This document shows positions 1 to 64,000 of a stretch of 64,000 nt of DNA, piece by piece. Each line of letters starts with the position of its first letter. Positions within the stretch are counted from its first letter, which is position 1. The DNA comes from Candidatus Hinthialibacter antarcticus (GTDB lineage: Bacteria > Hinthialibacterota > Hinthialibacteria > Hinthialibacterales > Hinthialibacteraceae): positions 62,001 to 126,000 of the forward strand of contig JAVCCE010000015.1 in NCBI GenBank assembly GCA_030765645.1. Direction: 5' to 3'. The position numbers and the translations under genes are program-made. The notes below the pieces were generated by a model. It saw only the letters and a list, made by a program, of their open reading frames with translations, had not been told where the DNA came from and did not search any database.

Positions 1-664
1 CCATCACCGCGCCCTGCGGCAGGGCCAGCCGGAAGTCGTCTTTGGTCAGAACAAAACCACCCAGGAAATTCTCGACATCGTCGGCGCCATTCGCGAAAAA
101 CAAATGCCGGTGCTCACCACCCGCGCCTCAGAAGACGCCCTGGCCCAATTACAACAGGCGTACCCGGATGGAACCCTCCATCAACGCGCGCGGGCGTTCA
201 CCGTCGGCGATGGTGAAATGGGCGAAACGGTCGGCAACGTGCTGGTGATCTGCGCGGGCACCTCTGACCTGCCGGTCGCCGAAGAAGCCGCGCTCACCGC
301 CCGCTTTACCGGCTCCAACGTAAAGCGACTTTCCGACGTAGGCGTCGCGGGCATCCACCGCCTGCTGGGGCGCATTGACATATTGCGCGAAGCCGATGTG
401 ATCGTCGTCGCGGCGGGCATGGAAGGCGCTCTCGCCAGCGTGGTAGGCGGGCTGGTCGACTGTCCGGTGATCGGCGTCCCCACCAGCGTGGGTTACGGCG
501 CTAGTTTTGGCGGCGTTTCAGCGCTGTTGACCATGCTGAATAGTTGCAGCGCGGGCGTCACCGTCGTGAACATTGATAATGGGTTCGGCGCGGGCTTCGC
601 CGCCAGCGTCATCAACAAAAAAATTCACCACGCAGCCAAACACGCGAAGGAACCAGTCGCATGA
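1..664 (+). CDS. larB: LarB, nickel-pincer cofactor synthesis (5' end missing)
   Basis: The reading frame is open from base 2, so the start lies upstream of the window. About 220 residues are visible. They match the LarB (PurE-related) carboxylase/hydrolase family, which acts on nicotinic acid adenine dinucleotide in the first step of making the nickel-pincer nucleotide of lactate racemase. Family signatures seen include HHRALRQG near the start, TAGTSDLP-like CAGTSDLPVAEEAA, DVGVAGIHRLL, AGMEGALASVVGGL, VPTSVGYGASFGG and the C-terminal NIDNGFGAGFAA. Typical LarB is about 250 residues, so only some 30 are missing. larC/larE are not visible and may lie upstream. The stop overlaps the next start as ATGA (661-664), suggesting translational coupling. 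The identification is secure; the in vivo role depends on unseen lar genes. Confidence 0.93.
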   Translation, partial: HHRALRQGQPEVVFGQNKTTQEILDIVGAIREKQMPVLTTRASEDALAQLQQAYPDGTLHQRARAFTVGDGEMGETVGNVLVICAGTSDLPVAEEAALTARFTGSNVKRLSDVGVAGIHRLLGRIDILREADVIVVAAGMEGALASVVGGLVDCPVIGVPTSVGYGASFGGVSALLTMLNSCSAGVTVVNIDNGFGAGFAASVINKKIHHAAKHAKEPVA

Positions 665-2022
665 GATATTTCATGTTACGAAACATCGCGCCATATTTTG
701 CTTGGATCGCCTTGCCCTGCCTCTTCTGCGCCGCCGTCGTAGCGGATGTGGTATTTTTAAAAGACGGCGCCCGGCTCCGCTGCGAAATTGTTTCGCCGGA
801 CGAAGCCAAAGACACGTCCAATGAATTTATCCAAATTCGCCTGAACCAATCGCTGGTCTGGCTCAAACGCGAAGCCGTCGAGCGAATTGAAGAAACTGAA
901 AACGAAGCCCCGTCTGAAATCGGCGACAAAGAATTAGTCCAGCGTTTAATCGACGTTGGATATATCTTGCCGGAAGGCGACGGCTCGACTCCGCCCGCAG
1001 CGAAAGAAGACGCAAACAATAGTTCAATGCGCTTGAGCGTAAAATCCATTCGCGGTTGGGCGTATGTTTCCGACAACCGGCGCGCCGATGCGCCGCGAGA
1101 CCGCGAACCGCTGCAAGAAAAACAAGAAATTCCACTAGGACGCATGATTGTGGTTTCGGGCAACTCGCGCGTCACTCTTAACATTGAAGAGATGGGCGAA
1201 ATTGGCCTCTTGCCTGGCGCCCGTATTCGTTTTGACCAATTAACTTGGGACCCGTCCGTACAAAATTACCGCATTCATCTCCGGCTGGAGAACGGCGGCG
1301 CGTGGTTTGACGTGGGCGAGGGCAAGTCGCAATGGCGCCGGGTCATCCTCAGCATCAACACGGTCCAAACGATTATGCAATCCGGCATCCTGCTCGTGGA
1401 AGCGACGCAAATGAACGGCGGGGCGGACCTTCATTACCTGCAAGGGACGGGAGAACTCCGCTTTTGGCGAGGCAGCGACCCTTACATGGTTGCGCCGAGA
1501 CAATCGCTGCGGGTTTCGCCGGATTCCAATAAGCTGAATCTGCAAGAATTCGCCGACATCAATGAAAAACTCACGCTGATTCAAAACTGGGCGGCATGGC
1601 AACCGGAGCCGTTGGGCTTGTCGTTTGATTTTCAGCCGCCGCCCTTAAACCGCTTTCATCTTTTCGGGCCGTTGCCTGCGTTGTATCCACACAAAATCCC
1701 CATTGATCTGTCCATCGCGTTTCCACCCATCGCGCTCAGCATGGGAGAGGTGTTTACCGAATACAAAAAAGCCCTCGACCGCTACAAGTTCGACACAGGC
1801 AAGTATCCCACTCAAGAACTGGGCTTGGATGCGCTGCAAAAACCACACGACGTCCCCGGATGGAAAGGCCCGTATCTCAAGCCTGACATCCCCTTGCGCG
1901 ACATGTGGGGAAAACCCTTCGTCTATGATTATTTTAAAGACGGCGATGAGATACACGTCAGCGTCCGCAGTTTCGGCCCGAACCAGCATGACGACAACGG
2001 CCTGCTCGACGACCTGCGTTAG
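661..2022 (+). CDS. Secreted FecR-like protein with C-terminal pseudopilin (GspG-like) domain
   Basis: 453 residues. An N-terminal hydrophobic stretch (about residues 5-30) looks like a signal peptide or anchor. Residues ~30-75 (VVFLKDGARLRCEIV) resemble the short beta module often fused to envelope proteins. Residues ~155-290 look like a FecR-type domain: a VSGNSRVTLN stretch, LLPGARIRF, then LENGGAWFDVG. Residues ~365-453 match the C-terminal globular part of type II secretion major pseudopilins: YKFDTGKYPTQELGLDAL, WKGPYL, DMWGKPFVYDY and a final GPNQHDDNGLLDDL. The pseudopilin N-terminal methylation helix is absent, so this is not itself a pilin. The start overlaps the larB stop (ATGA). 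Domain calls are by motif only; function is unknown, perhaps a cell-surface scaffold. Confidence 0.7.
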   Translation: MRYFMLRNIAPYFAWIALPCLFCAAVVADVVFLKDGARLRCEIVSPDEAKDTSNEFIQIRLNQSLVWLKREAVERIEETENEAPSEIGDKELVQRLIDVGYILPEGDGSTPPAAKEDANNSSMRLSVKSIRGWAYVSDNRRADAPRDREPLQEKQEIPLGRMIVVSGNSRVTLNIEEMGEIGLLPGARIRFDQLTWDPSVQNYRIHLRLENGGAWFDVGEGKSQWRRVILSINTVQTIMQSGILLVEATQMNGGADLHYLQGTGELRFWRGSDPYMVAPRQSLRVSPDSNKLNLQEFADINEKLTLIQNWAAWQPEPLGLSFDFQPPPLNRFHLFGPLPALYPHKIPIDLSIAFPPIALSMGEVFTEYKKALDRYKFDTGKYPTQELGLDALQKPHDVPGWKGPYLKPDIPLRDMWGKPFVYDYFKDGDEIHVSVRSFGPNQHDDNGLLDDLR

Positions 2023-2028
2023 CGGGAT

Positions 2029-2544
2029 TCACGCTTGAATTTGCTGGATCGCCTTCAGTAGTTTTTTCAGATCCTGCGAGCCGATCAAAATGTGCTTGCC
2101 ATTGTTATAATTGATGCGTACGCCCTGGTTGCCGAACACGTTGTACGCTTTTCCCTTCGAGACATAGCGAACACCCCAGCCGCCATATTGAAACAACGGG
2201 CTATATTCCTTTGCTTCAATCGACTCAACTTCTTCAAGCGAAATGGGGATATCTTTCCAATACAGCCCGCGATAGAACAACGACAACCCGTCCGGCTTGA
2301 CTGTGGTTGTCAGTTTCATTGATAAAAACCAGACGAGAATAATCCCTTCAACGCAAGCCAAAATGCCAAGTTTCGTCCAGAATTCCGCCCATTTCGCCGG
2401 GTCGGGGTCGAGGCCGAATAGAGAGCGAAATTCAATCAGAACCCCAACCGGCCCTGCGAGCAGCGCACAGGCGATAATCAACAAAAGCCAAATTTGGCGA
2501 AACGATTGTTCTTCATGAAAGAGCGCTTTCGATTGACTCATCAT
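2029..2544 (-). CDS. Two-TM membrane protein of the SPFH/Arc operon
   Basis: 171 residues. Two hydrophobic segments (about 18-40 and 58-78) are followed by a soluble ~95-residue C-terminal domain of alternating beta strands: LSLFYRGLYWKDIPISLEEV, GGWGVRYVSKGKAYNVFG, HILIGSQDLKKLL. This arrangement resembles small membrane proteins with PH-like domains, but I cannot assign a named family firmly. Its start overlaps the stop of the Arc-type gene (2541-2544, ATGA), and that gene follows the SPFH gene, so the three are probably one mRNA. It likely works at the membrane with the SPFH protein; this is inferred from the operon only. Confidence 0.65.
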   Translation of the reverse strand: MMSQSKALFHEEQSFRQIWLLLIIACALLAGPVGVLIEFRSLFGLDPDPAKWAEFWTKLGILACVEGIILVWFLSMKLTTTVKPDGLSLFYRGLYWKDIPISLEEVESIEAKEYSPLFQYGGWGVRYVSKGKAYNVFGNQGVRINYNNGKHILIGSQDLKKLLKAIQQIQA

Positions 2545-2723
2545 TCGTCCTCATGTGGAGAGGCGGGTTCCTCTTTGGCGTGTTTACGCCTCCGGTTCAC
2601 CGCCTCCCGCAGCAGAAATTCGATTTGACCATTCACGCTGCGCAGTTCCTTATCCGCCCAGGCGTTAATTTCATCCCAGAGTTTCGGGTCCATTCGCAGC
2701 AGAAAACTTTTTCGTTTAGCCAT
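2541..2723 (-). CDS. Arc-family ribbon-helix-helix DNA-binding protein
   Basis: 60 residues, the size of Arc/MetJ-type dimeric repressors. The N-terminal KRKSFLLRMDPKLWDEINAW stretch gives the DNA-contacting strand (SFLLRM) and first helix. LRSVNGQIEFLLREAV gives the turn and second helix (the N-G-Q-I-E-F-L-L pattern is typical of Arc). The acidic tail is disordered. The gene lies 5 bases after the SPFH stop and overlaps the next gene by ATGA. A 28-bp composite palindrome at 3633-3660, ahead of the SPFH gene, is its obvious candidate operator (autoregulation, inferred). The family assignment is good; the target is not proven. Confidence 0.85.
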   Translation of the reverse strand: MAKRKSFLLRMDPKLWDEINAWADKELRSVNGQIEFLLREAVNRRRKHAKEEPASPHEDE

Positions 2724-2728
2724 TCGTC

Positions 2729-3619
2729 TTAATTAAATAACGTCCCGGTGTTCACAATGGGCTGTGCATTTTCTTCGCCGCAGAGCACCACCAACAGGTT
2801 ACTGACCATTGCCGCTTTGCGATCTTCGTCTAGTTCAACGACGTTATTTTCGCTGAGTTGCTCCAGCGCCAGTTCCACCATGCCCACCGCGCCTTTAACG
2901 ATCAACTTACGCGCAGCAATCACGGCTTGCGCTTGCTGGCGCCGTAACATCGCGCCTGCAATCTCCGCCGCGTAGGCTAAGTGGCTGATGCGCGCTTCTT
3001 CAATCTCAACGCCCGCCTTTTCGAGGCGCTCTTGCAACTCGCCCATCAGCTGCTCATTAACTTCCTCAGTGCCCTGCCGTAATGAAACTTCTTCCTCTTC
3101 TTCCGAATCGTATGGATAACGTCCCGCCAGATGTCGAATCGCCGCTTCGCTCTGGGTTTCGACGTACTCTTCATAATCGTCAACCTCAAACAGCGCCTGG
3201 GCGGTGTCGCGCACCTTCCACACGACAACGGCGGCGATTTCGATGGGGTTGCCGTTATGATCGTTTACTTTGAGTTTTTCGCCGTTGAGGTTGCGCGAAC
3301 GCAGCGAAATTTTCTTGACTGTGGTGAATGGGTTACGCCAGCAAAAGCCAGACTGTTTCACGGTTCCCTGATAGTGACCAAACAGAACATAAGCCCCTGC
3401 TTGGTTTGGGTTTAGGATAAACAACCCACTCAGAAATACGATGTCGCACACCCCAATTATTGGCCCCAGAACAAAAAACCAGACTGGGTTCCCACCCCGT
3501 TGGTTGGCAACCATGATTCCAGAGACAACCAGCCAAATAATCAACGTAACGACGACCAACCCGATAATGAGAAAAACCCATCCTGACTTTGGTTGTAATA
3601 ATTTCTCTTCGGTTTTCAT
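2729..3619 (-). CDS. SPFH/Band 7 domain membrane protein
   Basis: 296 residues. Two N-terminal membrane helices (about 13-35 and 45-68) precede [19 protein letters not shown], the entry of an SPFH (stomatin/prohibitin/flotillin) domain. [39 protein letters not shown] and [12 protein letters not shown] are typical of this subfamily, and a long helical stretch with [20 protein letters not shown] follows. Such proteins oligomerise on membranes as scaffolds for proteases or microdomains. The start codon follows a GGAGG at about 8 bases. It heads the SPFH-Arc-membrane protein operon. Its exact partner is unknown. Confidence 0.9.
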
Positions 3620-3632
3620 CTTGCCCTCCGAT

Positions 3633-3660
3633 GATATGAATGTGATATCACTTCTATATC
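3633..3660. promoter_or_regulatory. 28-bp composite palindrome, candidate operator of the SPFH/Arc operon
   Basis: Between the SPFH start and its upstream AT-rich region, GATAT - 4 nt - GTGATATCAC - 4 nt - ATATC reads identically on both strands apart from the 4-nt spacers. The central 10 bp form a perfect palindrome. On the minus strand a TTGACT (3679-3674) lies just upstream and TATAGA falls inside the palindrome at a short 15-bp spacing, so binding would cover the -10 region. The co-operonic Arc-type protein is the natural candidate ligand (inference). Confidence 0.6.
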
Positions 3661-3701
3661 ATAACTACGCAAAAGTCAAATAAAAAGTTCAATTATTTTT
3701 T

Positions 3702-3879
3702 TAGAGGGGGAAAAAAGTTAAAATTCCGAAACCATATCGAAACACAGCAACCTAGTTTCGGCTTGGGTGCAGTTCTGGGAGCGCCTGTGCAAAAGGGCCT
3801 GGAAGCCCGCACTGAAGCGAGCAGAGATGTACCCAAGCCTGATGCGATAAAAGTTGAGAGTGTTTGAGATGACTTCTAG
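3702..3879 (+). repeat. MITE-like structured repeat, copy 1
   Basis: The core runs from GGCTTGGGT (3760-3768) to ACCCAAGCC (3831-3839), an inverted pair. Inside lie GTGC-AAAA-GGGC-CTGGAA-GCCC-GCAC nested pairings. ATGACTTCT follows 29 nt after the core (3869-3877), and CTAG sits at the very end, directly against the pduO stop codon. A second copy in opposite orientation lies at 37459-37642. There the outer stem is GGCATGGGT/ACCCATGCC, a compensated change, and ATGACTTCT sits at the same 29-nt distance. The 5' end of copy 1 (TTAGAGGG around 3702) is a poor match to the TAGAAGCC end of copy 2, so that boundary is approximate. Confidence 0.75.
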
Positions 3880-4434
3880 TTAAATGGATGGAGTCCAGGT
3901 TACTTCAGGCGTCTCGTCAGCGGCGTTTTGATAGCGCGCCATCACAAAAAGTAGGTCAGAAAGCCGGTTTAGGTATTGCATCAATGTCTCGCTCACCGGT
4001 TCGCTATGCCGCAATGTAACCACCCGGCGCTCAGCGCGCCGACAAACAGAACGGGCAAGATGAAGATAAGAAGCCGCAACCGATCCGCCAGGCAAAACAA
4101 ACTGCCTCAGTGGCTCCAGATGAGTTTCAAAGCGGTCAATATACCCCTCCAACTCCACAACATGGGCGTCTTGAATCCGCGGCACGACCAGTTTGCTTTC
4201 TTCATTCGGAGGGCAGGCTAAATCCGCCCCTAAATCAAACAGCGCTGATTGAATTTTCGTAATCACAGGCCGCAACGCCTCAGCGGCCCCCTGCGCAATC
4301 GCCAGCCCCAATAGCGAATTTAACTCATCCACCTCGCCATACGCGTCTACGCGCAATGAGTCTTTTGCTACCCGGCGCCCCGTCACTAAACATGTCGCGC
4401 CGTCATCCCCTGTTTTTGTGTAAATCTTCACCAT
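3880..4434 (-). CDS. pduO: Cob(I)alamin adenosyltransferase, PduO type
   Basis: 184 residues, normal for the PduO-type ATP:corrinoid adenosyltransferase, which transfers adenosyl from ATP to cob(I)alamin to make coenzyme B12. Signatures seen: KIYTKTGDDGATCLVTGRRV (ATP-binding N-terminus), DAYGEVDELNSLLG, QSALFDLGADLACP, FVLPGGSVAASYLHLARSVC, RRAERRVVTL and YLNRLSDLLFVMARY. It is monocistronic on the minus strand. Its stop codon directly abuts the MITE-like repeat, so the repeat could affect its 3' end. No B12 synthesis genes or visible riboswitch are nearby. Only the choice of symbol among pduO/cobA2-type names is arbitrary. Confidence 0.93.
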   Translation of the reverse strand: MVKIYTKTGDDGATCLVTGRRVAKDSLRVDAYGEVDELNSLLGLAIAQGAAEALRPVITKIQSALFDLGADLACPPNEESKLVVPRIQDAHVVELEGYIDRFETHLEPLRQFVLPGGSVAASYLHLARSVCRRAERRVVTLRHSEPVSETLMQYLNRLSDLLFVMARYQNAADETPEVTWTPSI

Positions 4435-4600
4435 CGAAACAAAAACCTTTCATTCGTCGCGCCCAATGCGCCTGCATCAATGTACTTTGAAATGAAAATC
4501 TGAAATAGAGCAATCTTTCGCGCCTTCCAGCCGATAAGGCCGCGCTTTTGCGGCGTTCCCTCTATTAATGAATTCATCTCTCACATTTGGAGAACAAACA

Positions 4601-5290
4601 ATGAGACATCGAACCATTCTACTTTTTGCGCTAGCCTTCACCCTTACTGCAAACGCTCAAACCTATTCGTTTCGTTACCAGGACAATGGCTTCACTGATT
4701 ATGGCGATGTACAAATATACAAATGGGACGCCGACAATAGCATCGGCTCTACCGGGACCATTAATTACAACGAAAATTTTCTCTTGATTCGATTTGGCGG
4801 CGTCGACATACCGCCGGGTTTGTATCATTTCGACCTTCAATTCAACATCGCCTCCGTCGCCGATCCTGGAACCATTACAGCCTACAAACTCAACGATTCA
4901 AATTGGAGCGATCCGGGGAGTATTTTAAATCCACCCTCGACTTCGAGCGATTTCCCCACCTGGTCTCATGTCAATTATAATTCCCGCGCATGGTCCGTCC
5001 CCGGCGTTGTGGGAGGAGCGGAAATTGAGCAGTCAATCGGTTCGGCCTATGTAAGCGCAACTGGCGCCCGCTCAATCGGAAGCGCCACCGCTTCAATTGA
5101 AAGCGCAACTGATTTCGCCTTTGTATTGACAATGGACAAAAACGCAACTCTTTTCGTCAAAGAAACCGCAGCAAACAATACGCAACTGCCCATGCTGGTT
5201 TTTACGCTGATTGAAGCATACGGCGAGGCGTATAGACGCGGCGGTTTGGATTGGAATTGCATTTTTCGTCCGTACCAAAGCCTTCGCTAA
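4601..5290 (+). CDS. Secreted DNRLRE/CBM96-like protein
   Basis: Start chosen at 4601: GGAG lies 8 bases upstream and the next residues form a clean signal peptide (MRHRTILLFALAFTLTANAQ), unlike the in-frame ATG at 4568. The mature part (~210 residues) has the layout of DNRLRE/CBM96-type beta-sandwich domains, which are carbohydrate-binding or stalk modules. The pattern shows an early GDVQIYKWDAD, LLIRFGGVDIPPG (the 'all pieces carry force' strand pair), AYKLNDSNWSDPGS with a later TWSHVNY, and a terminal TLFVKETAANNTQLPMLVF strand. After that strand a 30-residue tail rich in R, W and Y looks unlike the family and may reflect a small frameshift or degraded 3' end. No enzyme domain is present. 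Confidence 0.65.
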   Translation: MRHRTILLFALAFTLTANAQTYSFRYQDNGFTDYGDVQIYKWDADNSIGSTGTINYNENFLLIRFGGVDIPPGLYHFDLQFNIASVADPGTITAYKLNDSNWSDPGSILNPPSTSSDFPTWSHVNYNSRAWSVPGVVGGAEIEQSIGSAYVSATGARSIGSATASIESATDFAFVLTMDKNATLFVKETAANNTQLPMLVFTLIEAYGEAYRRGGLDWNCIFRPYQSLR

Positions 5291-5400
5291 ATCGTTGTAT
5301 CAGCGAATGGCCCATGCCTTGAGCATGTTGCTTTCAATGACGATTCGAGTATCATCGTACTCGTTTGTTTGTTTGATTTTCACCGAAAGAGAAGGCTTTC

Positions 5401-6342
5401 ATGACGCGATTTATTGTTACTGGCGGCGCGGGGTTTATCGGCTCCCATATTGTCGAACGATTGTTGGACGAAGAGCACCAAGTCGTTGTGATCGACGACC
5501 TCAGCACAGGCCGCATCGAGAACGCCGATCCATTCAAAGACCGAATCGATTTTCAACAGATTGATTTACGAAATTTGGATGACGTGCGCCGCGCCGTTGA
5601 AGGCGCCGATCATGTATTTCACCAAGCGGCGCTGCCTTCCGTCCCGCGCTCGATCGAAAACCCGCTCGAAAGCCATCACGTCAACGTCACGGGGACCGTC
5701 AACCTTCTCATCGCTGCAAAAGACGCCGACGTTAAACGGTTTGTGTACGCCGCTTCATCCTCCGCCTACGGCGATGCGGAAGTTGACCAAAAGCATGAAG
5801 AGTTAAAACCCGCGCCGCTGTCGCCTTATGGCGCCGCAAAATTATCGAGCGAATTATATTGCCAGGCGTTTTATCATTCCTACGGGCTGGAAACCGTCTG
5901 CTTGCGCTATTTCAACGTATTTGGCCCGAGGCAAAATCCCTTTTCGGCGTATACGGGCGTGTTAGCGATTTTTATTCCGCTGATGTTAAAAGGCGAGCAA
6001 CCCACCATTTTTGGCGACGGCTCCGCCTCGCGCGATTTCACCTTTGTGAAAAACAACGTCGATGCAAACATGCTGGCATTGACCGCCAAAGACGCGCCCG
6101 GCGAAGTGATTAACATCGCCTGCGGCAAACAATACACCATCTTGGAAATAGTGGATGCGATCAACCAGATACTGGGAACCAACATCCAACCGAAGTTTGA
6201 AGGCGTCCGCGCCGGCGACATCAAGCATTCGCTGGCGTCAATCGAAAAAGCGAAGACGACGCTCGGTTACGAACCCGCCATCAGTTTTGAAGAAGGCCTG
6301 CGCACTACCATTGAGTGGTACCGCAAAGAGTTAGGGCTTTAG
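5401..6342 (+). CDS. NAD-dependent sugar-nucleotide epimerase (GalE/Gne type)
   Basis: 313 residues, an extended short-chain dehydrogenase of the UDP-glucose/UDP-GlcNAc 4-epimerase group. VTGGAGFIGSHIVERLL (residues 5-21) is the NAD-binding GxxGxxG loop, IDDLSTGR the end of strand 2, and SSSAYGDAE plus SPYGAAKLSSE the catalytic Ser and Tyr-x-x-x-Lys. YFNVFGPRQNPFSAYTGVL and DGSASRDFTFVKN follow the WbpP/Gne-like pattern. It probably interconverts UDP-sugars at C4 for surface glycans. It is preceded by AGAAGG about 8 bases from the start. Its 3' end overlaps the convergent polX gene by 4 bases, leaving no room for a separate terminator. Substrate is not decidable from motifs. Confidence 0.85.
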   Translation: MTRFIVTGGAGFIGSHIVERLLDEEHQVVVIDDLSTGRIENADPFKDRIDFQQIDLRNLDDVRRAVEGADHVFHQAALPSVPRSIENPLESHHVNVTGTVNLLIAAKDADVKRFVYAASSSAYGDAEVDQKHEELKPAPLSPYGAAKLSSELYCQAFYHSYGLETVCLRYFNVFGPRQNPFSAYTGVLAIFIPLMLKGEQPTIFGDGSASRDFTFVKNNVDANMLALTAKDAPGEVINIACGKQYTILEIVDAINQILGTNIQPKFEGVRAGDIKHSLASIEKAKTTLGYEPAISFEEGLRTTIEWYRKELGL

Positions 6343-8063
6343 CGCGTTTTCTTTTTCTTCCAACTCAGGTATTGCTTGCACGTCATCGAATTGATAACGT
6401 TGTCTGCTGACAACCCACCGCGCCGCGCCATTTTCACGCCCAATTCTAAATGATCAAAATGCTCGACCTTATGCGTATCGGTGTTAATTGAAAACAGAAC
6501 GCCGTGCGCCTTCGCCTGACGAATATGAACATCGTTCAAATCGAGCCGGGCCGGATAACAATTGATCTCCATCACGGTTTGCGTTTCCGCCGCTTTGGCG
6601 AACACCGCCTCCTCATCAAACTCGATGGGTGGACGCCGCCCGATCAAGCGTCCGGTTGGATGCGCGATAATATCGACGTACGGGTTCTCAATCGCCCGGA
6701 GAATACGCGCCGTCATTTTATCTTTGAGCTGCTCAAACGAAGCGTGCACAGACGCAATAACGACATCGAGTTCTTTGAGCAGATCGTCGTCAAAGTCCAA
6801 GCGTCCATCCGCGCGAATATCGACCTCGGTTCCCGCCAACACTTCGATCCCTTTTACCGTCTCGTTAAACTCACGTACTTGCTCAATCTGGCGTTTGAGC
6901 CGCTCCGGCGAGAGGCCGTTTGCGACGCCCAACGAGCCGGAATGGTCCGTCACCGCGATGAACGCATACCCGCGCGCTTTCGCCTGATTTGCCAACTCTT
7001 CGAGCGACAGGAATCCATCGCTGTCGGTGGTGTGATTATGCAACGCCGAGCGAATATGCTTCGCTTCGATCAATTCCGGCAGCGTTCCGTTTTGCGCCTG
7101 TTGAATTTCATCGCGTCCTTCACGCAACTCAGGCGGCACCCAGGCAAGCCCCAAACACTGATACACGCTCTCTTCCGTCTTGCCCGCGACGAGTGTTTCG
7201 CTCCCGGTCTCGTAGACGCCGTATTCGTTCACTTTCAACTTTTGTTTCACGGCGCGTTCGCGTAGTTTGACGTTGTGTTCTTTGGAGCCGGTGAAATATT
7301 GCAGCGCCGCCCCGAAGGCGTCTTTTTCGACGACGCGCAAATCCACTTGCAGGCCGCACTCAAGCAAGATGCTCGACTTGGTCGCGCCCTGCGCAAGCAC
7401 GTCGCGAATGTTCTCCGTCGCGAGAAACTCTTGCATGACCGCTTCGGCGTTTTTGGCGGAAACCAATATATCCACATCGCCGACCGTTTCGCGACCGCGC
7501 CGCAGGCTGCCCGCGATATCGGCCTGCCATACGCCTTTGACGGCTTTCACCCGTTCGAGAATCGACCGCGCGATGGGCGCCGCCACCCCGAGGGTAAAAC
7601 GCCCGCTGGATTGCTGGACATTGGCGATTCCTTTGAGAATTTTCTCTTCGCTCTTCTTGCCCATTTTGGGCAGCGATTGCAACTTGCCCGCTTCGGCGGC
7701 TTGTTTGAGATCATCAATCGAGGACACGCCCAATTCTTCATAGACCAGTTTGACCGTCTTCGGCCCCATGCCGTTGACCTTCAGCAAATCAAGAATTCCC
7801 TCTGGAAATTCACCCTTTAATTTTTCGTGTGCGCTGACTTTTCCGGTTTCAAAAAACTCAGCGGTTTTTTCCGTGATGGCTTTGCCGAAGCCGTCGATGG
7901 TTTTCAATTCATCGCGTTCATATAATTCGCGCAACGGCTGGCCCAGGTCTTCGATGATGCGCACTGCATTCTGGTACGCGCGTATTTTAAAGGGGTTCTC
8001 GCCCTTAATTTGCAACAGGCTCCCCATCTCGTCAAAAATCTGCGCAATCTCTTTATTTCCCAT
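6339..8063 (-). CDS. polX: DNA polymerase/3'-5' exonuclease PolX
   Basis: 574 residues, the normal length of bacterial PolX. Order seen: N-terminal Pol-beta 8-kDa-like helix-hairpin-helix region (NPFKIRAYQNAVRIIEDL, then FGKAITEKTAEFFETG, VNGMGPKTVKLVYEELG); the nucleotidyltransferase motif AGSLRRGRETVGDVDILVSA with its paired aspartates; and a C-terminal PHP domain starting SALHNHTTDSDGFLSLEELA, with VTDHSG, ASVHASFEQ, IIAHPTGR and SINTDTH metal-binding motifs. PolX fills gaps and trims 3' ends in base-excision repair. AGGA lies about 10 bases before the ATG. It is a single gene, divergent from the glycosyltransferase operon. Confidence 0.96.
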   Translation of the reverse strand: MGNKEIAQIFDEMGSLLQIKGENPFKIRAYQNAVRIIEDLGQPLRELYERDELKTIDGFGKAITEKTAEFFETGKVSAHEKLKGEFPEGILDLLKVNGMGPKTVKLVYEELGVSSIDDLKQAAEAGKLQSLPKMGKKSEEKILKGIANVQQSSGRFTLGVAAPIARSILERVKAVKGVWQADIAGSLRRGRETVGDVDILVSAKNAEAVMQEFLATENIRDVLAQGATKSSILLECGLQVDLRVVEKDAFGAALQYFTGSKEHNVKLRERAVKQKLKVNEYGVYETGSETLVAGKTEESVYQCLGLAWVPPELREGRDEIQQAQNGTLPELIEAKHIRSALHNHTTDSDGFLSLEELANQAKARGYAFIAVTDHSGSLGVANGLSPERLKRQIEQVREFNETVKGIEVLAGTEVDIRADGRLDFDDDLLKELDVVIASVHASFEQLKDKMTARILRAIENPYVDIIAHPTGRLIGRRPPIEFDEEAVFAKAAETQTVMEINCYPARLDLNDVHIRQAKAHGVLFSINTDTHKVEHFDHLELGVKMARRGGLSADNVINSMTCKQYLSWKKKKTR

Positions 8064-8169
8064 GCCTGGTCATCCTTTCAATCGGTAACCGATATTGTAT
8101 GCGAGGTTGAAATCAACAGAACGGACATATACGCCTTGGGCGTCGCGGGTGGAATGCTCATACTATGGG

Positions 8170-8175
8170 TATAAT
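8170..8175 (+). promoter_or_regulatory. Candidate -10 box (TATAAT) before the envelope operon
   Basis: A perfect TATAAT, preceded by ATGGG, lies 67 bases before the chosen start of the glycosyltransferase gene. No convincing -35 box sits 16-18 bases upstream. The call therefore rests on the hexamer and position only. Confidence 0.35.
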
Positions 8176-8199
8176 TCTAAAAACTCTTTGAGCTCTCGT

Positions 8200-8227
8200 G
8201 CGGCTCACCAGGAGGTTCGCCCTCCCC
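8200..8227 (-). repeat. Solo arm of the paired-arm hairpin repeat
   Basis: GCGGCTCACCAGGAGG followed by TTCGCCCTCCCC is the 'aacctcctggtgagcc' flavour of arm seen in the two-armed repeats at 21715, 26629, 56604 and 58995. The partner arm is absent here. It lies in the leader of the glycosyltransferase gene. An upstream in-frame ATG at 8095 would translate it, which is one reason to start that gene at 8242. Confidence 0.75.
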
Positions 8228-8241
8228 ATTATTTTTATATT

Positions 8242-9543
8242 ATGATTTCATTTCAATCCAAGCCGCGCATCGCATTTATTGACCTGACCTTCAACTGGCC
8301 GCCGGTGGGCGGCTGTTGGATCGACCTGCATCATGTAATGCAGGGGCTGCAATCGCGCGGCGCCGACGTATGTTTATTCACGCCCGACTTCTCGACCTAT
8401 TACCCCAGAGGGCAAGTCAAAACCGCGATGTCCTACCCCATTGTCGGCATTCCCTTTAATCGCTACACCTACAATTACGCGACCGTGATGAAGCGCTTTC
8501 GCCATTGCGTTGAGAATTTTCAGCCCGACCTGATTTTCATCGGCGACGGCTATCACATGAAAAACCACTTGATGACTGCGCTGGGTCCGCAGAACTGCTT
8601 CTTGCGCTTTTATGCCTATGAGATGCTTTGCATTAATCTTCACTACTACCGCTATCACGAAGGCCGGGTGTGCGACCAGGGCTATTTTGAGAACCCCCGC
8701 GAATGCCATCGTTGCTGGTTCCATCGAATGCCCGCTGTGGGGCGCGCCGCGCAGATCGCCGTCGGCTGGCCGGAGCGCCACCCCAACCTGCACTTCTCCC
8801 AGGAATACCTCGCCAGCCTGGCGTTTACTGAAGGCTATCGGCGTAAGTTGCTGGAGAATTTTTCACAACTCGCCGGCGCGGTCGTCTACAACCCATTCAT
8901 GCGCGGCAAACTCGAAGCGTACATCCCAACCATTCACACCATCCCGTCCGGCGTCGACCCGACTCGCTTTACGCCGCCTGAGATGAAACCCGATCATTCC
9001 GTCGTGAAAATTTTCCTGCCGGGACGCGCCAACGATCCGCTCAAAGGGTTGGGCGTTTTGATTGACGCCTGCGACCAATTGCAGAAAGAGGGCCTCGCGT
9101 TTGAAGTGCACTACACCGCCGCGATGGACTGCCCCGCCCAGCGCCCCTGGCTGAGAAATCGCGGTTGGACCGGGCCGGACGAATTGCCGCAACTCTACCA
9201 TGAGATGGACATCGTCGCGGCGCCTTCAACTTGGATCGAACCCTTCGGCATCACCGCGCTTGAAGGCATGGCGTCGGGGTTGCCGGTGGTTGCAAGCAAC
9301 GCGGGCGGCTTTGCGCAGACGGTCGTTGACAACCAAACCGGAAAGCATTTTGAATCGGGCAGCGCGCGCAGTTTGGCCAACGCGCTTCGTCCACTGATCG
9401 CAGACGACGAACTGCGCGATGCGTTGGGCCGCAACGGTCGCGAGCGCGTTCTCCAACAGTACGCCTGGGACCGCATTCTCGACGAACGCTATGTTCCTCT
9501 CATCGAATCGCATCTTGCATCCAACCAAAGGACGACATCATGA
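8242..9543 (+). CDS. GT-B glycosyltransferase (GT4-like), first gene of envelope operon
   Basis: 433 residues from the chosen ATG at 8242, which starts a hydrophobic strand (KPRIAFIDLTFNWPPVGG) typical of a GT-B N-terminus. A longer frame from 8095 would run through a repeat. The C-terminal half has group 1 transferase motifs: HTIPSGVDPTRFTP, KIFLPGRANDPLKGLGVLID, RGWTGPDELPQLYHEMDIVA, PSTWIEPFGITALEGMASGL (the E-x7-E donor-binding motif) and VVASNAGG. A cysteine-containing insert (CDQGYFENPRECHRCWFH, around residues 150-165) is unusual and could bind a metal. It overlaps kdtA by ATGA, so it probably acts on LPS core or another surface glycan. Donor and acceptor are unknown. No clear ribosome binding site is visible. 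Confidence 0.87.
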   Translation: MISFQSKPRIAFIDLTFNWPPVGGCWIDLHHVMQGLQSRGADVCLFTPDFSTYYPRGQVKTAMSYPIVGIPFNRYTYNYATVMKRFRHCVENFQPDLIFIGDGYHMKNHLMTALGPQNCFLRFYAYEMLCINLHYYRYHEGRVCDQGYFENPRECHRCWFHRMPAVGRAAQIAVGWPERHPNLHFSQEYLASLAFTEGYRRKLLENFSQLAGAVVYNPFMRGKLEAYIPTIHTIPSGVDPTRFTPPEMKPDHSVVKIFLPGRANDPLKGLGVLIDACDQLQKEGLAFEVHYTAAMDCPAQRPWLRNRGWTGPDELPQLYHEMDIVAAPSTWIEPFGITALEGMASGLPVVASNAGGFAQTVVDNQTGKHFESGSARSLANALRPLIADDELRDALGRNGRERVLQQYAWDRILDERYVPLIESHLASNQRTTS

Positions 9544-10862
9544 GCGACAGCCTCTGGTATTGGAGCCCGCTCATGTACGCCGGCTACGCCGCCGCCGCGC
9601 CCCTCTTCGGCGCGCGCATGTTGAGTTCCGACAAATACCGCATCGGCCTATCGCAACGCCTGACCTTTTACCCCAGCGGCCTGCAAGACAAACTCGCGCA
9701 AAAACCCAACCTCTGGCTTCATGCCGTATCGGTCGGCGAATTGCAAGCAGCGCGGGGCATGTTGTCGACCCTCAGCGAAGCGTTTCCCCAAGCGAACCTC
9801 GCGGTCAGCACCGTGACCAACACCGGGCAAAGCCTGGCGCGCCAACTCGACGACGTCGATGCGCCGTTTTATCTTCCGCTTGATTTATATCCGCTCTGCC
9901 GACGCGCCGTGCGCATGGTCAACCCGGCGGCGCTCATCATTATGGAAACCGAACTGTGGCCCAACCTGATCCGCGCGGCGACGGACGAAGGCGTCCCGGT
10001 ATTTTTGATTAACGCCCGACTGTCCGACAAATCATTCGGCAACTACCTTCGCGCCCGCGTCTTGTTTCAGCCGTTACTCAATCGCCTGCAGGGTATCCTC
10101 GCGCAAAGCGATGAAGACGCGCGGCGGTTCATTTTATTGGGAGCCAACCAGGAGCGCGTCGCCAGCGCAGGCAACGTCAAATTTGAAGTCAGCATCCCAG
10201 AAGACGGCGCGAATGAACGAACGCACTGGCGGTCGTTGTTTCAAATTGAAGACGACGAATTATTATTGATTGCAGGCTCCACTTTCGATGGAGAAGAAGC
10301 GCTGCTGGCGCAAACCGTTCGCGCCATGCGCAACAAAGGCATTCCCATTCGGCTGGTGATTGCGCCGCGTCATGTCGAACGCACTCCCTCTATCGAACAG
10401 GAACTGACATCGACGCAGACGAAACCCGTTCTGCGTTCAAAAATTATCGAATCGCAGCCGATGAATCCCGAAGCGCCCATCCTGCTCGACACCATCGGTG
10501 AATTGGGCCGCGCCTACGCGGCGGCGGATGTAGTGTTCGTCGGAAAGTCAATTTGCTCGCGGGGCGGACAGAACCCCATCGAACCCGCCGCGTGGTCAAA
10601 GCCCGTAGTGTTTGGCCCCAACATGCAGAATTTTCGCGACGCGGCGGCGATGCTGTTGCGTGAAGGCGGCGCCCGCCAGGTCAGCGACGCGCGCCAACTC
10701 ACATCGGTCTTGTGCGAACTTTGCCAATCAGAAGACATTCGCAATGAGATGGGCGAGCGCGCGCGCCAAGTCGTCAAAACCAATCGCGGCGCGTTGCAGC
10801 GAACCTTCGACGTGATTGCGCCTGTGATTGAATCCCGCTTAACAGAGGAGAAGCAACCATGA
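9540..10862 (+). CDS. kdtA: 3-deoxy-D-manno-octulosonic acid (Kdo) transferase
   Basis: 440 residues, the usual size of WaaA/KdtA, an inner-membrane-associated enzyme that moves Kdo from CMP-Kdo to lipid IVA. Motifs seen: an N-terminal hydrophobic anchor (SPLMYAGYAAAAPLFGARML), WLHAVSVGELQAARGML, STVTNTGQSLARQL, APFYLPLDLYP, IMETELWPNLIRAA (the signature around the catalytic Glu), FLINARLSDKSFGNY, a DEDARRF stretch and the C-terminal TIGELGRAYAAADVVFVGKS with GGQNPIEPAAWSKPVVFGP. It starts inside the previous stop (ATGA) and ends coupled in the same way to lpxK. This is strong evidence for an LPS outer membrane. Confidence 0.96.
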   Translation: MSDSLWYWSPLMYAGYAAAAPLFGARMLSSDKYRIGLSQRLTFYPSGLQDKLAQKPNLWLHAVSVGELQAARGMLSTLSEAFPQANLAVSTVTNTGQSLARQLDDVDAPFYLPLDLYPLCRRAVRMVNPAALIIMETELWPNLIRAATDEGVPVFLINARLSDKSFGNYLRARVLFQPLLNRLQGILAQSDEDARRFILLGANQERVASAGNVKFEVSIPEDGANERTHWRSLFQIEDDELLLIAGSTFDGEEALLAQTVRAMRNKGIPIRLVIAPRHVERTPSIEQELTSTQTKPVLRSKIIESQPMNPEAPILLDTIGELGRAYAAADVVFVGKSICSRGGQNPIEPAAWSKPVVFGPNMQNFRDAAAMLLREGGARQVSDARQLTSVLCELCQSEDIRNEMGERARQVVKTNRGALQRTFDVIAPVIESRLTEEKQP

Positions 10863-11935
10863 GCAACTGGCGACGCGCATGGATGCAATTGGCTTATCAA
10901 AAGAGCGGGCCGCTACGTCCGGCGGCGCCATTTCTGGCGCCATTGTCAGACCTCTACGGCGCCATCGCGAATCGCCGCCGAACCGCCGCGCGAAAAAATA
11001 CGCCCCGCAGCTGCGGCGTCCCGGTGATTTCCGTAGGCAATATTACGGTAGGCGGTTCCGGCAAAACACCGCTGGCGCAATATATCATAAAGAGACTCAG
11101 GCAAATCGAACGCCGCCCCGGCGTGTTGATGCGCGGGTATAAACGAAAATCCGACCAGACATTGGTTCTTACGCCAGAGTCATTCAACGCATCGCAGATC
11201 TACGCCTGCGGCGACGAAGCGGCGCTCTACGCCTTTCGCCACGAGATACCGGTCGGCGTTGCCGCAAAACGCGCCGAAGCGGCGCCATTGTTATTAGACC
11301 AGACAGATTGCGACGCTCTGATTTTAGATGATGGTTTTCAACATTTTCAATTTCATCGCGATATTGACCTGGTGTTAATCAACGGCGACGCCCCGTTCGG
11401 CAACCGCCACTGTTTGCCGCTGGGGCCGCTGCGCGAACCGCTGTCTGCGCTGAGCGACGCGGACGCGTTTATCGTGCACGGCGGAGAAGTTGAGTTCCCC
11501 AATCTAAAAGAAAAACCCATTTTCAAAGGCGAATTGGAATGGGCTTTGGTCTATCCATTTCAACAATGGCGCACGGGCAACTTTGACGCAGGCGCCCCCA
11601 TTGATGAACTCAAACAAAAACGCGCCGCGCTGCTGTCCGGCCTGGGCGACCCGGCGCGCTTCGAACAACAAGCGAGACGCCTCGGCGTTGACGTCGCCGC
11701 GCATTACGCCTTTGCCGACCATCACTGGTTTTCAGCGAAGGAGATCGAAGGCGTCGCCGAAAACCATGACGCTATCATTACCACCGAAAAAGACGCCATG
11801 CGTTTACTCGCTCTCGATTCAAGCATTGAGAATTTCGCCGACAAATTTTTCATCATTCAAGCGCAATGGAAGATGAAAGACGACGACGCTTTCATTCAAT
11901 GGTTGCAAACTCAAATTGGCCGGACGGGTTTATAG
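10859..11935 (+). CDS. lpxK: Tetraacyldisaccharide 4'-kinase
   Basis: 358 residues. LpxK phosphorylates the 4' position of the lipid A disaccharide to give lipid IVA, the acceptor used by the Kdo transferase encoded just upstream. Seen: N-terminal membrane-associated helices, VPVISVGNITVGGSGKTPLAQ (Walker A), PGVLMRGYKRKS, GDEAALYAFRHEIPVGVA, DALILDDGFQHFQFHRDIDL (Walker B-like, LDDGFQH signature), LPLGPLREPLSAL, and a C-terminal FADHHWFSAKEIE with a final ITTEKDAMRL motif. It overlaps kdtA by ATGA. A gap of 79 bases separates it from the sugar kinase, which may be transcribed with it. Confidence 0.96.
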   Translation: MSNWRRAWMQLAYQKSGPLRPAAPFLAPLSDLYGAIANRRRTAARKNTPRSCGVPVISVGNITVGGSGKTPLAQYIIKRLRQIERRPGVLMRGYKRKSDQTLVLTPESFNASQIYACGDEAALYAFRHEIPVGVAAKRAEAAPLLLDQTDCDALILDDGFQHFQFHRDIDLVLINGDAPFGNRHCLPLGPLREPLSALSDADAFIVHGGEVEFPNLKEKPIFKGELEWALVYPFQQWRTGNFDAGAPIDELKQKRAALLSGLGDPARFEQQARRLGVDVAAHYAFADHHWFSAKEIEGVAENHDAIITTEKDAMRLLALDSSIENFADKFFIIQAQWKMKDDDAFIQWLQTQIGRTGL

Positions 11936-12014
11936 AGGGCCGCCGCGCCAATAGAGCAAACTTCAATCGACCGATACACTACAACCAGAACTCAAAATCA
12001 GGAGCCAAACCACG

Positions 12015-13442
12015 ATGAACCAATACGCACAATGGGACGAAAAATATCAGTCAGCCTATCAACGCGGCCTTGAGCGCATTCGCGCGTTGAGCGGCGTGTG
12101 TTGTGCGTTCCATTCAGTCATCGACGGCGTGATTCACCTGACGCCGGAGTTAATTGCTCCCGTGCTTGAATCAGACCCCGCGCTCAAGGCCGCTGCGTTG
12201 GCGGGATGCCGGGGCGAGACGCCGTTGGAAATTCAATCGCCCGCCGACTTCATTCAAGGCATGTTCTACGGCGTCAAGCGCGGCAGCGCCCTGCAACGCA
12301 TGATCCGCTCGAAAGAGACCTACGAGTGGGCGCTCGAAACTTTCGGCCCCGGCGAACTACGCTTGGGCGGCACCTCCGCCAACATGGCGCGTTCGCTGGC
12401 GCCGCTTGAGATTCCGGTCACAGTTTACGCCAACCCGCTGACGGTCGAACTCGCCGAACTCTTCGGCGACGCCGACTCGATGCGCATCATCGCCAAAGAG
12501 GGCGACAGATATGCGCTCAAACGCCCCATCGAAGCGGCGACCGAACGCGGCGTATTCGCTATCCATTGGATCTTTGAATATGACCCGTCGTTTGAACTCA
12601 CCCTCGACGGCGAGACCATCAAGCCGCACCGCTCAAACCGCTACATCCCCTCATGGAACCCTGCGAACAATCAGTTCAAGATGGACCCGCTATTCGCCGA
12701 GGGCTTCAAGGCGCGGCTCGACCAATACAGCCACCTGCTGTTTTCCGGCTTTCATATTTTGTCAGAAACCTATCCCGACGGGAAAACCTGCGAAGACGTG
12801 GTCAGGCCGTTGGGCGAATATCTCGCTGATATTCGCGCGCAAAAACCGGAACTGAAAATCCATCTCGAAATGGCGTCGATCGCATCCAGGCGCGTACGCC
12901 AGGCGGTGATTGACTTTGTGTTGCCGCACATCGACAGCCTGGGCCTCAATGAAACCGAACTGCCGCTGCTGTTAGAAAACATCGGCGAGCAAGCCTTGGC
13001 GGACGATTTGCGCACCGCGCCATCCATTGATGAATTTCTGCGCGCCTGCTCACTAGCCGTTGAACGCACCGGCGTCGAGCGGGTGCATTTTCATAACCTG
13101 GGCTATTACCTCTGCCTCGAAAAACGCCCCTGGACTTCGCCGCAAGACAGCCGCGACGCCTTGTTGTTCGCCGCCGTGCTCGCCGCCGCGCGCGCGCAGA
13201 ACGGGCTATTCACCAAGATCGAAGATTCGCAAGCGGGCTTTGAAGCCAAGGTCGCCGCATTGGGCCTTGAGCAATTACAAGCGCTGGCGGACGCGCTCAA
13301 TCAGCCCGATTTTGTCGAGACGGGAATCTGTGAATATGAGGGGCTTTCGCTAGCTGCGGTTCCCACCCGGTTGGTTGACAAGCCGCTGTTCACCGTCGGG
13401 CTGGGAGACACCATTTCCGCAGGCGCCTTCTTGACGGAGTAG
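12015..13442 (+). CDS. ADP-dependent phosphofructokinase/glucokinase family protein
   Basis: 475 residues, matching ADP-dependent sugar kinases (ribokinase-like fold), best known from archaeal glycolysis and scattered in bacteria and animals. Motifs: LRLGGTSANMARSLA (substrate loop, G-G-x-x-x-N), IHLEMASIASRRVRQAVIDF (H-x-E), DSLGLNETELPLLL (GLNE signature), RVHFHNLGYYL and the C-terminal catalytic GLGDTISAGAFLTE, where the Asp is the base. It therefore phosphorylates glucose or fructose 6-phosphate using ADP; motifs do not separate the two. AGGAG lies 10 bases before the ATG. The adjacent LPS genes could share its transcript. Confidence 0.88.
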   Translation: MNQYAQWDEKYQSAYQRGLERIRALSGVCCAFHSVIDGVIHLTPELIAPVLESDPALKAAALAGCRGETPLEIQSPADFIQGMFYGVKRGSALQRMIRSKETYEWALETFGPGELRLGGTSANMARSLAPLEIPVTVYANPLTVELAELFGDADSMRIIAKEGDRYALKRPIEAATERGVFAIHWIFEYDPSFELTLDGETIKPHRSNRYIPSWNPANNQFKMDPLFAEGFKARLDQYSHLLFSGFHILSETYPDGKTCEDVVRPLGEYLADIRAQKPELKIHLEMASIASRRVRQAVIDFVLPHIDSLGLNETELPLLLENIGEQALADDLRTAPSIDEFLRACSLAVERTGVERVHFHNLGYYLCLEKRPWTSPQDSRDALLFAAVLAAARAQNGLFTKIEDSQAGFEAKVAALGLEQLQALADALNQPDFVETGICEYEGLSLAAVPTRLVDKPLFTVGLGDTISAGAFLTE

Positions 13443-13543
13443 GATTGTAGGGACGCAACGCTGGCGGGGCGGCGAGCCAAGGCGGAGTGGAACGAATCCA
13501 GCCCTTGAACAATGTGATCTGATAGTCTCACCCTAGACCAACT

Positions 13544-13630
13544 GTAGGGTGGGATGAATAAAATGAATCCCACCATTTTTTATTCATAGGTTTTTATTGG
13601 TGGGATTCGCTTTGCTCATCGCCACCCTAC
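13544..13630. repeat. Composite inverted repeat/bidirectional terminator-like element
   Basis: Outer arms GTAGGGTGG (13544-13552) and CCACCCTAC (13622-13630) enclose two further pairings: GGTGGGAT (13548-13555) with ATCCCACC (13567-13574), then a T-rich run; and GAATCCCACCA (13565-13575) with TGGTGGGATTC (13598-13608). The alternatives are mutually exclusive folds. It lies between two convergent genes and could end transcription from both. A related GGTGGGTT-AAG-AACCCACC hairpin is at 56103-56121. Confidence 0.6.
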
Positions 13631-13665
13631 TTGATACGTTATTTATTTCTCGGAAGACTTGGTAT

Positions 13666-14832
13666 CTACCTCTTTCCCTTAAACAGATCGCCGTCATCAG
13701 GCAGCGTAAACGTAAACGGCACGTCGAACTCACCGCCCCAATATTCCGTAATTTGCGGGTTGCCGAATGCAACTTCTTCGGAGGCGCGAAAGATCAATTT
13801 GCCTGTGTAGGTTCCGGGCTGCGTAATTGATGGAACAGCGAAACTGGTGTTCCAACCGTGACTTGTCGAAGCCGCGTCAGGATTTACAAAATTATTGATT
13901 GACGTTTTCATTGAGTGTTCAACTCCGTCCTGATCCACAAAAACAAATTCAAACGCGACGCTGAACGGCAAGTTTATTGAATGAATTTGCAATTCATCAT
14001 AATTAGAGCGCCCTAAAAATTTCGCGCCGCTTTGCGGGCCTTCGGTATAGGCCGCTTTCATTTTTTCATCCAGATCAGCGCCTGTCACCGCAATGACTTG
14101 GTCGGCCTCTTCAGGATTTTTGATCTGAATCTTAAATAGAATTTCTTGCTCAATCTCAAACAGCGGCGTCTCATCGTCAGGATTAATACGCGTACTGGAA
14201 GCGCCTTTATAAAATTTGACGGTATGCGTTACAGATTCATCATAAATCCCTGGTTCATACGGCGGCGCGTGCTCTCCGTTTATTTGCCAACTGGTTGTCG
14301 AACTGCCGCCGCCGAAGTGTTGATTGCGGCCTGAGCCGGTTGAACCACCGCGTGGATATTTAACGCTCGTTTCAACGCGGTGGTTATTTAATCTTCCAGA
14401 GCGATTTACAAATTTCACATAGACCCGGCGGTCAGTGCGATAGGCGTCGCGGGTTACAATTATGGGTTTTGCAGTCTCAGCCAATACTGTTTTGCGCACT
14501 TCATCATCAAATTCTTCATTTTCGACAACATAAATCAACGCATCAGGCACAGAGGCCATGTTCATTTCAACGAGCAATTCTAAGAGGCGGTCAACAATGA
14601 GCAAGCGGTCTTCCATTATCAAGTTGTCGTTGCGCAAGAGTTGTTCGAGTTGTTTCTGTTCATCATCGGAGGGGTTCTGCAACAACAACAATTCATCCAT
14701 CTGCTGTTTGAGAATGACGTATTGATAAATCGGCGAGTAATAAAATACCACCAGCACAATCACGACGTAAAACGCCGCTAGCGCATAGCTCAATACCGAC
14801 CGTTTTTTCTTTTGCGCTTGCAAATCATTCAT
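13666..14832 (-). CDS. Membrane-anchored protein of unknown function
   Basis: 388 residues, not recognised. A short basic N-terminus (QKKKRSVL) is followed by one membrane helix (about 14-35). Then comes a charged coiled-coil/helical stretch (KQQMDELLLLQNPSDDEQKQ, EDRLLIVDRLLELLVEM) reminiscent of short helical repeats. The rest (~115-388) is rich in beta strands and Asn/Gly, consistent with two extracytoplasmic beta-sandwich domains ending in EYWGGEFDVPFTFTL. The type is a cytoplasmic tail, one TM segment and a large periplasmic part. It lies 132 bases downstream of the sulfatase-TPR gene on the same strand and may be co-transcribed. Confidence 0.6.
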   Translation of the reverse strand: MNDLQAQKKKRSVLSYALAAFYVVIVLVVFYYSPIYQYVILKQQMDELLLLQNPSDDEQKQLEQLLRNDNLIMEDRLLIVDRLLELLVEMNMASVPDALIYVVENEEFDDEVRKTVLAETAKPIIVTRDAYRTDRRVYVKFVNRSGRLNNHRVETSVKYPRGGSTGSGRNQHFGGGSSTTSWQINGEHAPPYEPGIYDESVTHTVKFYKGASSTRINPDDETPLFEIEQEILFKIQIKNPEEADQVIAVTGADLDEKMKAAYTEGPQSGAKFLGRSNYDELQIHSINLPFSVAFEFVFVDQDGVEHSMKTSINNFVNPDAASTSHGWNTSFAVPSITQPGTYTGKLIFRASEEVAFGNPQITEYWGGEFDVPFTFTLPDDGDLFKGKR

Positions 14833-14884
14833 CTTGCATCCTCAGGGTTTTCTTGAAACGACCAAGTTCTTCAGAATCCCCCCT

Positions 14885-14899
14885 GGCGCTTACAGCGCC
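14885..14899. repeat. Small hairpin between sulfatase and downstream gene
   Basis: GGCGCT-TAC-AGCGCC, flanked by C-rich runs (TTCCCCCCTT then AAGGAGGG). The 132-base gap holds nothing else that I can identify. The C-rich/G-rich flanks recall the CCCCCCTT-AAAA-AGGGGG hairpin at 35869-35886. Confidence 0.4.
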
Positions 14900-14964
14900 T
14901 TCCCCCCTTAATAAGGAGGGCATGTCTTTTTGTGGGGTGAATTCATAATCCGTCAGCGATATTA

Positions 14965-16803
14965 CTATCTCTTCAATTTCTCTTGGGTTTTCTGCAAGGC
15001 CTCGTCCAGGCCGGGGATATCGGGCATCCAGCGTTCGGCTTCGCGAAAAGACTCCATTGCGTTCTCGGGGCGGTTCTGACGATACGCGATGCGGCCCAAT
15101 TGAAAATGCGCATCCGCCTGTTTGGGGAACTGCAAGATAAACGCCTCTAATATCGACTTTGCTTCGTCGAGCCGCCCGGCGTTTATGTAGGTTTTCGCCA
15201 AGTGTAATTTCAGAATATGGTTTTCGGGCGCGAGTTCAATGGCTTTTTTGATCGACGCCAGCGCCTTCGCCCATTGTTGGGTCTTGGCATAAACAAACCC
15301 CAGGTTGAGATGAAGCGACGGGTTGAAGGGGTCTTGTTCTAAAATAGATTCTAACATCTGCCGTCCCTTTTCAATTTGCGATTGCGACAACGCAACCAGG
15401 GCCGCATCAATTTCTTCATACAATTCGATGCGGTCTTTTGGGTCGGCCCGCTCGACGGAGTCGGTCACGCTGGCGACGCCCCCGCCGCCGACATACCCCA
15501 GCGAAGCCAGCGCCTCTGAACGGTCGGTCGAGAGCTGCGATTCCGGCGTGAAGCCCGCGCCCTTGGCGAGCCGCACCAGTTCCATCTGCAACATCGAATC
15601 CATAAAAAGTGAGTGCGCCCGGTCGGCGTCGATTAAATTGGTCTGTTCATTGGGGTCCTCAGACAGCAAATAGAGTTCCGGCTTGGGCGAGTGAATATAT
15701 TTGTACCCATCTTGAACCAGCGCGTAGACCGGGCTCCAATTAAATGTGAGCGGATATTGCGTCTCCAACACAACTTTTCGTCCCAACCGGTAGACGGGCG
15801 CCCGGTCTAAAAAATTGTTCATCATGCTGACGCCGTTGGTTTTGACGCGGCCCAGTTTGCAAAAATGGATCAGCGTCGGCGCGATGTCTTCCAGGCTGCC
15901 GTTCCAATCGCAGCGCCCGTGCAGCCCGCTGCGCTTGGGCGGCTTGATGATACAGGGGACGCGTATCGTCGACTCATACAAAAACATGCCGTGGGTTTTC
16001 TCTTTATGTTCGCCCAGCCCTTCGCCGTGGTCACCCGCAACGACGATGACGGCGTCGTCGTACAGTTGGTTCTCTTTCAAATAATCCAACACGCGCCCGA
16101 TGCAATGGTCAGCGTAGGCAATCTCGCCATGGTACGCGTTGTCTTTGTATTGCTCATCGAACGGCGGCGGCGGTTGGTAGAACGAATGAGGATCATAAAA
16201 ATGGGCGAACAAAAATAGCGGCGCCTGTGGGTCGCGCGCCCGTCTTTCTTTGAGCCATGCCAACGCAGCATCAGCGACCTCATCGCCTTTGCGTTCAATC
16301 ATTGGCTGTGCGCTTTGAATGGCGTCGGGACTAAACTCATCGCTATAAAAATCGAACCCCTGGCTGATGCCGGTGCGGCGCGAGAGCACAATGGCGCCAA
16401 TCACGCCCCCGGTTTGATAGCCGGATTCACGAAACAACTCCGGCAGCGTGGTTGCGGCGTCGCTGAGTACGCCGTTGAAGTTGTCGCGTACGCCGTGTTG
16501 GATGGGGTGCAGCCCAGTGAGGATGGTGGTGTGCGAGGGCAGCGTCAGCGGCGTGAGCGAGCGCATGCCGTCGATCACGATCCCGTCTGCGGCCAGCGCA
16601 GACAGCGCAGGCGTTTTCACATCGCCGCCGTACATGGGCAACGCATCCGCCCGGGTGGTATCAATCGTAATAAGTATGACGTTCTTGCCCGACCAGTCAG
16701 ACGCATGGACCGATGAAGCCGCCGCCCCTAAATACAAATAAAGGACGCATCCAAATAGGAGCAGTAGCGTTATACAAACAAGAGGAACCAAAATGCGCTT
16801 CAT
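14965..16803 (-). CDS. Sulfatase-like alkaline phosphatase superfamily protein with C-terminal TPRs
   Basis: 612 residues from the ATG at 16803, chosen because GGGAG lies 6-7 bases upstream and a membrane helix follows at once (ILVPLVCITLLLLFGCVLYL). Residues ~40-450 are a sulfatase/phosphodiesterase domain: NVILITIDTTRADAL (metal ligands), TPLTLPSHTTILTG, HFYDPHSFYQPPPPFDEQY, VVAGDHGEGLGEHKEKTHG (second metal site). The residue that would be the formylglycine Cys or Ser (C/S-x-P-S-R) is Thr (T-L-P-S-H), so it is probably not a classical sulfatase. Residues ~480-610 hold about three to four tetratricopeptide repeats (LHLNLGFVYAKTQQWAKALA, LHLAKTYINAGRLDEAKSIL, AHFQLGRIAYRQNRPENAME). The substrate is unknown; a periplasmic phosphodiester or surface polymer is plausible. 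Confidence 0.85.
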   Translation of the reverse strand: MKRILVPLVCITLLLLFGCVLYLYLGAAASSVHASDWSGKNVILITIDTTRADALPMYGGDVKTPALSALAADGIVIDGMRSLTPLTLPSHTTILTGLHPIQHGVRDNFNGVLSDAATTLPELFRESGYQTGGVIGAIVLSRRTGISQGFDFYSDEFSPDAIQSAQPMIERKGDEVADAALAWLKERRARDPQAPLFLFAHFYDPHSFYQPPPPFDEQYKDNAYHGEIAYADHCIGRVLDYLKENQLYDDAVIVVAGDHGEGLGEHKEKTHGMFLYESTIRVPCIIKPPKRSGLHGRCDWNGSLEDIAPTLIHFCKLGRVKTNGVSMMNNFLDRAPVYRLGRKVVLETQYPLTFNWSPVYALVQDGYKYIHSPKPELYLLSEDPNEQTNLIDADRAHSLFMDSMLQMELVRLAKGAGFTPESQLSTDRSEALASLGYVGGGGVASVTDSVERADPKDRIELYEEIDAALVALSQSQIEKGRQMLESILEQDPFNPSLHLNLGFVYAKTQQWAKALASIKKAIELAPENHILKLHLAKTYINAGRLDEAKSILEAFILQFPKQADAHFQLGRIAYRQNRPENAMESFREAERWMPDIPGLDEALQKTQEKLKR

Positions 16804-16924
16804 TATTTCTCCCGGGCGCCTTTTTCGGTATGCTATTTTCAAAGGCCTAAAGCCAGTATAGTACACAGGCGCACGCTGAACAGACATCATCGAACAGCGA
16901 AATAATAATCACGAGAATTCTAAT

Positions 16925-18595
16925 ATGTTTAAATCACGTCTGACCTGGATCGCAATCGCTTTTTTTGCGCTGGCGATTTTCTTGCTTCGCCAAGACATTT
17001 CCTATGATTCGTTTTTGAAACGCGACGCCCGCATTGACTTAACCGATGGAGCATTGGTCATGCGTCAGCAATATTTAGGCTTCTACTTAGGCGGAAAAAA
17101 AATTGGCTATAGCCGCTTTGTTCTCAAAGAATCCGGCCCGGAACTTCCCGACCCCGAATCACTCGGCCTGACGCAAGAAGACGTCAATCAAAACACCGAG
17201 GCCTACCAGAAGGCGATGGTCAAAGCCAGCAGCCAGACGGTCGATTACTATACCTTTCAATCCGACTCGCTCTGGGAAATTCAGGCGATGGGCATTCCAT
17301 TTGAAATCAAAGTCGAAAACGCCGGCACCGTCTTCAAAGACCTCTCCATGCGCACCTTTCGTTTTGTGTTTCAATCCAGCGGTCAGTCGATCCGCATCGA
17401 AGGCGAAGTCAAAAAACACGACGACGGATCAGCCGTTTTGACGTTGGTTACTCACTCGGAGGGCAGCGCGGTTGAAAAGAAAGTCGATCTTTCCGGCCCG
17501 GTGTATAGCACCGATACGGTCCACCTGCTGGCGGCTCGCGATGGGCTGAAGACCGGCGCCAATTACATCTACCCGGTTTATGACCCGCTCACCATGTCAC
17601 TCAGCGAAATTTCGGTCTCCGTCGAAGGCGAAGATGAAATCGAATTGAAAGACGGCAAAAAACAAAGCGCGTTTAAACTCATTCAAGACTACAAAGGCTT
17701 CAAAGCGACTTCATGGGTCGATCAAGACGGCGAAGTCTATCAAGAAAACAGCCAGGTCAGCGGCATTCCCTTCACGGCATTACGCGAAAGCGCCGAAGAA
17801 GCCGTAGACGCCGATTACAAAGCGCCCTCGTTTATGCCGGAACCGACCCCCAGCAGCGATTCGCTCGATTTGATCGACAATTCGCGGGTGCTGACCAATG
17901 TCCGGTTCCGCGATCCATCCGCAGTCGATGAAATGGAAACACTCATCACAGGAAAAGAGTTAGACGACATTCCGTCCGACGGCTATTTTCAAACCATCAT
18001 CGAACGCAACGACGATAGCATCAAAGTCAAAGCCCAGCGGTTGGATTATGAAACGGTTGTCCCGGCCCTGCCTCAACAGGCGCCGCCATACGCCGAAACC
18101 GATGACGCGTTAAAGCCATTTCTCGAAGACGACGCGCTGATTCAAGTATCAAACCCGCGCATCAAAGAAAAAGCGTTGGAAATCACAAGCAGCGCCGAAA
18201 ACGCGTGGGACGCGTCGGAAAAAATCGCTAAGTGGCTCTATCTAAATCTCGAAAAAGAGTTTCGCGTGACCATCCCGTCCGCGCTCGAAGTGTTAAACTC
18301 GATGAAGGGCGATTGCAACGAACACTCGACCTTGTTCACCGCATTGGCGCGTTCGATCGGCATCCCGACAAAGATCGTCGCCGGACTGGTCTATCAAGAC
18401 GACGGGTTTTATTACCACGCCTGGAACGAAATATACGCAAGCGGACATTGGCTGCCCATTGATTCGACCTTGTACCGCTTTCGTATGGACGCCGCCCATA
18501 TCAAGTTGGCGGAAGGCGCACTCGACTCACAGTCAAACATAGCGAAACTGGTTGGTAATTTGTCGATTGAAGTGGTTGATTACAAAGAACAGTAG
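16925..18595 (+). CDS. Transglutaminase-like domain protein, membrane-anchored or secreted
   Basis: 556 residues. An N-terminal membrane helix (LTWIAIAFFALAIFLL) is followed by ~380 residues of unassigned beta-rich sequence that begins with LGFYLGGKKIGYSRF, a module often seen before such domains. The C-terminal ~150 residues are a transglutaminase core: LEVLNSMKGDCNEHSTLFTA gives the catalytic Cys, GIPTKIVAGLVY the following strand, YYHAWNEIYASGHWLPIDST the His and Asp. Bacterial members are usually proteases or amidases rather than cross-linkers. It is divergent from the sulfatase-TPR gene, with about 120 bases between starts. The substrate is not known. Confidence 0.85.
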   Translation: MFKSRLTWIAIAFFALAIFLLRQDISYDSFLKRDARIDLTDGALVMRQQYLGFYLGGKKIGYSRFVLKESGPELPDPESLGLTQEDVNQNTEAYQKAMVKASSQTVDYYTFQSDSLWEIQAMGIPFEIKVENAGTVFKDLSMRTFRFVFQSSGQSIRIEGEVKKHDDGSAVLTLVTHSEGSAVEKKVDLSGPVYSTDTVHLLAARDGLKTGANYIYPVYDPLTMSLSEISVSVEGEDEIELKDGKKQSAFKLIQDYKGFKATSWVDQDGEVYQENSQVSGIPFTALRESAEEAVDADYKAPSFMPEPTPSSDSLDLIDNSRVLTNVRFRDPSAVDEMETLITGKELDDIPSDGYFQTIIERNDDSIKVKAQRLDYETVVPALPQQAPPYAETDDALKPFLEDDALIQVSNPRIKEKALEITSSAENAWDASEKIAKWLYLNLEKEFRVTIPSALEVLNSMKGDCNEHSTLFTALARSIGIPTKIVAGLVYQDDGFYYHAWNEIYASGHWLPIDSTLYRFRMDAAHIKLAEGALDSQSNIAKLVGNLSIEVVDYKEQ

Positions 18596-18630
18596 TTGAT
18601 CGTCCATACAACAGCGCCGGATTAGGGGGA

Positions 18631-18676
18631 GAGGAGGAGCCGCCGGTTCGGCGTTGGGGGGAAGCAGCTCCTCCTC
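18631..18676. repeat. Long GC-rich hairpin after the transglutaminase gene
   Basis: GAGGAGGAGC (18631-18640) pairs perfectly with GCTCCTCCTC (18667-18676). A smaller GCCG/CGGC pairing lies in the loop. It sits 36 bases after the stop and is flanked by G-runs. It looks like another dispersed GC-rich repeat rather than a classical terminator, as no T-run follows. The remaining ~145 bases to the next gene are AT-rich, with no clear promoter. Confidence 0.5.
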
Positions 18677-18821
18677 GGGGGTGCTTTCCAAAATGAATTA
18701 GAAAGACGATTACAATTATATAAATACTAAACATTAAGGTCAAGCAAAATTCTTACACTTTAAAAAAAATTGACGATAACTATTATAACTATCTGATTTA
18801 CTTGGAACTACAATTTACCCA

Positions 18822-19817
18822 ATGAACGATTTAAACCAAGCAAATGTACTGATTACCGGCGCAGGCGGCTTCATTGGCTCGCATTTGGTCGAAGCATTGG
18901 CCCCGTTGTGCGGTCGAGTCACCGCCATGATCCACTACGATGCGCGCCCCCATTGGAGCAACCTGGAATATCTTAGCGATGAGATATTGGACAACCTCGA
19001 AGTGGTCGCGGGCGATATCGCCGATCCCCATTTCGTCCGCAATTTGGTCAAAGACAAGACGCACGTCTTTCATCTGGCGGCGCTGATTAGCATCCCGTAT
19101 TCTTACAGCGCCCCATCGGCCTATTTTCAAACCAACGTCCAAGGCACGGTCAATATCGCCGAAGCCTGTTTGCGCGAAGACGTTCAACGTCTCGTGCATA
19201 CGTCCACCAGCGAGTGTTACGGCACTGCGTTGCGGACGCCCATCGACGAAGATCACCCCCTACAAGCGCAGTCTCCCTACGCGGCGTCAAAAATCGGGGC
19301 GGACAAAGTCATCGAAAGTTATTGCTGTTCGTTTGATTTGCCAGCCGTCACCGTCCGTCCGTTCAACACCTACGGGCCGCGTCAATCGGCCCGCGCGGTG
19401 ATTCCGACCATTATCAAACAGACGCTTTCCGACCAGCCCGCCATTCAACTGGGGTCGCTTTCGCCGCGCCGCGATTTGACCTTCGCCAGCGATACGGCGG
19501 CGGGCTTCATCGCGGCAGCGACCTCGACAGGCGTTGAAGGCGAGACCATCAACCTGGGCGTAGGCAAGTCGATCACCATTGGCGAACTGGCGCAAGCAAT
19601 CTTTGACGCGGCGGGAACCCAAAAAGAAATTCAATGTGACGAGAAGCGCATTCGCCCCGGCAAGAGCGAAGTGTTAGAACTGCTCAGCGATAATACCAAA
19701 GCCCGCGAACAATTAGGCTGGTCGCCGCAGGTTTCATTGCGCGATGGACTCAAAGAGAGTATAGAATTTGTTAAGCGGCATCCAGAATTTCACGATACCA
19801 ACCGGTTTGCATTGTAA
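18822..19817 (+). CDS. NDP-sugar 4,6-dehydratase/epimerase (LegB-like SDR)
   Basis: 331 residues, extended SDR family. VLITGAGGFIGSHLVEALAP is the NAD loop, HLAALISIPYSYSAP and NVQGTVNIAEACL are typical of 4,6-dehydratases, TSTSECYGTA gives the active-site Thr/Ser and SPYAASKIGADK the Tyr-x-x-x-Lys. RPFNTYGPRQSARAVIPTII and the C-terminal DNTKAREQLGWSPQVSLRDGL match NDP-GlcNAc-type 4,6-dehydratases (LegB group). It is followed after 11 bases by a nucleotidyltransferase and then an aminotransferase, so the three probably make an amino-deoxy sugar nucleotide for a glycan. Exact substrate is inferred, not shown. No strong ribosome binding site is visible. Confidence 0.85.
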   Translation: MNDLNQANVLITGAGGFIGSHLVEALAPLCGRVTAMIHYDARPHWSNLEYLSDEILDNLEVVAGDIADPHFVRNLVKDKTHVFHLAALISIPYSYSAPSAYFQTNVQGTVNIAEACLREDVQRLVHTSTSECYGTALRTPIDEDHPLQAQSPYAASKIGADKVIESYCCSFDLPAVTVRPFNTYGPRQSARAVIPTIIKQTLSDQPAIQLGSLSPRRDLTFASDTAAGFIAAATSTGVEGETINLGVGKSITIGELAQAIFDAAGTQKEIQCDEKRIRPGKSEVLELLSDNTKAREQLGWSPQVSLRDGLKESIEFVKRHPEFHDTNRFAL

Positions 19818-19828
19818 GGGATGGAAGA

Positions 19829-20539
19829 ATGAGAGCAGTCATCTTAGCAGGGGGAAAAGGCCGACGGCTCTATCCATATACCCTGGTTTTACCGAAACCG
19901 CTGGTACCGCTTGGCGAAATGCCCATCATCGAAGTGGTGATGAGGCAACTGGCGGCGCACGGTTTTGAACGAATTACCATCGCGGTCGGCTATCATGCCG
20001 AACTCATCATGGCCGTAATGGAAGACGGCAAAAAATGGGGCCTCGAAATTAACTACTCACTTGAAAGCAAGCCGCTGGGCACCGTCGGCCCGCTCAAAAA
20101 AATCAAAAAACTCGACGAGCCCTTTCTGGTAATGAACGGCGACCTGCTGACCGACATTCACTACGAAGACATCATGGCCTATCACAAACAACAAGGCTGT
20201 ATCGCAACCGTCGCCACCTGTAAGCGGCACGTCCAAATTTCGCTGGGCGTCTTGCAATACAATCAAGACAACCGCATCCACTCGTTTCAAGAAAAGCCCG
20301 AGTTCGACTATGACGTCAGCATGGGCGTTTATATTTTCGACCCGCGCATTTTAGATTATATTCCCGATGATGAACATTTTGGCTTTGATGATTTGATGTT
20401 GCGCTTGCTCGACGCCAAAGAAGACATCGCAGCGTTTCCCTTCAGCGGTCATTGGCTTGACATGGGAACGCCCGAAGACCTCACCCACGCCAGCGAAGAA
20501 TTTGAAAAACACCGAAAACGCTACCTCCCAAATGGTTGA
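19829..20539 (+). CDS. Sugar nucleotidyltransferase (NDP-sugar pyrophosphorylase)
   Basis: 236 residues, the single-domain size of RfbA/ManC-like catalytic cores. MRAVILAGGKGRRLYPYTL (nucleotide-binding G-G-x-G-x-R-L), LPKPLVPLGEMPIIE (Pro-Lys-Pro-Leu-Val), FLVMNGDLLTDIHYED (metal-binding Asp), FQEKPEFDYDVSMGVYIFDP (substrate site) and FPFSGHWLDMGTPEDLTHA (final metal Asp region) are all present. It activates a sugar 1-phosphate with an NTP, most likely feeding the dehydratase just upstream. Its last 8 bases overlap the aminotransferase start, so expression is coupled. Confidence 0.92.
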   Translation: MRAVILAGGKGRRLYPYTLVLPKPLVPLGEMPIIEVVMRQLAAHGFERITIAVGYHAELIMAVMEDGKKWGLEINYSLESKPLGTVGPLKKIKKLDEPFLVMNGDLLTDIHYEDIMAYHKQQGCIATVATCKRHVQISLGVLQYNQDNRIHSFQEKPEFDYDVSMGVYIFDPRILDYIPDDEHFGFDDLMLRLLDAKEDIAAFPFSGHWLDMGTPEDLTHASEEFEKHRKRYLPNG

Positions 20540-21674
20540 ATGGAAGATTTCCCTTTTTGAGCCGGACCTGACCCGCGACGATGAAGAAGCCGCCGTGCGG
20601 CCCATCCGCGAGCGCTGGTTGACCATGGGCGAGGCGACCCGTGAGTTTGAAGACGCCTTCGCCCTGCGCATCGGCGCCAAACACGCCATCGCGGTCAGCA
20701 GCGGCACAGCGGCGCTGCATCTCGCCCTGATGGCGGTCGGGGTCGGCCCCGGCGACAAGGTCATGCTGCCGTCGCTGACCTTTTGCGGATGCGCCAACAG
20801 CGTCCGCGTATTGGGCGCGACGCCTGTTTTTGTCGATATCGTTAGCGAGCGCGACTGGAGCCTCTCGCCTGCCGACATGCAAGACAAACTGACCGACGAT
20901 GTACGCGCCGTTATGCCCGTACACTACGCGGGCTTCGCCTGCCAAATGGATGATATCCTGCCCGTTGCGCAAACGAAAAAAATCTCAATCATCGAAGATT
21001 GCGCCCATGCGCTGGTGACAGAATCACAGGGAACCTATTGCGGGTGTTTTGGCGCGGTGGGCTGCTTTAGTTTTTTCACCAACAAAAACATGACCACCGG
21101 CGAAGGCGGTATGGCGACGACGAACGACGACGAACTCGCGGAGAAACTACGCCGCTTGCGCTCGCACGGCATGACCACGCTGACGCTCGACCGCTATAAA
21201 GGCCGCGCGATTTCGTATGACGTAACCTCTGTTGGATTAAACTATCGACTGGATGAAATCCGCAGCCGCATCGGCCTCAGCCAGTTGGGCCGCTTAGATG
21301 AGAATTTAAACAAACGAAAGCGCGTATACGCGTGGTATCTCGAACAACTGCTACCAGTCGATGAAATCATCATTCCATTTCAAGACCGCAACCCTGACGG
21401 CGCCGGGCTGCATATCTTCCCGATCGCGCTGCCGAAATCCATCAACCGCACCGAGTTTATCAATACGCTAAAGGCGGACGGAATCCAAACCTCGATTCAC
21501 TATCCGCCCATTCATCAATTCAGCGCTTACAGCGATTTTCGCGATTGCAACTGCCCGTTGACCGAAGACATCGCCTCGCGTGAAGTCACGCTGCCGTTTT
21601 ATCCGCAAATGACCAAGGACGATGTTGAAAACGTCTGCGCATCAATCAAAAGCGCTCTGGTCGCATTGCGATAA
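20532..21674 (+). CDS. DegT/DnrJ/EryC1/StrS-family sugar aminotransferase
   Basis: 380 residues from the ATG at 20532, chosen because the family begins with a strand such as WKISLFEPDLTRDDEEAAV and because the codon overlaps the upstream stop. PLP enzyme motifs: AVSSGTAALHLALMAVGVGP, EDCAHALVTE (the Asp on the ring nitrogen), SFFTNKNMTTGEGGM (Schiff-base Lys in NKN), SHGMTTLTLDRY and GLNYRLDEIRSRIGL. HYPPIHQFSAY closes the active site. It transfers an amino group from glutamate to a keto sugar nucleotide, the likely third step of this cassette. Whether it aminates C3 or C4 is not visible. Confidence 0.92.
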   Translation: MVEWKISLFEPDLTRDDEEAAVRPIRERWLTMGEATREFEDAFALRIGAKHAIAVSSGTAALHLALMAVGVGPGDKVMLPSLTFCGCANSVRVLGATPVFVDIVSERDWSLSPADMQDKLTDDVRAVMPVHYAGFACQMDDILPVAQTKKISIIEDCAHALVTESQGTYCGCFGAVGCFSFFTNKNMTTGEGGMATTNDDELAEKLRRLRSHGMTTLTLDRYKGRAISYDVTSVGLNYRLDEIRSRIGLSQLGRLDENLNKRKRVYAWYLEQLLPVDEIIIPFQDRNPDGAGLHIFPIALPKSINRTEFINTLKADGIQTSIHYPPIHQFSAYSDFRDCNCPLTEDIASREVTLPFYPQMTKDDVENVCASIKSALVALR

Positions 21675-21714
21675 TATTTCATACGTTTGTTGACTGCGGC
21701 AATCTTTAAAACCT

Positions 21715-21797
21715 GGTGAGGGCGAACCTCCTGGTGAGCCGCAATTGAATGAAAGCGCTTCGATATTAAGCGGCTCGGCGGGAGCCTCGCCCTCCCC
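21715..21797 (+). repeat. Paired-arm hairpin repeat, copy
   Basis: Left arm GGTGAGGGCGAACC-TCCTGGTGAGCCGC (21715-21741) and right arm GCGGCTCGGCGGGAG-CCTCGCCCTCCCC (21770-21797) are imperfect inverted copies with a GAAAGCGCTT core between them. The left arm carries the 'aacctcctggtgagcc' flavour and the right arm the 'cggctcggcgggagcc' flavour. It lies after the aminotransferase gene and before the convergent pseudopilin gene. Confidence 0.85.
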
Positions 21798-21858
21798 ACA
21801 TTATTCGATTCGTCAATGTAATTATGACCACATGTGCAGAAAAAAAAGAGGCGGGGTC

Positions 21859-22434
21859 TTAGTTGCCGTGCTGTTGAATCACGCCCCGGCTCATGATGCC
21901 GTTGGTGATGTTGTAGTCATACCAGAGGATGGTTTTGCCGCTTACCACGCCGCCGCTGACCGGGTCATAGCCAAACTCAAGCGTATACGGCCCCAGCGTA
22001 CTCATCATCCAACGCACTTCTTCGGGATTTTCAACCCGGTTCCAAAACATTTTCACTGGAGCATTGTTGATGTTTCTTAATGGCGTCCAATTATAAAACC
22101 AATAGCCGTGTTCCCACGAAAAGGGGCTGACGCCTTGCCCGATGTTCACATAAGCCACAGGCGTCGTGAGTTGAAATAAATTCGTCACATGGGTTGGCGC
22201 GATTAAAGTGGTAGAACCTTCGCCCGAATCTTGAATGGGCGGCATATCGTTCCAGTCGATCCGATATTGCAGAACAGCATTAACCATCGTCTTAATATCG
22301 GCCTGGCTGCGGGCGACCTTCGATTTGACTAACGCCATCTGAAAATTGGCAACAATGATCGCAGCGAGGATTCCAATAATGGCCACCACGATCAATAATT
22401 CAATTAATGTAAATCCACAAGCCCGTTTGCGCAT
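21859..22434 (-). CDS. Type II secretion/type IV pilin-like pseudopilin
   Basis: 191 residues from the ATG at 22434, preferred over 22461 because GGGGAG lies 6 bases upstream and the leader is then the short basic MRKRACG. The prepilin signature is clear: CGFTLIELLIVVAIIGILAA, with cleavage after Gly, a methylatable Phe and Glu5. The globular part has no recognisable PulG Ca-binding loop, but holds IKTMVNAVLQYRIDWNDMPP, a feature of many orphan prepilins in environmental lineages. No secretion ATPase, prepilin peptidase or secretin is in this window, so it must use machinery encoded elsewhere. Its exact role is unknown. Confidence 0.88.
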   Translation of the reverse strand: MRKRACGFTLIELLIVVAIIGILAAIIVANFQMALVKSKVARSQADIKTMVNAVLQYRIDWNDMPPIQDSGEGSTTLIAPTHVTNLFQLTTPVAYVNIGQGVSPFSWEHGYWFYNWTPLRNINNAPVKMFWNRVENPEEVRWMMSTLGPYTLEFGYDPVSGGVVSGKTILWYDYNITNGIMSRGVIQQHGN

Positions 22435-22634
22435 GTACCGCTCCCCGCGTTTTCCGTTCATACTGTATCATAATTATCAGAAAACGTGCCTACGCGATTT
22501 TTTTACATGACAACTTTTTACATTTCCGATACAGTTCTAGTGTTGACGAAAGTGGCGTCTTTGTGAATAGTCTAGTGGGGAAGACGCTGTATACCTCTTG
22601 GCGCATCAGCAATTCGCAATTTTAGGAGCCTATA

Positions 22635-23957
22635 ATGAAACTCCGCACACCCGTTACGCTATTTCTTTTCATCGCCTCTATTGCAATGACCGCCAACTCG
22701 TCCATTCTCTTTGAACGCGGAGATATTTTAAGCACCGGTTTACGCTCAACCGATATGGCCCTGGGCGATATTAACGGCGACGGTCACGAAGACCTCGTCT
22801 TTACCAATATGACCGAAAGCACCTACGGCATCGCCTTTAACAATGGTGAAGGCGCGTTTGGCGCGGTTACGACCTGGCAATTGCCTGACGGGCGCCTGAA
22901 CCCGTTGGCGCTTGATTGCGGCGATATTGACGGCGACGGCATAACGGATATCGTGATCGCTTACAACCAGACCATAGACAACTCGCCGCAACCGTTCCGC
23001 GACTCGGCGATTCTCGTCCTGTGGGGCAACGGCGACGCAACCTTTGAAGCGCTCGAACTGGGCATGTTCGGCGTCCCCTCATCAGTGTTGATTGAAGATA
23101 TTAACGCTGACGACCAGCCAGACTTAGTCATCGGCAATAACGGCGGCTTATTGTTTGACCTCGGCTTTATCGACCAGGTTGACCCGGGCATCGTCGTCTG
23201 GACCAACCAGGGCAACCGCAGTTTTAGCGCCGCTGACGAAATCGTCACCGAAGGCGCCGTGATCGAAGTCAAAGCGGCGGATATTAACAACGACGGCTTG
23301 GTTGATATCGTCGGTTCCAACCAAGGCATCCCCGAAATCACCCTCAGCCCGATTGGTCTGGTTCTAGCCCGCACCAAAATTTCGCTCTTCGCCAACTCTG
23401 ACGCTGGCTTGAGCAACACGGGCAGCGTTTCACTCGAACTCCCGCCCTGGGGGTTTGATTTCGCCGACCTGAACGGCGATGAATTCATTGACCTCGCCGT
23501 TGCGATTCTCGGCAAATCAGACTCACTCAACGTGTTAGAATTTTTGGGCACGCAAACCGCCGTGAAACTCTACCGCAACACGGGATTCGGCTTCACCTCG
23601 TTTGCCGACGTCAATACGCCGGGCGTCACCTTTTCGCCTATCATGCGCGACTTTGATCTCGACGGCGATGTTGACTTAGCTGTCACCGTTCAGGAAATTC
23701 AAGGCAACCTGCTGGTCCCCAGTTTGCGCATCTATGAACAGGTCGAAGAAGGCGTTTTTGTCGAGGTGGGTTCGTTAGCGGTCGAAGAAGAACCACGCTA
23801 CATGTTAACGGATGATTTTGACGACGACGGCGATGAAGACCTCGCGGTGCTGTGCATCATCGTCGATGGCGCCGACCCGACCGATACTGCCATCGGCCGG
23901 ATTTATGTGTATTTGAATCAAGCGGCGACAAACGTGGGGCAATGGGCGCTGTATTAA
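22635..23957 (+). CDS. Secreted FG-GAP/VCBS beta-propeller protein
   Basis: 440 residues. A signal peptide (about 1-22, LRTPVTLFLFIASIAMTANS) is followed by repeated integrin-alpha-like blades with Asp-rich calcium loops: MALGDINGDGHEDLVFTN, ALDCGDIDGDGITDIVIA, IEDINADDQPDLVIGN, AADINNDGLVDIVGSN, DLNGDEFIDLAVAI, DFDLDGDVDLAVTV and DDFDDDGDEDLAVLC. That makes about seven blades, enough for one propeller. It probably binds carbohydrate or protein outside the cell. It ends in VGQWALY, very like the VSDWTLY end of the large secreted protein at 33828. AGGAG lies about 9 bases before the ATG. It is a single gene. Confidence 0.9.
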   Translation: MKLRTPVTLFLFIASIAMTANSSILFERGDILSTGLRSTDMALGDINGDGHEDLVFTNMTESTYGIAFNNGEGAFGAVTTWQLPDGRLNPLALDCGDIDGDGITDIVIAYNQTIDNSPQPFRDSAILVLWGNGDATFEALELGMFGVPSSVLIEDINADDQPDLVIGNNGGLLFDLGFIDQVDPGIVVWTNQGNRSFSAADEIVTEGAVIEVKAADINNDGLVDIVGSNQGIPEITLSPIGLVLARTKISLFANSDAGLSNTGSVSLELPPWGFDFADLNGDEFIDLAVAILGKSDSLNVLEFLGTQTAVKLYRNTGFGFTSFADVNTPGVTFSPIMRDFDLDGDVDLAVTVQEIQGNLLVPSLRIYEQVEEGVFVEVGSLAVEEEPRYMLTDDFDDDGDEDLAVLCIIVDGADPTDTAIGRIYVYLNQAATNVGQWALY

Positions 23958-23991
23958 ACTCGCCCTTGGCTTCATCAATAAACGGCGTGTA

Positions 23992-24330
23992 CTAAGCCAT
24001 CAATTGGTCGATGGCTTCGAAATCCGACTTATAAATTTTCACGACTTGGTCGAGCCGAATCACGTCAAATAACTCGCGCATGTTGTCGTTGGGCGAGCAG
24101 ACGGCAAAGGTGCCGTTCACTTCTTCAACGCAACGCAACCCTTCCATCAATGAGCGGATGCCTGCGCTGCTCATATATTCGGTATCGGTAAAATCGACCA
24201 ATATCTTCTTGCCGCCGTCATCAACCGCCTTGGTGATGCACGCCGAAAAACTCTGCAACGCGGTTGCGTCAATGCGTCCCGCCGGCTTCACAATGGTCAA
24301 ATCGCCCTCGGTGCGAACTTCGATATTCAT
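23992..24330 (-). CDS. STAS-domain anti-sigma factor antagonist (RsbV/SpoIIAA-like)
   Basis: 112 residues from the ATG at 24330, which has GGAGGT 9 bases upstream; ATGs at 24339 and 24366 are in frame but fit worse. STAS motifs: MNIEVRTEGDLTIVKPAGRI, LVDFTDTEYMSSAGIRSLME (the D-S-S-G-like phosphorylation site, here M-S-S-A-G) and FDVIRLDQVVKIY. Such proteins are (de)phosphorylated on that Ser and bind serine-kinase anti-sigma factors. An RsbT-like ATPase is encoded at 53484, far away but in this window. The gene stands alone, so its partner is inferred only. Confidence 0.9.
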   Translation of the reverse strand: MNIEVRTEGDLTIVKPAGRIDATALQSFSACITKAVDDGGKKILVDFTDTEYMSSAGIRSLMEGLRCVEEVNGTFAVCSPNDNMRELFDVIRLDQVVKIYKSDFEAIDQLMA

Positions 24331-24606
24331 CTTGGCCATACCTCCATCAAAATTCCGTATACTCAATTCGCTTTAATCTTCGCTTTGTACTATGTATCAA
24401 ACAGTAAAACAGATTCCAATGCAACTAAGTTTTACATTATAAAGCGCTTTGCGCTGTTTCAGCAAGCAAAACCTCGATGTATTCGTTGAAATCGTCGAGA
24501 AACACTAAAAAAAACATACCTGGACCATAATTCACAAATACTTCTCCCGAATTCTTCGGGAAAGAGGATTCCCATAAATTATAATTTATAAAACTTAGAA
24601 ATAATC
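24331..24606. other. AT-rich intergenic part without a recognised gene
   Basis: This stretch lies between the divergent STAS gene and the promoter of the 559-residue orphan. It holds a TCCCGAA-TTC-TTCGGGA hairpin (24545-24561) and an AAGCGCTTTGCGCT stretch. I see no RNA gene, no credible reading frame and no repeat copy. Confidence 0.5.
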
Positions 24607-24636
24607 TTGACATTCAACTCCAGCCTTGGGTATAAT
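24607..24636 (+). promoter_or_regulatory. Consensus sigma-70-type promoter for the 559-residue orphan gene
   Basis: A perfect TTGACA (24607-24612), an 18-bp spacer and a perfect TATAAT (24631-24636). Few promoters match both hexamers exactly, so this one should be strong unless repressed. The operator-like palindrome starts 4 bases after the -10 box. Confidence 0.85.
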
Positions 24637-24640
24637 CAAG

Positions 24641-24667
24641 TTAACATGACTCACTTTATCATGTTAA
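24641..24667. promoter_or_regulatory. Perfect inverted repeat over the transcription start, candidate operator
   Basis: TTAACATGA (24641-24649) and TCATGTTAA (24659-24667) are exact reverse complements separated by 9 bases. The position, right after a perfect -10 box and across the expected +1, is where a repressor would block initiation. The 18-bp centre-to-centre spacing places the half-sites about two helical turns apart, fitting a dimer. The regulator is unknown; the gene product itself is one candidate. Confidence 0.8.
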
Positions 24668-24696
24668 TCATGTAAATTTGAAATCAGGATTCAAAG

Positions 24697-26376
24697 ATGA
24701 ACACAAAATCGAACCAGGACACCATAATCTATCCATTGACATTTCAAACAGATACTTCGAGATGGCCTGATCTGTTGCCTTATTGTTCCCGGCTGCTTTC
24801 TCAGTTGACCAAAAAGTCAATTCAGCAATATAGAGGCTCTCATCAAGCGGTCGAAACCGCCTTGGCAAAAGCCCCTTTGAAACTTCATCGGCCCATCGTC
24901 AATGATGAAGACGCCAAGGCGATTCTTGACGTCGTTTTTGAATCAGAAGAAGCCTTAATCAAGCAGGAACCGGAGCGCGAAGAAGCCTACCGCCGCCTGG
25001 GGCGCCATCTGAGGGAACATCTGGCTGACCGCTTGTTGCGCGAGCACCTGAAATTTCTGGATGAAATATTCGCCGATTCGGATAACGGAGCGGCCCAATT
25101 GGCCGAACGGCTTGAAGTGAACGACCGCTTTGACAGCCCAAAATCGCTGGCGCGGTTCATGAAAAAAATCCAAATCTACCGCGAGGTCGAGTCGTTTGTT
25201 CATTCGGCGGAGTTATCGCTGTCAAGCATCAAAATACGCGCCCGTTCGTCCGCCCGCGCCGCGCGGGGCAACTTATGGCCGACCGAACGCCGCGAAAAAT
25301 ATGCTTTCCTTGAGTCGCTCGCCGACGGTGGCAACACCTGCCCGCCGTTTACCGAAGCAGACCTCGAATTTCTGGTCAGCCAATCCAGCGTTGATATGTT
25401 GAAGAAGAAGACCGACCTGCTCATGTCCGAAATGGGCTTTGTTGAGCCGAACCGCTTAAAAGCCAATTATTCGCGGCTGAGCGACCACCTGCAGCGCAGC
25501 AAACAGCGCAAGTCTGACCACTCGCTGCGACGCGACTTGTTGAACAAAATGGGCGCCACCCCCGACCAGATCGACTATATTTCCGCCCGCGCCACTTACC
25601 AGACCATGAAGAACCTCTTGCGTCTGGCGAACGGCAATCTGGCGATTTCTGACCTGATGGGCGGCAAGCGCACCATCCGTAAGTTGTTGCGCCGCCGGGG
25701 CAAATCAAAGAGCCAGGCCGAGATTGATATCACCCGCCATCTCATCAAAGTTGAGGGCATCGACCGACGCGTGGCCGAAGCCTATGCCCGTACGCGCAAA
25801 AACCATTCGCTTGAGCATCTGATGCGCACCATCAATTTTTTGAAAGACAATTACCGCCGCTTTTACCGGGCGCATTGGGGTTTTCGCATTAAAGATACCG
25901 TCTTACGCCGCGCGATGGAGTTAGGGCTTTCCCGAAATAAATTGAGCAAGCGTTCGCTGGCGACCAAAGACTTTTTGAACGACCTGCGCCGCGCACTGGC
26001 GTTGGAAGAAGCCCTGGTCGTGAAAGAAAAAGACAAACTCACGCCCGAAGACCGTCGGCTGGCGTTGGAACCGTTCAAAGAAGTGCTCGATTATGAAACC
26101 GACACCGATACCCGTAAGCAACTCTACTTTATCTATGAGCAGTTTTGTTCAATCGGGCTTTGCATTCCAAAAGACAAACTCAAGCAGACTTGCATGAAGA
26201 ACAGCAAGTTGTTCCCGACCCAGCGCAAGGTACAGGACGCGCTCGAGATTCTCAACGGCGCCTACCGCGCTATCGGGCAGCATGGCGAGACGCTGTGCGT
26301 CCTGCCCGATTACATCAAACTGCCTGAGAAAAAGGCGACCCACGTCTACGCCCACCACGCCGCGCAACGGGTGTGA
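24697..26376 (+). CDS. Large basic all-helical protein of unknown function
   Basis: 559 residues, not recognised. It has no signal peptide or membrane segment, so it is cytoplasmic. It is strongly helical and rich in Arg/Lys, with clusters such as RTIRKLLRRRGKSKSQ, HLQRSKQRKSDHSLRR and HLREHLADRLLREHLKFLDE. Repeating helix-turn-helix-like units of 30-40 residues seem present in the middle (LLNKMGATPDQIDYISARAT and YARTRKNHSLEHLMRTINFL regions). The charge suggests nucleic-acid binding, but no catalytic motif is visible. It sits alone behind a near-perfect promoter with a palindromic operator. Ribosome binding is weak (AGGA about 13 bases upstream). Confidence 0.75.
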   Translation: MNTKSNQDTIIYPLTFQTDTSRWPDLLPYCSRLLSQLTKKSIQQYRGSHQAVETALAKAPLKLHRPIVNDEDAKAILDVVFESEEALIKQEPEREEAYRRLGRHLREHLADRLLREHLKFLDEIFADSDNGAAQLAERLEVNDRFDSPKSLARFMKKIQIYREVESFVHSAELSLSSIKIRARSSARAARGNLWPTERREKYAFLESLADGGNTCPPFTEADLEFLVSQSSVDMLKKKTDLLMSEMGFVEPNRLKANYSRLSDHLQRSKQRKSDHSLRRDLLNKMGATPDQIDYISARATYQTMKNLLRLANGNLAISDLMGGKRTIRKLLRRRGKSKSQAEIDITRHLIKVEGIDRRVAEAYARTRKNHSLEHLMRTINFLKDNYRRFYRAHWGFRIKDTVLRRAMELGLSRNKLSKRSLATKDFLNDLRRALALEEALVVKEKDKLTPEDRRLALEPFKEVLDYETDTDTRKQLYFIYEQFCSIGLCIPKDKLKQTCMKNSKLFPTQRKVQDALEILNGAYRAIGQHGETLCVLPDYIKLPEKKATHVYAHHAAQRV

Positions 26377-26384
26377 GTTCTCTC

Positions 26385-26412
26385 GCGGCTCGGCGGGAGC
26401 CTCGCCCTCCCC
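26385..26412 (+). repeat. Solo arm of the paired-arm hairpin repeat
   Basis: GCGGCTCGGCGGGAG then CCTCGCCCTCCCC, the second-flavour arm, only 9 bases after the stop of the orphan gene. No partner arm precedes it, since that region is coding. Confidence 0.7.
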
Positions 26413-26455
26413 TTGGCTTTGATTCGCCCATCAGATCACTGAAGTGAATTCAGGA

Positions 26456-26511
26456 TGGAGCGCGCGTGTCCACACGCGCATTACATTGCCTCTGTGGACA
26501 GAGGCGCTCCA
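26456..26511. repeat. Cruciform-like repeat with two TGTCCACA-type hairpins
   Basis: Outer arms TGGAGCGC (26456-26463) and GCGCTCCA (26504-26511) enclose GCGCGTG-TCCA-CACGCGC (26462-26479) and GCCTCTGT-GG-ACAGAGGC (26488-26505). The three perfect stems would form a multi-branched structure. A single-hairpin relative is at 56069-56092. It lies in the 435-base gap before the tetR gene. Confidence 0.65.
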
Positions 26512-26628
26512 AGGTCTGGCGCAAATCTCCCCACGGGCTTGCCGTCCTCAAAAATGACCTTTGCACTTTTCTCTCTGGTGGATAGAAAAAGAAGACCTCC
26601 TCGGTTCGCTTTCAGTTTCATTGGTCAT

Positions 26629-26709
26629 GGGGAGGGCGAACCTCCTGGTGAGCCGGATAAAACCGAAAGCCTTTCCTGTCTCGCGGCTTGGCGGGAGCCT
26701 CGCCCTCCC
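26629..26709 (+). repeat. Paired-arm hairpin repeat, copy
   Basis: GGGGAGGGCGAACC-TCCTGGTGAGCCG, then a GAAAGCCTTTCC core, then GCGGCTTGGCGGGAG-CCTCGCCCTCCC. It has the same arm order as the copies at 21715 and 58995. It ends about 37 bases before the -35 box of the TetR/efflux promoter. Confidence 0.85.
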
Positions 26710-26745
26710 ACAGCCTCGTGAAATTAGTTTTATCTATGCCCACGG

Positions 26746-26774
26746 TGGACAATATACCGAACGGTAAGTATACT
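26746..26774 (+). promoter_or_regulatory. Promoter of the TetR/RND operon with internal TetR-type operator
   Basis: TGGACA (26746-26751), a 17-bp spacer, TATACT (26769-26774). The spacer contains TACCG-AA-CGGTA (26755-26766), a near-palindrome of the kind bound by TetR/AcrR-family repressors, overlapped by a wider TATAC...GTATA pair (26753-26772). Binding there would block RNA polymerase, so the first gene of the operon probably controls itself and the pump. Confidence 0.8.
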
Positions 26775-26811
26775 TCTCCATTGAGCACTATTTTCTTCTG
26801 GAAAACCCAAT

Positions 26812-27411
26812 ATGACGCTTGATACGACTGCGCCAACAGAACTCAATACGCGCCAATTAATCGCGCAGGCCGCCATCAAATTGTTCTCAGAAAATGGCTA
26901 CGCCGGAACCAGTATCCGCGACATTGTCGAAGCGGCGGGCGTGACCAAACCCGTTCTGTATTACTACTTCAACAGCAAAGAAGAACTCTACCGATCGCTC
27001 TTTCACGATATTTACGACGCCTGGCTGCCGATTCTGCGTGAGCGAATCAATGCGCCGACCGATTTTCACACCCGCCTGCGCGATTTAATGGATTATTATC
27101 TCGACTTTGGCGACGAGAGCGAAATTTGTGCGCTTCGCCTGATTTATACCGCCGCCTTCGGCCCCAAAGCACAGCGCGAATTAGTCGATATTGTTGCGCT
27201 GGAGAAAAAACATCTTGATTTGTTGAAACAATTTTTCCAGGAAGGGATACATACAGGATGTATCCGTTCCATCCCTGCTGAAAACGCCGCTGTACATTTT
27301 CTTGGCGTCTTGACCATGCAACTAAACTTGCGAGTGGTAACCGGCCAGGAAATAAGCAACGAACAGAAAGAAACCATCATAAACTATTGCCTCTCTGGAA
27401 TTGGACAATGA
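26812..27411 (+). CDS. TetR/AcrR-family transcriptional regulator
   Basis: 199 residues. The N-terminal helix-turn-helix is typical: TRQLIAQAAIKLFSENGYAG followed by TSIRDIVEAAGVTKPVLYYY and FNSKEELYRSLFHDIYDAW. The C-terminal ligand/dimer domain is unassigned. It is the first gene of the operon and its ATGA stop overlaps the adaptor start, so it is made with the pump. The palindrome inside the promoter upstream is its likely operator. The inducer is unknown. Confidence 0.93.
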   Translation: MTLDTTAPTELNTRQLIAQAAIKLFSENGYAGTSIRDIVEAAGVTKPVLYYYFNSKEELYRSLFHDIYDAWLPILRERINAPTDFHTRLRDLMDYYLDFGDESEICALRLIYTAAFGPKAQRELVDIVALEKKHLDLLKQFFQEGIHTGCIRSIPAENAAVHFLGVLTMQLNLRVVTGQEISNEQKETIINYCLSGIGQ

Positions 27412-28511
27412 AAAAACTACGCACTGTCATCCTTTATGTATTTTTGATCGCCTTTGTGTTCGGCGCCTATTACGCCATGTCGTTTATTCCAAGCGGCGGC
27501 GACGGCGATATCCCCAACTCAGCAGACGCGCCGCTCGACGCCGTCAAAGTGATGGAAATCACGCCGCAATATTTTGAGCAGACCATCTTGATTCCCGGCA
27601 TGGCGCAGGCGGCGGTCGACGTTTCGCTAGGGGCGCGCATCCCCGGCATCGTGGAGAAGATCAACGTCAAAGAGGGCGAATTTGTCCGCGCCGGGCAGGA
27701 ACTCTTTCAAATCGACCTGCGTTCGCGCACGTCGCAACTCGAAGACGCCAAAGCCGCCTTGGATCTCACCCAAAAAACCCGGGACCGCATGAAAGCCATG
27801 CGCGATAAAGGCAATATCACCGCGCAGGAATTTGACGAAGCGGTGACCTCCGATCAACGCGCTCAGGCCATCTATAACCGCCTGCAAGTCGAGGTGTCTC
27901 TCGGCAAGGTCGAAGCGCCCATCGACGGCGTCATTGACCGCATCGACGCGGAAGTAGGCGAATTTGTCAGCGAAGGCATGGCGCTGGCGCGGCTGTTGAC
28001 GCTCGACCCCATCGAAGTGGTTACCGGAGTGCCGGAACGCTACGCCGACGCCGCGTCAAATGAAAAACAAGCAGTCGTGATGATCGAAGCCCTCAACGAA
28101 ACCCGCTCCGCCGTGATGAAACGGCTGGCCTTTGGCGCCGACGCCCAATCGAACACCTTTGACGCTACCCTCACCTTAGACAACGCCGACCACCGCATCC
28201 GCCCCGGCATGATTGTGCGGGTGCGTATTGTCACCAAGCGCGAAGACGCGGCGCTGCTGGTTCCGCTGGCGGCGTTAATCAAGCGCGAATCGGGCATGAA
28301 TGTGTTTGTAGAATCAGACGGCAAGGTCGAAGCCCGCCCCGTGCAACTGGGCGGCGTCGACAAAGAGCAAATCGAAATCCTCAACGGCCTCAAAGCCAAT
28401 GACCGCATCGTCATCATTGGTCAGCAAGACCTGGTCGACGGTCAGCCGGTACGCGTCGCAGAGGTCATACAGCAAGCCAAACCCTTCAACGTAGGCAAGA
28501 CCGAACTATGA
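27408..28511 (+). CDS. RND efflux periplasmic adaptor (MFP/HlyD family)
   Basis: 367 residues from the ATG at 27408, which overlaps the tetR stop; an earlier ATG in frame (27387) lies inside tetR. N-terminal membrane anchor (LRTVILYVFLIAFVFGAYYAM), then barrel-sandwich/lipoyl halves (VSLGARIPGIVEKINVKEGE and FVRAGQELFQIDLR; VEAPIDGVIDRIDAEVGEFV), an alpha-hairpin (AKAALDLTQKTRDRMKAM), a beta-barrel (RPGMIVRVRIVTKREDAALL) and the membrane-proximal domain. It connects the pump to an outer-membrane channel. No TolC-type gene follows, so the channel must be encoded elsewhere. Confidence 0.94.
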   Translation: MKKLRTVILYVFLIAFVFGAYYAMSFIPSGGDGDIPNSADAPLDAVKVMEITPQYFEQTILIPGMAQAAVDVSLGARIPGIVEKINVKEGEFVRAGQELFQIDLRSRTSQLEDAKAALDLTQKTRDRMKAMRDKGNITAQEFDEAVTSDQRAQAIYNRLQVEVSLGKVEAPIDGVIDRIDAEVGEFVSEGMALARLLTLDPIEVVTGVPERYADAASNEKQAVVMIEALNETRSAVMKRLAFGADAQSNTFDATLTLDNADHRIRPGMIVRVRIVTKREDAALLVPLAALIKRESGMNVFVESDGKVEARPVQLGGVDKEQIEILNGLKANDRIVIIGQQDLVDGQPVRVAEVIQQAKPFNVGKTEL

Positions 28512-31500
28512 GCCTGACATCCTTTTCCGTAAAAAACCGAATCACCACTATGGTGGTGTTGTTGATTATCGTTGTGGTGGGGATCTACGCGTATCGCATT
28601 TTGCCGCGCGAGTCGTTTCCTGATATTACGATTCCAAACGTCATCGTCACCACGCCGTATGAAGGCGTAGCGCCGTCTGACATCGAGAACCTTATTACCG
28701 ATGAGATCGAAAAGAAACTCATGTCGATCTCTGATGTGGATGAAATCCGCTCGTATTCGTCCGAAGGCAATTCAACCATCATCGTTGAATTCACCAGCGA
28801 CATCGACATCGACGACGCGCTGCAAAAAGTGCGCGACAAGGTCGACGAAGCCAAAGGCGACCTGCCCAATGATTTAGAGAACGACCCGTTCGTCGATGAG
28901 ATCAACCTGTCAGAGTTCCCCATCATGTCGGTGATCGTGTCCGGCCCGGTGGGCCTGGTTCGGCTCAAAGAACTGGCGGACGATCTCTCGGAAGACATTG
29001 AAACGATCACCGGCGTGTTAGAAGCCAAAGTCACCGGCGGCTTAGAGCGCGAGATTCGCGTGGTCTACGAGCCGGAGCGGCTTTCGGCCTACAACCTTTC
29101 GCCCACGCAGATAATGAACGCCGTCATCGCTAACAACCTCAACACGCCCGGCGGCGATATGGACATCGGCCCGCAAAACTATCTGGTGAAAATACCCGGC
29201 GAGTTTGACGACCCCAACGAAGCCAGCGGCTTGATTATACGCGCCGACAAAAACCGCCCCATCTTTATCACCGACGTAGCGCGCCTGCAAGACGGTTTTG
29301 AAGAACAGACCACCAAAGCGCGCTATAACGGGCGCGAAGCGGTGTCGATTGACGTCATCAAACGCAGCGGCGAAAACATCATCCTCATCGCCGACGCGGT
29401 CAAAGCCTTGCTGAAAGAATACCAGCCGGGCTTGCCGGAAGGGGTTGCGTTTTCCATCGTCAGCGACCAATCGAGCGATGTGCGCACCATGGTCTCCGAC
29501 CTCGAAAACAGCATCCTGACCGGCCTTGTACTCGTGGTCGCGGTGGTGTTTTTTGCGATGGGGCTGCGCAACTCCATGCTGGTGGCCAGCGCGATTCCAC
29601 TGTCGATGTTAATCACCTTTTTCATCTTATGGATATTGGACATCACTCTCAACATGGTGGTTTTGTTCTCGCTGGTATTGGCGGTCGGCATGTTAGTCGA
29701 TAACGCCATCGTCATCGTCGAAAACGTCTATCGCCATTGTCAGGACGAAGGCCGCACAAAAACCGAAGCCTCCATCGTCGCCACTCACGAAGTAATGTGG
29801 CCTGTCATCGCCAGCACGGCGACCACCGTCGCGGCGTTTTTCCCGCTCATCTTCTGGCCTGGAATGACCGGCGAGTTTATGAAATTTCTGCCCAAGACGG
29901 TCATCATCACTCTGATCGCCTCGCTATTTGTCGCCCTGGTTATCAACCCGACCTTGGCGAGCATGTTCATCAAAGTAAAACCAAAAAAAGTGAAGAAGAA
30001 ACCGCTGGGGTTATTCATGCGGACGTATCAATACATCCTCGAAGGCGCCATCGAACGCCCTTTCTTCACCTTATGCTGCGCGTTCAGCGTGATGGCGCTG
30101 GTGATGACCGCTTATGGACGCTTCGGGCATGGCGTTGAGTTCTTTCCAGCAATTGACCCGCCCCGCGCCTTTGTTGACCTTAAAATGCCCAAGGGCAGCA
30201 ATCTCGAACAGACCGACATCATCGCGCGGCGGGTGGAAGAGTTTGCCAGCGAACATCAAATTACCAGCATCGTCACCAGCGTAGGCGCGGTTTCGACTGG
30301 CATCGACGCGTTCTTCGGCGGCGGCGGCGGGGCCAAAGACAAAGGCCGCATCATGTTGGAGTTCCCCATCATGGAGAAACGCGAAACGCCCGCGAAACAA
30401 ATTCTCGCCACGCTGCGCCGCCAGACCCAGCCGATTTATGAATGCGACATTGAGATCAACGAAGAAGAAGGCGGCCCGCCCACCGGCGCCCCGGTCAGCA
30501 TCGAAATCTCCGGCGAGTCGTACGACGTGCTGGCGCCGCTGATGCGGACAATCAAAGACAAAATTCGTAATACCCCCGGCTTGGTGGATATGAAAGACGA
30601 CTACGTCATTGCGCGGCCAGAAATTGTGATCGACGTTGACAAGCAACGCGCCGCCCTGCTGGGGCTGGATACGCGCATGGTCGCCGAGAACGTCAAAACC
30701 GCGATTCGCGGCGTCGAAGCGGGAAAATACCGCGACGGCAGCGACGAATATGACATCATTGTGCAGCTGCCGCTGGAACGCCGCAAAGATTTAGAAGCGC
30801 TGAAAAACCTGCAAATCAGCGATGCGCTCGGCAACTACGTCCCCATCACTTCCGTGGCGGACCTCCGGGTCTCCGCTGGACTCGGCACCATCGTCCATTC
30901 CGACCAGGACCGCGTCATCACCATCGAAGCCGATGCCGAAGGCCGCCTCGCGACCGAGGTGCTCGCCGATGTTCAACTCACGCTTGCGGATATGCAACTA
31001 CCGCGCGGATACAAAATCACCTACCGGGGCGAAAGCGAAGACCGCGAAGAAGCGCAGGTGTTTTTGACAGAAGCCTTCGCGGCGGTGCTGATGTTAATCG
31101 CCCTGATTCTCGTCACCGAATTCAACTCGCTCTACCGCCCGCTGATCGTGCTCACCTCAGTCATTCTATCAACGGCGGGGGTGTTCATCGGCCTGATGGC
31201 GACCCAAACGCCGTTTGGCATCATTATGACCGGCATCGGCGTCATCAGCCTGGCGGGCGTAGTGGTCAACAACGCCATCGTCTTGCTCGACTATATTGAG
31301 CAGTTGCGCGAGCGTGGGCAATCCGCTCACGATTCAATCATCAATGCCTGTATTATCCGCTTTCGCCCGGTCATCCTGACGGCGATCACCACCATCCTGG
31401 GGCTGGCGCCAATGGCGTTAGGAATCAGTTACGACTTCCGCCGCGGCGGTTTTATGGTCGGGACGGAATCATCGCAATGGTGGGGTTCGATGGCGGTGGC

Positions 31501-31651
31501 GGTCATCTTTGGGCTTGCCTTCGCGACCGTGATGACGCTGGTGGTGGTTCCCTCGATGTTGGCGCTAGGCGACCGCTGCAACGAAATGGTTGCGCGTCTG
31601 CGCGGACGGGACAAAGCAACGTCTGAACCCGTCCACACGATTTCGATATAA
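28508..31651 (+). CDS. RND efflux permease (AcrB/HAE1-like)
   Basis: 1047 residues, full length for an inner-membrane RND pump. Twelve membrane helices are expected: one near the N-terminus (ITTMVVLLIIVVVGIYAYRI), two blocks of five to six, and large periplasmic loops starting SFPDITIPNVIVTTPYEGVA and SGESYDVLAPLMRTIKDK. In TM4 the proton-relay motif is GMLVDNAIVIVENVY, with Asp-Asn where AcrB has Asp-Asp; this is common in non-AcrB subfamilies. FRPVILTAITTILGLAPMAL and the glycine-rich FFGGGGGAKD loop are also notable. It overlaps the adaptor by ATGA. Substrates may be drugs, lipids or other hydrophobic compounds; they are not predictable here. Confidence 0.94.
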   Translation: MSLTSFSVKNRITTMVVLLIIVVVGIYAYRILPRESFPDITIPNVIVTTPYEGVAPSDIENLITDEIEKKLMSISDVDEIRSYSSEGNSTIIVEFTSDIDIDDALQKVRDKVDEAKGDLPNDLENDPFVDEINLSEFPIMSVIVSGPVGLVRLKELADDLSEDIETITGVLEAKVTGGLEREIRVVYEPERLSAYNLSPTQIMNAVIANNLNTPGGDMDIGPQNYLVKIPGEFDDPNEASGLIIRADKNRPIFITDVARLQDGFEEQTTKARYNGREAVSIDVIKRSGENIILIADAVKALLKEYQPGLPEGVAFSIVSDQSSDVRTMVSDLENSILTGLVLVVAVVFFAMGLRNSMLVASAIPLSMLITFFILWILDITLNMVVLFSLVLAVGMLVDNAIVIVENVYRHCQDEGRTKTEASIVATHEVMWPVIASTATTVAAFFPLIFWPGMTGEFMKFLPKTVIITLIASLFVALVINPTLASMFIKVKPKKVKKKPLGLFMRTYQYILEGAIERPFFTLCCAFSVMALVMTAYGRFGHGVEFFPAIDPPRAFVDLKMPKGSNLEQTDIIARRVEEFASEHQITSIVTSVGAVSTGIDAFFGGGGGAKDKGRIMLEFPIMEKRETPAKQILATLRRQTQPIYECDIEINEEEGGPPTGAPVSIEISGESYDVLAPLMRTIKDKIRNTPGLVDMKDDYVIARPEIVIDVDKQRAALLGLDTRMVAENVKTAIRGVEAGKYRDGSDEYDIIVQLPLERRKDLEALKNLQISDALGNYVPITSVADLRVSAGLGTIVHSDQDRVITIEADAEGRLATEVLADVQLTLADMQLPRGYKITYRGESEDREEAQVFLTEAFAAVLMLIALILVTEFNSLYRPLIVLTSVILSTAGVFIGLMATQTPFGIIMTGIGVISLAGVVVNNAIVLLDYIEQLRERGQSAHDSIINACIIRFRPVILTAITTILGLAPMALGISYDFRRGGFMVGTESSQWWGSMAVAVIFGLAFATVMTLVVVPSMLALGDRCNEMVARLRGRDKATSEPVHTISI

Positions 31652-31734
31652 TCACGTTGCGCTGGTTCCGGCGCATCTCTGCTTGGTGCTATGATCCATT
31701 GTCAGCAATGAATAGAAAAATGGTGTAACTCAGA

Positions 31735-32436
31735 ATGGCGAAGTACGACATATCCATCTCGGCGTTTTTTCCCGCGCATAACGAAGTCGATAACATCGGC
31801 GTATTGACCGAGAAAACGGTCGCCGCCTTGTCGGAACTGGTCGATGATTTCGAGGTGCTCATCATCAACGACGGCAGCAACGACGGCACCCGCGAACTCG
31901 CCGACGAACTCGCGGGCCGCATCCCACAGGTGCGCGCCATTCACCATGAGGTCAACCGGGGCTACGGCGGCGCAGTCAAAACCGGGCTGGCGTCGGCGAC
32001 CAAAGACTGGGTGTTTTTCACCGACGGCGACGGACAGTTTGACGTGGGCGAAATCGCCTCACTGGTCGAACACACCCCTGACCATGACGCCGTGGTGGGC
32101 TATCGCATCGACCGGCAAGACCCCGCGCACCGCAAGTTGTTCGCCCGTTGCTGGGGGACGCTGATTCGCTTTTTGTTTGGATTTCAGGTGCGCGATTTAG
32201 ATTGCGCCTTCAAGTTGTTTCGCCGCAAATATTTTGACGGCGTCGAACTCAAGGCCGAGGGCGCAGTGATTTCGGTCGAATTTTTCTCGATCCTCACCCG
32301 CAACGGCGCCCGCATCAAACAAGTCGGCGTTCATCATTATCCGCGCACGGCGGGCGAGCAGTCAGGCGGCAGCCCGAAAGTCGTGCTACGCGCCTTCAAA
32401 GAACTGATGCTGCTCTACGGGCGATTGAAAGGCTAA
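31735..32436 (+). CDS. Family 2 glycosyltransferase (DPM/polyprenyl-phosphate type)
   Basis: 233 residues. GT-A fold: SISAFFPAHNEVDNIGVLTE, EVLIINDGSNDGTRELADEL (nucleotide-binding Asp), HEVNRGYGGAVKTGLASATK, FTDGDGQFDVGEIASL (D-x-D metal site) and DLDCAFKLFRRKYFDGVEL (acceptor site). It resembles dolichyl-phosphate mannose synthase and undecaprenyl-phosphate glycosyltransferases, but lacks C-terminal membrane helices. It would put a sugar on a lipid carrier at the cytoplasmic face. It lies 83 bases after the pump gene and may be independent. Confidence 0.9.
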   Translation: MAKYDISISAFFPAHNEVDNIGVLTEKTVAALSELVDDFEVLIINDGSNDGTRELADELAGRIPQVRAIHHEVNRGYGGAVKTGLASATKDWVFFTDGDGQFDVGEIASLVEHTPDHDAVVGYRIDRQDPAHRKLFARCWGTLIRFLFGFQVRDLDCAFKLFRRKYFDGVELKAEGAVISVEFFSILTRNGARIKQVGVHHYPRTAGEQSGGSPKVVLRAFKELMLLYGRLKG

Positions 32437-32491
32437 TCGTTCCGCCTGCAATCCAGTCCTCACATTCTCGTTTCCTCTGGAGCCTACCGCA

Positions 32492-33742
32492 TTGACCCTG
32501 TTTCGTAACGAAGCCCATCGCCGCGCCGGCTACTGGCTAATGGCCAACCATTGGTTTATGTATAGCGCCATGGCCTGCGTGATGGCGCATTTGTCGCGCT
32601 ATTTCGATCTTGATCTCGGCCTCAACGACCAAAACATCGGCCTCTTGATGGCGTTGCCGCTGGGCGTCGGCGTTATATTCCAGCCGTTATGGGGGGTGCT
32701 GTCCGACCGCTATCTGGGACGCACCAACGCCTATCGCCTCGCGCAGGGACTGACCGCCGTCTTGCTGGTTTTTTTTAGCCTGTCGCACCAGATCGGCGGC
32801 AACTACCTGCTGCTGGCGGCGGCGTGCGCCATGATGATTTTTCATAGTTCAAACGCGCCTTTGTCATCGGGGTTAATCATTTCATTTTTGGGGATCGAGC
32901 GCCGCCATCTGTTCGGACGCATCCGCGTATTCGGCAGCGCCAGTTTCGCGTTCACCATCGCCCTGCTCTGCCCGCTCGCCGCCGCCGCGTCGATTTATGT
33001 CGGCGTATATCCCCGCATGGGAATCTTCTGGCTGGGCGCGGCGTTTTACCTCGCCGCTTTATGCACGACCTTCTGGGACGTCAAGCAATTTGAGCCTCAT
33101 CATCGCCCGCCGATGAAATCGTTTCTCACCCTGATTCAAACACCGAACCTGCTGCATTTTTATTTTTGCCTGTTTTGTCTGGGGCTGGGCGCGGCAGGCG
33201 GCATTCAGTACATCGGGCCATACATTGGATTGCGCGGCCACTCGGAATGGTTTTTCTCCAGCCTGTGGGCGGTGGGCGTCAGTTCAGAGATCATCCTGAC
33301 GTGGAATCTTCATTCCATCGTCAAGCGCTTCGGCCTCAAGGCGATCATCGTGTTCGGCATCGCGTCCGAATGCATCCGTTGGACGGGAATGGGGATGACG
33401 CAAAACCCCTATCTCTACTATCTCATCTTTACCATGCACGGCACCGCAGTGATCGGCAACTTCTTCGCCGCTGCGATGTATATTGATTCGGAATGCGACG
33501 AAAGCGTACGCTCGACCGCGCAGACGTTGTTATTTTTTTCATTCGTATCAGGACAAGTCAGCGGCTATATTCTCAGCAGCCAGATTGTGCAATTCGTCGG
33601 CGCCCATTGGTCGATGGAACGGGTTGACGCGATTCAAACCAGTTTCTTCGCGTTCGGCGCCATCTGCGCATTCGGCGCGCTATGGGCGTGGTTATTTATT
33701 AAGAAAGAATCTAAATTCGCGGTGCTCGACGCGAAAGCGTAA
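32492..33742 (+). CDS. MFS transporter (NupG/LacY-like group), TTG start
   Basis: 416 residues, about twelve membrane helices. The start is TTG at 32492, with GGAG 9 bases upstream; no ATG fits as well. NQNIGLLMALPLGVGVIFQP, PLWGVLSDRYLGRTNAYRLA (the loop 2-3 G-x-x-x-D-R signature), FGRIRVFGSASFAFTIALL (R-x-x-G-S) and QTLLFFSFVSGQVSGYILS match the MFS_1-like group of nucleoside/sugar:H+ symporters. The solute is unknown. A bidirectional terminator follows at 33770-33797. Confidence 0.88.
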   Translation: MTLFRNEAHRRAGYWLMANHWFMYSAMACVMAHLSRYFDLDLGLNDQNIGLLMALPLGVGVIFQPLWGVLSDRYLGRTNAYRLAQGLTAVLLVFFSLSHQIGGNYLLLAAACAMMIFHSSNAPLSSGLIISFLGIERRHLFGRIRVFGSASFAFTIALLCPLAAAASIYVGVYPRMGIFWLGAAFYLAALCTTFWDVKQFEPHHRPPMKSFLTLIQTPNLLHFYFCLFCLGLGAAGGIQYIGPYIGLRGHSEWFFSSLWAVGVSSEIILTWNLHSIVKRFGLKAIIVFGIASECIRWTGMGMTQNPYLYYLIFTMHGTAVIGNFFAAAMYIDSECDESVRSTAQTLLFFSFVSGQVSGYILSSQIVQFVGAHWSMERVDAIQTSFFAFGAICAFGALWAWLFIKKESKFAVLDAKA

Positions 33743-33769
33743 CGCGTTTCTCCCTCCATTTCCCAAAAA

Positions 33770-33797
33770 AAGGCCCTCATCTTTCGACGAGGGCCTT
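33770..33797. terminator. Bidirectional rho-independent terminator
   Basis: AAGGCCCTC (33770-33778), a 10-base loop, GAGGGCCTT (33789-33797), with an A-run on the left and T's on the right. It lies between convergent genes and can serve both. Confidence 0.85.
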
Positions 33798-33827
33798 TGC
33801 AATTCATGAGTTATTCACTGCGTATGA

Positions 33828-35525
33828 TTAATACAGCGTCCAATCACTGACTGGATTCAAGACTTCTAAGGTTACGTTCTTGAACCATGTGTATTGGATC
33901 GAACCTAATTGGTGAGCAGTAACCGCTAACCCAACATAAATCGGGTCTTGCATAACCAGCGATTGCGTCTCTTGTACTTGCACCCAACTGCCGTCGCCCA
34001 GTTCGTCCTTATAGAAGATCGACCAGTCATCGCCACGGCGTTCGACGCGGAGACGCGGATAGTCTTCGGCAGGATAGCCTTCGGTTGAGAAGGTCACGCG
34101 GTTATCGCCATTGCTGGTACTGGCGCCGTCTTGAGCAGCGCGCATTTGCCAACTGTACTGACCGTCGCGGCGCATACGGTTGCCAAAGTTCACCGAACCG
34201 GCGCTCAAGTTTTGGCGTCCCATCAACATGCCTTTAATCCACGCATCCGTACTGGTGCTTCGTTCGGATTCATCGTGAATAATTTTGGCTTCGATATTGA
34301 AATCGCCTGAAACGGCGGTGTATAAGAAATGGAAATTATCGGCGTTGGCCCAAATATCGTTTCCTGCGCCTGCCAATGTATACGTGTCAGATTCAGTGTC
34401 ATATTCAGCCGAACCGAGGAAATCTTCGCCGCCCAGATTATCAATATTTTCGATAATATCAGCGTGTTGATCGAAGGTTTGGTCGCCTTCCGGCCCTTCT
34501 TGGGTCAAGGTCATTACAGCAGAACCGCCGGTGTTGCTATCGCCAATGGTTCCTGACCATGAGTTGACGGCTGCAGGAGCCGCAGGCGCCGTGGCTTTGT
34601 AGGTCAATGTGGTGTTGCCAAAGGGAACAGAAACGTTCCACGAAACCGTACCGCCGGATTCGGAACCGCCGTCGCTGATGTCTGATACGGTCCAGCCAGT
34701 GGGAACAGTGTCTTCAATTGAAGTAGAAGCCGCAGCCTGGTTGGGATTCAAAACAGTAACCGAAACGGCAATTTCAGTTCCGGGTTGGAAACTGCCCTGT
34801 GAAAATGCCCGCGATCCAGATGAAGGCAGCGTGGGAGGCGCAGTAATTTCGACGTTATAAAATTCTCCAATTGCGAGCGTTTCGTCATTGATATGGTTGG
34901 TCACGGCCAAGCCGACGACAACTTCATCAGCCATTTCAATCTCTTCAACGCGGCCCAGCGTCCAGTTTGAGCCGTCTTCCGACCATTCGCAGAAGAACAG
35001 GTTGAGTTCTGCGATACGGGTTACGCGCACCCAGATGCCTTCAACAGTCGCTTCAACGGCAACGTCAGCGTCAGCCGGATCGGCTTTGGGGTGGAAGAAT
35101 TGCGCACTGGTGGACCCCCCGTCTTCTTGCGTACGCCATGTCGCGTTGACCTGGTCGCCATAGTTATTGCCGCGAAGTTGCCCACCGAAATGTTTAGAGC
35201 CGGGCGCATCGCCTTTTTCACGAATCATGGCGATCATCTTCGACCATTCGTTCGCACCCGGGTCTAACCAGCTTAATAGCGCCGTGATACTGACGCTGCC
35301 AGTGCGAGTTGTATAGATGAAGTAGCCTTCATCGGCGTTCCCCCAGATATCGTCGCCGTTGCCTTCGAGCGTATAGATATCGTTCGTAAAGTCTGCCGAA
35401 CCTGCCGCTTTAACGTTATCAACCGTTTCCAACGTCCAGTCGGCGGAATTTTCAAAAATGCCGACTTGCGCGAATGCCGGCAGAGCGACAAACGCAAATA
35501 CTAGAACTAAAGCCAATTTCTTCAT
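33828..35525 (-). CDS. Secreted protein with two lectin-like (concanavalin-fold) modules and a central DUF11-like domain
   Basis: 565 residues from the ATG at 35525, with GGGGAG 6 bases upstream and a clean signal peptide (KKLALVLVFAFVALPAFAQ). Two ~190-residue modules share their pattern: TLEGNGDDIWGNADEGYFIY and TLAGAGNDIWANADNFHFLY, then SWLDPGANEWSKMIAMIR and TDAWIKGMLMGRQNL, then WVRVTRIAELNLFFCEWS and YPRLRVERRGDDWSIFYKD, then DEVVVGLAVTNH and DPIYVGLAVTAH. They resemble DUF1349-like concanavalin folds. Between them, VTVLNPNQAAASTSIEDTV and NTTLTYKATAPAAPA form a DUF11-like beta domain. It ends in NPVSDWTLY. Likely an extracellular glycan- or surface-binding protein. Confidence 0.85.
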   Translation of the reverse strand: MKKLALVLVFAFVALPAFAQVGIFENSADWTLETVDNVKAAGSADFTNDIYTLEGNGDDIWGNADEGYFIYTTRTGSVSITALLSWLDPGANEWSKMIAMIREKGDAPGSKHFGGQLRGNNYGDQVNATWRTQEDGGSTSAQFFHPKADPADADVAVEATVEGIWVRVTRIAELNLFFCEWSEDGSNWTLGRVEEIEMADEVVVGLAVTNHINDETLAIGEFYNVEITAPPTLPSSGSRAFSQGSFQPGTEIAVSVTVLNPNQAAASTSIEDTVPTGWTVSDISDGGSESGGTVSWNVSVPFGNTTLTYKATAPAAPAAVNSWSGTIGDSNTGGSAVMTLTQEGPEGDQTFDQHADIIENIDNLGGEDFLGSAEYDTESDTYTLAGAGNDIWANADNFHFLYTAVSGDFNIEAKIIHDESERSTSTDAWIKGMLMGRQNLSAGSVNFGNRMRRDGQYSWQMRAAQDGASTSNGDNRVTFSTEGYPAEDYPRLRVERRGDDWSIFYKDELGDGSWVQVQETQSLVMQDPIYVGLAVTAHQLGSIQYTWFKNVTLEVLNPVSDWTLY

Positions 35526-36063
35526 GTTTTTCTCCCCAGAATAGGTATGTTGTTTTCTCCAACACATTCACCAAATAATGATGACTTAACAAACGTAACG
35601 ACGAACTGACGAATAAAGAGTGGATAATTTTGGCGTGGTATCACCTCCCATTCAAAAAAACAAATCAACAGATCAATAAATTTGCCTATACTTATTCAAT
35701 TATCGTACGAATATTGAGTAAATGTCAACAGCACTCAAAGAAAAACTCTGTTAAGCGATATACATTTTTAAGGCTGTGTGCCGAGCAAAGGCCGCAAAGC
35801 GGGCAGCCATTGAAGCAACGAAACAAAAATATATCAGCCATGTAGGGCGCAACGTGTTGCGCCCGAATCCCCCCTTAAAAAGGGGGCGATTGAAATCGAG
35901 CGCAATATGATGTCCCTACTCACATGAACATAAAAACCAACAAAACAACCATAAATACTAGAATTTTATTAATTCATCGCGGTTCTATAGTCGCATAACG
36001 CTTCCATGCAGACCGGATTCGGCTTTATGATGTTGAACCAACTCACGCCTGTAGGAGAAACCG
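35526..36063. other. Intergenic stretch with two small palindromes
   Basis: 538 bases between divergent genes. GGGCGCAAC-GT-GTTGCGCCC (35845-35864) is a perfect 9-bp hairpin and CCCCCTT-AAAA-AGGGGG (35869-35886) follows at once; both are common intergenic hairpin types. The left half is AT-rich. I found no RNA gene, no coding frame and no convincing promoter. Confidence 0.5.
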
Positions 36064-37449
36064 ATGAGCAATATCAAGCAATACTCAACCGTCGTTGATG
36101 ACCATTTTCCTAAATATTTTTTCTCGGGTTTTAGCGACGATCCAAACGCCATTGATACGCTTCGCGCCACGCAAGCGCAGGTCATGCTCTATGAAAAAGT
36201 GACCTGGACCTTGCCCGGCGACGGAGGCGAACCTATCGAAAAAGGATTGCGCTACGGCGAAAACCCCGGTCAGGAAGCCGCGCTCTATCGCCCACTCAAC
36301 GGGCACCTCATCCTTGCAGGCATCGAATTTTTGGGCGAAGGCGACGCGCTGGTCGGCGGGCTGAATACGGAATCGTTGATTCAATTCGGCAAACACCCCA
36401 GCAAAACCAATTTGACCGACATCGACAGCGCACTGGCGATTCTCAAACATTTTCATGAAGACCCCTGCGCCATCATCATCAAACACAACAATCCCAGCGG
36501 CGTCGCCTTGGGACGCTCGGTCTTGCAGGCCTATACCAAAGCGTGGGAAGCCGACCCCATCGCGCCCTTCGGCGGGGCGTTGGTGGTCAACCGCGCCCTC
36601 GACAAAGAAACCGCCGAAGCCATCGCGACCCAATACTACGAAGTGGTCTGCGCGCCGGAATACGAAGAAGGCGCCGTCGAAATTTTATCGAAACGCAAAA
36701 ACCTGCGTGTGATCCGCCTGAAAAATATCGAAAACCTGCGCGACTACTTAGGCAAGCGCTACATCGACTTCAAAGCGCTGTCAGACGGTTCGGTCTTGCC
36801 GCAGTGGTCGTACGTACCCACGGTCGGGTCTAACAATACGGTCGTGACTTCATATAAAGATTTCGCCGACAACATCGAAGTGCCCAAAAACCTGCCGTTG
36901 CGCGAGATGAAAGACGGCAGGTTGGTGAAGTCTGACAAGACTGTCAGCATCGAAACGGAACCCAGCGAAGGCTATTTGCGCGACATGTGGTTCGCTTGGA
37001 TGGTCGAAACCGGAGTTACGTCAAATTCCGTCCTGACTGCAAAAAATCTGGCGACCGTCTCCATCGGCGTCGGCGGACAAGACCGGGTATCTATGGCGAA
37101 GCAATGCGTCAGCAAAGCCTATGAGTCGCGCCGCGCGTTAATTTCGATACAAAAATACGGCATGAACTATGATCTGTTTAAAGTCGAAGTCGAAAAAGGC
37201 GAGCACCCGCAAACCACGCTACGCGAAATTGAAACCACCGCGCTCAGCGGAAACGCCGGGCTATTAAACGCAGTTGTCGCGTCAGACGCGTTCTTCCCGT
37301 TCCGTGACGGGGTCGATGTTCTATTGGACCAGGGCGTGAAGGCGATCGTGCAGCCGGGCGGTTCGTTGCGCGACGCCGATGCGGTGCAGGCATGTAACGA
37401 AGCCTGCGCGACCATGGTCTTCACCAACATGAGATGCTTTAAGCACTGA
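36064..37449 (+). CDS. AICAR transformylase-only protein (PurH C-terminal domain homologue)
   Basis: 461 residues matching the AICARFT half of PurH, which formylates AICAR with 10-formyl-tetrahydrofolate in purine synthesis. Motifs: LRYGENPGQEAALY, LGGLNTES-like VGGLNTESLIQF, AIIIKHNNPSGVALG (the catalytic Lys-His pair), ADPIAPFGGALVVNRALDKE, VLTAKNLATVSIGVGGQDRV and SDAFFPFRDGVDVLLDQGVK, with AIVQPGGSLRDADAVQ at the end. The N-terminal IMP cyclohydrolase (MGS-like) domain is absent, and the first ~50 residues are specific to this group. Cyclohydrolase must therefore come from another gene. AGGAG lies 7 bases before the ATG. The MITE-like repeat begins 10 bases after the stop. Confidence 0.88.
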   Translation: MSNIKQYSTVVDDHFPKYFFSGFSDDPNAIDTLRATQAQVMLYEKVTWTLPGDGGEPIEKGLRYGENPGQEAALYRPLNGHLILAGIEFLGEGDALVGGLNTESLIQFGKHPSKTNLTDIDSALAILKHFHEDPCAIIIKHNNPSGVALGRSVLQAYTKAWEADPIAPFGGALVVNRALDKETAEAIATQYYEVVCAPEYEEGAVEILSKRKNLRVIRLKNIENLRDYLGKRYIDFKALSDGSVLPQWSYVPTVGSNNTVVTSYKDFADNIEVPKNLPLREMKDGRLVKSDKTVSIETEPSEGYLRDMWFAWMVETGVTSNSVLTAKNLATVSIGVGGQDRVSMAKQCVSKAYESRRALISIQKYGMNYDLFKVEVEKGEHPQTTLREIETTALSGNAGLLNAVVASDAFFPFRDGVDVLLDQGVKAIVQPGGSLRDADAVQACNEACATMVFTNMRCFKH

Positions 37450-37458
37450 TTTTTTTTC

Positions 37459-37642
37459 AGAAGTCATGTCAATAATTATGTATTTACGTAGCGACTGGCA
37501 TGGGTATATCTCTGCTCGCTTCAGTGCGGGCTTCCAGGCCCTTTTGCACAGGCGCTCCCAGAGACACACCCATGCCAAAACTTGCTTGTCTATTTTGATT
37601 AGGCGCGATATCCTCTCGAATTGCTTTTGAAATGGCTTCTAG
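37459..37642 (-). repeat. MITE-like structured repeat, copy 2
   Basis: Opposite orientation to the copy at 3702-3879. Read on the minus strand: CTAGAAGCCATTTC (end 37642), then GGCATGGGT (37576-37568), the core with GGGAGCGCCTGTGC, AAAAGGGCCTGGAAGCCC and GCACTGAAGCGAGC, then ACCCATGCC (37505-37497), 29 bases, and ATGACTTCT (37467-37459). The ends form imperfect terminal inverted repeats (TAGAAGCCAT / ATGACTTCT). The outer stem differs from copy 1 by a paired change. The rest of the 314-base gap (37643-37763) shows no feature. Confidence 0.78.
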
Positions 37643-37763
37643 ATAACGGTGGCTTTACGCCGTATTTTTTTATTTTGTCGGGGATATCAAACCCGCATGA
37701 ATGCCGTGCTGCGATCTTACATGGAAGCGCACAGAGAAAAGTAGGACAGCAAATTTATGTTCA

Positions 37764-38840
37764 TCACACCGCAGGTTGTTCGTGGGTCAGGCAATGGAAG
37801 GCGCCCAGCCCCCAGATCAAATCGACCGCGTTGACGCCGACGACGCTCCGGTCAGGGAACAACTCCCGCAACACGCCAAGCGCAATGTAATCGTTGGGGT
37901 CATTAAACGTCGGAACCAACACCGCTGCGTTGCCAATATAAAAATTCGCATAACTCGCGGGCAAACGCTGTCCGTCGAATACCAACGGCTGCGGCATTGG
38001 TAATGCGATCACGTCTAACTTTTTGCCGCCGCAAACCCGCACGGATTGCAAGCGCTCGCGGTTCTCATGCAGCGCGGCGTAGTTTGCATCATTGGGATTT
38101 TTTTCTTCGACCAAAACGACCGTGGTTGGATTCACAAAGCGACACAAGTCATCGACATGCCCATGGGTGTCGTCGCCGACGATTCCCTTGCCCAGCCAGT
38201 GGATGCGCTCGACGCCCAGGTTGTCGCGCAACACGGTTTCAAATTGCTCTTTGGTCAGCTGCGGATTGCGCGGTTGTACGGCAGCGTCAAGCAAGCACTC
38301 TTCCGTCGCGAGCAAATCGCCCGCGCCGTTCACGTCAATCGCGCCGCCTTCGAGCACCACCGGTTTGCCATTGGCTTTGACGTCAATGCAAGGCAGTTTG
38401 AGTTTGCGCGCGGCTTTGGCTGGAATCTGATTGTCGAGTTTCCATTCAGGATATTTCGCCCAGGCGTTGAATTGAAAATTGATGATCGCCAGCGGATCGC
38501 GTTTTGCATCGCGTTTAATAAAAATCGGCCCGGCGTCACGGTTCCAACCCCGGTCGGTTTTGATGAGATGAAAATTGACTGCGTTGAGGTCAGCGCCGTT
38601 TTTTTGCAAGACCCGCTGCGCTGCGGCTTTGCGTTGTTGAGAATCAACAATCAAGTGAATGGTTTCGCCGGGGGCGAGTTTGCGAACGATTTCGCCAAAC
38701 ACCCAGGGGACGGCCTGAAACTTTCCCGGCCAATCGCTGCGCTTGTGAGGCCAGGTCAACCAGGTCGCCTGGTGCGGATCCCACTCGGCGGGATGTCGAT
38801 ACCCCAGCGCAGCAGGCGTTTTGGCGTTTGATTGTTTCAT
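37764..38840 (-). CDS. aguA: Agmatine deiminase / peptidylarginine deiminase family
   Basis: 358 residues, the usual size of agmatine deiminase, which converts agmatine to N-carbamoylputrescine and ammonia on the way to putrescine. Signatures of the guanidine-modifying fold: WDPHQATWLTWPHKRSDWPG, RGWNRDAGPIFIKR (substrate Asp), LEGGAIDVNGAGDLLATEEC, GDDTHGHVDDLCRFVNPTTV (catalytic His/Asp), LPASYANFYIGNAAVLVPTF, and the C-terminal nucleophile Cys in AFHCLTHEQPAV. The family also includes protein-arginine deiminases, but there is no signal peptide. It stands alone on the minus strand, divergent from the DUF554 gene. Confidence 0.92.
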   Translation of the reverse strand: MKQSNAKTPAALGYRHPAEWDPHQATWLTWPHKRSDWPGKFQAVPWVFGEIVRKLAPGETIHLIVDSQQRKAAAQRVLQKNGADLNAVNFHLIKTDRGWNRDAGPIFIKRDAKRDPLAIINFQFNAWAKYPEWKLDNQIPAKAARKLKLPCIDVKANGKPVVLEGGAIDVNGAGDLLATEECLLDAAVQPRNPQLTKEQFETVLRDNLGVERIHWLGKGIVGDDTHGHVDDLCRFVNPTTVVLVEEKNPNDANYAALHENRERLQSVRVCGGKKLDVIALPMPQPLVFDGQRLPASYANFYIGNAAVLVPTFNDPNDYIALGVLRELFPDRSVVGVNAVDLIWGLGAFHCLTHEQPAV

Positions 38841-38929
38841 AGCAATTGGTTTCTAATCGCGTTTCGGTAGACTTATTTTTGTCGCTTGATTTTAAGGCGT
38901 ATACGCGGCTGACGAAAGGACGTTTCAAC

Positions 38930-39613
38930 GTGTTTCCCACAATTGTGAATGCCGTCGCGGTTTTTGTCGGCGCTTTGGTTGGGCTTGGTTTTCATGGGCG
39001 CATTTCAGAACGCTACCGCACTATTCTCTTTCAAGCGCTGGGTTTGGTAACGCTGCTGATTGGCATGAAAGACGCCATGCAAACCCAAAGCGTCCCTCTG
39101 TTGGCGCTGAGCATGATCGCTGGCGGCTTGATCGGCGAGGCCATTGATATCGACAAGCGCTTCAACCAAGTCGGCGAATGGCTCAAACACCGCTTCGCCA
39201 AACCGGGCGACCATCAATTTGTCGATTCGTTCGTCTACACATCGCTGTTGTTTTGCGTGGGCGCCATGACGGTGGTGGGATCGTTTCGCGCTGGCGTACA
39301 AGGTGACGGCGAAATTCTCTACACCAAAAGTTTGATGGACGGCCACGCCGCCATTTTTCTCGCCAGCGGGATGGGCGCCGGCGTTCTCGCCAGTTCGTTG
39401 ACGGTATTGGTTGTGCAAGGCGGTCTCACGCTGTTGTTTATGCTCACCATCAGCGACCTTCCCGAAACGGTCGTCACCGAAGTCGGCGCAGCAGGCGGCC
39501 TCTTGATCGCAGGCATCGGACTGATGTTGCTCGACGTCGTCAAAATTCGTCTGGCGAACCTGCTGCCCAGTATGTTCGTTGCAGGCTTGCTCGCCTGGGC
39601 GCTGTTAACGTAA
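38930..39613 (+). CDS. DUF554 integral membrane protein (YqgA/YdfK-like), GTG start
   Basis: 227 residues if it starts at the GTG at 38930, which has AGGA 9-10 bases upstream and gives the standard family beginning FPTIVNAVAVFVGALVGLGF. A longer frame from 38846 would add a soluble leader foreign to the family. It has six to seven helices, with conserved MSMIAGGLIGE-like LSMIAGGLIGEAIDID, FVDSFVYTSLLFCVGAMTVV, ASGMGAGVLASSLTVLVVQG and ITAAGGLLI-like GAAGGLLIAGIGLMLL. It is a broad conserved family without an agreed function. Its 3' end abuts the lipoprotein gene on the other strand. Confidence 0.88.
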   Translation: MFPTIVNAVAVFVGALVGLGFHGRISERYRTILFQALGLVTLLIGMKDAMQTQSVPLLALSMIAGGLIGEAIDIDKRFNQVGEWLKHRFAKPGDHQFVDSFVYTSLLFCVGAMTVVGSFRAGVQGDGEILYTKSLMDGHAAIFLASGMGAGVLASSLTVLVVQGGLTLLFMLTISDLPETVVTEVGAAGGLLIAGIGLMLLDVVKIRLANLLPSMFVAGLLAWALLT

Positions 39614-40291
39614 CTAATTTTCGATCACATTAAATTCAAAATCATACGCTTCTTGCGGCGGGTTGGGGTTGTCAGGCCCCGGCGACTCTAAGAAGCGAGT
39701 CAACCGCACCCGCGCATTCGTCATGTATTTCGCCGCGATGGGAAAATACACATTGCCAGTGATGTTCGACTCAGGATGAATGGTCACCGGGCGAATCGGC
39801 AACGCTTTCGCAATCAAGCCCTGGTAAGAGGGCTGCACCGTCGTTGTGGAAAAAGGCGCATAATACCAATGCGTGTTCCAATAATGCCCATAGGGGTAAC
39901 CGCGCGAATAGCCTAAGCCATAGGTCACGAACGTACGCGGGCGGGCGCCGCTTTCCGCCGCTTCGATGAGCGCGTCCGGCGTCAACGGAAAATATTGCGT
40001 ACCGTCCTGGTCGAACAACACGATCTCTTTCGGCATGAATTCAATCGGCGCGTCGGTTGGATTGATGATCGTCATGCGAACGGTGGTGAGTTTGCGGTCG
40101 AGTCGATAGGGCGTCTCGATCTGCCCGGCGCGTACAGTTAAAACGTCGCCGTGAATGGTCGCGACTTTGCCGGACGGATCAACCTGGACGCCGGGGCCGG
40201 AGATCGGCATCAGCTGCGCAGTCGAACAGCCCGTGAGCAAGAACGGCGTTAAAAGAAATAAGGCAACAACTATTTTCAATTGTATCATCAT
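39614..40291 (-). CDS. Lipoprotein of unknown function
   Basis: 225 residues from the ATG at 40291 (GGAG about 11 bases upstream; the next codon is also ATG). Signal peptide and lipobox: QLKIVVALFLLTPFLLTGCS, with lipidation at the Cys. Mature part ~205 residues: a beta-rich domain (TVRMTIINPTDAPIEFMPKE) followed by a Tyr/Gly-rich stretch (YGLGYSRGYPYGHYWNTHWY) and a final strand set (ITGNVYFPIAAKYMTNARVR). It resembles surface lipoproteins without a named family. It is 60 bases downstream of flhG on the same strand, so it could be the last gene of the flagellar transcript. Confidence 0.75.
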   Translation of the reverse strand: MMIQLKIVVALFLLTPFLLTGCSTAQLMPISGPGVQVDPSGKVATIHGDVLTVRAGQIETPYRLDRKLTTVRMTIINPTDAPIEFMPKEIVLFDQDGTQYFPLTPDALIEAAESGARPRTFVTYGLGYSRGYPYGHYWNTHWYYAPFSTTTVQPSYQGLIAKALPIRPVTIHPESNITGNVYFPIAAKYMTNARVRLTRFLESPGPDNPNPPQEAYDFEFNVIEN

Positions 40292-40350
40292 GTTTTTTTG
40301 TCTCCACATTGATCATTATACCAACATGACGATGAGGAGAGTAATCTTAC

Positions 40351-41769
40351 CTACGACGCCGCGACCACTTTTTGCGGCGGTTCGGGGCGTTTAAACAATC
40401 GGCTGAAGAAACGCCGCAAGCCGCGCTCGCCTTTGTCGCGAGATTCGATCTGCAATAACGACGCCGCCAAATTGGTCACCGCGCGCGACGCCGGGCAGTT
40501 GGGTGAGCGCAATAAAAACGGCGTCTGGCGCCGCACCGCTTTCAACACTTCCGGGTCGCGGGGAATATACCCCAAATTATTGAAACTGGAACCCAGCATC
40601 TGCGTGCAAATTTGCGACATCAAACGCGCCACGTCATTGGCTTCGCGGCTGTCGCCCGCCATGTTCACCACCACGCCCAACTCACTATCGGAGCAATGAC
40701 GGCGCAGCGTTTTGATTAACGCATACGCGTCCGTATACGCGGGCGGTTCGGGCGTCGTCACCACGATGGTCTGGTCGGCGGCCAACAGAAACTGCAATAC
40801 GTTGGGGTGGATTCCCGCCGCCGTGTCAATCAGAAACACGTCCGGCTCCGGCGTTAAACTGGCGAAGGCGTCAAACAGCCGCCCGATTTGTTCTTCGCTA
40901 AGTTGCGAGAGTTCTTCGACGCCTGAGCCGCCGGGAATCACCCCCAGGCCTTCCGGCCCCTGCACCATGATCTCTTGAATAGTTTTTTGACCGGACAACA
41001 CATGCGACAAATTGTGGCGCGGCGTCAGCCCCAGCAAGACGTCGATGTTCGCTAGCGAGAGGTCGGCGTCCATCACAATGACGCGCTTTTTCATGCGCTG
41101 CATGGCGATGGCCAGGTTGCAGGTCATATTGCTTTTGCCGACGCCGCCCTTGCCCCCGGTGATGGCGATCACCCGCGTTTTTGATTGCATCGGAAAGCGC
41201 TTGGATGGATCAATGCGCAACGTCGGCTGCGGCTTGGGCCGGGCAATCGCTTCCGGCGGCGCGGGAGGCCCAATCATATCGTCCGCAGAAACCGCAGGCG
41301 CAGGCGCGGCGTTCACAACAACAGGCTTGCTTGCTTCTTTCTCTTGCTGGCGCTCGCGTTTCTGTTTCTTTGAGAGTTTGGGTTTGCTGAGCGTTTCTTT
41401 CGGCGCGGCGTCCTTGGGTTTGTCCGCAACCGGCGACGCCACGCTGGCCGTATTCTCTAGTTTCGCTTCGACGGCTTGATTCGTATCCACGACTTTTGTT
41501 TCTGGTTTGGACGACGCAGGCGCAAGCGGTTTCTCTTCAGGAGCGCTTTTCGCTTCCACCTTCGGAGAAGGCGCGAGCGCGCTTGGCTTCACCGCTGCTT
41601 CTTTTTTTTCAAGCGCAACTTTAGGCGCCACAACGGGCGGCGCTTCTATGACCGGCGCTTCCACGATTGGTTCAAGAACCGCCGTTGCAGAACCGCCGTC
41701 AGAGGCCGCGTCTTGCACGGCCGCCAGTTGACGCAGTTTTTCTGCTTGGTCAGGAATTCGATCTTTCAT
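40351..41769 (-). CDS. flhG: Flagellar number regulator FlhG (MinD-like ATPase) with long linker
   Basis: 472 residues from the ATG at 41769, which has AGGA about 9 bases upstream. It overlaps flhF by 20 bases. The N-terminal RIPDQAEKLRQL carries the DQAxxLR activation motif that binds FlhF and stimulates its GTPase. A ~175-residue Pro/Ala/Lys-rich linker follows, which is absent in usual FlhG proteins (about 300 residues). Then comes the MinD/ParA ATPase: IAITGGKGGVGKSNMTCNLA (deviant Walker A, ~205), VIVMDADLSLANIDVLLGL, VFLIDTAAGIHPNVLQFLLA and VTTPEPPAYTDAYALIK. It limits flagellar number and places FlhF. It is the last identified gene of the operon. Confidence 0.9.
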   Translation of the reverse strand: MKDRIPDQAEKLRQLAAVQDAASDGGSATAVLEPIVEAPVIEAPPVVAPKVALEKKEAAVKPSALAPSPKVEAKSAPEEKPLAPASSKPETKVVDTNQAVEAKLENTASVASPVADKPKDAAPKETLSKPKLSKKQKRERQQEKEASKPVVVNAAPAPAVSADDMIGPPAPPEAIARPKPQPTLRIDPSKRFPMQSKTRVIAITGGKGGVGKSNMTCNLAIAMQRMKKRVIVMDADLSLANIDVLLGLTPRHNLSHVLSGQKTIQEIMVQGPEGLGVIPGGSGVEELSQLSEEQIGRLFDAFASLTPEPDVFLIDTAAGIHPNVLQFLLAADQTIVVTTPEPPAYTDAYALIKTLRRHCSDSELGVVVNMAGDSREANDVARLMSQICTQMLGSSFNNLGYIPRDPEVLKAVRRQTPFLLRSPNCPASRAVTNLAASLLQIESRDKGERGLRRFFSRLFKRPEPPQKVVAAS

Positions 41770-43300
41770 GCTTTTTATCCTGCTTCGGCTTGGCCGATTC
41801 AATTTTTTCTAATTTCAACTCGCGAATCACCGGGCCGCTCGACGTTGGTTTTGGCGTCGGTTTCACAGACGCGGCTTTGGCTGCGGGCGTTTGTTCCATC
41901 ACAGGCTTCGACTCAATTGTTTCTTTCTTATTTGCGCTATCTTTCACTTCTATAGAACGATTGATAGCCGGTTTGGTCAGCAACAGTTTGGCGACGCGCT
42001 CCGGCTTGGCCGACTCAATGTCTTCGGGGACGTTCTGTCCGGTTGTGAGGTAAGAAATGGGCGTTTCATATTTCATCACGGTATTAAAGACGCCGCCGTA
42101 GGTGGTTGATTCATCAATTTTGGTAAAGATAAAACGGCGCGGTTCAACCACTTTAAAATGTTCGATCACGTCAATCATGTCGCTGAATTTTGACGTCGAA
42201 GACAACACCAGATGCACTTCATCCGGTTGCGCGGCTTCTTTGATGCTGGCCAGCGCGTCTAATTGAGGCGCGTTGCGTTGGCAAGCGCCCGCCGTATCGA
42301 ACAAAATCAGATGCGCATTCTTATGTTTGTTGATCGCCTGTTTGACTTCATCCGGCGAATAGGTCACTTCTAATTCCACGCCGAGAATTTCCGTATATTT
42401 TTGCAATTGCTCGACTGCCGCGAGACGGTAAAGATCAGCGGTAATGAAGACGATTTTGGGGCGCGTTTTTGCATTGGCGTTGTAGCGGTACAATGCGGAA
42501 ATTTTCGCCAGCGTAGTGGTTTTGCCCACGCCGGTTGATCCAACCAACATAATGACCTTGGGCCGTTTTGCGTCGAAATCGAGTTCCAGCGGCCCCGCGA
42601 CGGGGATGCGCTCGATCAAGCGCGACTTTAATACTGTCCAGATGTCGTCTTCTTCATCGGTGCTTTCGGCAATTTGCGCGGCGAGGGTCAACGCAAGGCT
42701 TTCATCCACCTCTTGATCGAGGAGATGGTTATAGAGTTCCCGCGTGCGAACGGGAACGGGCGGCTCGTTGCCGGAGGAGACAGGCGACAGGTTTTCGATC
42801 AAGCCCGTCAGTTTAATCAACTGGTTTTCCAGGCTGCCCAAGCGTTCTTCCAACGCGGCGGGCTCCTTTTGCTTTTCTTGTTTCGGTTGAGGATTGGCGG
42901 GCTTTTGGGGCTGTTTGGGTTTAGACGGCGCCAGCGCTTGCTTTTCTTTTTCAATTTCTTTGGCGAGCAGCAGCAGCGGGTTTTCTTCCTTCACAGGTGC
43001 GGGCGGCACTGGTGAAATCGGCTGCGGGTTTGGCATTGCGGCGTCGTCAATACGAAAATCAATTCCGCCGGAACCACGCACAGGCGCAGCAGTCGGCGAC
43101 GCGGCGGGTACTTTGTCAGAACTGAGTTTGGCGGCGTCATCAACGGCGGCCGTTACTTCAACCCCGCGTCCGCCAAACAAGCCGAACAGCCCTTTTCCCG
43201 TTTCCCGTGAATGCAAAATAATCGCATTGTGGCCCAGTTCCGCCTTGACCCGTTTCATAGCGTCGGGCATCGATTTAGCTTGAAACTTTTTCACTCGCAC
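41750..43300 (-). CDS. flhF: Flagellar SRP-like GTPase FlhF
   Basis: 516 residues. The N-terminal B-domain starts MRVKKFQAKSMPDAMKRVKA with ELGHNAIILHSRE. A Pro/Lys/Gln-rich middle (~75-155) follows, then the helical N domain and the G domain: VIMLVGSTGVGKTTTLAKIS (P-loop, ~250), VFITADLYRLAAVEQLQKYT, LILFDTAGACQRNAPQLDAL (D-T-A-G) and FIFTKIDESTTYGGVFNTVM (T-K-I-D). FlhF sets flagellar number and place with FlhG. A C-terminal ~100-residue extension rich in Ser/Lys/Pro (EQTPAAKAASVKPTPKPTSS) is unusual. The start overlaps the flhA 3' end by 26 bases. Confidence 0.95.
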   Translation of the reverse strand: MRVKKFQAKSMPDAMKRVKAELGHNAIILHSRETGKGLFGLFGGRGVEVTAAVDDAAKLSSDKVPAASPTAAPVRGSGGIDFRIDDAAMPNPQPISPVPPAPVKEENPLLLLAKEIEKEKQALAPSKPKQPQKPANPQPKQEKQKEPAALEERLGSLENQLIKLTGLIENLSPVSSGNEPPVPVRTRELYNHLLDQEVDESLALTLAAQIAESTDEEDDIWTVLKSRLIERIPVAGPLELDFDAKRPKVIMLVGSTGVGKTTTLAKISALYRYNANAKTRPKIVFITADLYRLAAVEQLQKYTEILGVELEVTYSPDEVKQAINKHKNAHLILFDTAGACQRNAPQLDALASIKEAAQPDEVHLVLSSTSKFSDMIDVIEHFKVVEPRRFIFTKIDESTTYGGVFNTVMKYETPISYLTTGQNVPEDIESAKPERVAKLLLTKPAINRSIEVKDSANKKETIESKPVMEQTPAAKAASVKPTPKPTSSGPVIRELKLEKIESAKPKQDKKHERSNS

Positions 43301-45398
43301 TTTGCAACCTCACCGTCGCGATTCGCGTGACCGCTACTTCAGGGGCCACTTCGTTATATGACAAAACAATTAAATTTGAGATACGGCGTTCGCACAGCCG
43401 CCTGAGATGCGAACGGATTTGCGGCGTCGTCAATACGACGGGATTGTACCCGGAGCTGACCGCCGCGTTGGCTTCTTGTTCGATGGCGGCGATGATGTTC
43501 TCTGCATATACGGGGTCCGTCGCCATGATGCCCGCCGCGCCGCCGCGCTGCATTCCCTCAAGGATGCGCTGTTCAATGTTGGGGTCGATTGTAACCACCG
43601 GTAGGCGGTTGCCAGTATCAACATATAGATTCGTAATAATGCGCGCCAGATTCATCCGGCAATATTCGGTGATGGTGTCGGGATTCATCTGGGCCGCTTC
43701 GGCGTAATCGGCGATCGCTTCGAAGATCAACTCCAGGTTGCGAACTGGTACGCGCTCGCGCAGCAGGTTTTGTAGAACTTTCTGAATTACGCCCACTTTG
43801 ACGCCAACGCCTTCGAGTAGTTCGTTGACCAAAACGCCGTTGCGTTCTTTGAGGTTGTCGAGCAGCTGCTGCGTTTCTTGGCGTCCCAAAATATCATAGG
43901 CGTGTTGACGAATGACTTCGGTCAAATGAGTGGCGAGCACCGAAGACGGTTCGACGATGTTGTAGTCGGCCATTTCCGCCGCGCCGCGGTCGTTTTTGTC
44001 GATCCACTTTGCGGGCGTTCCAAACGCGGGGTCGGTGGTTTTGATTCCGGGCACGTCATCTTCTTCCATGCCGGGTTTCATCGCCAATAAGCGGTCGGGG
44101 CGAATCTCTCCATCGGCGACCTTCACGCCGCGAATCAAAACGGAATATTGCCTTGGCCCCAGTTGCATGTTATCGCGAATGCGGATCGGCGGCACGATGA
44201 TGCCCAGTTCAACCGCCGTCTGACGGCGAATGACAGTGATTTGGTCGAGCAAGGTCCCGCCCTGAGAACTATCCACAATCGGAATCAGCCCAAAGCCAAT
44301 TTCGATTTCCATCGGGTCGACTTCGAGCAGCGTTTCGACTTGCTCTGGTTCGGGCGGCGTTTCTTCTTCGGCCTTGCGCTCGTCAGCTTCTTTATCGTCG
44401 GCTTCTTTTGATAGTGTGGCTTGGCCGTTCCATGCGACCAACCCTAAAATTCCTGCGATTGTGGTGAAGGGCAACACAATAGAAGGCGTGAAGAAAAAGC
44501 CAAGAGCCGCAATGAATAACAACGCGGTGGCGGCGAGATAAAGCGCCTCCGGTTTGCCGAGCATTTGTTTGCGAAGACTTTCGCCCAGCGCGTCTTGTTC
44601 GGAAGCGCGGGTAACGACCATACCAGCGGCGACAGAAGTCAATAGTGCGGGGATTTGCGTCCCAAGCCCGTCGCCAATCGTTAGCAGCGTATAAAAATAA
44701 AGGACTTGGAGAATACTCAAGCCGTCCATAAATCCGACCGCGATCCCGCCGACGATATTAATCACGGTAATAATAATTCCGGCGGTAGCGTCGCCTCGGA
44801 CGAATTTGCTTGCGCCGTCCATCGCCCCATAAAAATCCGCTTCGCGCGAGATGTCGGAGCGGCGCTGACGCGCTTCGGCTTCTGAAATCAGCCCGGCGTT
44901 GAGGTCGGCGTCAATTGCCATCTGTTTACCGGGCATCGCGTCCAAGGTGAACCGGGCGGCGACTTCAGCCACACGTCCTGAACCTTTGGTAATAACGACG
45001 AACTGGATGATGATAAGAATCAAAAATACAACCGCGCCAATGACGGGATTATTGCCCGCCACCACCGTCCCAAAAAAATCGATCACGCCGCCGGCTTTAT
45101 CGGTGCCGCTTCCGCCTGGCGTTAAAATGAGTTTGGTCGAGGCGACGTTCAGCGCCAGACGAAACACCGTGAGAATCAATAAAACGGTCGGGAACGTGGT
45201 GAATTCAAGCGGGTTCACCAAAAACAGCGCCAACATCAAAACCAACAACGAAATCGTAATATTGATTGTGATTAAAAATGACAACGCTGGCGGAGGCACA
45301 TAGCCCAACATAATGCCGAGGATCATCACGAATCCCATCGACACGAGTACGTTGGAGATGTTCTCCTTAGTAAAAGAATCTTGCCAGGTTTTTGCCAT
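43275..45398 (-). CDS. flhA: Flagellar export apparatus FlhA
   Basis: 707 residues, typical for FlhA, the main inner-membrane export gate of the flagellar type III system. Eight helices from VLVSMGFVMILGIMLGYVPP; the FHIPEP signature region includes VFRLALNVASTKLILT and ARFTLDAMPGKQMAIDADLN (conserved DADLNAG with AGLISEAEARQRR). The linker carries an acidic insert (KEADDKEADERKAEEETPPE). The C-terminal cytoplasmic domain ends with LRRLCERRISNLIVLSYNEV. It lies 11 bases after flhB. It receives chaperone-substrate complexes and couples proton flow to export. Confidence 0.97.
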   Translation of the reverse strand: MAKTWQDSFTKENISNVLVSMGFVMILGIMLGYVPPPALSFLITINITISLLVLMLALFLVNPLEFTTFPTVLLILTVFRLALNVASTKLILTPGGSGTDKAGGVIDFFGTVVAGNNPVIGAVVFLILIIIQFVVITKGSGRVAEVAARFTLDAMPGKQMAIDADLNAGLISEAEARQRRSDISREADFYGAMDGASKFVRGDATAGIIITVINIVGGIAVGFMDGLSILQVLYFYTLLTIGDGLGTQIPALLTSVAAGMVVTRASEQDALGESLRKQMLGKPEALYLAATALLFIAALGFFFTPSIVLPFTTIAGILGLVAWNGQATLSKEADDKEADERKAEEETPPEPEQVETLLEVDPMEIEIGFGLIPIVDSSQGGTLLDQITVIRRQTAVELGIIVPPIRIRDNMQLGPRQYSVLIRGVKVADGEIRPDRLLAMKPGMEEDDVPGIKTTDPAFGTPAKWIDKNDRGAAEMADYNIVEPSSVLATHLTEVIRQHAYDILGRQETQQLLDNLKERNGVLVNELLEGVGVKVGVIQKVLQNLLRERVPVRNLELIFEAIADYAEAAQMNPDTITEYCRMNLARIITNLYVDTGNRLPVVTIDPNIEQRILEGMQRGGAAGIMATDPVYAENIIAAIEQEANAAVSSGYNPVVLTTPQIRSHLRRLCERRISNLIVLSYNEVAPEVAVTRIATVRLQSASEKVSS

Positions 45399-45409
45399 TA
45401 AACTTTACG

Positions 45410-46489
45410 TTACACTCCGACGCCGGTCTTTTTCGTGAGTCGATACACATACGCCAATACTTCGGCAACGGCTTGATATAAGTCGGGCGGAATAAACTGT
45501 CCGACCTCAACTAACTTCCATAGCGATTGCGCCAACGGCTTGTTTTCGACGATTGGAACGCCATTTTCTACGGCGATTTTTCGGATGCGCCTCGCTAGGT
45601 GGTTGCGTCCTTTGGCGACGACTTGCGGCGCCGCCATGTCTCCCGTTTGATATTTCAACGCGACGGCGAATTCGGTCGGGTTGGTGACCACCACTTCCGC
45701 CTGGGGCACTTCTTCCATCATGCGCTGACGCGCCATTTCCATCTGGATCGAGCGGATGCGGCTTTTAATTTTCGGATCGCCCTGCGAATCCTTCATTTCC
45801 TGTTTAACTTCTTCTTTGGTCATTTTGAGATCATCTTTGTTTTGCCACTTCTGATAAATCCAATCGGCAATGGCCAAAATCAGCATGATGATGATGGCCC
45901 AGATCGAAACTTCTAATGCGCGCGCCGCCACGTGAGTCAGAATGTCGTTCGTGTCTTGCAGCGGTAAATTCATAAACTCCGGCATCCGGTAGCGAATGAA
46001 ATAAATCATAACCGGCGTGATAAAAAATATTTTAAAAACCGATTTTACTAATTCGATGCGGCTGCGCATGTTGAATAAATTTTTAATTCCCTTGATGGGG
46101 TCGAGTTTTTTGGGATCCGGCGCCAATTTGTTTGGGATAAACAGAAAACCGACTTGCGAGATATTGGCAATTAACGCAGCGATGACGAAGATGGCGAAAA
46201 ACGGCGCCAGTATATAAATAACACGCGCACCAGCATTGATTAACAGCGCATGGTAACTCACTTCATTGATTTCATACTCCGCCGCTAGACGGAAGTAATA
46301 TTCGATCCCTTCGCTGACGTTATAGACAAAATCGCCGCCTAAGTTATAAAACGCAACAACGCCCGCGATCAACATAATGGTGTTGTTGATCTCCGTGCTT
46401 TTTGGAATATTGCCCTCATCGCGCGCTTTCGACATGCGTCGCGAAGTTGGGGCTTCTGTTTTCTCCTGGCCGGTTTCATTCTCCGCCAT
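45410..46489 (-). CDS. flhB: Flagellar export substrate-switch protein FlhB (NPTE cleavage site)
   Basis: 359 residues. Four membrane helices in the first ~215 residues, preceded by ETGQEKTEAPTSRRMSKARD (typical FlhB/YscU N-terminus with E-K-T-E-x-P-T-x-R). The soluble domain begins MTKEEVKQEMKDSQGDPKIK and has the self-cleavage site VVVTNPTEFAVALKYQ. The motif is NPTE here, checked in the DNA (AAC CCG ACC GAA), where most FlhB/YscU proteins have NPTH. VAKGRNHLARRIRKIAVENG and VPIVENKPLAQSLWKLVEVG are intact. Cleavage between Asn and Pro switches export from rod/hook to filament subunits. It lies 27 bases from the fliR end. Confidence 0.96.
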   Translation of the reverse strand: MAENETGQEKTEAPTSRRMSKARDEGNIPKSTEINNTIMLIAGVVAFYNLGGDFVYNVSEGIEYYFRLAAEYEINEVSYHALLINAGARVIYILAPFFAIFVIAALIANISQVGFLFIPNKLAPDPKKLDPIKGIKNLFNMRSRIELVKSVFKIFFITPVMIYFIRYRMPEFMNLPLQDTNDILTHVAARALEVSIWAIIIMLILAIADWIYQKWQNKDDLKMTKEEVKQEMKDSQGDPKIKSRIRSIQMEMARQRMMEEVPQAEVVVTNPTEFAVALKYQTGDMAAPQVVAKGRNHLARRIRKIAVENGVPIVENKPLAQSLWKLVEVGQFIPPDLYQAVAEVLAYVYRLTKKTGVGV

Positions 46490-46516
46490 GCCAGGTCTCC
46501 CTTCTTAAGGCCGCCG

Positions 46517-47386
46517 CTACGGCATTGGCGCAAGCCAACTCAATGCGGCTTCCGCATACATTTTGTAACTCAGGACGTGATACTTAAAACGCAACATGCT
46601 CGTGCCCATTGAATTAAATAAGACGACCAGGCTGATGCCGATGCGAATTGCGAAACCGACGGCAAGAATGTTCAGTTGCGGCGAGACTTTCGCGATAAAC
46701 GCCTCAGCCAAACTGACCAAAAACATGGTGACCATAATCGGCGCGGCGATTTGCAGCCCGACTTTATACATCATGGTCCCCAGCGCGTGCATCCGGTCGC
46801 CGTTATGCACGCTGTCGAACAACAAGACGTTGCTAACCATTTCGCGGTAATTCATCAACGAAACGCCTTCACCGGGTTTCAGCAATTGAAAACTCGCAGC
46901 CAAATATTCGATAATATGCTCCGGCCCGCCCACGGCAAAAAAGATCATAGTCCCTAACAGGGTGTTGACCTGCGCCATCAAAAAAAGGTCCTGCCCCGTG
47001 ATAGGGTCAAACACCGACGCAGCCGAAAACCCTGCTTGTTTTCCAATAATTTCACCGGAGATAGCAATAGTTTGTATGATCATTTGTCCAATAAACCCTA
47101 AAATAAATCCGATGGACGCTTCGCCGATTAATGCAATGCCGAATTCGAGGAATCCGTTGAACACCCTGTCTACATTGGGCACAATCCACCCGGATTCGAC
47201 TTGATGAAGCCCCCACAAGGGGCCGATTAATACTATGGCAATCCAAAACGCCAGCCCGGCGCGAATGGAACCCGTAACGGTGTTGTTGCTTAAAATCGGC
47301 ATGACGAACAGCGCCACGCTTACCCGGAAGTAAACGAAAAAGAACGTCATAAAATAGGCTTCCCACGGTTGGGGCAGTAAACTCAT
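46517..47386 (-). CDS. fliR: Flagellar export apparatus FliR
   Basis: 289 residues, about six hydrophobic segments, matching FliR of the FliPQR core gate. WEAYFMTFFFVYFRVSVALF, PILSNNTVTGSIRAGLAFWI, EASIGFILGFIGQMIIQTIA, GEIIGKQAGFSAASVFDPIT and RIGISLVVLFNSMGTSMLRF are the family pattern. The start overlaps the fliQ stop by 4 bases. The family is ~260 residues, so this one is slightly long. Confidence 0.96.
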   Translation of the reverse strand: MSLLPQPWEAYFMTFFFVYFRVSVALFVMPILSNNTVTGSIRAGLAFWIAIVLIGPLWGLHQVESGWIVPNVDRVFNGFLEFGIALIGEASIGFILGFIGQMIIQTIAISGEIIGKQAGFSAASVFDPITGQDLFLMAQVNTLLGTMIFFAVGGPEHIIEYLAASFQLLKPGEGVSLMNYREMVSNVLLFDSVHNGDRMHALGTMMYKVGLQIAAPIMVTMFLVSLAEAFIAKVSPQLNILAVGFAIRIGISLVVLFNSMGTSMLRFKYHVLSYKMYAEAALSWLAPMP

Positions 47387-47661
47387 TTTACGCTCTTTGC
47401 GACGTTAGGCAGGTCAGTCAGCAACCGGTGGGTCAGGTCGAGAATGTGTTCAACCAGCCAGGGCATCAAAAAGATAATGGTCAAACCGACGACCAATAAT
47501 TTAGGAACAATCGTCAGCGTCTGTTCGTTGATTTGGGTCGCCGCCTGAAAGACGCTAATCATAACGCCCACCACCAAGCCCACTCCTAAAAGCGGAAGAC
47601 TAATGATCAGCGCGTTAAACATCATCTCGGTGCCGAGTTTAATAATTTCTTGTTCTGTCAT
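47383..47661 (-). CDS. fliQ: Flagellar export apparatus FliQ
   Basis: 92 residues with two membrane helices, the normal FliQ size. IIKLGTEMMFNALIISLPLL, GVGLVVGVMISVFQAATQIN and EQTLTIVPKLLVVGLTIIFL match the family, including the conserved Q-A-x-T-Q-I-x-E-x-T-L. It forms the outer ring of the FliPQR gate. It is 13 bases after fliP and overlaps fliR. Confidence 0.97.
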   Translation of the reverse strand: MTEQEIIKLGTEMMFNALIISLPLLGVGLVVGVMISVFQAATQINEQTLTIVPKLLVVGLTIIFLMPWLVEHILDLTHRLLTDLPNVAKSVK

Positions 47662-47674
47662 CTCTCATCAGTCC

Positions 47675-48514
47675 CTACTGCATATTTTGCACAAACGAAA
47701 TACTCAACGAACGCATCAAGATGCTCCAGCCGTCAACCAACACGAACAACAACACTTTGAATGGAAGAGAAATAAACGCGGGCGGCAACTGAAACATACC
47801 CATCGAGATCAATACCGACGCCGTCACCAGATCTAAAATCAAGAAGGGAATAAAAATCATAAAGCCCATCATGAATGCTTTTTTGATTTCGCTAATCATA
47901 AACGCCGGGATCAACACATGCGTGGGCACGTCATGCTCATCGTCGGGTTTATTCATCCCGGCAATCGACATCATGACGGCAACGTCCGACGCGCCCTTCT
48001 CGCCGATTTGCTGCCACATAAAGGTGCGCAGCGGGATAATAGCTTTGTAGATCATCACATAAAAACGCGGGATTTTGGTTTCAACCACTTCGCCAAACGG
48101 GTCGACCTCGCCGGGCAGCAGCGGCTCCATTTCTTCATTCAAATAGGGCTGGATTGCGGTGGTATAAATTTCGTCAATGACGGGAGTCATAATAAACAGC
48201 GTCAAGAACAACGTCAGCCCGATCATGATTTCATTCGAGGGCGTCTGCTGCGTTCCGATAGCGCGACGGACAAACCCCAACACAATTGAGATGCGGATAA
48301 ACGACGTGGTCATCACCAAAATACTCGGCAATAGCGAAAGCACCGTCAGCCCGAACAGCAGCTGTAATGTGGTTGACACATCATCAGGGCTCGGCCCTTC
48401 GCCGTCTAATCCCAAACTTGGCAAAATCGGTTGCTGCTGGGCATGAGATGACATCACACCGACGAGACATGCGTACGCAATGAATCCACAATAGAACCAG
48501 CGTCTCTTAACCAT
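47675..48514 (-). CDS. fliP: Flagellar export apparatus FliP
   Basis: 279 residues including a signal peptide (FYCGFIAYACLVGVMSSHAQ), as in other FliP proteins. Motifs: TLQLLFGLTVLSLLPSILVM, MTTSFIRISIVLGFVRRAIG, QQTPSNEIMIGLTLFLTLFI (Q-x-P-x-N), VLIPAFMISEIKKAFMMGFM (P-A-F-x-x-S-E), and LPPAFISLPFKVLLFVLVDGW. The loop after PVIDEIYTTAIQPYLNEEME is longer than usual (extra ~20 residues, EPLLPGEVDPFGEVVETKIP). It assembles the export gate with FliQ and FliR. It overlaps the fliO 3' end by 8 bases. Confidence 0.97.
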   Translation of the reverse strand: MVKRRWFYCGFIAYACLVGVMSSHAQQQPILPSLGLDGEGPSPDDVSTTLQLLFGLTVLSLLPSILVMTTSFIRISIVLGFVRRAIGTQQTPSNEIMIGLTLFLTLFIMTPVIDEIYTTAIQPYLNEEMEPLLPGEVDPFGEVVETKIPRFYVMIYKAIIPLRTFMWQQIGEKGASDVAVMMSIAGMNKPDDEHDVPTHVLIPAFMISEIKKAFMMGFMIFIPFLILDLVTASVLISMGMFQLPPAFISLPFKVLLFVLVDGWSILMRSLSISFVQNMQ

Positions 48515-49274
48515 TTCGACCGCCTCCGCCGCGTAACTTTTGCGACAGGCCTTGCAACATAGCCAAACTGCTTTTAACGTCCGGCGCCGCGCGGTTTTCT
48601 AACGCGCGCGTCCAGTCCGCCATGTGGTCTTTGAAAGGCGTGACGTCTTGTCCAGCGGCGCCTTGCCCGGCGGCGGCGGGTTCTTCGAAGGCGGGTTCTT
48701 CCGTTCTGGTCAGTTGGGGAATTTCTTGAGTGTTGACAGTCGATATCAGGTTGACGGTTTGGGGATTCTCGCCGATCAGAAACTGCTCATTGCCGACCCG
48801 TACGAGATGCAATTTCGACTTTGGCGAAATCGCGAGCGAGGTAATCACTTCAATACGCCCCCCGCCCAGCGTGTAGTTTTTCAATACCAGTTTTTTGGCG
48901 CCCCAGGCGATGCCCAACACTAAGGCAATCACCAAGCCAAGGCTCATCAACATTCGCCCCAACTGTTGTGACATCGACTGACCATCGGATTGTGAAACCA
49001 GGACTTGTTCGGGCGTTTCCATCGAAAGTTCTTCGCCGTCCATGATGCGTTGCACCGCAGAAAACGCCTGGCTAACGGCGGAGGTGGTAGCATTGACGGA
49101 GGCGGACGCCGCAACCGGATCGAGGATTTCGGACGTAGTGGTTTCGCCGATCGCGGGGATATCGGGCAGTGGGGATTGATTGGATTTTTCATCGGCGCAT
49201 GCGCCAGACAGCGCAAAACAGCCGATGACCATCGAGGCAAACGCCCCGAGGAGAATCGTTCGGAATCGTAACAT
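48507..49274 (-). CDS. fliO: Flagellar export assembly protein FliO
   Basis: 255 residues from the ATG at 49274; a TTG at 49289 is possible but no better supported. It begins with a signal sequence or first TM (LRFRTILLGAFASMVIGCFA), then a Ser/Thr/Ala-rich stretch and one clear helix (SLGLVIALVLGIAWGAKKLV). The short cytoplasmic beta domain follows: GGGRIEVITSLAISPKSKLH, LVRVGNEQFLIGENPQTVNL, typical of FliO. The C-terminus is variable. FliO helps FliP assemble. Identity is from motif and its place before fliP. Confidence 0.85.
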   Translation of the reverse strand: MLRFRTILLGAFASMVIGCFALSGACADEKSNQSPLPDIPAIGETTTSEILDPVAASASVNATTSAVSQAFSAVQRIMDGEELSMETPEQVLVSQSDGQSMSQQLGRMLMSLGLVIALVLGIAWGAKKLVLKNYTLGGGRIEVITSLAISPKSKLHLVRVGNEQFLIGENPQTVNLISTVNTQEIPQLTRTEEPAFEEPAAAGQGAAGQDVTPFKDHMADWTRALENRAAPDVKSSLAMLQGLSQKLRGGGGRNG

Positions 49275-49360
49275 GAATCGCGTCGCCAAACGCCGCCCGG
49301 CGTCTGGCTTTTCCTCAACCTAATAAAATATCCGCAAATTGCGGAGAAAAAAAAGTCGCT

Positions 49361-49789
49361 CTAACTCTCGGCGGCGGCGCCGACTTTATGAATCAGAATG
49401 CCGCTCTGACCGTCTGAATTTACAATCTCGCCGCGAACAATAATGCGACCATCGACCATCAGGTCGGCCTTTCGCCCCGCGCGTTCCAGCAGCGCCTGCC
49501 AGTTTTGCGGGGCCAAACGCAACATCTCGACCACTTTGCCGTCTTCATGGCGGATCAAGACTTGCGCTTCAATTGGAATGTCCAACAAACTGGACAAATT
49601 ATTGACTTGTTTCGAGCCAGCGTCTGGCATCATGGCCTGCGAGACGTTTTGTTGCCAACCATTGCGTCCGACCAAATGTTCCGTACTGGTACATTCCGCC
49701 GACCCGCGCACCGAGTGGATCTGCAGCAAAGCGCCGGGCTGCAACGACAGCAAATCAATCAGTTTCAGGTCATACGCTTCTAATGTCAC
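49361..49789 (-). CDS. Second SpoA-domain flagellar protein (FliN-like)
   Basis: 142 residues. The N-terminal half (YDLKLIDLLSLQPGALLQIH) is not assigned. The C-terminal ~75 residues follow the SpoA/FliM-FliN domain pattern: NNLSSLLDIPIEAQVLIRHE, LRLAPQNWQALLERAG and ADLMVDGRIIVRGEIVNSDG, with a final GILIHKV strand. This pattern matches the real FliY/N next door (KLAGEPVDILVNDKLFAKGE). It lies between fliY/N and fliO, so it is probably a second switch or sorting-platform component. It could also be a short YscQ-type or regulatory fragment. Confidence 0.7.
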   Translation of the reverse strand: MTLEAYDLKLIDLLSLQPGALLQIHSVRGSAECTSTEHLVGRNGWQQNVSQAMMPDAGSKQVNNLSSLLDIPIEAQVLIRHEDGKVVEMLRLAPQNWQALLERAGRKADLMVDGRIIVRGEIVNSDGQSGILIHKVGAAAES

Positions 49790-49800
49790 CGGATGCCTCG

Positions 49801-50877
49801 CTATTTCAGCGCTTCGAGTCGCTCGTCGATGGTCAAAATATCCGTGATGCGTACGCCAAAGTTTTCGTCGATGACGACCACCTCGCCTTTGGCGAAGAGT
49901 TTATCATTGACTAAAATATCGACCGGTTCTCCGGCCAATTTGTTTAATTCAATAACAGAACCGGGGCCGAGTTCTAACACATCGCGAATCTTCCGCACGG
50001 TGCGCCCCAATTCAACTTTGATTTCAAGTTGAATATCGAGTACGAGTTCCAGATTGCGTGTATCGACCGAAGGCATCTTGCCGCCGCCCCCGCCGCCAAA
50101 CATGTCCGCACCGCCGCCCATTTGCATGCCGGGCGCAAACTGCGCGGGTTGGTTCAACACTTCCGGCGCGCCGCTGGCGCCGCGCGGCATAAAGTCGTCG
50201 CCGTCCATTTGCGGGGCCGGGGCCGAACCGCCCAGCGCATTGGTCAGCGACTGAAGCAAATTACGCGGCAAGACCTGATACACCGGCCCCGTCATATCGC
50301 CTGACGTTATTTGGTATTTCAGCAAAATATGCTTGCCGCCGCCTTCGGGCAACGACCCGGCCAAATCTTCAGGCTTGGTAATGATGTCCGGCGTTTCCAC
50401 GCTAATTTCGCCGCCTACCGCCGACGCCAGTTTTGTATTGACGGCGCTATAGAGCGATTGGACGGCTTCAGACAGCGCACTTTCTTCGAGGTCGCCGAAT
50501 TCATCGCCGGCCCCGCCGCCCGTCATTTGGGCCGCGATTTTTTGCGCATTTTCAAGATTCAATATCAGGGCGCTTTTGCCCTGGATGTAGCCTTTATAAT
50601 CAATTTCAGATAAGACGATATCGTCGCCGGCCTGACTGGCGACGGAAGACGAGTCGGCTTCTGAATATTCGCTGGGCGCCAGCTCTGTATCAGAGGCGAG
50701 CAGCGTTGAAAAGACATCTTTGCCCGCGTCCGCCATTAAGTTTTGATACATCTTAATGGCGTCTTCTTCTTCGGGCGTCAGCATAGAGGGGCCCGCGTCC
50801 TCCTCAGCGGCAGGAGGCGGAGCTTCTCCACGCAAGAGAGCATCAATTTCCGCTTGTGTTAACGCTTCCGCACACAT
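49801..50877 (-). CDS. fliY: Flagellar motor switch protein FliY/FliN (CheC-like plus SpoA domain)
   Basis: 358 residues, far longer than classical FliN (~140). The N-terminal LTQAEIDALLRGEAPPPAAE carries the same EIDALL motif as FliM, the site for CheY-P or partner binding. Residues ~75-225 form a CheC-like domain (SEIDYKGYIQGKSALILNLE, with EESALSEAVQSLYSAVNTKL). A Gly/Met-rich linker follows. The C-terminal SpoA domain is canonical: LELVLDIQLEIKVELGRTVR, VLELGPGSVIELNKLAGEPV and VVIDENFGVRITDIL. This architecture is FliY-like; the CheY-P phosphatase motif is not certain here. It lies 20 bases after fliM. Confidence 0.9.
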   Translation of the reverse strand: MCAEALTQAEIDALLRGEAPPPAAEEDAGPSMLTPEEEDAIKMYQNLMADAGKDVFSTLLASDTELAPSEYSEADSSSVASQAGDDIVLSEIDYKGYIQGKSALILNLENAQKIAAQMTGGGAGDEFGDLEESALSEAVQSLYSAVNTKLASAVGGEISVETPDIITKPEDLAGSLPEGGGKHILLKYQITSGDMTGPVYQVLPRNLLQSLTNALGGSAPAPQMDGDDFMPRGASGAPEVLNQPAQFAPGMQMGGGADMFGGGGGGKMPSVDTRNLELVLDIQLEIKVELGRTVRKIRDVLELGPGSVIELNKLAGEPVDILVNDKLFAKGEVVVIDENFGVRITDILTIDERLEALK

Positions 50878-50897
50878 ACTCGACTAAACACCCCTCA

Positions 50898-51896
50898 TCA
50901 AACGTCGTCTGGTCCGGTAATGATCTTAGTAATTTGCACTGCGTTGCGCCCCCGGTTTACGCCGGGTTTGGCAAAGTAGCGGTATTCGGTTCCAATTTGC
51001 AAAACAAAGTTATCGTCCGTGCGCGCATTCAATTGGACGACGTCGTCCTGCGACAAAGCCAATAGTTCGTGCATGGTTAATTTTGCGGCGCCCACAAACG
51101 CCACGATGGGAATGCTGACCCGCTTTAAGCGATCATACAGCACTTCCGCATGTTCTTCGGACAGTTCTTTTTTTGACGCCGCGAACCATGACGAACTCGA
51201 CAACTGGCTGGCGATGGGTTCCAGCGTTGGGTAGGGAACACAAAATGATAGCGTTCCTGAAATGTCGCCCATCGTGACTTCAAAGGTCATCAAGATGACC
51301 ATTTCTGAAGGCAGATAGAGTTGCATCAATAATTGCGGGTTGGTCTCAGATTGTTCTAATGACAAATTAAGCGGCAAGACGTTCGCCCAGGCTTCATGCA
51401 AACAATCAAACGCGCGGTATAACACTTTTTCGATGATGGTTTGTTCGATCCCTGTCAATTCGCGGTTTTTCTTAAATACGTTGCCCGCCCCGCCCATCAA
51501 CCGGTCAACCACGGGAAAAGACAGCGTCGGCGAAAGTTCGATAAGCGCTTTGCCTTCCAACGGGTCCATATTAATGATGTTCAGCGAAGTCGGATTGGGA
51601 ATCGAGCGAATAAACTCTTCGTACGAAATTTGGTCGACAGACACCAGTTTGACTTCTACGATAGTCCGCAAAAAAGCGGATAGCGAAATAGAAAACACCC
51701 GCGCGAAATGGTCGTGCAGGTTGTGCATGGTTCGGATTTGGTCTTTTGAAAACCGATCAGGGTGGTTAAAGTCATAGACCTTAACCTCGCGCACCTGGTC
51801 ATCGTCGCCGCCGCCGCCCGTATCAGGGCCGCCTTCGCCCGTCGCGAACGCTGACAGCAGCGCATCAATTTCATTCTGTGAAAGAATGTCCGCCAT
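50898..51896 (-). CDS. fliM: Flagellar motor switch protein FliM
   Basis: 332 residues. LSQNEIDALLSAF is the N-terminal CheY-P-binding motif (family consensus LSQxEIDALL). A Gly/Asp-rich linker follows, then the middle domain: YDFNHPDRFSKDQIRTMHNL, HDHFARVFSISLSAFLRTIV, PLEGKALIELSPTLSFPVVD, RLMGGAGNVFKKNRELTGIE, and the C-terminal SpoA domain ending MHELLALSQDDVVQLNARTD. It forms the C-ring and receives the chemotaxis signal. The gene is 18 bases from fliL in the operon. Confidence 0.97.
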   Translation of the reverse strand: MADILSQNEIDALLSAFATGEGGPDTGGGGDDDQVREVKVYDFNHPDRFSKDQIRTMHNLHDHFARVFSISLSAFLRTIVEVKLVSVDQISYEEFIRSIPNPTSLNIINMDPLEGKALIELSPTLSFPVVDRLMGGAGNVFKKNRELTGIEQTIIEKVLYRAFDCLHEAWANVLPLNLSLEQSETNPQLLMQLYLPSEMVILMTFEVTMGDISGTLSFCVPYPTLEPIASQLSSSSWFAASKKELSEEHAEVLYDRLKRVSIPIVAFVGAAKLTMHELLALSQDDVVQLNARTDDNFVLQIGTEYRYFAKPGVNRGRNAVQITKIITGPDDV

Positions 51897-51914
51897 TTCA
51901 GTTGGTCCTTACGC

Positions 51915-52433
51915 CTAGGGTACAACTACGGTCAAATAGACGGCTTTAATCTCACCTTTGGTGAGTTTAAGATTGATTTCGTTTTTAATCCGGTTGCGCA
52001 AATTGTCTCGCCCCACCCGCCCGTTGATTTCGACCCGAGTTTGCGAAGCGAGTTCTTCTTGAATAGTTTGCTTGATGACTGGCATCATATTTTTGGTGTC
52101 GTCTGAATCGCTCGCACCGATTTCCGTCAGCGCATCACTTTCTGAATTTTTTCCTCTCGGCAATATTTCGAGCGTCACGTCCGCCGTAAACATATATTGA
52201 TCGTCGGGAGGTGACAAATTCCCGACAAACTGCTTGGGAAACGTGTACATATAGCCCAATTCATTCTTAAACTCCGGCGTGGGAACATCTGACTCGGCGC
52301 CCCCACTCATCATCATGTAAGCAACTACGCCAATCACAACCAGCAAGATGCCGAATCCTGCGATAATAAATGGAAGTTTACTTTTAGGTTGCTCTTCCTG
52401 TTGAACATCAGCCTGTTCTGGGGCGTCTCCCAT
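51915..52433 (-). CDS. fliL: Flagellar basal-body associated protein FliL
   Basis: 172 residues. The cytoplasmic N-terminus is acidic, one helix follows (LPFIIAGFGILLVVIGVVAY), then the periplasmic domain: YTFPKQFVGNLSPPDDQYMF, TADVTLEILPRG, an insert rich in Ser/Asp, then IKQTIQEELASQTRVEINGR and LRNRIKNEINLKLTKGEIKA. FliL supports stator function. AGGAGG lies 8 bases before the ATG. It is the first gene of the operon behind a consensus promoter at 52483-52512. Confidence 0.95.
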   Translation of the reverse strand: MGDAPEQADVQQEEQPKSKLPFIIAGFGILLVVIGVVAYMMMSGGAESDVPTPEFKNELGYMYTFPKQFVGNLSPPDDQYMFTADVTLEILPRGKNSESDALTEIGASDSDDTKNMMPVIKQTIQEELASQTRVEINGRVGRDNLRNRIKNEINLKLTKGEIKAVYLTVVVP

Positions 52434-52482
52434 TTCAGAAGCCTCCTTAAGCGACTCGATACAACTTTAGTAATTTCATGTT

Positions 52483-52512
52483 AGTATAGTGACCTTAAAT
52501 CAGCCCTGTCAA
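52483..52512 (-). promoter_or_regulatory. Sigma-70-type promoter of the flagellar operon
   Basis: On the minus strand: TTGACA (52512-52507), an 18-bp spacer, TATACT (52488-52483), about 50 bases before the fliL start. It points to expression by the housekeeping sigma factor; no sigma-28 (TAAA...GCCGATAA) or sigma-54 (GG...GC) element was noticed there. Confidence 0.8.
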
Positions 52513-52747
52513 GCACGTTTTTGCCGAATCCCATTAAAGTGCACTGCAAATTTTGCCTACCTGGCTCAAACTCGCTCCATGAAAAGAGCGTATTTTAGTC
52601 AATACTCATTCATTTCTATCGAAATCCGGTTAACGCCGCTCCCGCCTCAACCGTTTTGTAATCATGGAGTAATTGTTCACTTTGCAAAAACGGCGCCGAT
52701 TCATTTCAGCCGGTGTAACCTGCAAATTGGCAACATGGCGCCCTCGC

Positions 52748-52777
52748 TTGACGATGTTTGAACACGGCGAGTAGAAT
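52748..52777 (+). promoter_or_regulatory. Promoter of the lipoprotein/RsbT-like kinase genes
   Basis: TTGACG (52748-52753), an 18-bp spacer, TAGAAT (52772-52777), 27 bases before the lipoprotein start. It is divergent from the flagellar promoter. The ~235 bases between the two promoters (52513-52747) show no gene. Confidence 0.65.
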
Positions 52778-52804
52778 ACAAACTAGTAAGGGAAAGGATC
52801 CTTC

Positions 52805-53458
52805 ATGAATCTTCGTATTAACCGATTGGGATTATTTGGCGTTGCCGTTTGTTTTGTGGTCGCCTGCAGCACGACCTCACAGATTGCGATGCAGCCAGCC
52901 GCCGTATTAGAACGAGATGTATTTACCTGCAAATCATTGTCTCCTGAAAACCGTTGGATCGGCGTGACCGACCAGTTTGACCCCGACGTTGACGCGCGCG
53001 TGGTCGTGGTCGCCCGTTTTTCTGATGAAGACATGGAAAAAACCGTCATCTACGAATTGCAGAACCCTCTCGGCAATATCGTGTTAACCGAAAAAATTAT
53101 AAAGCCGAAACAAAAAACCCTGGGCGTCTATTTTGAGATGCGTCAGTTTGAGCGCTTTGGGGGCGAAGGCCGCTGGACCGCAACCGTCTGGGGCGACGGC
53201 GACCCCATTGGTCAAGAAAAGTTTTGGATCGGCGAAAAGATAGAAGACGATGACAACGGCGCAGACCGCTATTTTGTTGTTGGAGAAGAGTCTCTATTGA
53301 GCGCAACCGCCACCCAGGCGTTAGACCGTTTCGACAACCAATCATTTTCGGAATACATCGAAGAAGCAACGCCTGACTTCAACGCCATTCCAACCGACTC
53401 TCCCATGTTGATCGTACCGGCTCAATCAACCGAATCAACAGAAACCAGCAACTCCTAA
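52805..53458 (+). CDS. Lipoprotein of unknown function
   Basis: 217 residues. Signal peptide with lipobox: RLGLFGVAVCFVVACSTTSQ (lipidated Cys). The mature domain is beta-rich: WIGVTDQFDPDVDARVVVVA, RFSDEDMEKTVIYELQNPLG, GVYFEMRQFERFGGEGRWTA (a wing-like DPF-type 'augmented' strand pattern), with a Ser/Thr/Pro-rich acidic tail. I cannot assign a family. AAGGA lies about 7 bases before the ATG. It is 25 bases ahead of the RsbT-like kinase, so they are probably co-expressed. Confidence 0.75.
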   Translation: MNLRINRLGLFGVAVCFVVACSTTSQIAMQPAAVLERDVFTCKSLSPENRWIGVTDQFDPDVDARVVVVARFSDEDMEKTVIYELQNPLGNIVLTEKIIKPKQKTLGVYFEMRQFERFGGEGRWTATVWGDGDPIGQEKFWIGEKIEDDDNGADRYFVVGEESLLSATATQALDRFDNQSFSEYIEEATPDFNAIPTDSPMLIVPAQSTESTETSNS

Positions 53459-53483
53459 TTTCGAAAACGATAGACACAACTCA

Positions 53484-54521
53484 ATGGATATTTTCTCTCA
53501 AGGCATTTCAGAAGAAAAAGACATCCTCGCTGCGCGCGACCGCGCGCGAATTATCAGCGAGGAAATGGGCTACGGCGTTACCCAGCAGTTACAGATATCA
53601 ACCGCCGTATTTGAACTCGGCAAAAACATCCTCGAGCACGGCGGCGGCGGAGAAATCACCTTCGCCATCCTGACCGAAGACGACTCGCTCGCCCTTGAGG
53701 TCGAAGGGCGCGACGACGGCCCCGGCCTCAGCGAAGAACAAGCCGACGAGATGCTCAAATCAAGCGGCAGTTCGACGGCGTTGCGCGGCATCCCCGCCAT
53801 GAAGCGCATGATGGACAAAATCGAGATCGAATCAGAACCCGGCGCGGGCACGTTGATTCGCTTGTTGAAAAAGAAGCCCGATACCGCTAAAACGCTGGCG
53901 CGCAACATCGTCAGCTTCTTCAACAAAAAATTCTCGAGCCGCAAAAGTCCGTCGATTTCAGAAGAGATGCGGGCGCAAAACCAAAACCTGGTGCAAACGC
54001 TTTCTTTGTTTGAAGAAAAAAACGAAGAACTCAAAAAGACCAATCAAGCGCTGCTTGATCTCAAACAAGAACTCGAAGGTTCCAATGACGAATTACAACA
54101 GCGCACCACCGAACTGCAAGACGCGCTGTTGTCGCTCGGCGACCGCACCACCGAACTCGAAGCGCAAAACCGGCGCTTCACCGCGTTGATGAAATTGATG
54201 AACGACGGCGTGGCGATTACCGACCGTTCCGGCGCCGTCACGCACGCCAACGCGCTTGTATGTGAATGGCTGGAAACCGCCGAGCCGGAGCTGCAAGAAC
54301 TGTCCAAATCCGATTGGCTCGAATTACTCGGATCGCACTGGAGCGATACCGAACGAGATTGGAAAACGCTCCAAAGCGAGTTACAGGAAACGCCCGCCAA
54401 TGAGCAGCAGTTCCAACTCACAACCAAACAGAAATTTCGTCTCCAGTGCCGCACCTCTCCCATGCAAGATCAAGATGGAAAAGTGTTAGGCCGCCTCTGG
54501 TTTTTCCGTCCGGTTTCATAA
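53484..54521 (+). CDS. RsbT-like serine-kinase ATPase fused to coiled coil and PAS domain
   Basis: 345 residues. Residues ~1-130 are a GHKL ATPase close to RsbT: ILAARDRARIISEEMGYGVT, STAVFELGKNILEHGGGGEI (N-box), EVEGRDDGPGLSEEQADEML (G1), GSSTALRGIPAMKRMMDKIE and IESEPGAGTLIRLLKKK (G2). Residues ~155-225 form a coiled coil (LFEEKNEELKKTNQALLDLK). Residues ~230-345 look like a PAS fold: MNDGVAITDRSGAVTHANAL. No histidine phosphoacceptor domain is present. RsbT-type proteins phosphorylate a STAS partner and switch to another target; a STAS protein is encoded at 23992. The order ATPase-coil-PAS is the reverse of usual sensor kinases. Confidence 0.82.
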   Translation: MDIFSQGISEEKDILAARDRARIISEEMGYGVTQQLQISTAVFELGKNILEHGGGGEITFAILTEDDSLALEVEGRDDGPGLSEEQADEMLKSSGSSTALRGIPAMKRMMDKIEIESEPGAGTLIRLLKKKPDTAKTLARNIVSFFNKKFSSRKSPSISEEMRAQNQNLVQTLSLFEEKNEELKKTNQALLDLKQELEGSNDELQQRTTELQDALLSLGDRTTELEAQNRRFTALMKLMNDGVAITDRSGAVTHANALVCEWLETAEPELQELSKSDWLELLGSHWSDTERDWKTLQSELQETPANEQQFQLTTKQKFRLQCRTSPMQDQDGKVLGRLWFFRPVS

Positions 54522-54551
54522 CAACAACGCGCCTCATCTTGGGAACCTCGC

Positions 54552-55286
54552 ATGGTGAATATCCTCACGGTTGAATCGGCCTCTTGTTTTAAAGGCGTCG
54601 GCGACGAACGGCGGCGCATCCTCGATAACGTCTCGTTTTCATTGCCTGCGGGCGCCATGCTCAACGTGCTCGGCCCGTCAGGCAGCGGAAAATCCACCCT
54701 GCTGCGCGTACTGATCGGCCTCGACCCGCTTGAATCAGGGCGCATCATTTTTCAAGATCGCGAGATGGAGCAATATGGGGTAGGCGAATGGCGCCGACGC
54801 ATGGGGCTGGTGTTGCAACTGCCTCATTTATTCGCAGGGACGGTGAGCGACAATCTGTTGTTCGGCCCGCGCATTCACCGCAAACCGCCCCAAGACAAAG
54901 CCGCATTCGTTTCGGATTTATTACAGCGGGTGGGCTTGCCCCAAGAAGCCGCGTCGCGCAATTCAAACGATTTATCCGTCGGTCAACAGATGCGGGTCTC
55001 ATTGGCGCGTACGCTGGCCAACGCGCCCGACATTCTTTTATTAGATGAACCCTCCGCCGCGCTCGACCGCGCCAGCGCCCGGCAAATCGTCGACTTGATT
55101 CTAAAACTCAATCGCGAATCCGGCGTGACTGTGATCGTAGTCAACCATCAGATCGACATCGCGCAAAAACTCGGCGGCGCCGTCCTCTTTTTTGACGAGG
55201 GCGCCTCAACTTTCTACGAAACCATTGATGACGCCGCGCCGCGCCTTGAGTCATTGGCAGCGATGGTTGACGAGGTGGACGCATGA
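54552..55286 (+). CDS. fetA: ABC transporter ATP-binding protein, FetA-like (iron export)
   Basis: 244 residues. ABC ATPase: LNVLGPSGSGKSTLLRVLIG (Walker A), LVLQLPHLFAGTVSDNLLFG (Q-loop), SNDLSVGQQMRVSLARTLAN (a degenerate signature, LSVGQ for LSGGQ), DILLLDEPSAALDRASARQI (Walker B) and VIVVNHQIDIAQKLGGAVLF (His switch). It is followed, with a 4-base overlap, by a FetB-type permease, and this pair exports iron and protects against oxidative stress in E. coli. The same pair could move another substrate. It lies 30 bases after the RsbT-like gene, possibly in the same transcript. Confidence 0.9.
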   Translation: MVNILTVESASCFKGVGDERRRILDNVSFSLPAGAMLNVLGPSGSGKSTLLRVLIGLDPLESGRIIFQDREMEQYGVGEWRRRMGLVLQLPHLFAGTVSDNLLFGPRIHRKPPQDKAAFVSDLLQRVGLPQEAASRNSNDLSVGQQMRVSLARTLANAPDILLLDEPSAALDRASARQIVDLILKLNRESGVTVIVVNHQIDIAQKLGGAVLFFDEGASTFYETIDDAAPRLESLAAMVDEVDA

Positions 55287-56065
55287 GCCCCGACTATATG
55301 GCTATTACCATGACCCAAGTGTGGATTTCAGCCTCGTTGGTCGCGCTCGCGGTCGGCTTGATGGCGCTGAACCGCACCAAGTTGGAAGCGACGTTTCTGG
55401 TGGGCGCGGTTCGTACCTTCATTCAACTTTGGTTGGTCGGTTATGTCTTGCTCTGGTTGTTTGAGGCGCATAGCGCGTGGGTCTATGTCAGCGTGATCGA
55501 GTTTATGATTTGCGTAGGCGCCTACACTGCGGGCAAGCGCCAGGATACGTTTTCATACCGCATGTTTGTTTCACTTTGGGCGTCGTTGCATATAACCGCG
55601 CTGCTCATCGGCGGTTTTTTGTTCGGCGCCGCCTTACAGATCAACCCGTTTTTGACGCCGCACATCTTTATTCCAATAATGGGCATGTTAATCGGCAACA
55701 GCGCCAATGGGGCGGCGTTGTCAGTGCATCGACTGCGCGGGGAAATTCAAAACCGGCGTGGAGAAATTGAAGCGGCGCTGGCGTTGGGCGCTCCACCCAA
55801 AGTCGCCATACAGCCATTCGTCTCAGAAACGCTGCGCAATGCGTTGATCCCCACCGTGAACAGCATGATGTTAATGGGTATCGTCCAACTGCCGGGCATT
55901 TTGTCGGGGCAATTAATTTCGGGCATCGTGCCGGAAGAAGCGATACGCTATCAAATTATTGTTGTGTATATGATTGCCGGCGCGGTGTCGTTATCCTGCC
56001 ACCTCACCGTCTGGCTTGAGTCGCGGCGCCTGTTTAACAAACAATGGGCGCTGTGTTTGGATTAA
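55283..56065 (+). CDS. fetB: ABC permease FetB (UPF0014 family, iron export)
   Basis: 260 residues with about seven helices, the usual size of FetB/YbbM. ALAVGLMALNRTKLEATFLV, GAVRTFIQLWLVGYVLLWLF, FIPIMGMLIGNSANGAALSV (conserved P-x-x-G-M-x-x-G-N), RRGEIEAALALGAPPKVAIQ (the E-A-A-L-x-L-G-A coupling helix) and GIVQLPGILSGQLISGIVPE (M-x-G-x-L-P-G-x-x-x-G-Q) are all present. It overlaps fetA by ATGA. Function is by homology to E. coli FetAB. Confidence 0.93.
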   Translation: MSPDYMAITMTQVWISASLVALAVGLMALNRTKLEATFLVGAVRTFIQLWLVGYVLLWLFEAHSAWVYVSVIEFMICVGAYTAGKRQDTFSYRMFVSLWASLHITALLIGGFLFGAALQINPFLTPHIFIPIMGMLIGNSANGAALSVHRLRGEIQNRRGEIEAALALGAPPKVAIQPFVSETLRNALIPTVNSMMLMGIVQLPGILSGQLISGIVPEEAIRYQIIVVYMIAGAVSLSCHLTVWLESRRLFNKQWALCLD

Positions 56066-56068
56066 CGT

Positions 56069-56092
56069 TGGAGCGCCTTTGTCCACAAAGGC
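56069..56092. repeat. TGTCCACA-type hairpin, single copy
   Basis: TGGAGCG precedes GCCTTTGT-CC-ACAAAGGC (56075-56092). It has the same lead and layout as the hairpins at 26456-26511, with different stem bases that stay paired. It lies just after fetB. Confidence 0.6.
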
Positions 56093-56102
56093 AGACCCTT
56101 CT

Positions 56103-56121
56103 GGTGGGTTAAGAACCCACC
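56103..56121. terminator. Perfect hairpin between convergent genes
   Basis: GGTGGGTT-AAG-AACCCACC, 8-bp stem and 3-base loop, followed by CTACT. It resembles the GGTGGGAT/ATCCCACC element at 13544. It may end fetB and the opposite small-gene transcript; without a T-run the call is modest. Confidence 0.5.
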
Positions 56122-56131
56122 CTACTGAACT

Positions 56132-56317
56132 TCACCATTCTTCTTTTCCATAACACCCGCCCCAATCAATCTCGCCGATGCGAAAGTCTTTGGGAATTCG
56201 TTTCACTAAATCTTTAAGATCAACTTTGACGCGCACGCTTGGATTGCGATGAAAGCGCTTTTGGCTTACATCATTCAATTTATTCTCATTGAAATCGACA
56301 ATTCTTCTATCTTTCAT
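56132..56317 (-). CDS. Small basic protein, second gene of a coupled pair
   Basis: 61 residues, not recognised. It begins MKDRRIVDFNENKLNDVSQK, contains FHRNPSVRVKVDLKDLVKRI and ends in the aromatic GEIDWGGCYGKEEW. No membrane or signal segment. It overlaps the upstream gene by ATGA. The 'KDRRIVDFNE' opening recalls short antitoxin-like proteins, but no partner with a toxin fold can be named. Confidence 0.5.
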   Translation of the reverse strand: MKDRRIVDFNENKLNDVSQKRFHRNPSVRVKVDLKDLVKRIPKDFRIGEIDWGGCYGKEEW

Positions 56318-56565
56318 CAGTCTTCCTTCATGCGCATTTCGGCGACGAGGGCGGTCTTTGCGCTGATGTAGCCGGAGAGGATTCCGTCTTCAAAATTAAA
56401 GATGTGGCTGGCTTTGAGTTCTTCAAAATCTTCGGGGTTGCGGGCGTCTTCGGGCGTGATGCCCGGCACAAAACGGCGGGCGATTTCGAGCACCTTTTTC
56501 TGCTGGTGCTCGATCATCTGGTCCAGTAAATGGAGAATTTCTTCGCGTGATAAAGTCATTGCCAT
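56317..56565 (-). CDS. Small helical protein, first gene of a coupled pair
   Basis: 82 residues, not recognised. LSREEILHLLDQMIEHQQKK and VLEIARRFVPGITPEDARNP are predicted helices; DFEELKASHIFNFEDGILSG follows. No ribosome binding site is visible; the third codon is also ATG. The 4-base overlap with the next gene and regular amino-acid use make both genes likely real. Confidence 0.6.
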   Translation of the reverse strand: MAMTLSREEILHLLDQMIEHQQKKVLEIARRFVPGITPEDARNPEDFEELKASHIFNFEDGILSGYISAKTALVAEMRMKED

Positions 56566-56603
56566 TTATAATCCATAAATTATGAACTAACTCATTAATT
56601 CAT

Positions 56604-56686
56604 GGGGAGGGCGAGGCTCCCGCCGAGCCGCAAAATATTAAAGCGTTGTCTCTTTTTTGCGGCTCACCAGGAGGTTCGCCCTCCCC
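56604..56686 (-). repeat. Paired-arm hairpin repeat, reversed copy
   Basis: Left arm GGGGAGGGCGAGGC-TCCCGCCGAGCCGC, right arm GCGGCTCACCAGG-AGGTTCGCCCTCCCC: the same two arm flavours as elsewhere but in the opposite order, so the element is inverted. It lies between the small gene pair and the P-loop protein gene. Confidence 0.85.
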
Positions 56687-56703
56687 TGATTAAACCAAAC
56701 GAC

Positions 56704-56738
56704 AAGCCCGCAACAAAGCAAGCAAACATACCCAAGCC
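56704..56738 (+). repeat. Partial third copy of the MITE-like repeat core
   Basis: AAGCCCGCAACAAAGCAAGC then AAACATACCCAAGCC aligns to the 3' part of the core at 3803-3839 (AAGCCCGCACTGAAGCGAGC, GAGATGTACCCAAGCC), with a 2-base deletion. The left half and the distal ATGACTTCT are missing. It lies 14 bases from the end of the P-loop protein gene. Confidence 0.5.
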
Positions 56739-56751
56739 CGTATCGTTCAAC

Positions 56752-58257
56752 CTAATTCAACACGCGGCGCATCACGTCGGAGCGGTCGGTCCAACCCGCT
56801 TTGACCACGTCAAAGTGCGCGCGCGAAATCTGCCAGCGCGGGTCGCCGTCGCCTAACTCATTGGGCAGGTTTTTGGTGTATTCCGAAAACAGCGTCGAAA
56901 GAAATCCAAACGCATACCGCGGCGTCCCCAGGTTATGCAAGGTCTCTTTCAAATAGGCAAAGTCAAAGTCATCGCCGAAAATATCCGCCAGGCCCTGAAT
57001 GCGTCCGTCGGGTTTCACGCAGGATTTCACACGCTGGTTGGCGATTTCATAGAGTTCCTGCCCGGTCCATTTCAGTTCCGGCACCAGGTTGGATTTGTCG
57101 AGGCGCATTTTCTTGAGTTGCTCCGGCGTGGCGTTGCGATGAATTTCATCCATCTCAATCGGCAGGAACAACTTGAGGCCCATGTCAGGGAACTGAAGCA
57201 ACTTGATATCGAGCAGCGATTCGACAAACTTACGCATCGAATCTTCGCGCCCGCTGATGAGCGACGGTTCGTCGATGCGGTCGAGCAAGACATACACGCC
57301 CTTGTAACCGAAGGCGTGAAGTATCTCGATGAAGCGTTGCAGCAATTGGTAGCGCCCCGCTTCGTCTGAGCCGCGGGGGATGGTGTATTCGCGGCGCTCT
57401 TTCAACGGCAGGCGCTTGAGCAATTCGTTCAACGCGGCGCTGTTGCGCGGCAGGCTTTTGACGGCGCGGTCGGCGCGGGCCGCGAACGAGGACGACATCC
57501 AGGTGTAATACATAAACGGCAGCCAGGCGCCCGCAAGTAAAACCCCGCCGCCAATCAAGAACGGAAGAACCGGCATGGGGGACTGTTCCGCCGCCCGGTT
57601 TACGTTGGCGGCAATCGGCAGCGCCGCCAGGAAAAACGACGCAACCGTCATCAGGATGGTCAACATCCAATAGAAATACGGCCGCAGCGAGCCTAATCCC
57701 AAGCGGCTGATGAGCTGGTGGACGGCTTCCATCTGAGTGCGTTGGCTGGAGTCGTAATAGATCGACGCCATCAAGGCGAGATAGGCGCGTTGTTTGTGGT
57801 TCAACTTATCGCGCGGCGATTCGCTGGGCAGCACTTCATCGACCAGTTTCGACACGCCCAGCGACAGCAGGCAATCGAGATGCTCGGCGACGCCCCAGCG
57901 CTTCATCACCCGCTCGGCGGCCTGTTCGTCGTTGCGGGCGCCGATAGCGCGGCGGAAATGCGACAGGTAATTGTTAAAGTCGATGTACTCGATCAGAAAC
58001 AATTTTTCGTCGGGCTTGTCTTGGTTGTGCTTCTCCACCTTGCGGCGCATCATCAGCCGCAGGGCGCTTTTGCCGCTGCCTTTTTCGCCGAAGATAATCG
58101 CGGGCGCAGGCATACGCGGGGTTCCATACAGGCGGTCAAAACTCCAATGCACTGCGTTCGGGTCAACATCCGGCAACACGCCGTCTTTGTCTGCGTCTTC
58201 ACAGGTGAAGGGGTCTTCTAACAGCCCCCAATACTCACGCCAAACTTGCGTAAACAT
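56752..58257 (-). CDS. P-loop NTPase with two central membrane helices
   Basis: 501 residues. Walker A near residue 58 (AIIFGEKGSGKSALRLMMRR), a likely Walker B in GYKGVYVLLDRIDEPSLISG (~320), and between them two membrane helices (PYFYWMLTILMTVASFFLAA and LPFLIGGGVLLAGAWLPFMY). The later ADIFGDDFDFAYLKETLHNL and GTPRYAFGFLSTLFSEY give a helical C-terminus. The plan resembles KAP- or STAND-like membrane NTPases that act as scaffolds or defence switches, but no named family fits surely. The opening WREYWGLLEDPFTCEDADKD and the FEYPDF-like patch YIDFNNYLSHF are distinctive. No associated genes are seen. Confidence 0.7.
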   Translation of the reverse strand: MFTQVWREYWGLLEDPFTCEDADKDGVLPDVDPNAVHWSFDRLYGTPRMPAPAIIFGEKGSGKSALRLMMRRKVEKHNQDKPDEKLFLIEYIDFNNYLSHFRRAIGARNDEQAAERVMKRWGVAEHLDCLLSLGVSKLVDEVLPSESPRDKLNHKQRAYLALMASIYYDSSQRTQMEAVHQLISRLGLGSLRPYFYWMLTILMTVASFFLAALPIAANVNRAAEQSPMPVLPFLIGGGVLLAGAWLPFMYYTWMSSSFAARADRAVKSLPRNSAALNELLKRLPLKERREYTIPRGSDEAGRYQLLQRFIEILHAFGYKGVYVLLDRIDEPSLISGREDSMRKFVESLLDIKLLQFPDMGLKLFLPIEMDEIHRNATPEQLKKMRLDKSNLVPELKWTGQELYEIANQRVKSCVKPDGRIQGLADIFGDDFDFAYLKETLHNLGTPRYAFGFLSTLFSEYTKNLPNELGDGDPRWQISRAHFDVVKAGWTDRSDVMRRVLN

Positions 58258-58303
58258 AGTTTCACTCTCTTTAGTTGGTGTAGGGTAATCGCGTCACCCA
58301 TTA

Positions 58304-58939
58304 TTACGGAACTGGCAGAAATTCTATAGATGCGGAGCTTGTTTTTGACCATTCCGGTTGCATGACTAGATCGTCAAAATATTGAATACTCCGGTTGTCC
58401 AGCCACGAATACATCACGTTTGTCACATAACCCTCAAAACGGACATTGCTCAAATCGATTCGCTGTGAAGTCCAGTTTCCATGACGGTCATAATTTTTTC
58501 GCATTCCCCGCTTCACATGATATTGCGTTTTAAGCGGCACGGTCGATTCAAGCGGAATGTCTGTATACAGCTGGTTGCGAAACAGTTGGTCTCCTTCGTA
58601 TACACTGCGCGTATCCATAACGGCGCCGTTTTCATTCATCTTAACGACGCGAGCCATCTCACCGTCGGAACCATAAAAATACTGGATGCGCTCAAAGGGC
58701 TTGTTGTTTTGATAGAGAATCTCTTCCTCGATGTCCCCAACCGTATTAAACGTATAGGTTACCGCCAGCGTTGACGTGCGGCTGAAACTCACTTGATAGA
58801 TCGGCCCTTTAAGCCCCAAGCGTTCGAGGTCATTCTTTGGGGGCGCGGGTTGTTGAAAGCGCGTACTGGAGAAGGCGATCACCGCACAGAGAGCGATAAT
58901 CATCACTGCGAGCATCGAATAGCGTATGCGGCGTACCAT
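58304..58939 (-). CDS. Secreted or membrane-anchored protein of unknown function
   Basis: 211 residues from the ATG at 58939, with AGGAGG 6 bases upstream; upstream ATGs in frame (58954, 58963) fit less well. One N-terminal helix (RYSMLAVMIIALCAVIAFSS), then beta-strand repeats with Tyr/Asp-rich turns: VTYTFNTVGDIEEEILYQNN, IQYFYGSDGEMARVVKMNEN and GMRKNYDRHGNWTSQRIDLS. These resemble the YD/RHS-like short strands found in many Gram-negative surface proteins. Ends in FLPVP. It may be co-transcribed with the P-loop gene, 46 bases downstream. Confidence 0.65.
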   Translation of the reverse strand: MVRRIRYSMLAVMIIALCAVIAFSSTRFQQPAPPKNDLERLGLKGPIYQVSFSRTSTLAVTYTFNTVGDIEEEILYQNNKPFERIQYFYGSDGEMARVVKMNENGAVMDTRSVYEGDQLFRNQLYTDIPLESTVPLKTQYHVKRGMRKNYDRHGNWTSQRIDLSNVRFEGYVTNVMYSWLDNRSIQYFDDLVMQPEWSKTSSASIEFLPVP

Positions 58940-59261
58940 CTCCAGCCTCCTCATTCGTGTCATTGGCGCTAATTCAATCTAGAGCGCACTATCTGGGGAG
59001 GGCGAACCTCCTGGTGAGCCAGATAATATCGAAAGCCTTTCTCGTTCTCGCGGCTCGGCGGGAGCCTGCCTGCCGCAGGCAGGCCTCGCCTACCAACTCA
59101 CTTCTACACCAGTATAAACGATGCGGCGCCCAATTGGAAACGGAAAAAATACGCCCGGCCAAAACGCCGGGACGATCACTTCGGTTTAACCGCGCGGGGA
59201 TTTATACTAAAGGTTCCGGCTATTTTGCTGGTACCCCATCCTGATGTGAGGAAAGTTGCTG
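58940..59261. other. Intergenic stretch containing a paired-arm repeat
   Basis: 322 bases between divergent genes. It holds the repeat at 58995-59094; the remaining ~165 bases (59095-59261) have no clear gene or promoter beyond a TATACT-like hexamer near 59200. Confidence 0.5.
58995..59094 (+). repeat. Paired-arm hairpin repeat with palindrome inserted in the right arm
   Basis: GGGGAGGGCGAACC-TCCTGGTGAGCC, a GAAAGCCTTTCT core, and GCGGCTCGGCGGGAGCC. The right arm is then interrupted by CCTGCCTGC-C-GCAGGCAGG (59065-59083) before resuming CTCGCC. The other four copies run GGGAGCCTCGCCC without this insert, so a short palindromic sequence has entered. Confidence 0.85.
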
Positions 59262-60671
59262 ATGGCGAAGAACATCTATGAAAAAATCTGGGAAGCCCAC
59301 GCCGTCTATGAAGAGGAAGGCAAAGAATCCATCCTCTATATTGACCGGCATTACATTCACGAAGTCACGTCTCCACAGGCGTTCGAAGGCTTGCGGCTCA
59401 CAAACCGCAAGGTTCGCCGCCCCGAGCTAACCTTCGCGACCATGGACCATAACATTCCGACCACCGACCGCACGGTGCCGATTCAAGACCCGCTCTCGAA
59501 AAAACAAGTCGAAGTGTTAGAGAAGAACTGCGCCGAGACCGGAATCGCCTGCTTCAAAATGGGCGACCGCCGCAACGGCATCGTCCACATCATCGGGCCG
59601 GAACTGGGCCTGACCCAACCCGGCATGACCATTGTGTGCGGCGACTCTCACACCTCGACCCACGGCGCCTTCGGCGCATTGGCGCACGGCATCGGCACCA
59701 GCGAAGTCGAACACGTGCTTGCCACCCAGACGCTGTTGCAAAAAAAATCCAAGACGATGGAAGTGCGCGTCAATGGAACCTTGCCCCCCGGCGTCACCGC
59801 CAAAGACGTGATTCTCGCCATCATCGGCAAGATCGGCACGGCGGGCGGCACCGGCTACGTCATCGAATTCACCGGCGACGTGATCCGCAGCCTGTCGATG
59901 GAAGGCCGTATGACCGTCTGCAACATGACCATCGAAGCGGGCGCGCGCGCGGGCCTGATCTCGCCGGACGAAAAAACCTGCGCGTTTCTCAAAGGCCGCG
60001 AGTATCTCCCCAAAGATAAATCACACGACGAACTCGCCGCCGCCTGGAAAGCCTGGGCGTCGGATGAAGGCTGCACCTACGACACCCTGGTCGAACTCAA
60101 CGCGGCTGACATCGAACCGCAGATCACCTGGGGCACCTCGCCGGGCATGGTCACCGATGTCAACGGCACGACGCCTGTGCTGGGAAAAATTGACAACGAA
60201 AACCAGCGCATGACCACCAAAAAAGCGCTCGAATATATGGGCCTCGCCGAAGGCTTACCCATGAGCGAAGTCAAAATCAACAAGATGTTTCTCGGCTCCT
60301 GCACCAACGGGCGCATCGAAGACCTGCGCGAAGCCGCCAGATTCACCAAGGGATATAAAAAAGCTACCAATATTGACCTCGCGCTGGTGGTGCCCGGCTC
60401 GCAAGCCGTCAAAGACCAGGCCGAAGCAGAAGGCCTCGACAAAGTCTTCATCGACGCAGGCTTTGAGTGGCGCGAACCAGGCTGCTCGATGTGCCTCGCC
60501 ATGAACGACGACGTACTCGACCCTGGCGACCGTTGCGCCTCGACCTCAAACCGCAACTTCGAAGGCCGCCAGGGCAAGGGCGGACGCACCCACCTGGTCA
60601 GCCCCGCGATGGCCGTCGCCGCCGCAATTGAAGGCCATTTTGTTGACATCAGAAACTGGGAGTTCAAATAA
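59262..60671 (+). CDS. leuC: 3-isopropylmalate dehydratase large subunit
   Basis: 469 residues from the ATG at 59262, which has GAGGA 9 bases upstream. LeuC isomerises isopropylmalate in leucine synthesis using a 4Fe-4S cluster with LeuD. Cluster ligands: [19 protein letters not shown] and [13 protein letters not shown] (C-x-x-C). Other motifs: [39 protein letters not shown] and [20 protein letters not shown]. It ends TAATG, with leuD starting in the stop. It belongs to the single-organism LeuC group of normal length. leuB and leuA are not in the window. Confidence 0.97.
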
Positions 60672-61264
60672 TGGAACCATTTGTCAAACATACAGGAACG
60701 GTCGCGCCGTTAGACGCGCTTAACGTCGATACCGACCAGATCATTCCGAAGCAATTTTTGAAACGCATCGAGCGCACCGGCTACGAAGATATGCTGTTTT
60801 ATGACTGGCGCTACACCGCCGACGGCAAGCCCGACCCCGATTTCGAAATGAACGCCGAACGCTACCACGGCGCCAGCATCTTATTGACCAAAGACAACTT
60901 CGGCTGCGGTTCCTCGCGCGAACACGCCCCCTGGTCGCTGCATGATTACGGTTTTCGCTGCATTTTGGCGGTGTCGTACGCCGACATCTTTTTCAACAAT
61001 TGCTTTAACAACGGCATGTTGCCGATTGTGTTGCCTTCGGACGTGATCGACGGCCTGCTCGCGGATGTGCGCGCCAACGAAGGCTATCAGCTGACGGTTG
61101 ATCTGCCCGCACAGAAGATCATCAAGCCGGACGGCTCGTCGATTTCATTTGATGTGAATGATTTTAAGAAGCACCGCTTATTGAACGGCCTCGACCAGAT
61201 CGGCCTGACCTTACAGCATGTAGACAAGATCACCGCTTATGAAAAACAACGCGGCATCGCGTAA
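60671..61264 (+). CDS. leuD: 3-isopropylmalate dehydratase small subunit
   Basis: 197 residues, normal for LeuD. Motifs: [40 protein letters not shown] (the swivelling G-C-G-S-S-R-E-H loop), [20 protein letters not shown], and [20 protein letters not shown] at the C-terminus. Its ATG uses the A of the leuC stop (TAATG), so the subunits are made together. A terminator follows at 61292-61329. Confidence 0.97.
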
Positions 61265-61291
61265 GTTGAGATGACATAAATCAGTTGAATG

Positions 61292-61329
61292 AAAGCCGGA
61301 GCCTAGCGAATGTTAAGCCCCGGCTTTTT
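61292..61329 (+). terminator. Rho-independent terminator after leuCD
   Basis: AAAGCCGG (61292-61299) pairs with CCGGCTTT (61320-61327); a T-run ends the stretch (CTTTTT). The loop is 20 bases. Confidence 0.8.
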
Positions 61330-61345
61330 ATATTATGCGGAACCG

Positions 61346-62608
61346 CTATTTCTTCTCAATGCGGTATAAGTGGGTTTTCGTGCGCAGGATGAGCGATTTC
61401 CCCGAGACGGCGGGGGATGACCACAGTTCGCCGTCGAGTTGGTTTTCCGCCAACGCATGAAACGCCCGCCCCGGTTCAATCACAGTGGTTTTTCCCTCTT
61501 TGTTAGAGAAATAAATCCGGCCGTCAACATACAGCGGCGAAGCGCCATACCGACCGCTCAATTTTTCTTGCCACACTTCCCCGCCGGTTTCCGCTTGCGT
61601 ACAAATCAACACGCCGCCGTCGCTAACGGTGTAGAGCAAGTCGTCGACAAGCACGGGCGAACTTTCTAACGGGACGTCTTTGGTCATCTTCCAGGCGACA
61701 TGCGAATCGGTCACGTCTCCCTTGCCGCCATGACGCACCGCCCACAGTTGCGACTGGTTCGGCGGGCCGCCGCAGTTCACAAAGTAGAGGCCGAACCCGC
61801 TGACCACGCGCCCGATGGAGTTGTCTTCCCCATAAAGCACTTGCCAGATGACCTCGCCGGTATCGGGTTTGTGTCCAGTGACCATCAGGGCGCCGTTGCT
61901 GATGAGTTGGGTTTCTCCATCGACCTCAACCAGGATGGGCGTTTGATATGATTTGCGGTAGGCGAGGGTTTTCATGCTTTCGTATAAGTCTCTGGGCCGA
62001 TCATATCGCCAAACCGAATCGCCCGTCTTTTTGTTGAGCGCGGTGATGAATTGAACGTCGGTTCCCTCAAGATGGAGAACCAGCAGGTCTTTGTATATAA
62101 ACGGTGACGACCCCGGGCCTTGCATGTGTTCGCAATTGAGGTCGGTGCGCTTCCATAAAACATCGCCGGTTTTGGCGTCGATGCAGGCTGTGCCGAATGT
62201 GCCGAAATGAACATAGACGCGGCCTTCTTCAATAACGGGCGACGGCGTTGCATAGGTGTTGTTGCCGTTGATGCGCTGGGGTTTTTCGGGTTCAAAGACG
62301 GGGATGTCGTAAATGATTTTTCCCGTCTTGAGATCAACGCAAACGGCGTATAGCGTCGCGCCTCTTTTATTGGCGGTGGTGAACCAGACTTGGTCGCCCC
62401 AAACGACAGGCGATGAATGGCCTTCGTCATGGATGGCCGTTTTCCAAACGACGTTCTCTGTTTCTGACCAGGTCAGCGGTAAGCCGGTCGCGCTGGAATG
62501 ACCGTCGCAAGTGGGGCCGCGCCAGTCGGGCCAATTGTCGGCGGCCGGCGCCGTATGGGCAATTAAAAGAAGGGTGAAAGCCATCAAGCAAAATTTGCTG
62601 TTCAACAT
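61346..62608 (-). CDS. Secreted PQQ-type beta-propeller protein (BamB-like repeats)
   Basis: 420 residues. A signal peptide (MLNSKFCLMAFTLLLIAHTA) precedes PDWRGPTCDGHSSATGLPLT, the standard opening of planctomycete-type PQQ-propeller proteins. Blades carry W-x-D or A-x-D-x-x-T-G-x-x-x-W turns: YAVCVDLKTGKIIYDIPVFE, ACIDAKTGDVLWKRTDLNCE, ITALNKKTGDSVWRYDRPRD and LICTQAETGGEVWQEKLSGR, with a final GRAFHALAENQLDGELWSSP. About seven blades, one propeller. It resembles BamB and quinoprotein dehydrogenase domains but has no visible PQQ ligands or catalytic cysteines. Likely an envelope or secreted binding protein. Confidence 0.88.
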   Translation of the reverse strand: MLNSKFCLMAFTLLLIAHTAPAADNWPDWRGPTCDGHSSATGLPLTWSETENVVWKTAIHDEGHSSPVVWGDQVWFTTANKRGATLYAVCVDLKTGKIIYDIPVFEPEKPQRINGNNTYATPSPVIEEGRVYVHFGTFGTACIDAKTGDVLWKRTDLNCEHMQGPGSSPFIYKDLLVLHLEGTDVQFITALNKKTGDSVWRYDRPRDLYESMKTLAYRKSYQTPILVEVDGETQLISNGALMVTGHKPDTGEVIWQVLYGEDNSIGRVVSGFGLYFVNCGGPPNQSQLWAVRHGGKGDVTDSHVAWKMTKDVPLESSPVLVDDLLYTVSDGGVLICTQAETGGEVWQEKLSGRYGASPLYVDGRIYFSNKEGKTTVIEPGRAFHALAENQLDGELWSSPAVSGKSLILRTKTHLYRIEKK

Positions 62609-62762
62609 AATATGAAGTCCTTTCCTGTTCCTGCTTTAAAACTCATTGAAGGTTAACGAGTGTTCACAAAACTATACGACATATTTTGCTGGATTGATAT
62701 TGTCATTGAATGGTTTGGCAGGGCTTTGCCGCGACATGCAAAATCGTGAGCAGATTACGTTT

Positions 62763-64000
62763 TCAAGCCAGAAATTCGACCCGGTTGCGGCCGTTCTCTT
62801 TGGCTTGATACATCGCCTGGTCGGCGCGCTTCATCAGGTCGTCAAAGGTTTTGTCGTTTGGCGTCATTAAACAGGCGCCGATGCTGGCTGTTGTTTGAAT
62901 GCTCCGCCCTTGCTCTTTGGCAACCAATTGACGAATGGACTCCAACAAACGCTGCGCCGCCGTCAGCGCCCGTTCCTGGCCGGTTTCGACCAGCAAGACC
63001 ATAAACTCCTCGCCGCCGATGCGCCCCAATAAATCCGTCTCGCGCAACGTCGTCTTACACGTACTGACGATTGAATTGAGCACCGCATCGCCCGCCGCGT
63101 GGCCATGCGCATCATTGATGGCTTTGAAATGGTCGAGATCAATCATTAACACCGACAACGGCTTGCTATAGCGGCGACAACGGACAAACTCCACATTGGC
63201 TTTCTCAAGGAACGTGCGGCGGTTGTAAGCCCCGGTGAGTTCATCGCGCGAGGCGAGCCGCTCCAAACGCTTTTGAAAATAATTAATGGTGAACACGTTG
63301 ATAATGATAACAACGCAGGTGATCAACAGACCGATGATGAGGTTATAGACCAGGTTTTGCCGAATGTCGGCGAGGGTCAGGGTTTCGTCTTGTTCGACGA
63401 ACAAATACCAGTTGAATTCAGGAATATAGCGGGTCAGCAACAGAATGTGTTTGCCGTCGCGGTCAAATTCGCAAAAGGTCAAATCGTCTTTCTCGTCGAG
63501 TATGCTTTGGCGGAAACGCTGAATGCCTTCTTGTTCAAACACATTGATGGTTTGTACGAGGTCTAGATTGCTATGAATCTGCACAACGCCGTCCGGGTCG
63601 ACCAGAAAGATATTCCGTTTAAACTTGCCTTGGTATTCCGCCAGAAACGCGCCCATCTGGCTCATGCTCAATCCGGCGCCGGTGACGCCGATCAAGTTCT
63701 TGTCATAGTCAAGCAAGCGGTGATTGATAAAGATGGTCAGATTGTCATTGGCCGCTTCATCTGTATCAATGTCAAGGCCATATTGCGCGTCGCGTTTTAA
63801 AAAATCGTAATACCAGTCGTCATGCGGATCGTCTGGGCTAATTTGTTTATGCAGCCCTTCGTAGTGGTAATAATTTAACGTCCGGGTCGAGATTAAAAAC
63901 GTCGAGACAAACCCGTATCGCTGTTTGATTTCATATAAATATTTTTGAATGGGTTCGAGGTCGCTTTCTCCGTCAAGCAACCAGTCTTTCACAAACGTAT
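62763..64000 (-). CDS. Membrane diguanylate cyclase with Cache-type sensor (5' end missing)
   Basis: The frame is still open at the window edge, so the N-terminus (probably a first membrane helix) is missing; about 410 residues are visible. The periplasmic sensor has dCache-like strands (LISTRTLNYYHYEGLHKQIS, LLDYDKNLIGVTGAGLSMSQ, IFLVDPDGVVQIHSNLDLVQ). A membrane helix (IIGLLITCVVIIINVFTI) leads to a GGDEF domain: RDELTGAYNRRTFLEKANVE, MIDLDHFKAINDAHGHAAGD, with GGEEF in the active loop (GRIGGEEFMVLLVETG). RETD lies exactly 5 residues before GGEEF, giving the inhibitory I-site. It makes c-di-GMP with product feedback. Confidence 0.93.
   Translation of the reverse strand, partial: TFVKDWLLDGESDLEPIQKYLYEIKQRYGFVSTFLISTRTLNYYHYEGLHKQISPDDPHDDWYYDFLKRDAQYGLDIDTDEAANDNLTIFINHRLLDYDKNLIGVTGAGLSMSQMGAFLAEYQGKFKRNIFLVDPDGVVQIHSNLDLVQTINVFEQEGIQRFRQSILDEKDDLTFCEFDRDGKHILLLTRYIPEFNWYLFVEQDETLTLADIRQNLVYNLIIGLLITCVVIIINVFTINYFQKRLERLASRDELTGAYNRRTFLEKANVEFVRCRRYSKPLSVLMIDLDHFKAINDAHGHAAGDAVLNSIVSTCKTTLRETDLLGRIGGEEFMVLLVETGQERALTAAQRLLESIRQLVAKEQGRSIQTTASIGACLMTPNDKTFDDLMKRADQAMYQAKENGRNRVEFLA

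Follow-up and report, generated by a model that had tools for sequence, protein, structure and literature searches.

Two places in a 64,000-nt stretch of the Candidatus Hinthialibacter antarcticus genome (the window, which is contig C15, positions 62001–126000, of the draft assembly G000) carry the same hairpin in opposite orientation. The question raised by this pair is what the fold is for: does it serve the movement of a transposable element, or does it belong to the transcripts of the neighbouring genes? A first-pass annotation, made from the sequence of the window, had described the two copies as a MITE whose structured core is under selection, and had proposed a mobile non-autonomous element or a repeat recognised by a transposase. 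Each hairpin is 80 nt long, with an outer stem of 18 bp below internal loops and an apical helix. Copy 1 occupies positions 3760–3839 (putative functional strand −), with its conserved 49-nt core (GGAGCGCCTG...GCAGAG) at 3778–3826 on the + strand, which is the search strand (G000:C15:65778-65826). Copy 2 occupies positions 37497–37576 (putative functional strand +), with the 49-nt core at 37510–37558 on the − strand (G000:C15:99510-99558). Both places and the opposite orientation were verified in the sequence, as was the exchange of the outer stem from GGCTTGGGT/ACCCAAGCC to GGCATGGGT/ACCCATGCC between the two copies. Compared with shuffled sequences, the fold of copy 1 has a stability z-score of −4.4 and that of the family consensus −8.8.

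Both window copies are old, worn, non-autonomous MITEs of ~180 bp, with the terminal inverted repeat (TIR) TAGAAGCCATCTCAAAA and the hairpin inside. A worn TIR, TAGAAGTCATCTCAAAC, with 2 mismatches, is located at 3862–3878 (−) in copy 1. Copy 2 has a worn TIR on the gene side, CAGAAGTCATGTCAATA, at 37458–37474 (+), and a nearly intact one on the far side, TAGAAGCCATTTCAAAA, at 37625–37641 (−, 1 mismatch). No TIR is recognisable at 3702, where the left end of copy 1 had been placed. The motif ATGACTTCT had been reported at a fixed distance of 29 nt beyond the core and read as a special geometry. Exactly 29 differing bases do lie between the motif and the hairpin in both copies, but the motif is the worn right TIR (the consensus MITE ends in TTTTTGAGATGGCTTCTA), being included in the repeats at 3862–3878 (on the + strand) and 37458–37474 (on the − strand), and the spacing simply reflects how long the right arm of the TAGAAG element is. 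Genome-wide, the right TIR ends 52–53 nt beyond the 49-mer in 57 of the 68 copies with a detected right TIR.

The window copies have TAGAAG ends only, with no GGTTC (ISL3-type) ends, and represent what is termed type 2 here. The type 2 consensus, derived from 25 full-length copies, is 190 nt long with terminal inverted repeats TAGAAGCCATCTCAAAA...TTTTGAGATGGCTTCTA and a possible TA target duplication. The predicted TAGAAG-ended family is thus present in the genome, with 81 TIR matches at no more than 2 mismatches. A search for its mover, which had been suggested as a check, gave no match in the genome to the PF13358 (IS630/DDE_3) or PF01609 (DDE_Tnp_1) profile. One TAGAAG-ended element of ~165 bp (G000:C52:33281-33446) is without the hairpin core and has another sequence as its interior.

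The same hairpin is also found in a second kind of MITE with unrelated ends. Type 1 elements have the terminal inverted repeats GGTTCATCCGG...CCGGAAGAACC, and the consensus sequences of their three subfamilies are 212–262 nt long. Their 8-bp target duplications are exact in 22 of 55 cases and have at most one mismatch in 37 of 55, against 0.8 expected from shuffling. The left end of type 1 matches that of an ISL3-family transposase gene resident in the genome: four matches to PF01610 (ISL3 transposase) were found, of which the ones on C37, C30 and C77 terminate in the sequence of the type 1 end. The ISL3 zinc ribbon had no match in the genome, and the ISL3 transposase gene was accordingly not obtained in full length. 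Like ISL3 insertion sequences, type 1 elements share ends with the resident gene and have 8-bp target duplications; unlike them, they are without transposase, and the interior consists of the hairpin and, in some copies, of leftover TAGAAG MITE sequence. A match to the TAGAAG right end persists in thirteen of the copies that have an ISL3 left end, which indicates that the ISL3 lineage was built upon an older TAGAAG MITE. Type 1 elements are ISL3-derived MITEs that are younger than type 2. Both types are short, transposase-free and present in many copies. Contigs C7, C16, C20, C69, C30, C37 and C77 start or end within type 1 MITEs or the ISL3 transposase gene; real copy numbers are thus probably above the count, and no intact ISL3 was read.

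How widespread is the hairpin? The 49-nt core has 185 matches at up to 3 mismatches in the 5.15-Mb draft genome, and a reversed control pattern has none. Given this difference and a fold stabler than that of shuffled sequences, the family lies far beyond chance. More than 200 hairpin copies are present in the genome; 2.17 Mb of DNA around copies and TIRs was read, and 208 copies were classified. The family appears confined to this lineage. The core pattern was absent from 30 other genomes, and its strict form had no match in any other species of an 84,980-species collection; a relaxed pattern had 13 matches in that collection and 1 among viral contigs, none of which folds like the hairpin. Building covariance models had been proposed as a check, and two of them (R1 and R2) were run over 14 genomes of the phylum, 13 of them relatives, with matches in the own genome only. 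Phages yielded nothing in the hairpin scan and plasmids one weak partial match. Rfam gave no match at the gathering score in the window and none at E up to 10 for copy 1; at E up to 10, one free-standing locus had generic hairpin matches far under the gathering score.

Several arrangements of the repeats were noted in passing. Head-to-tail tandem elements with ~155–230 bp spacing occur in G000 at C74:115965, 116170 and 116375, C47:3327 and 3555, C70:33517 and 33740, C39:73699 and 73854, and C11:166743 and 166921. A tandem of TIR-less hairpins with a 135-bp unit follows a degenerate Y1 (RAYT-like) gene at L287:1435-2289 (G000:C1, near 146816-147600). Another abundant repeat, with ends CAATGNCATTGACTTAAG, has 62 end matches in the 2.17 Mb (e.g. 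L252, L214-L216, L256) and is inserted in the hairpin core at C28:13466, C65:25195, C40:39868, C11:221062 and C11:221245, in several cases at or beside CACTGAAGC, as if this were a favoured site.

Besides the two MITE types, the hairpin exists alone. About 30 copies of a core variant, variant B (CTCT-GTGA-GCGCC...GAAGCGAAG-AGAG), are free-standing and without recognisable TIR (class 0); this number refers to copies read, and model R2 lists more places. Flank identity among the TIR-less copies is 25–27%, which is chance level. On the strand of the adjacent gene, the inner core reads CUCU-CUUC-GC-UUCR-GUGC-GGGC...GCCC-UUUU-GCAC-AGGC-GC-UCAC-AGAG and is almost invariant; the inner-loop positions are mostly invariant in 27 aligned variant-B copies. 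The basal stems of class 0 vary widely in sequence and keep their pairing. The proposal that the fold serves transposition found no support, the same hairpin being present in MITEs with unrelated ends and alone without TIRs.

The suggestion of a MITE with a covarying structured core held up, and the covariation is far stronger genome-wide than in the two window copies. In type 2, 8 pairs covary and 26 cells are doubly changed with pairing kept (3.0 and 5.4 when shuffled). In the variant B alignment (27 copies, mostly class 0), the values are 14 pairs and 64 cells (8.3 and 21.0 when shuffled); cells and copies as counted here are not independent events. The 14 doubly changed pairs of variant B exceed every one of 500 shuffles, and the covariation score reaches 0.241, whereas shuffling gives 0.092 and slid structures do not exceed 0.078. 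Relatedness among copies is not removed by the shuffles and is retained in the slid structures, from which the signal is absent. Covariation thus lies above both the shuffled and the slid controls. Several single pairs of variant B pass through three or four Watson-Crick types, and in a few copies (C20, C43) the apical helix is swapped for a different, still pairing helix.

Divergence was compared between the parts of the elements. In type 2, departures from the consensus number 48 per kb in the core, 71–107 in the outer stem, 139–147 in the TIRs and 275–346 in the other flanks. Since these copies had initially been found via the core, divergence was retested on ISL3-type elements located through their TIRs only. 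Between young elements of this set, compared in 48 independent close pairs, the core differs at 32.5 positions per kb and the left flank at 69.0 (p = 5e-7), and the outer stem at 56–71, near the flank rate. Ascertainment bias is thereby rejected as the sole cause of the low core divergence, as the roughly twofold effect persists, and the inner core is constrained even in young copies. Free loss of stem pairing in other copies had been named as evidence against selection on the fold. This was seen in part: the outer stem of young ISL3-type elements drifts at about the flank rate, and their inner core is kept. One ISL3-type subfamily has a G-G mismatch in the hairpin. The stem is held over lineages and drifts in individual young copies.

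The positions of the copies were then considered relative to genes, with neighbours taken from plain ORF calls. MITE copies are intergenic and enriched between convergent genes (p = 0.004), with no orientation preference (38 vs 37), a count on which the idea of MITE copies as oriented 3′-UTR elements was rejected. Variant B is placed differently: in 18 of 20 placed copies, a few of them with type 2 ends, the neighbouring gene has its 3′ end facing the hairpin, on the strand complementary to that folded in the first-pass annotation. The strand folded there is therefore apparently the non-functional one. The distance from stop codon to stem has a median of 33 nt in class 0 and variant B, for callable genes. 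Among TIR-less copies, a gene end lies within 50 nt 14 times on the putative functional side and 4 times on the other (p = 0.03). The genes in front of class-0 hairpins are functionally unrelated and include those for phenylalanyl-tRNA synthetase, PRA isomerase, a nucleotidyl transferase, an RsmD-like methylase and aminotransferases, among others. In most class-0 copies the stop codon is closer than the ~40 nt of a MITE right arm, which speaks against plain eroded MITE insertions. In the window, both hairpins lie downstream of stop codons on the putative functional strand: the foot of copy 1 is 40 nt past the TAA stop of the gene at 3880–4434 (−), and that of copy 2 is 47 nt past the TGA stop of the gene at 36064–37449, which is AICARFT/IMPCHase, purH-like. 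The ratio of G-U to A-C oppositions was also tried as a strand test. It favours the initially folded strand by 101 to 65 in a set dominated by MITEs and is about even in variant B; it does not settle the strand and was not used as evidence.

Taken with these positions and with the covariation, the hairpin is probably a new structured RNA element picked up and spread by mini-transposons. In its specific form, that of a lineage-specific 3′-UTR RNA hairpin which acts on the complement of the initially folded strand and which two MITE families captured and amplified, we consider this reading to be about an even call. The lack of orientation preference among MITE copies, the drifting outer stems of young ISL3-type copies and the G-G mismatch of one subfamily count against it. 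The hairpin would function at the RNA level within 3′ UTRs, near the end of the mRNA; a specific partner may bind or cut its conserved internal loops, and the hairpin may protect or define mRNA ends. The TAGAAG-ended MITE lineage would have taken the hairpin as cargo first and the ISL3-ended lineage later, and the MITEs would then have spread it to more than 200 sites, the cargo perhaps making insertions behind genes harmless or useful. The stronger proposition, of a new functional 3′-UTR RNA domain that is specific to this lineage, has a partner of its own and was acquired by MITEs with unrelated ends, which multiplied it across the genome, is possible but doubtful. Capture would have gone from free-standing to MITE. 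MITE cargo could instead have been domesticated behind genes, but most class-0 copies are closer to the stop codon than a right arm of ~40 nt permits.

An ordinary MITE family whose hairpin is inert, in which conservation reflects recent common sources and the free copies are truncated or eroded MITEs, would be in keeping with the typical MITE size, the copy number, the enrichment between convergent genes, the many copies in young subfamilies and the lack of orientation preference of the MITE copies. It is rather unlikely: the core diverges less than flanks and TIRs even in TIR-found elements, the stems are compensated, and the class-0 copies, whose flanks are unrelated, stand mostly in one orientation behind genes and are mostly closer to them than the length of the MITE arm. 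Paired substitutions could also arise without selection on a fold, as DNA inverted repeats are prone to template switching, here between the arms of an imperfect palindrome. This is very improbable, however, for it leaves both the conserved unpaired loops and the position behind genes unexplained, and template switching should correct a pair that is G-U on the initially folded strand, yet 150 of 189 distinct copies still have G-U there.

REPs too sit behind genes, and the hairpin might be the present or past single-stranded DNA substrate of a Y1 (RAYT-like) transposase, only later picked up by MITEs. A look for RAYT proteins, suggested at the outset, did find three Y1_Tnp genes in the genome, but a single degenerate one lies near hairpins: the tandem TIR-less pair begins ~175 nt from it, which given the copy number is possibly chance, and no core is found at the remaining two Y1 loci. 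A DNA substrate would not predict the strand bias toward the neighbouring gene either. REPs are defined by a palindrome of 20–40 bp, one of whose ends carries a conserved GTAG or CGTC tag (PMC3733652), whereas the conserved part here is the inner core. No such tag was found, class-0 flanks being unrelated and the foot variable. This origin is accordingly judged improbable. Class 0 does resemble REP/REPIN in consisting of dispersed hairpins behind genes in a genome with Y1 transposase genes, and differs in hairpin length (~80 nt), in the conserved internal loops, in the variable foot and in having a single degenerate Y1 gene near copies. Having no end tag, the hairpin is not classed as a REP, nor as a known RNA family.

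Compared with known hairpin-bearing MITEs, the elements resemble Correia/NEMIS (CREE) of Neisseria, which are MITE-size repeats with many intergenic copies whose transcript folds act on the adjacent mRNA via RNase III (PMC2229807, PMC2649163). In Correia/NEMIS the TIRs form the fold, whereas here a separate internal hairpin is shared by two MITEs with unrelated ends and by MITE-free copies. RUP, mobilised by IS630-Spn1, and BOX of pneumococcus are likewise short, mobilised in trans, over-represented between convergent genes and able to fold as RNA (PMC3049150, PMC2229807). The present MITEs share the shortness and the convergent-gene enrichment, and no sequence relation between RUP/BOX and the hairpin family was found; here the younger carrier is ISL3-ended, and what is conserved as a unit is an inner core on a basal stem that covaries. 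Transcript folding is common to Correia/NEMIS, RUP and BOX (PMC2229807, PMC3049150, PMC10969869) and is predicted likewise here. As MITEs, the elements are ordinary in size, number and target preference. What distinguishes them is a fold that is independent of the TIRs, common to MITEs with unrelated ends and also present outside MITEs.

The transcripts of bacterial MITEs usually fold via their own TIRs, and it is often hard to say whether such folds matter. In the present family, fold and transposon can be separated, which makes it testable whether the fold is selected to the benefit of the host, to that of the element, or is under no selection. If the favoured reading is true, this would be a genome in which mobile elements supply many genes with a ready-made RNA domain at their 3′ ends.
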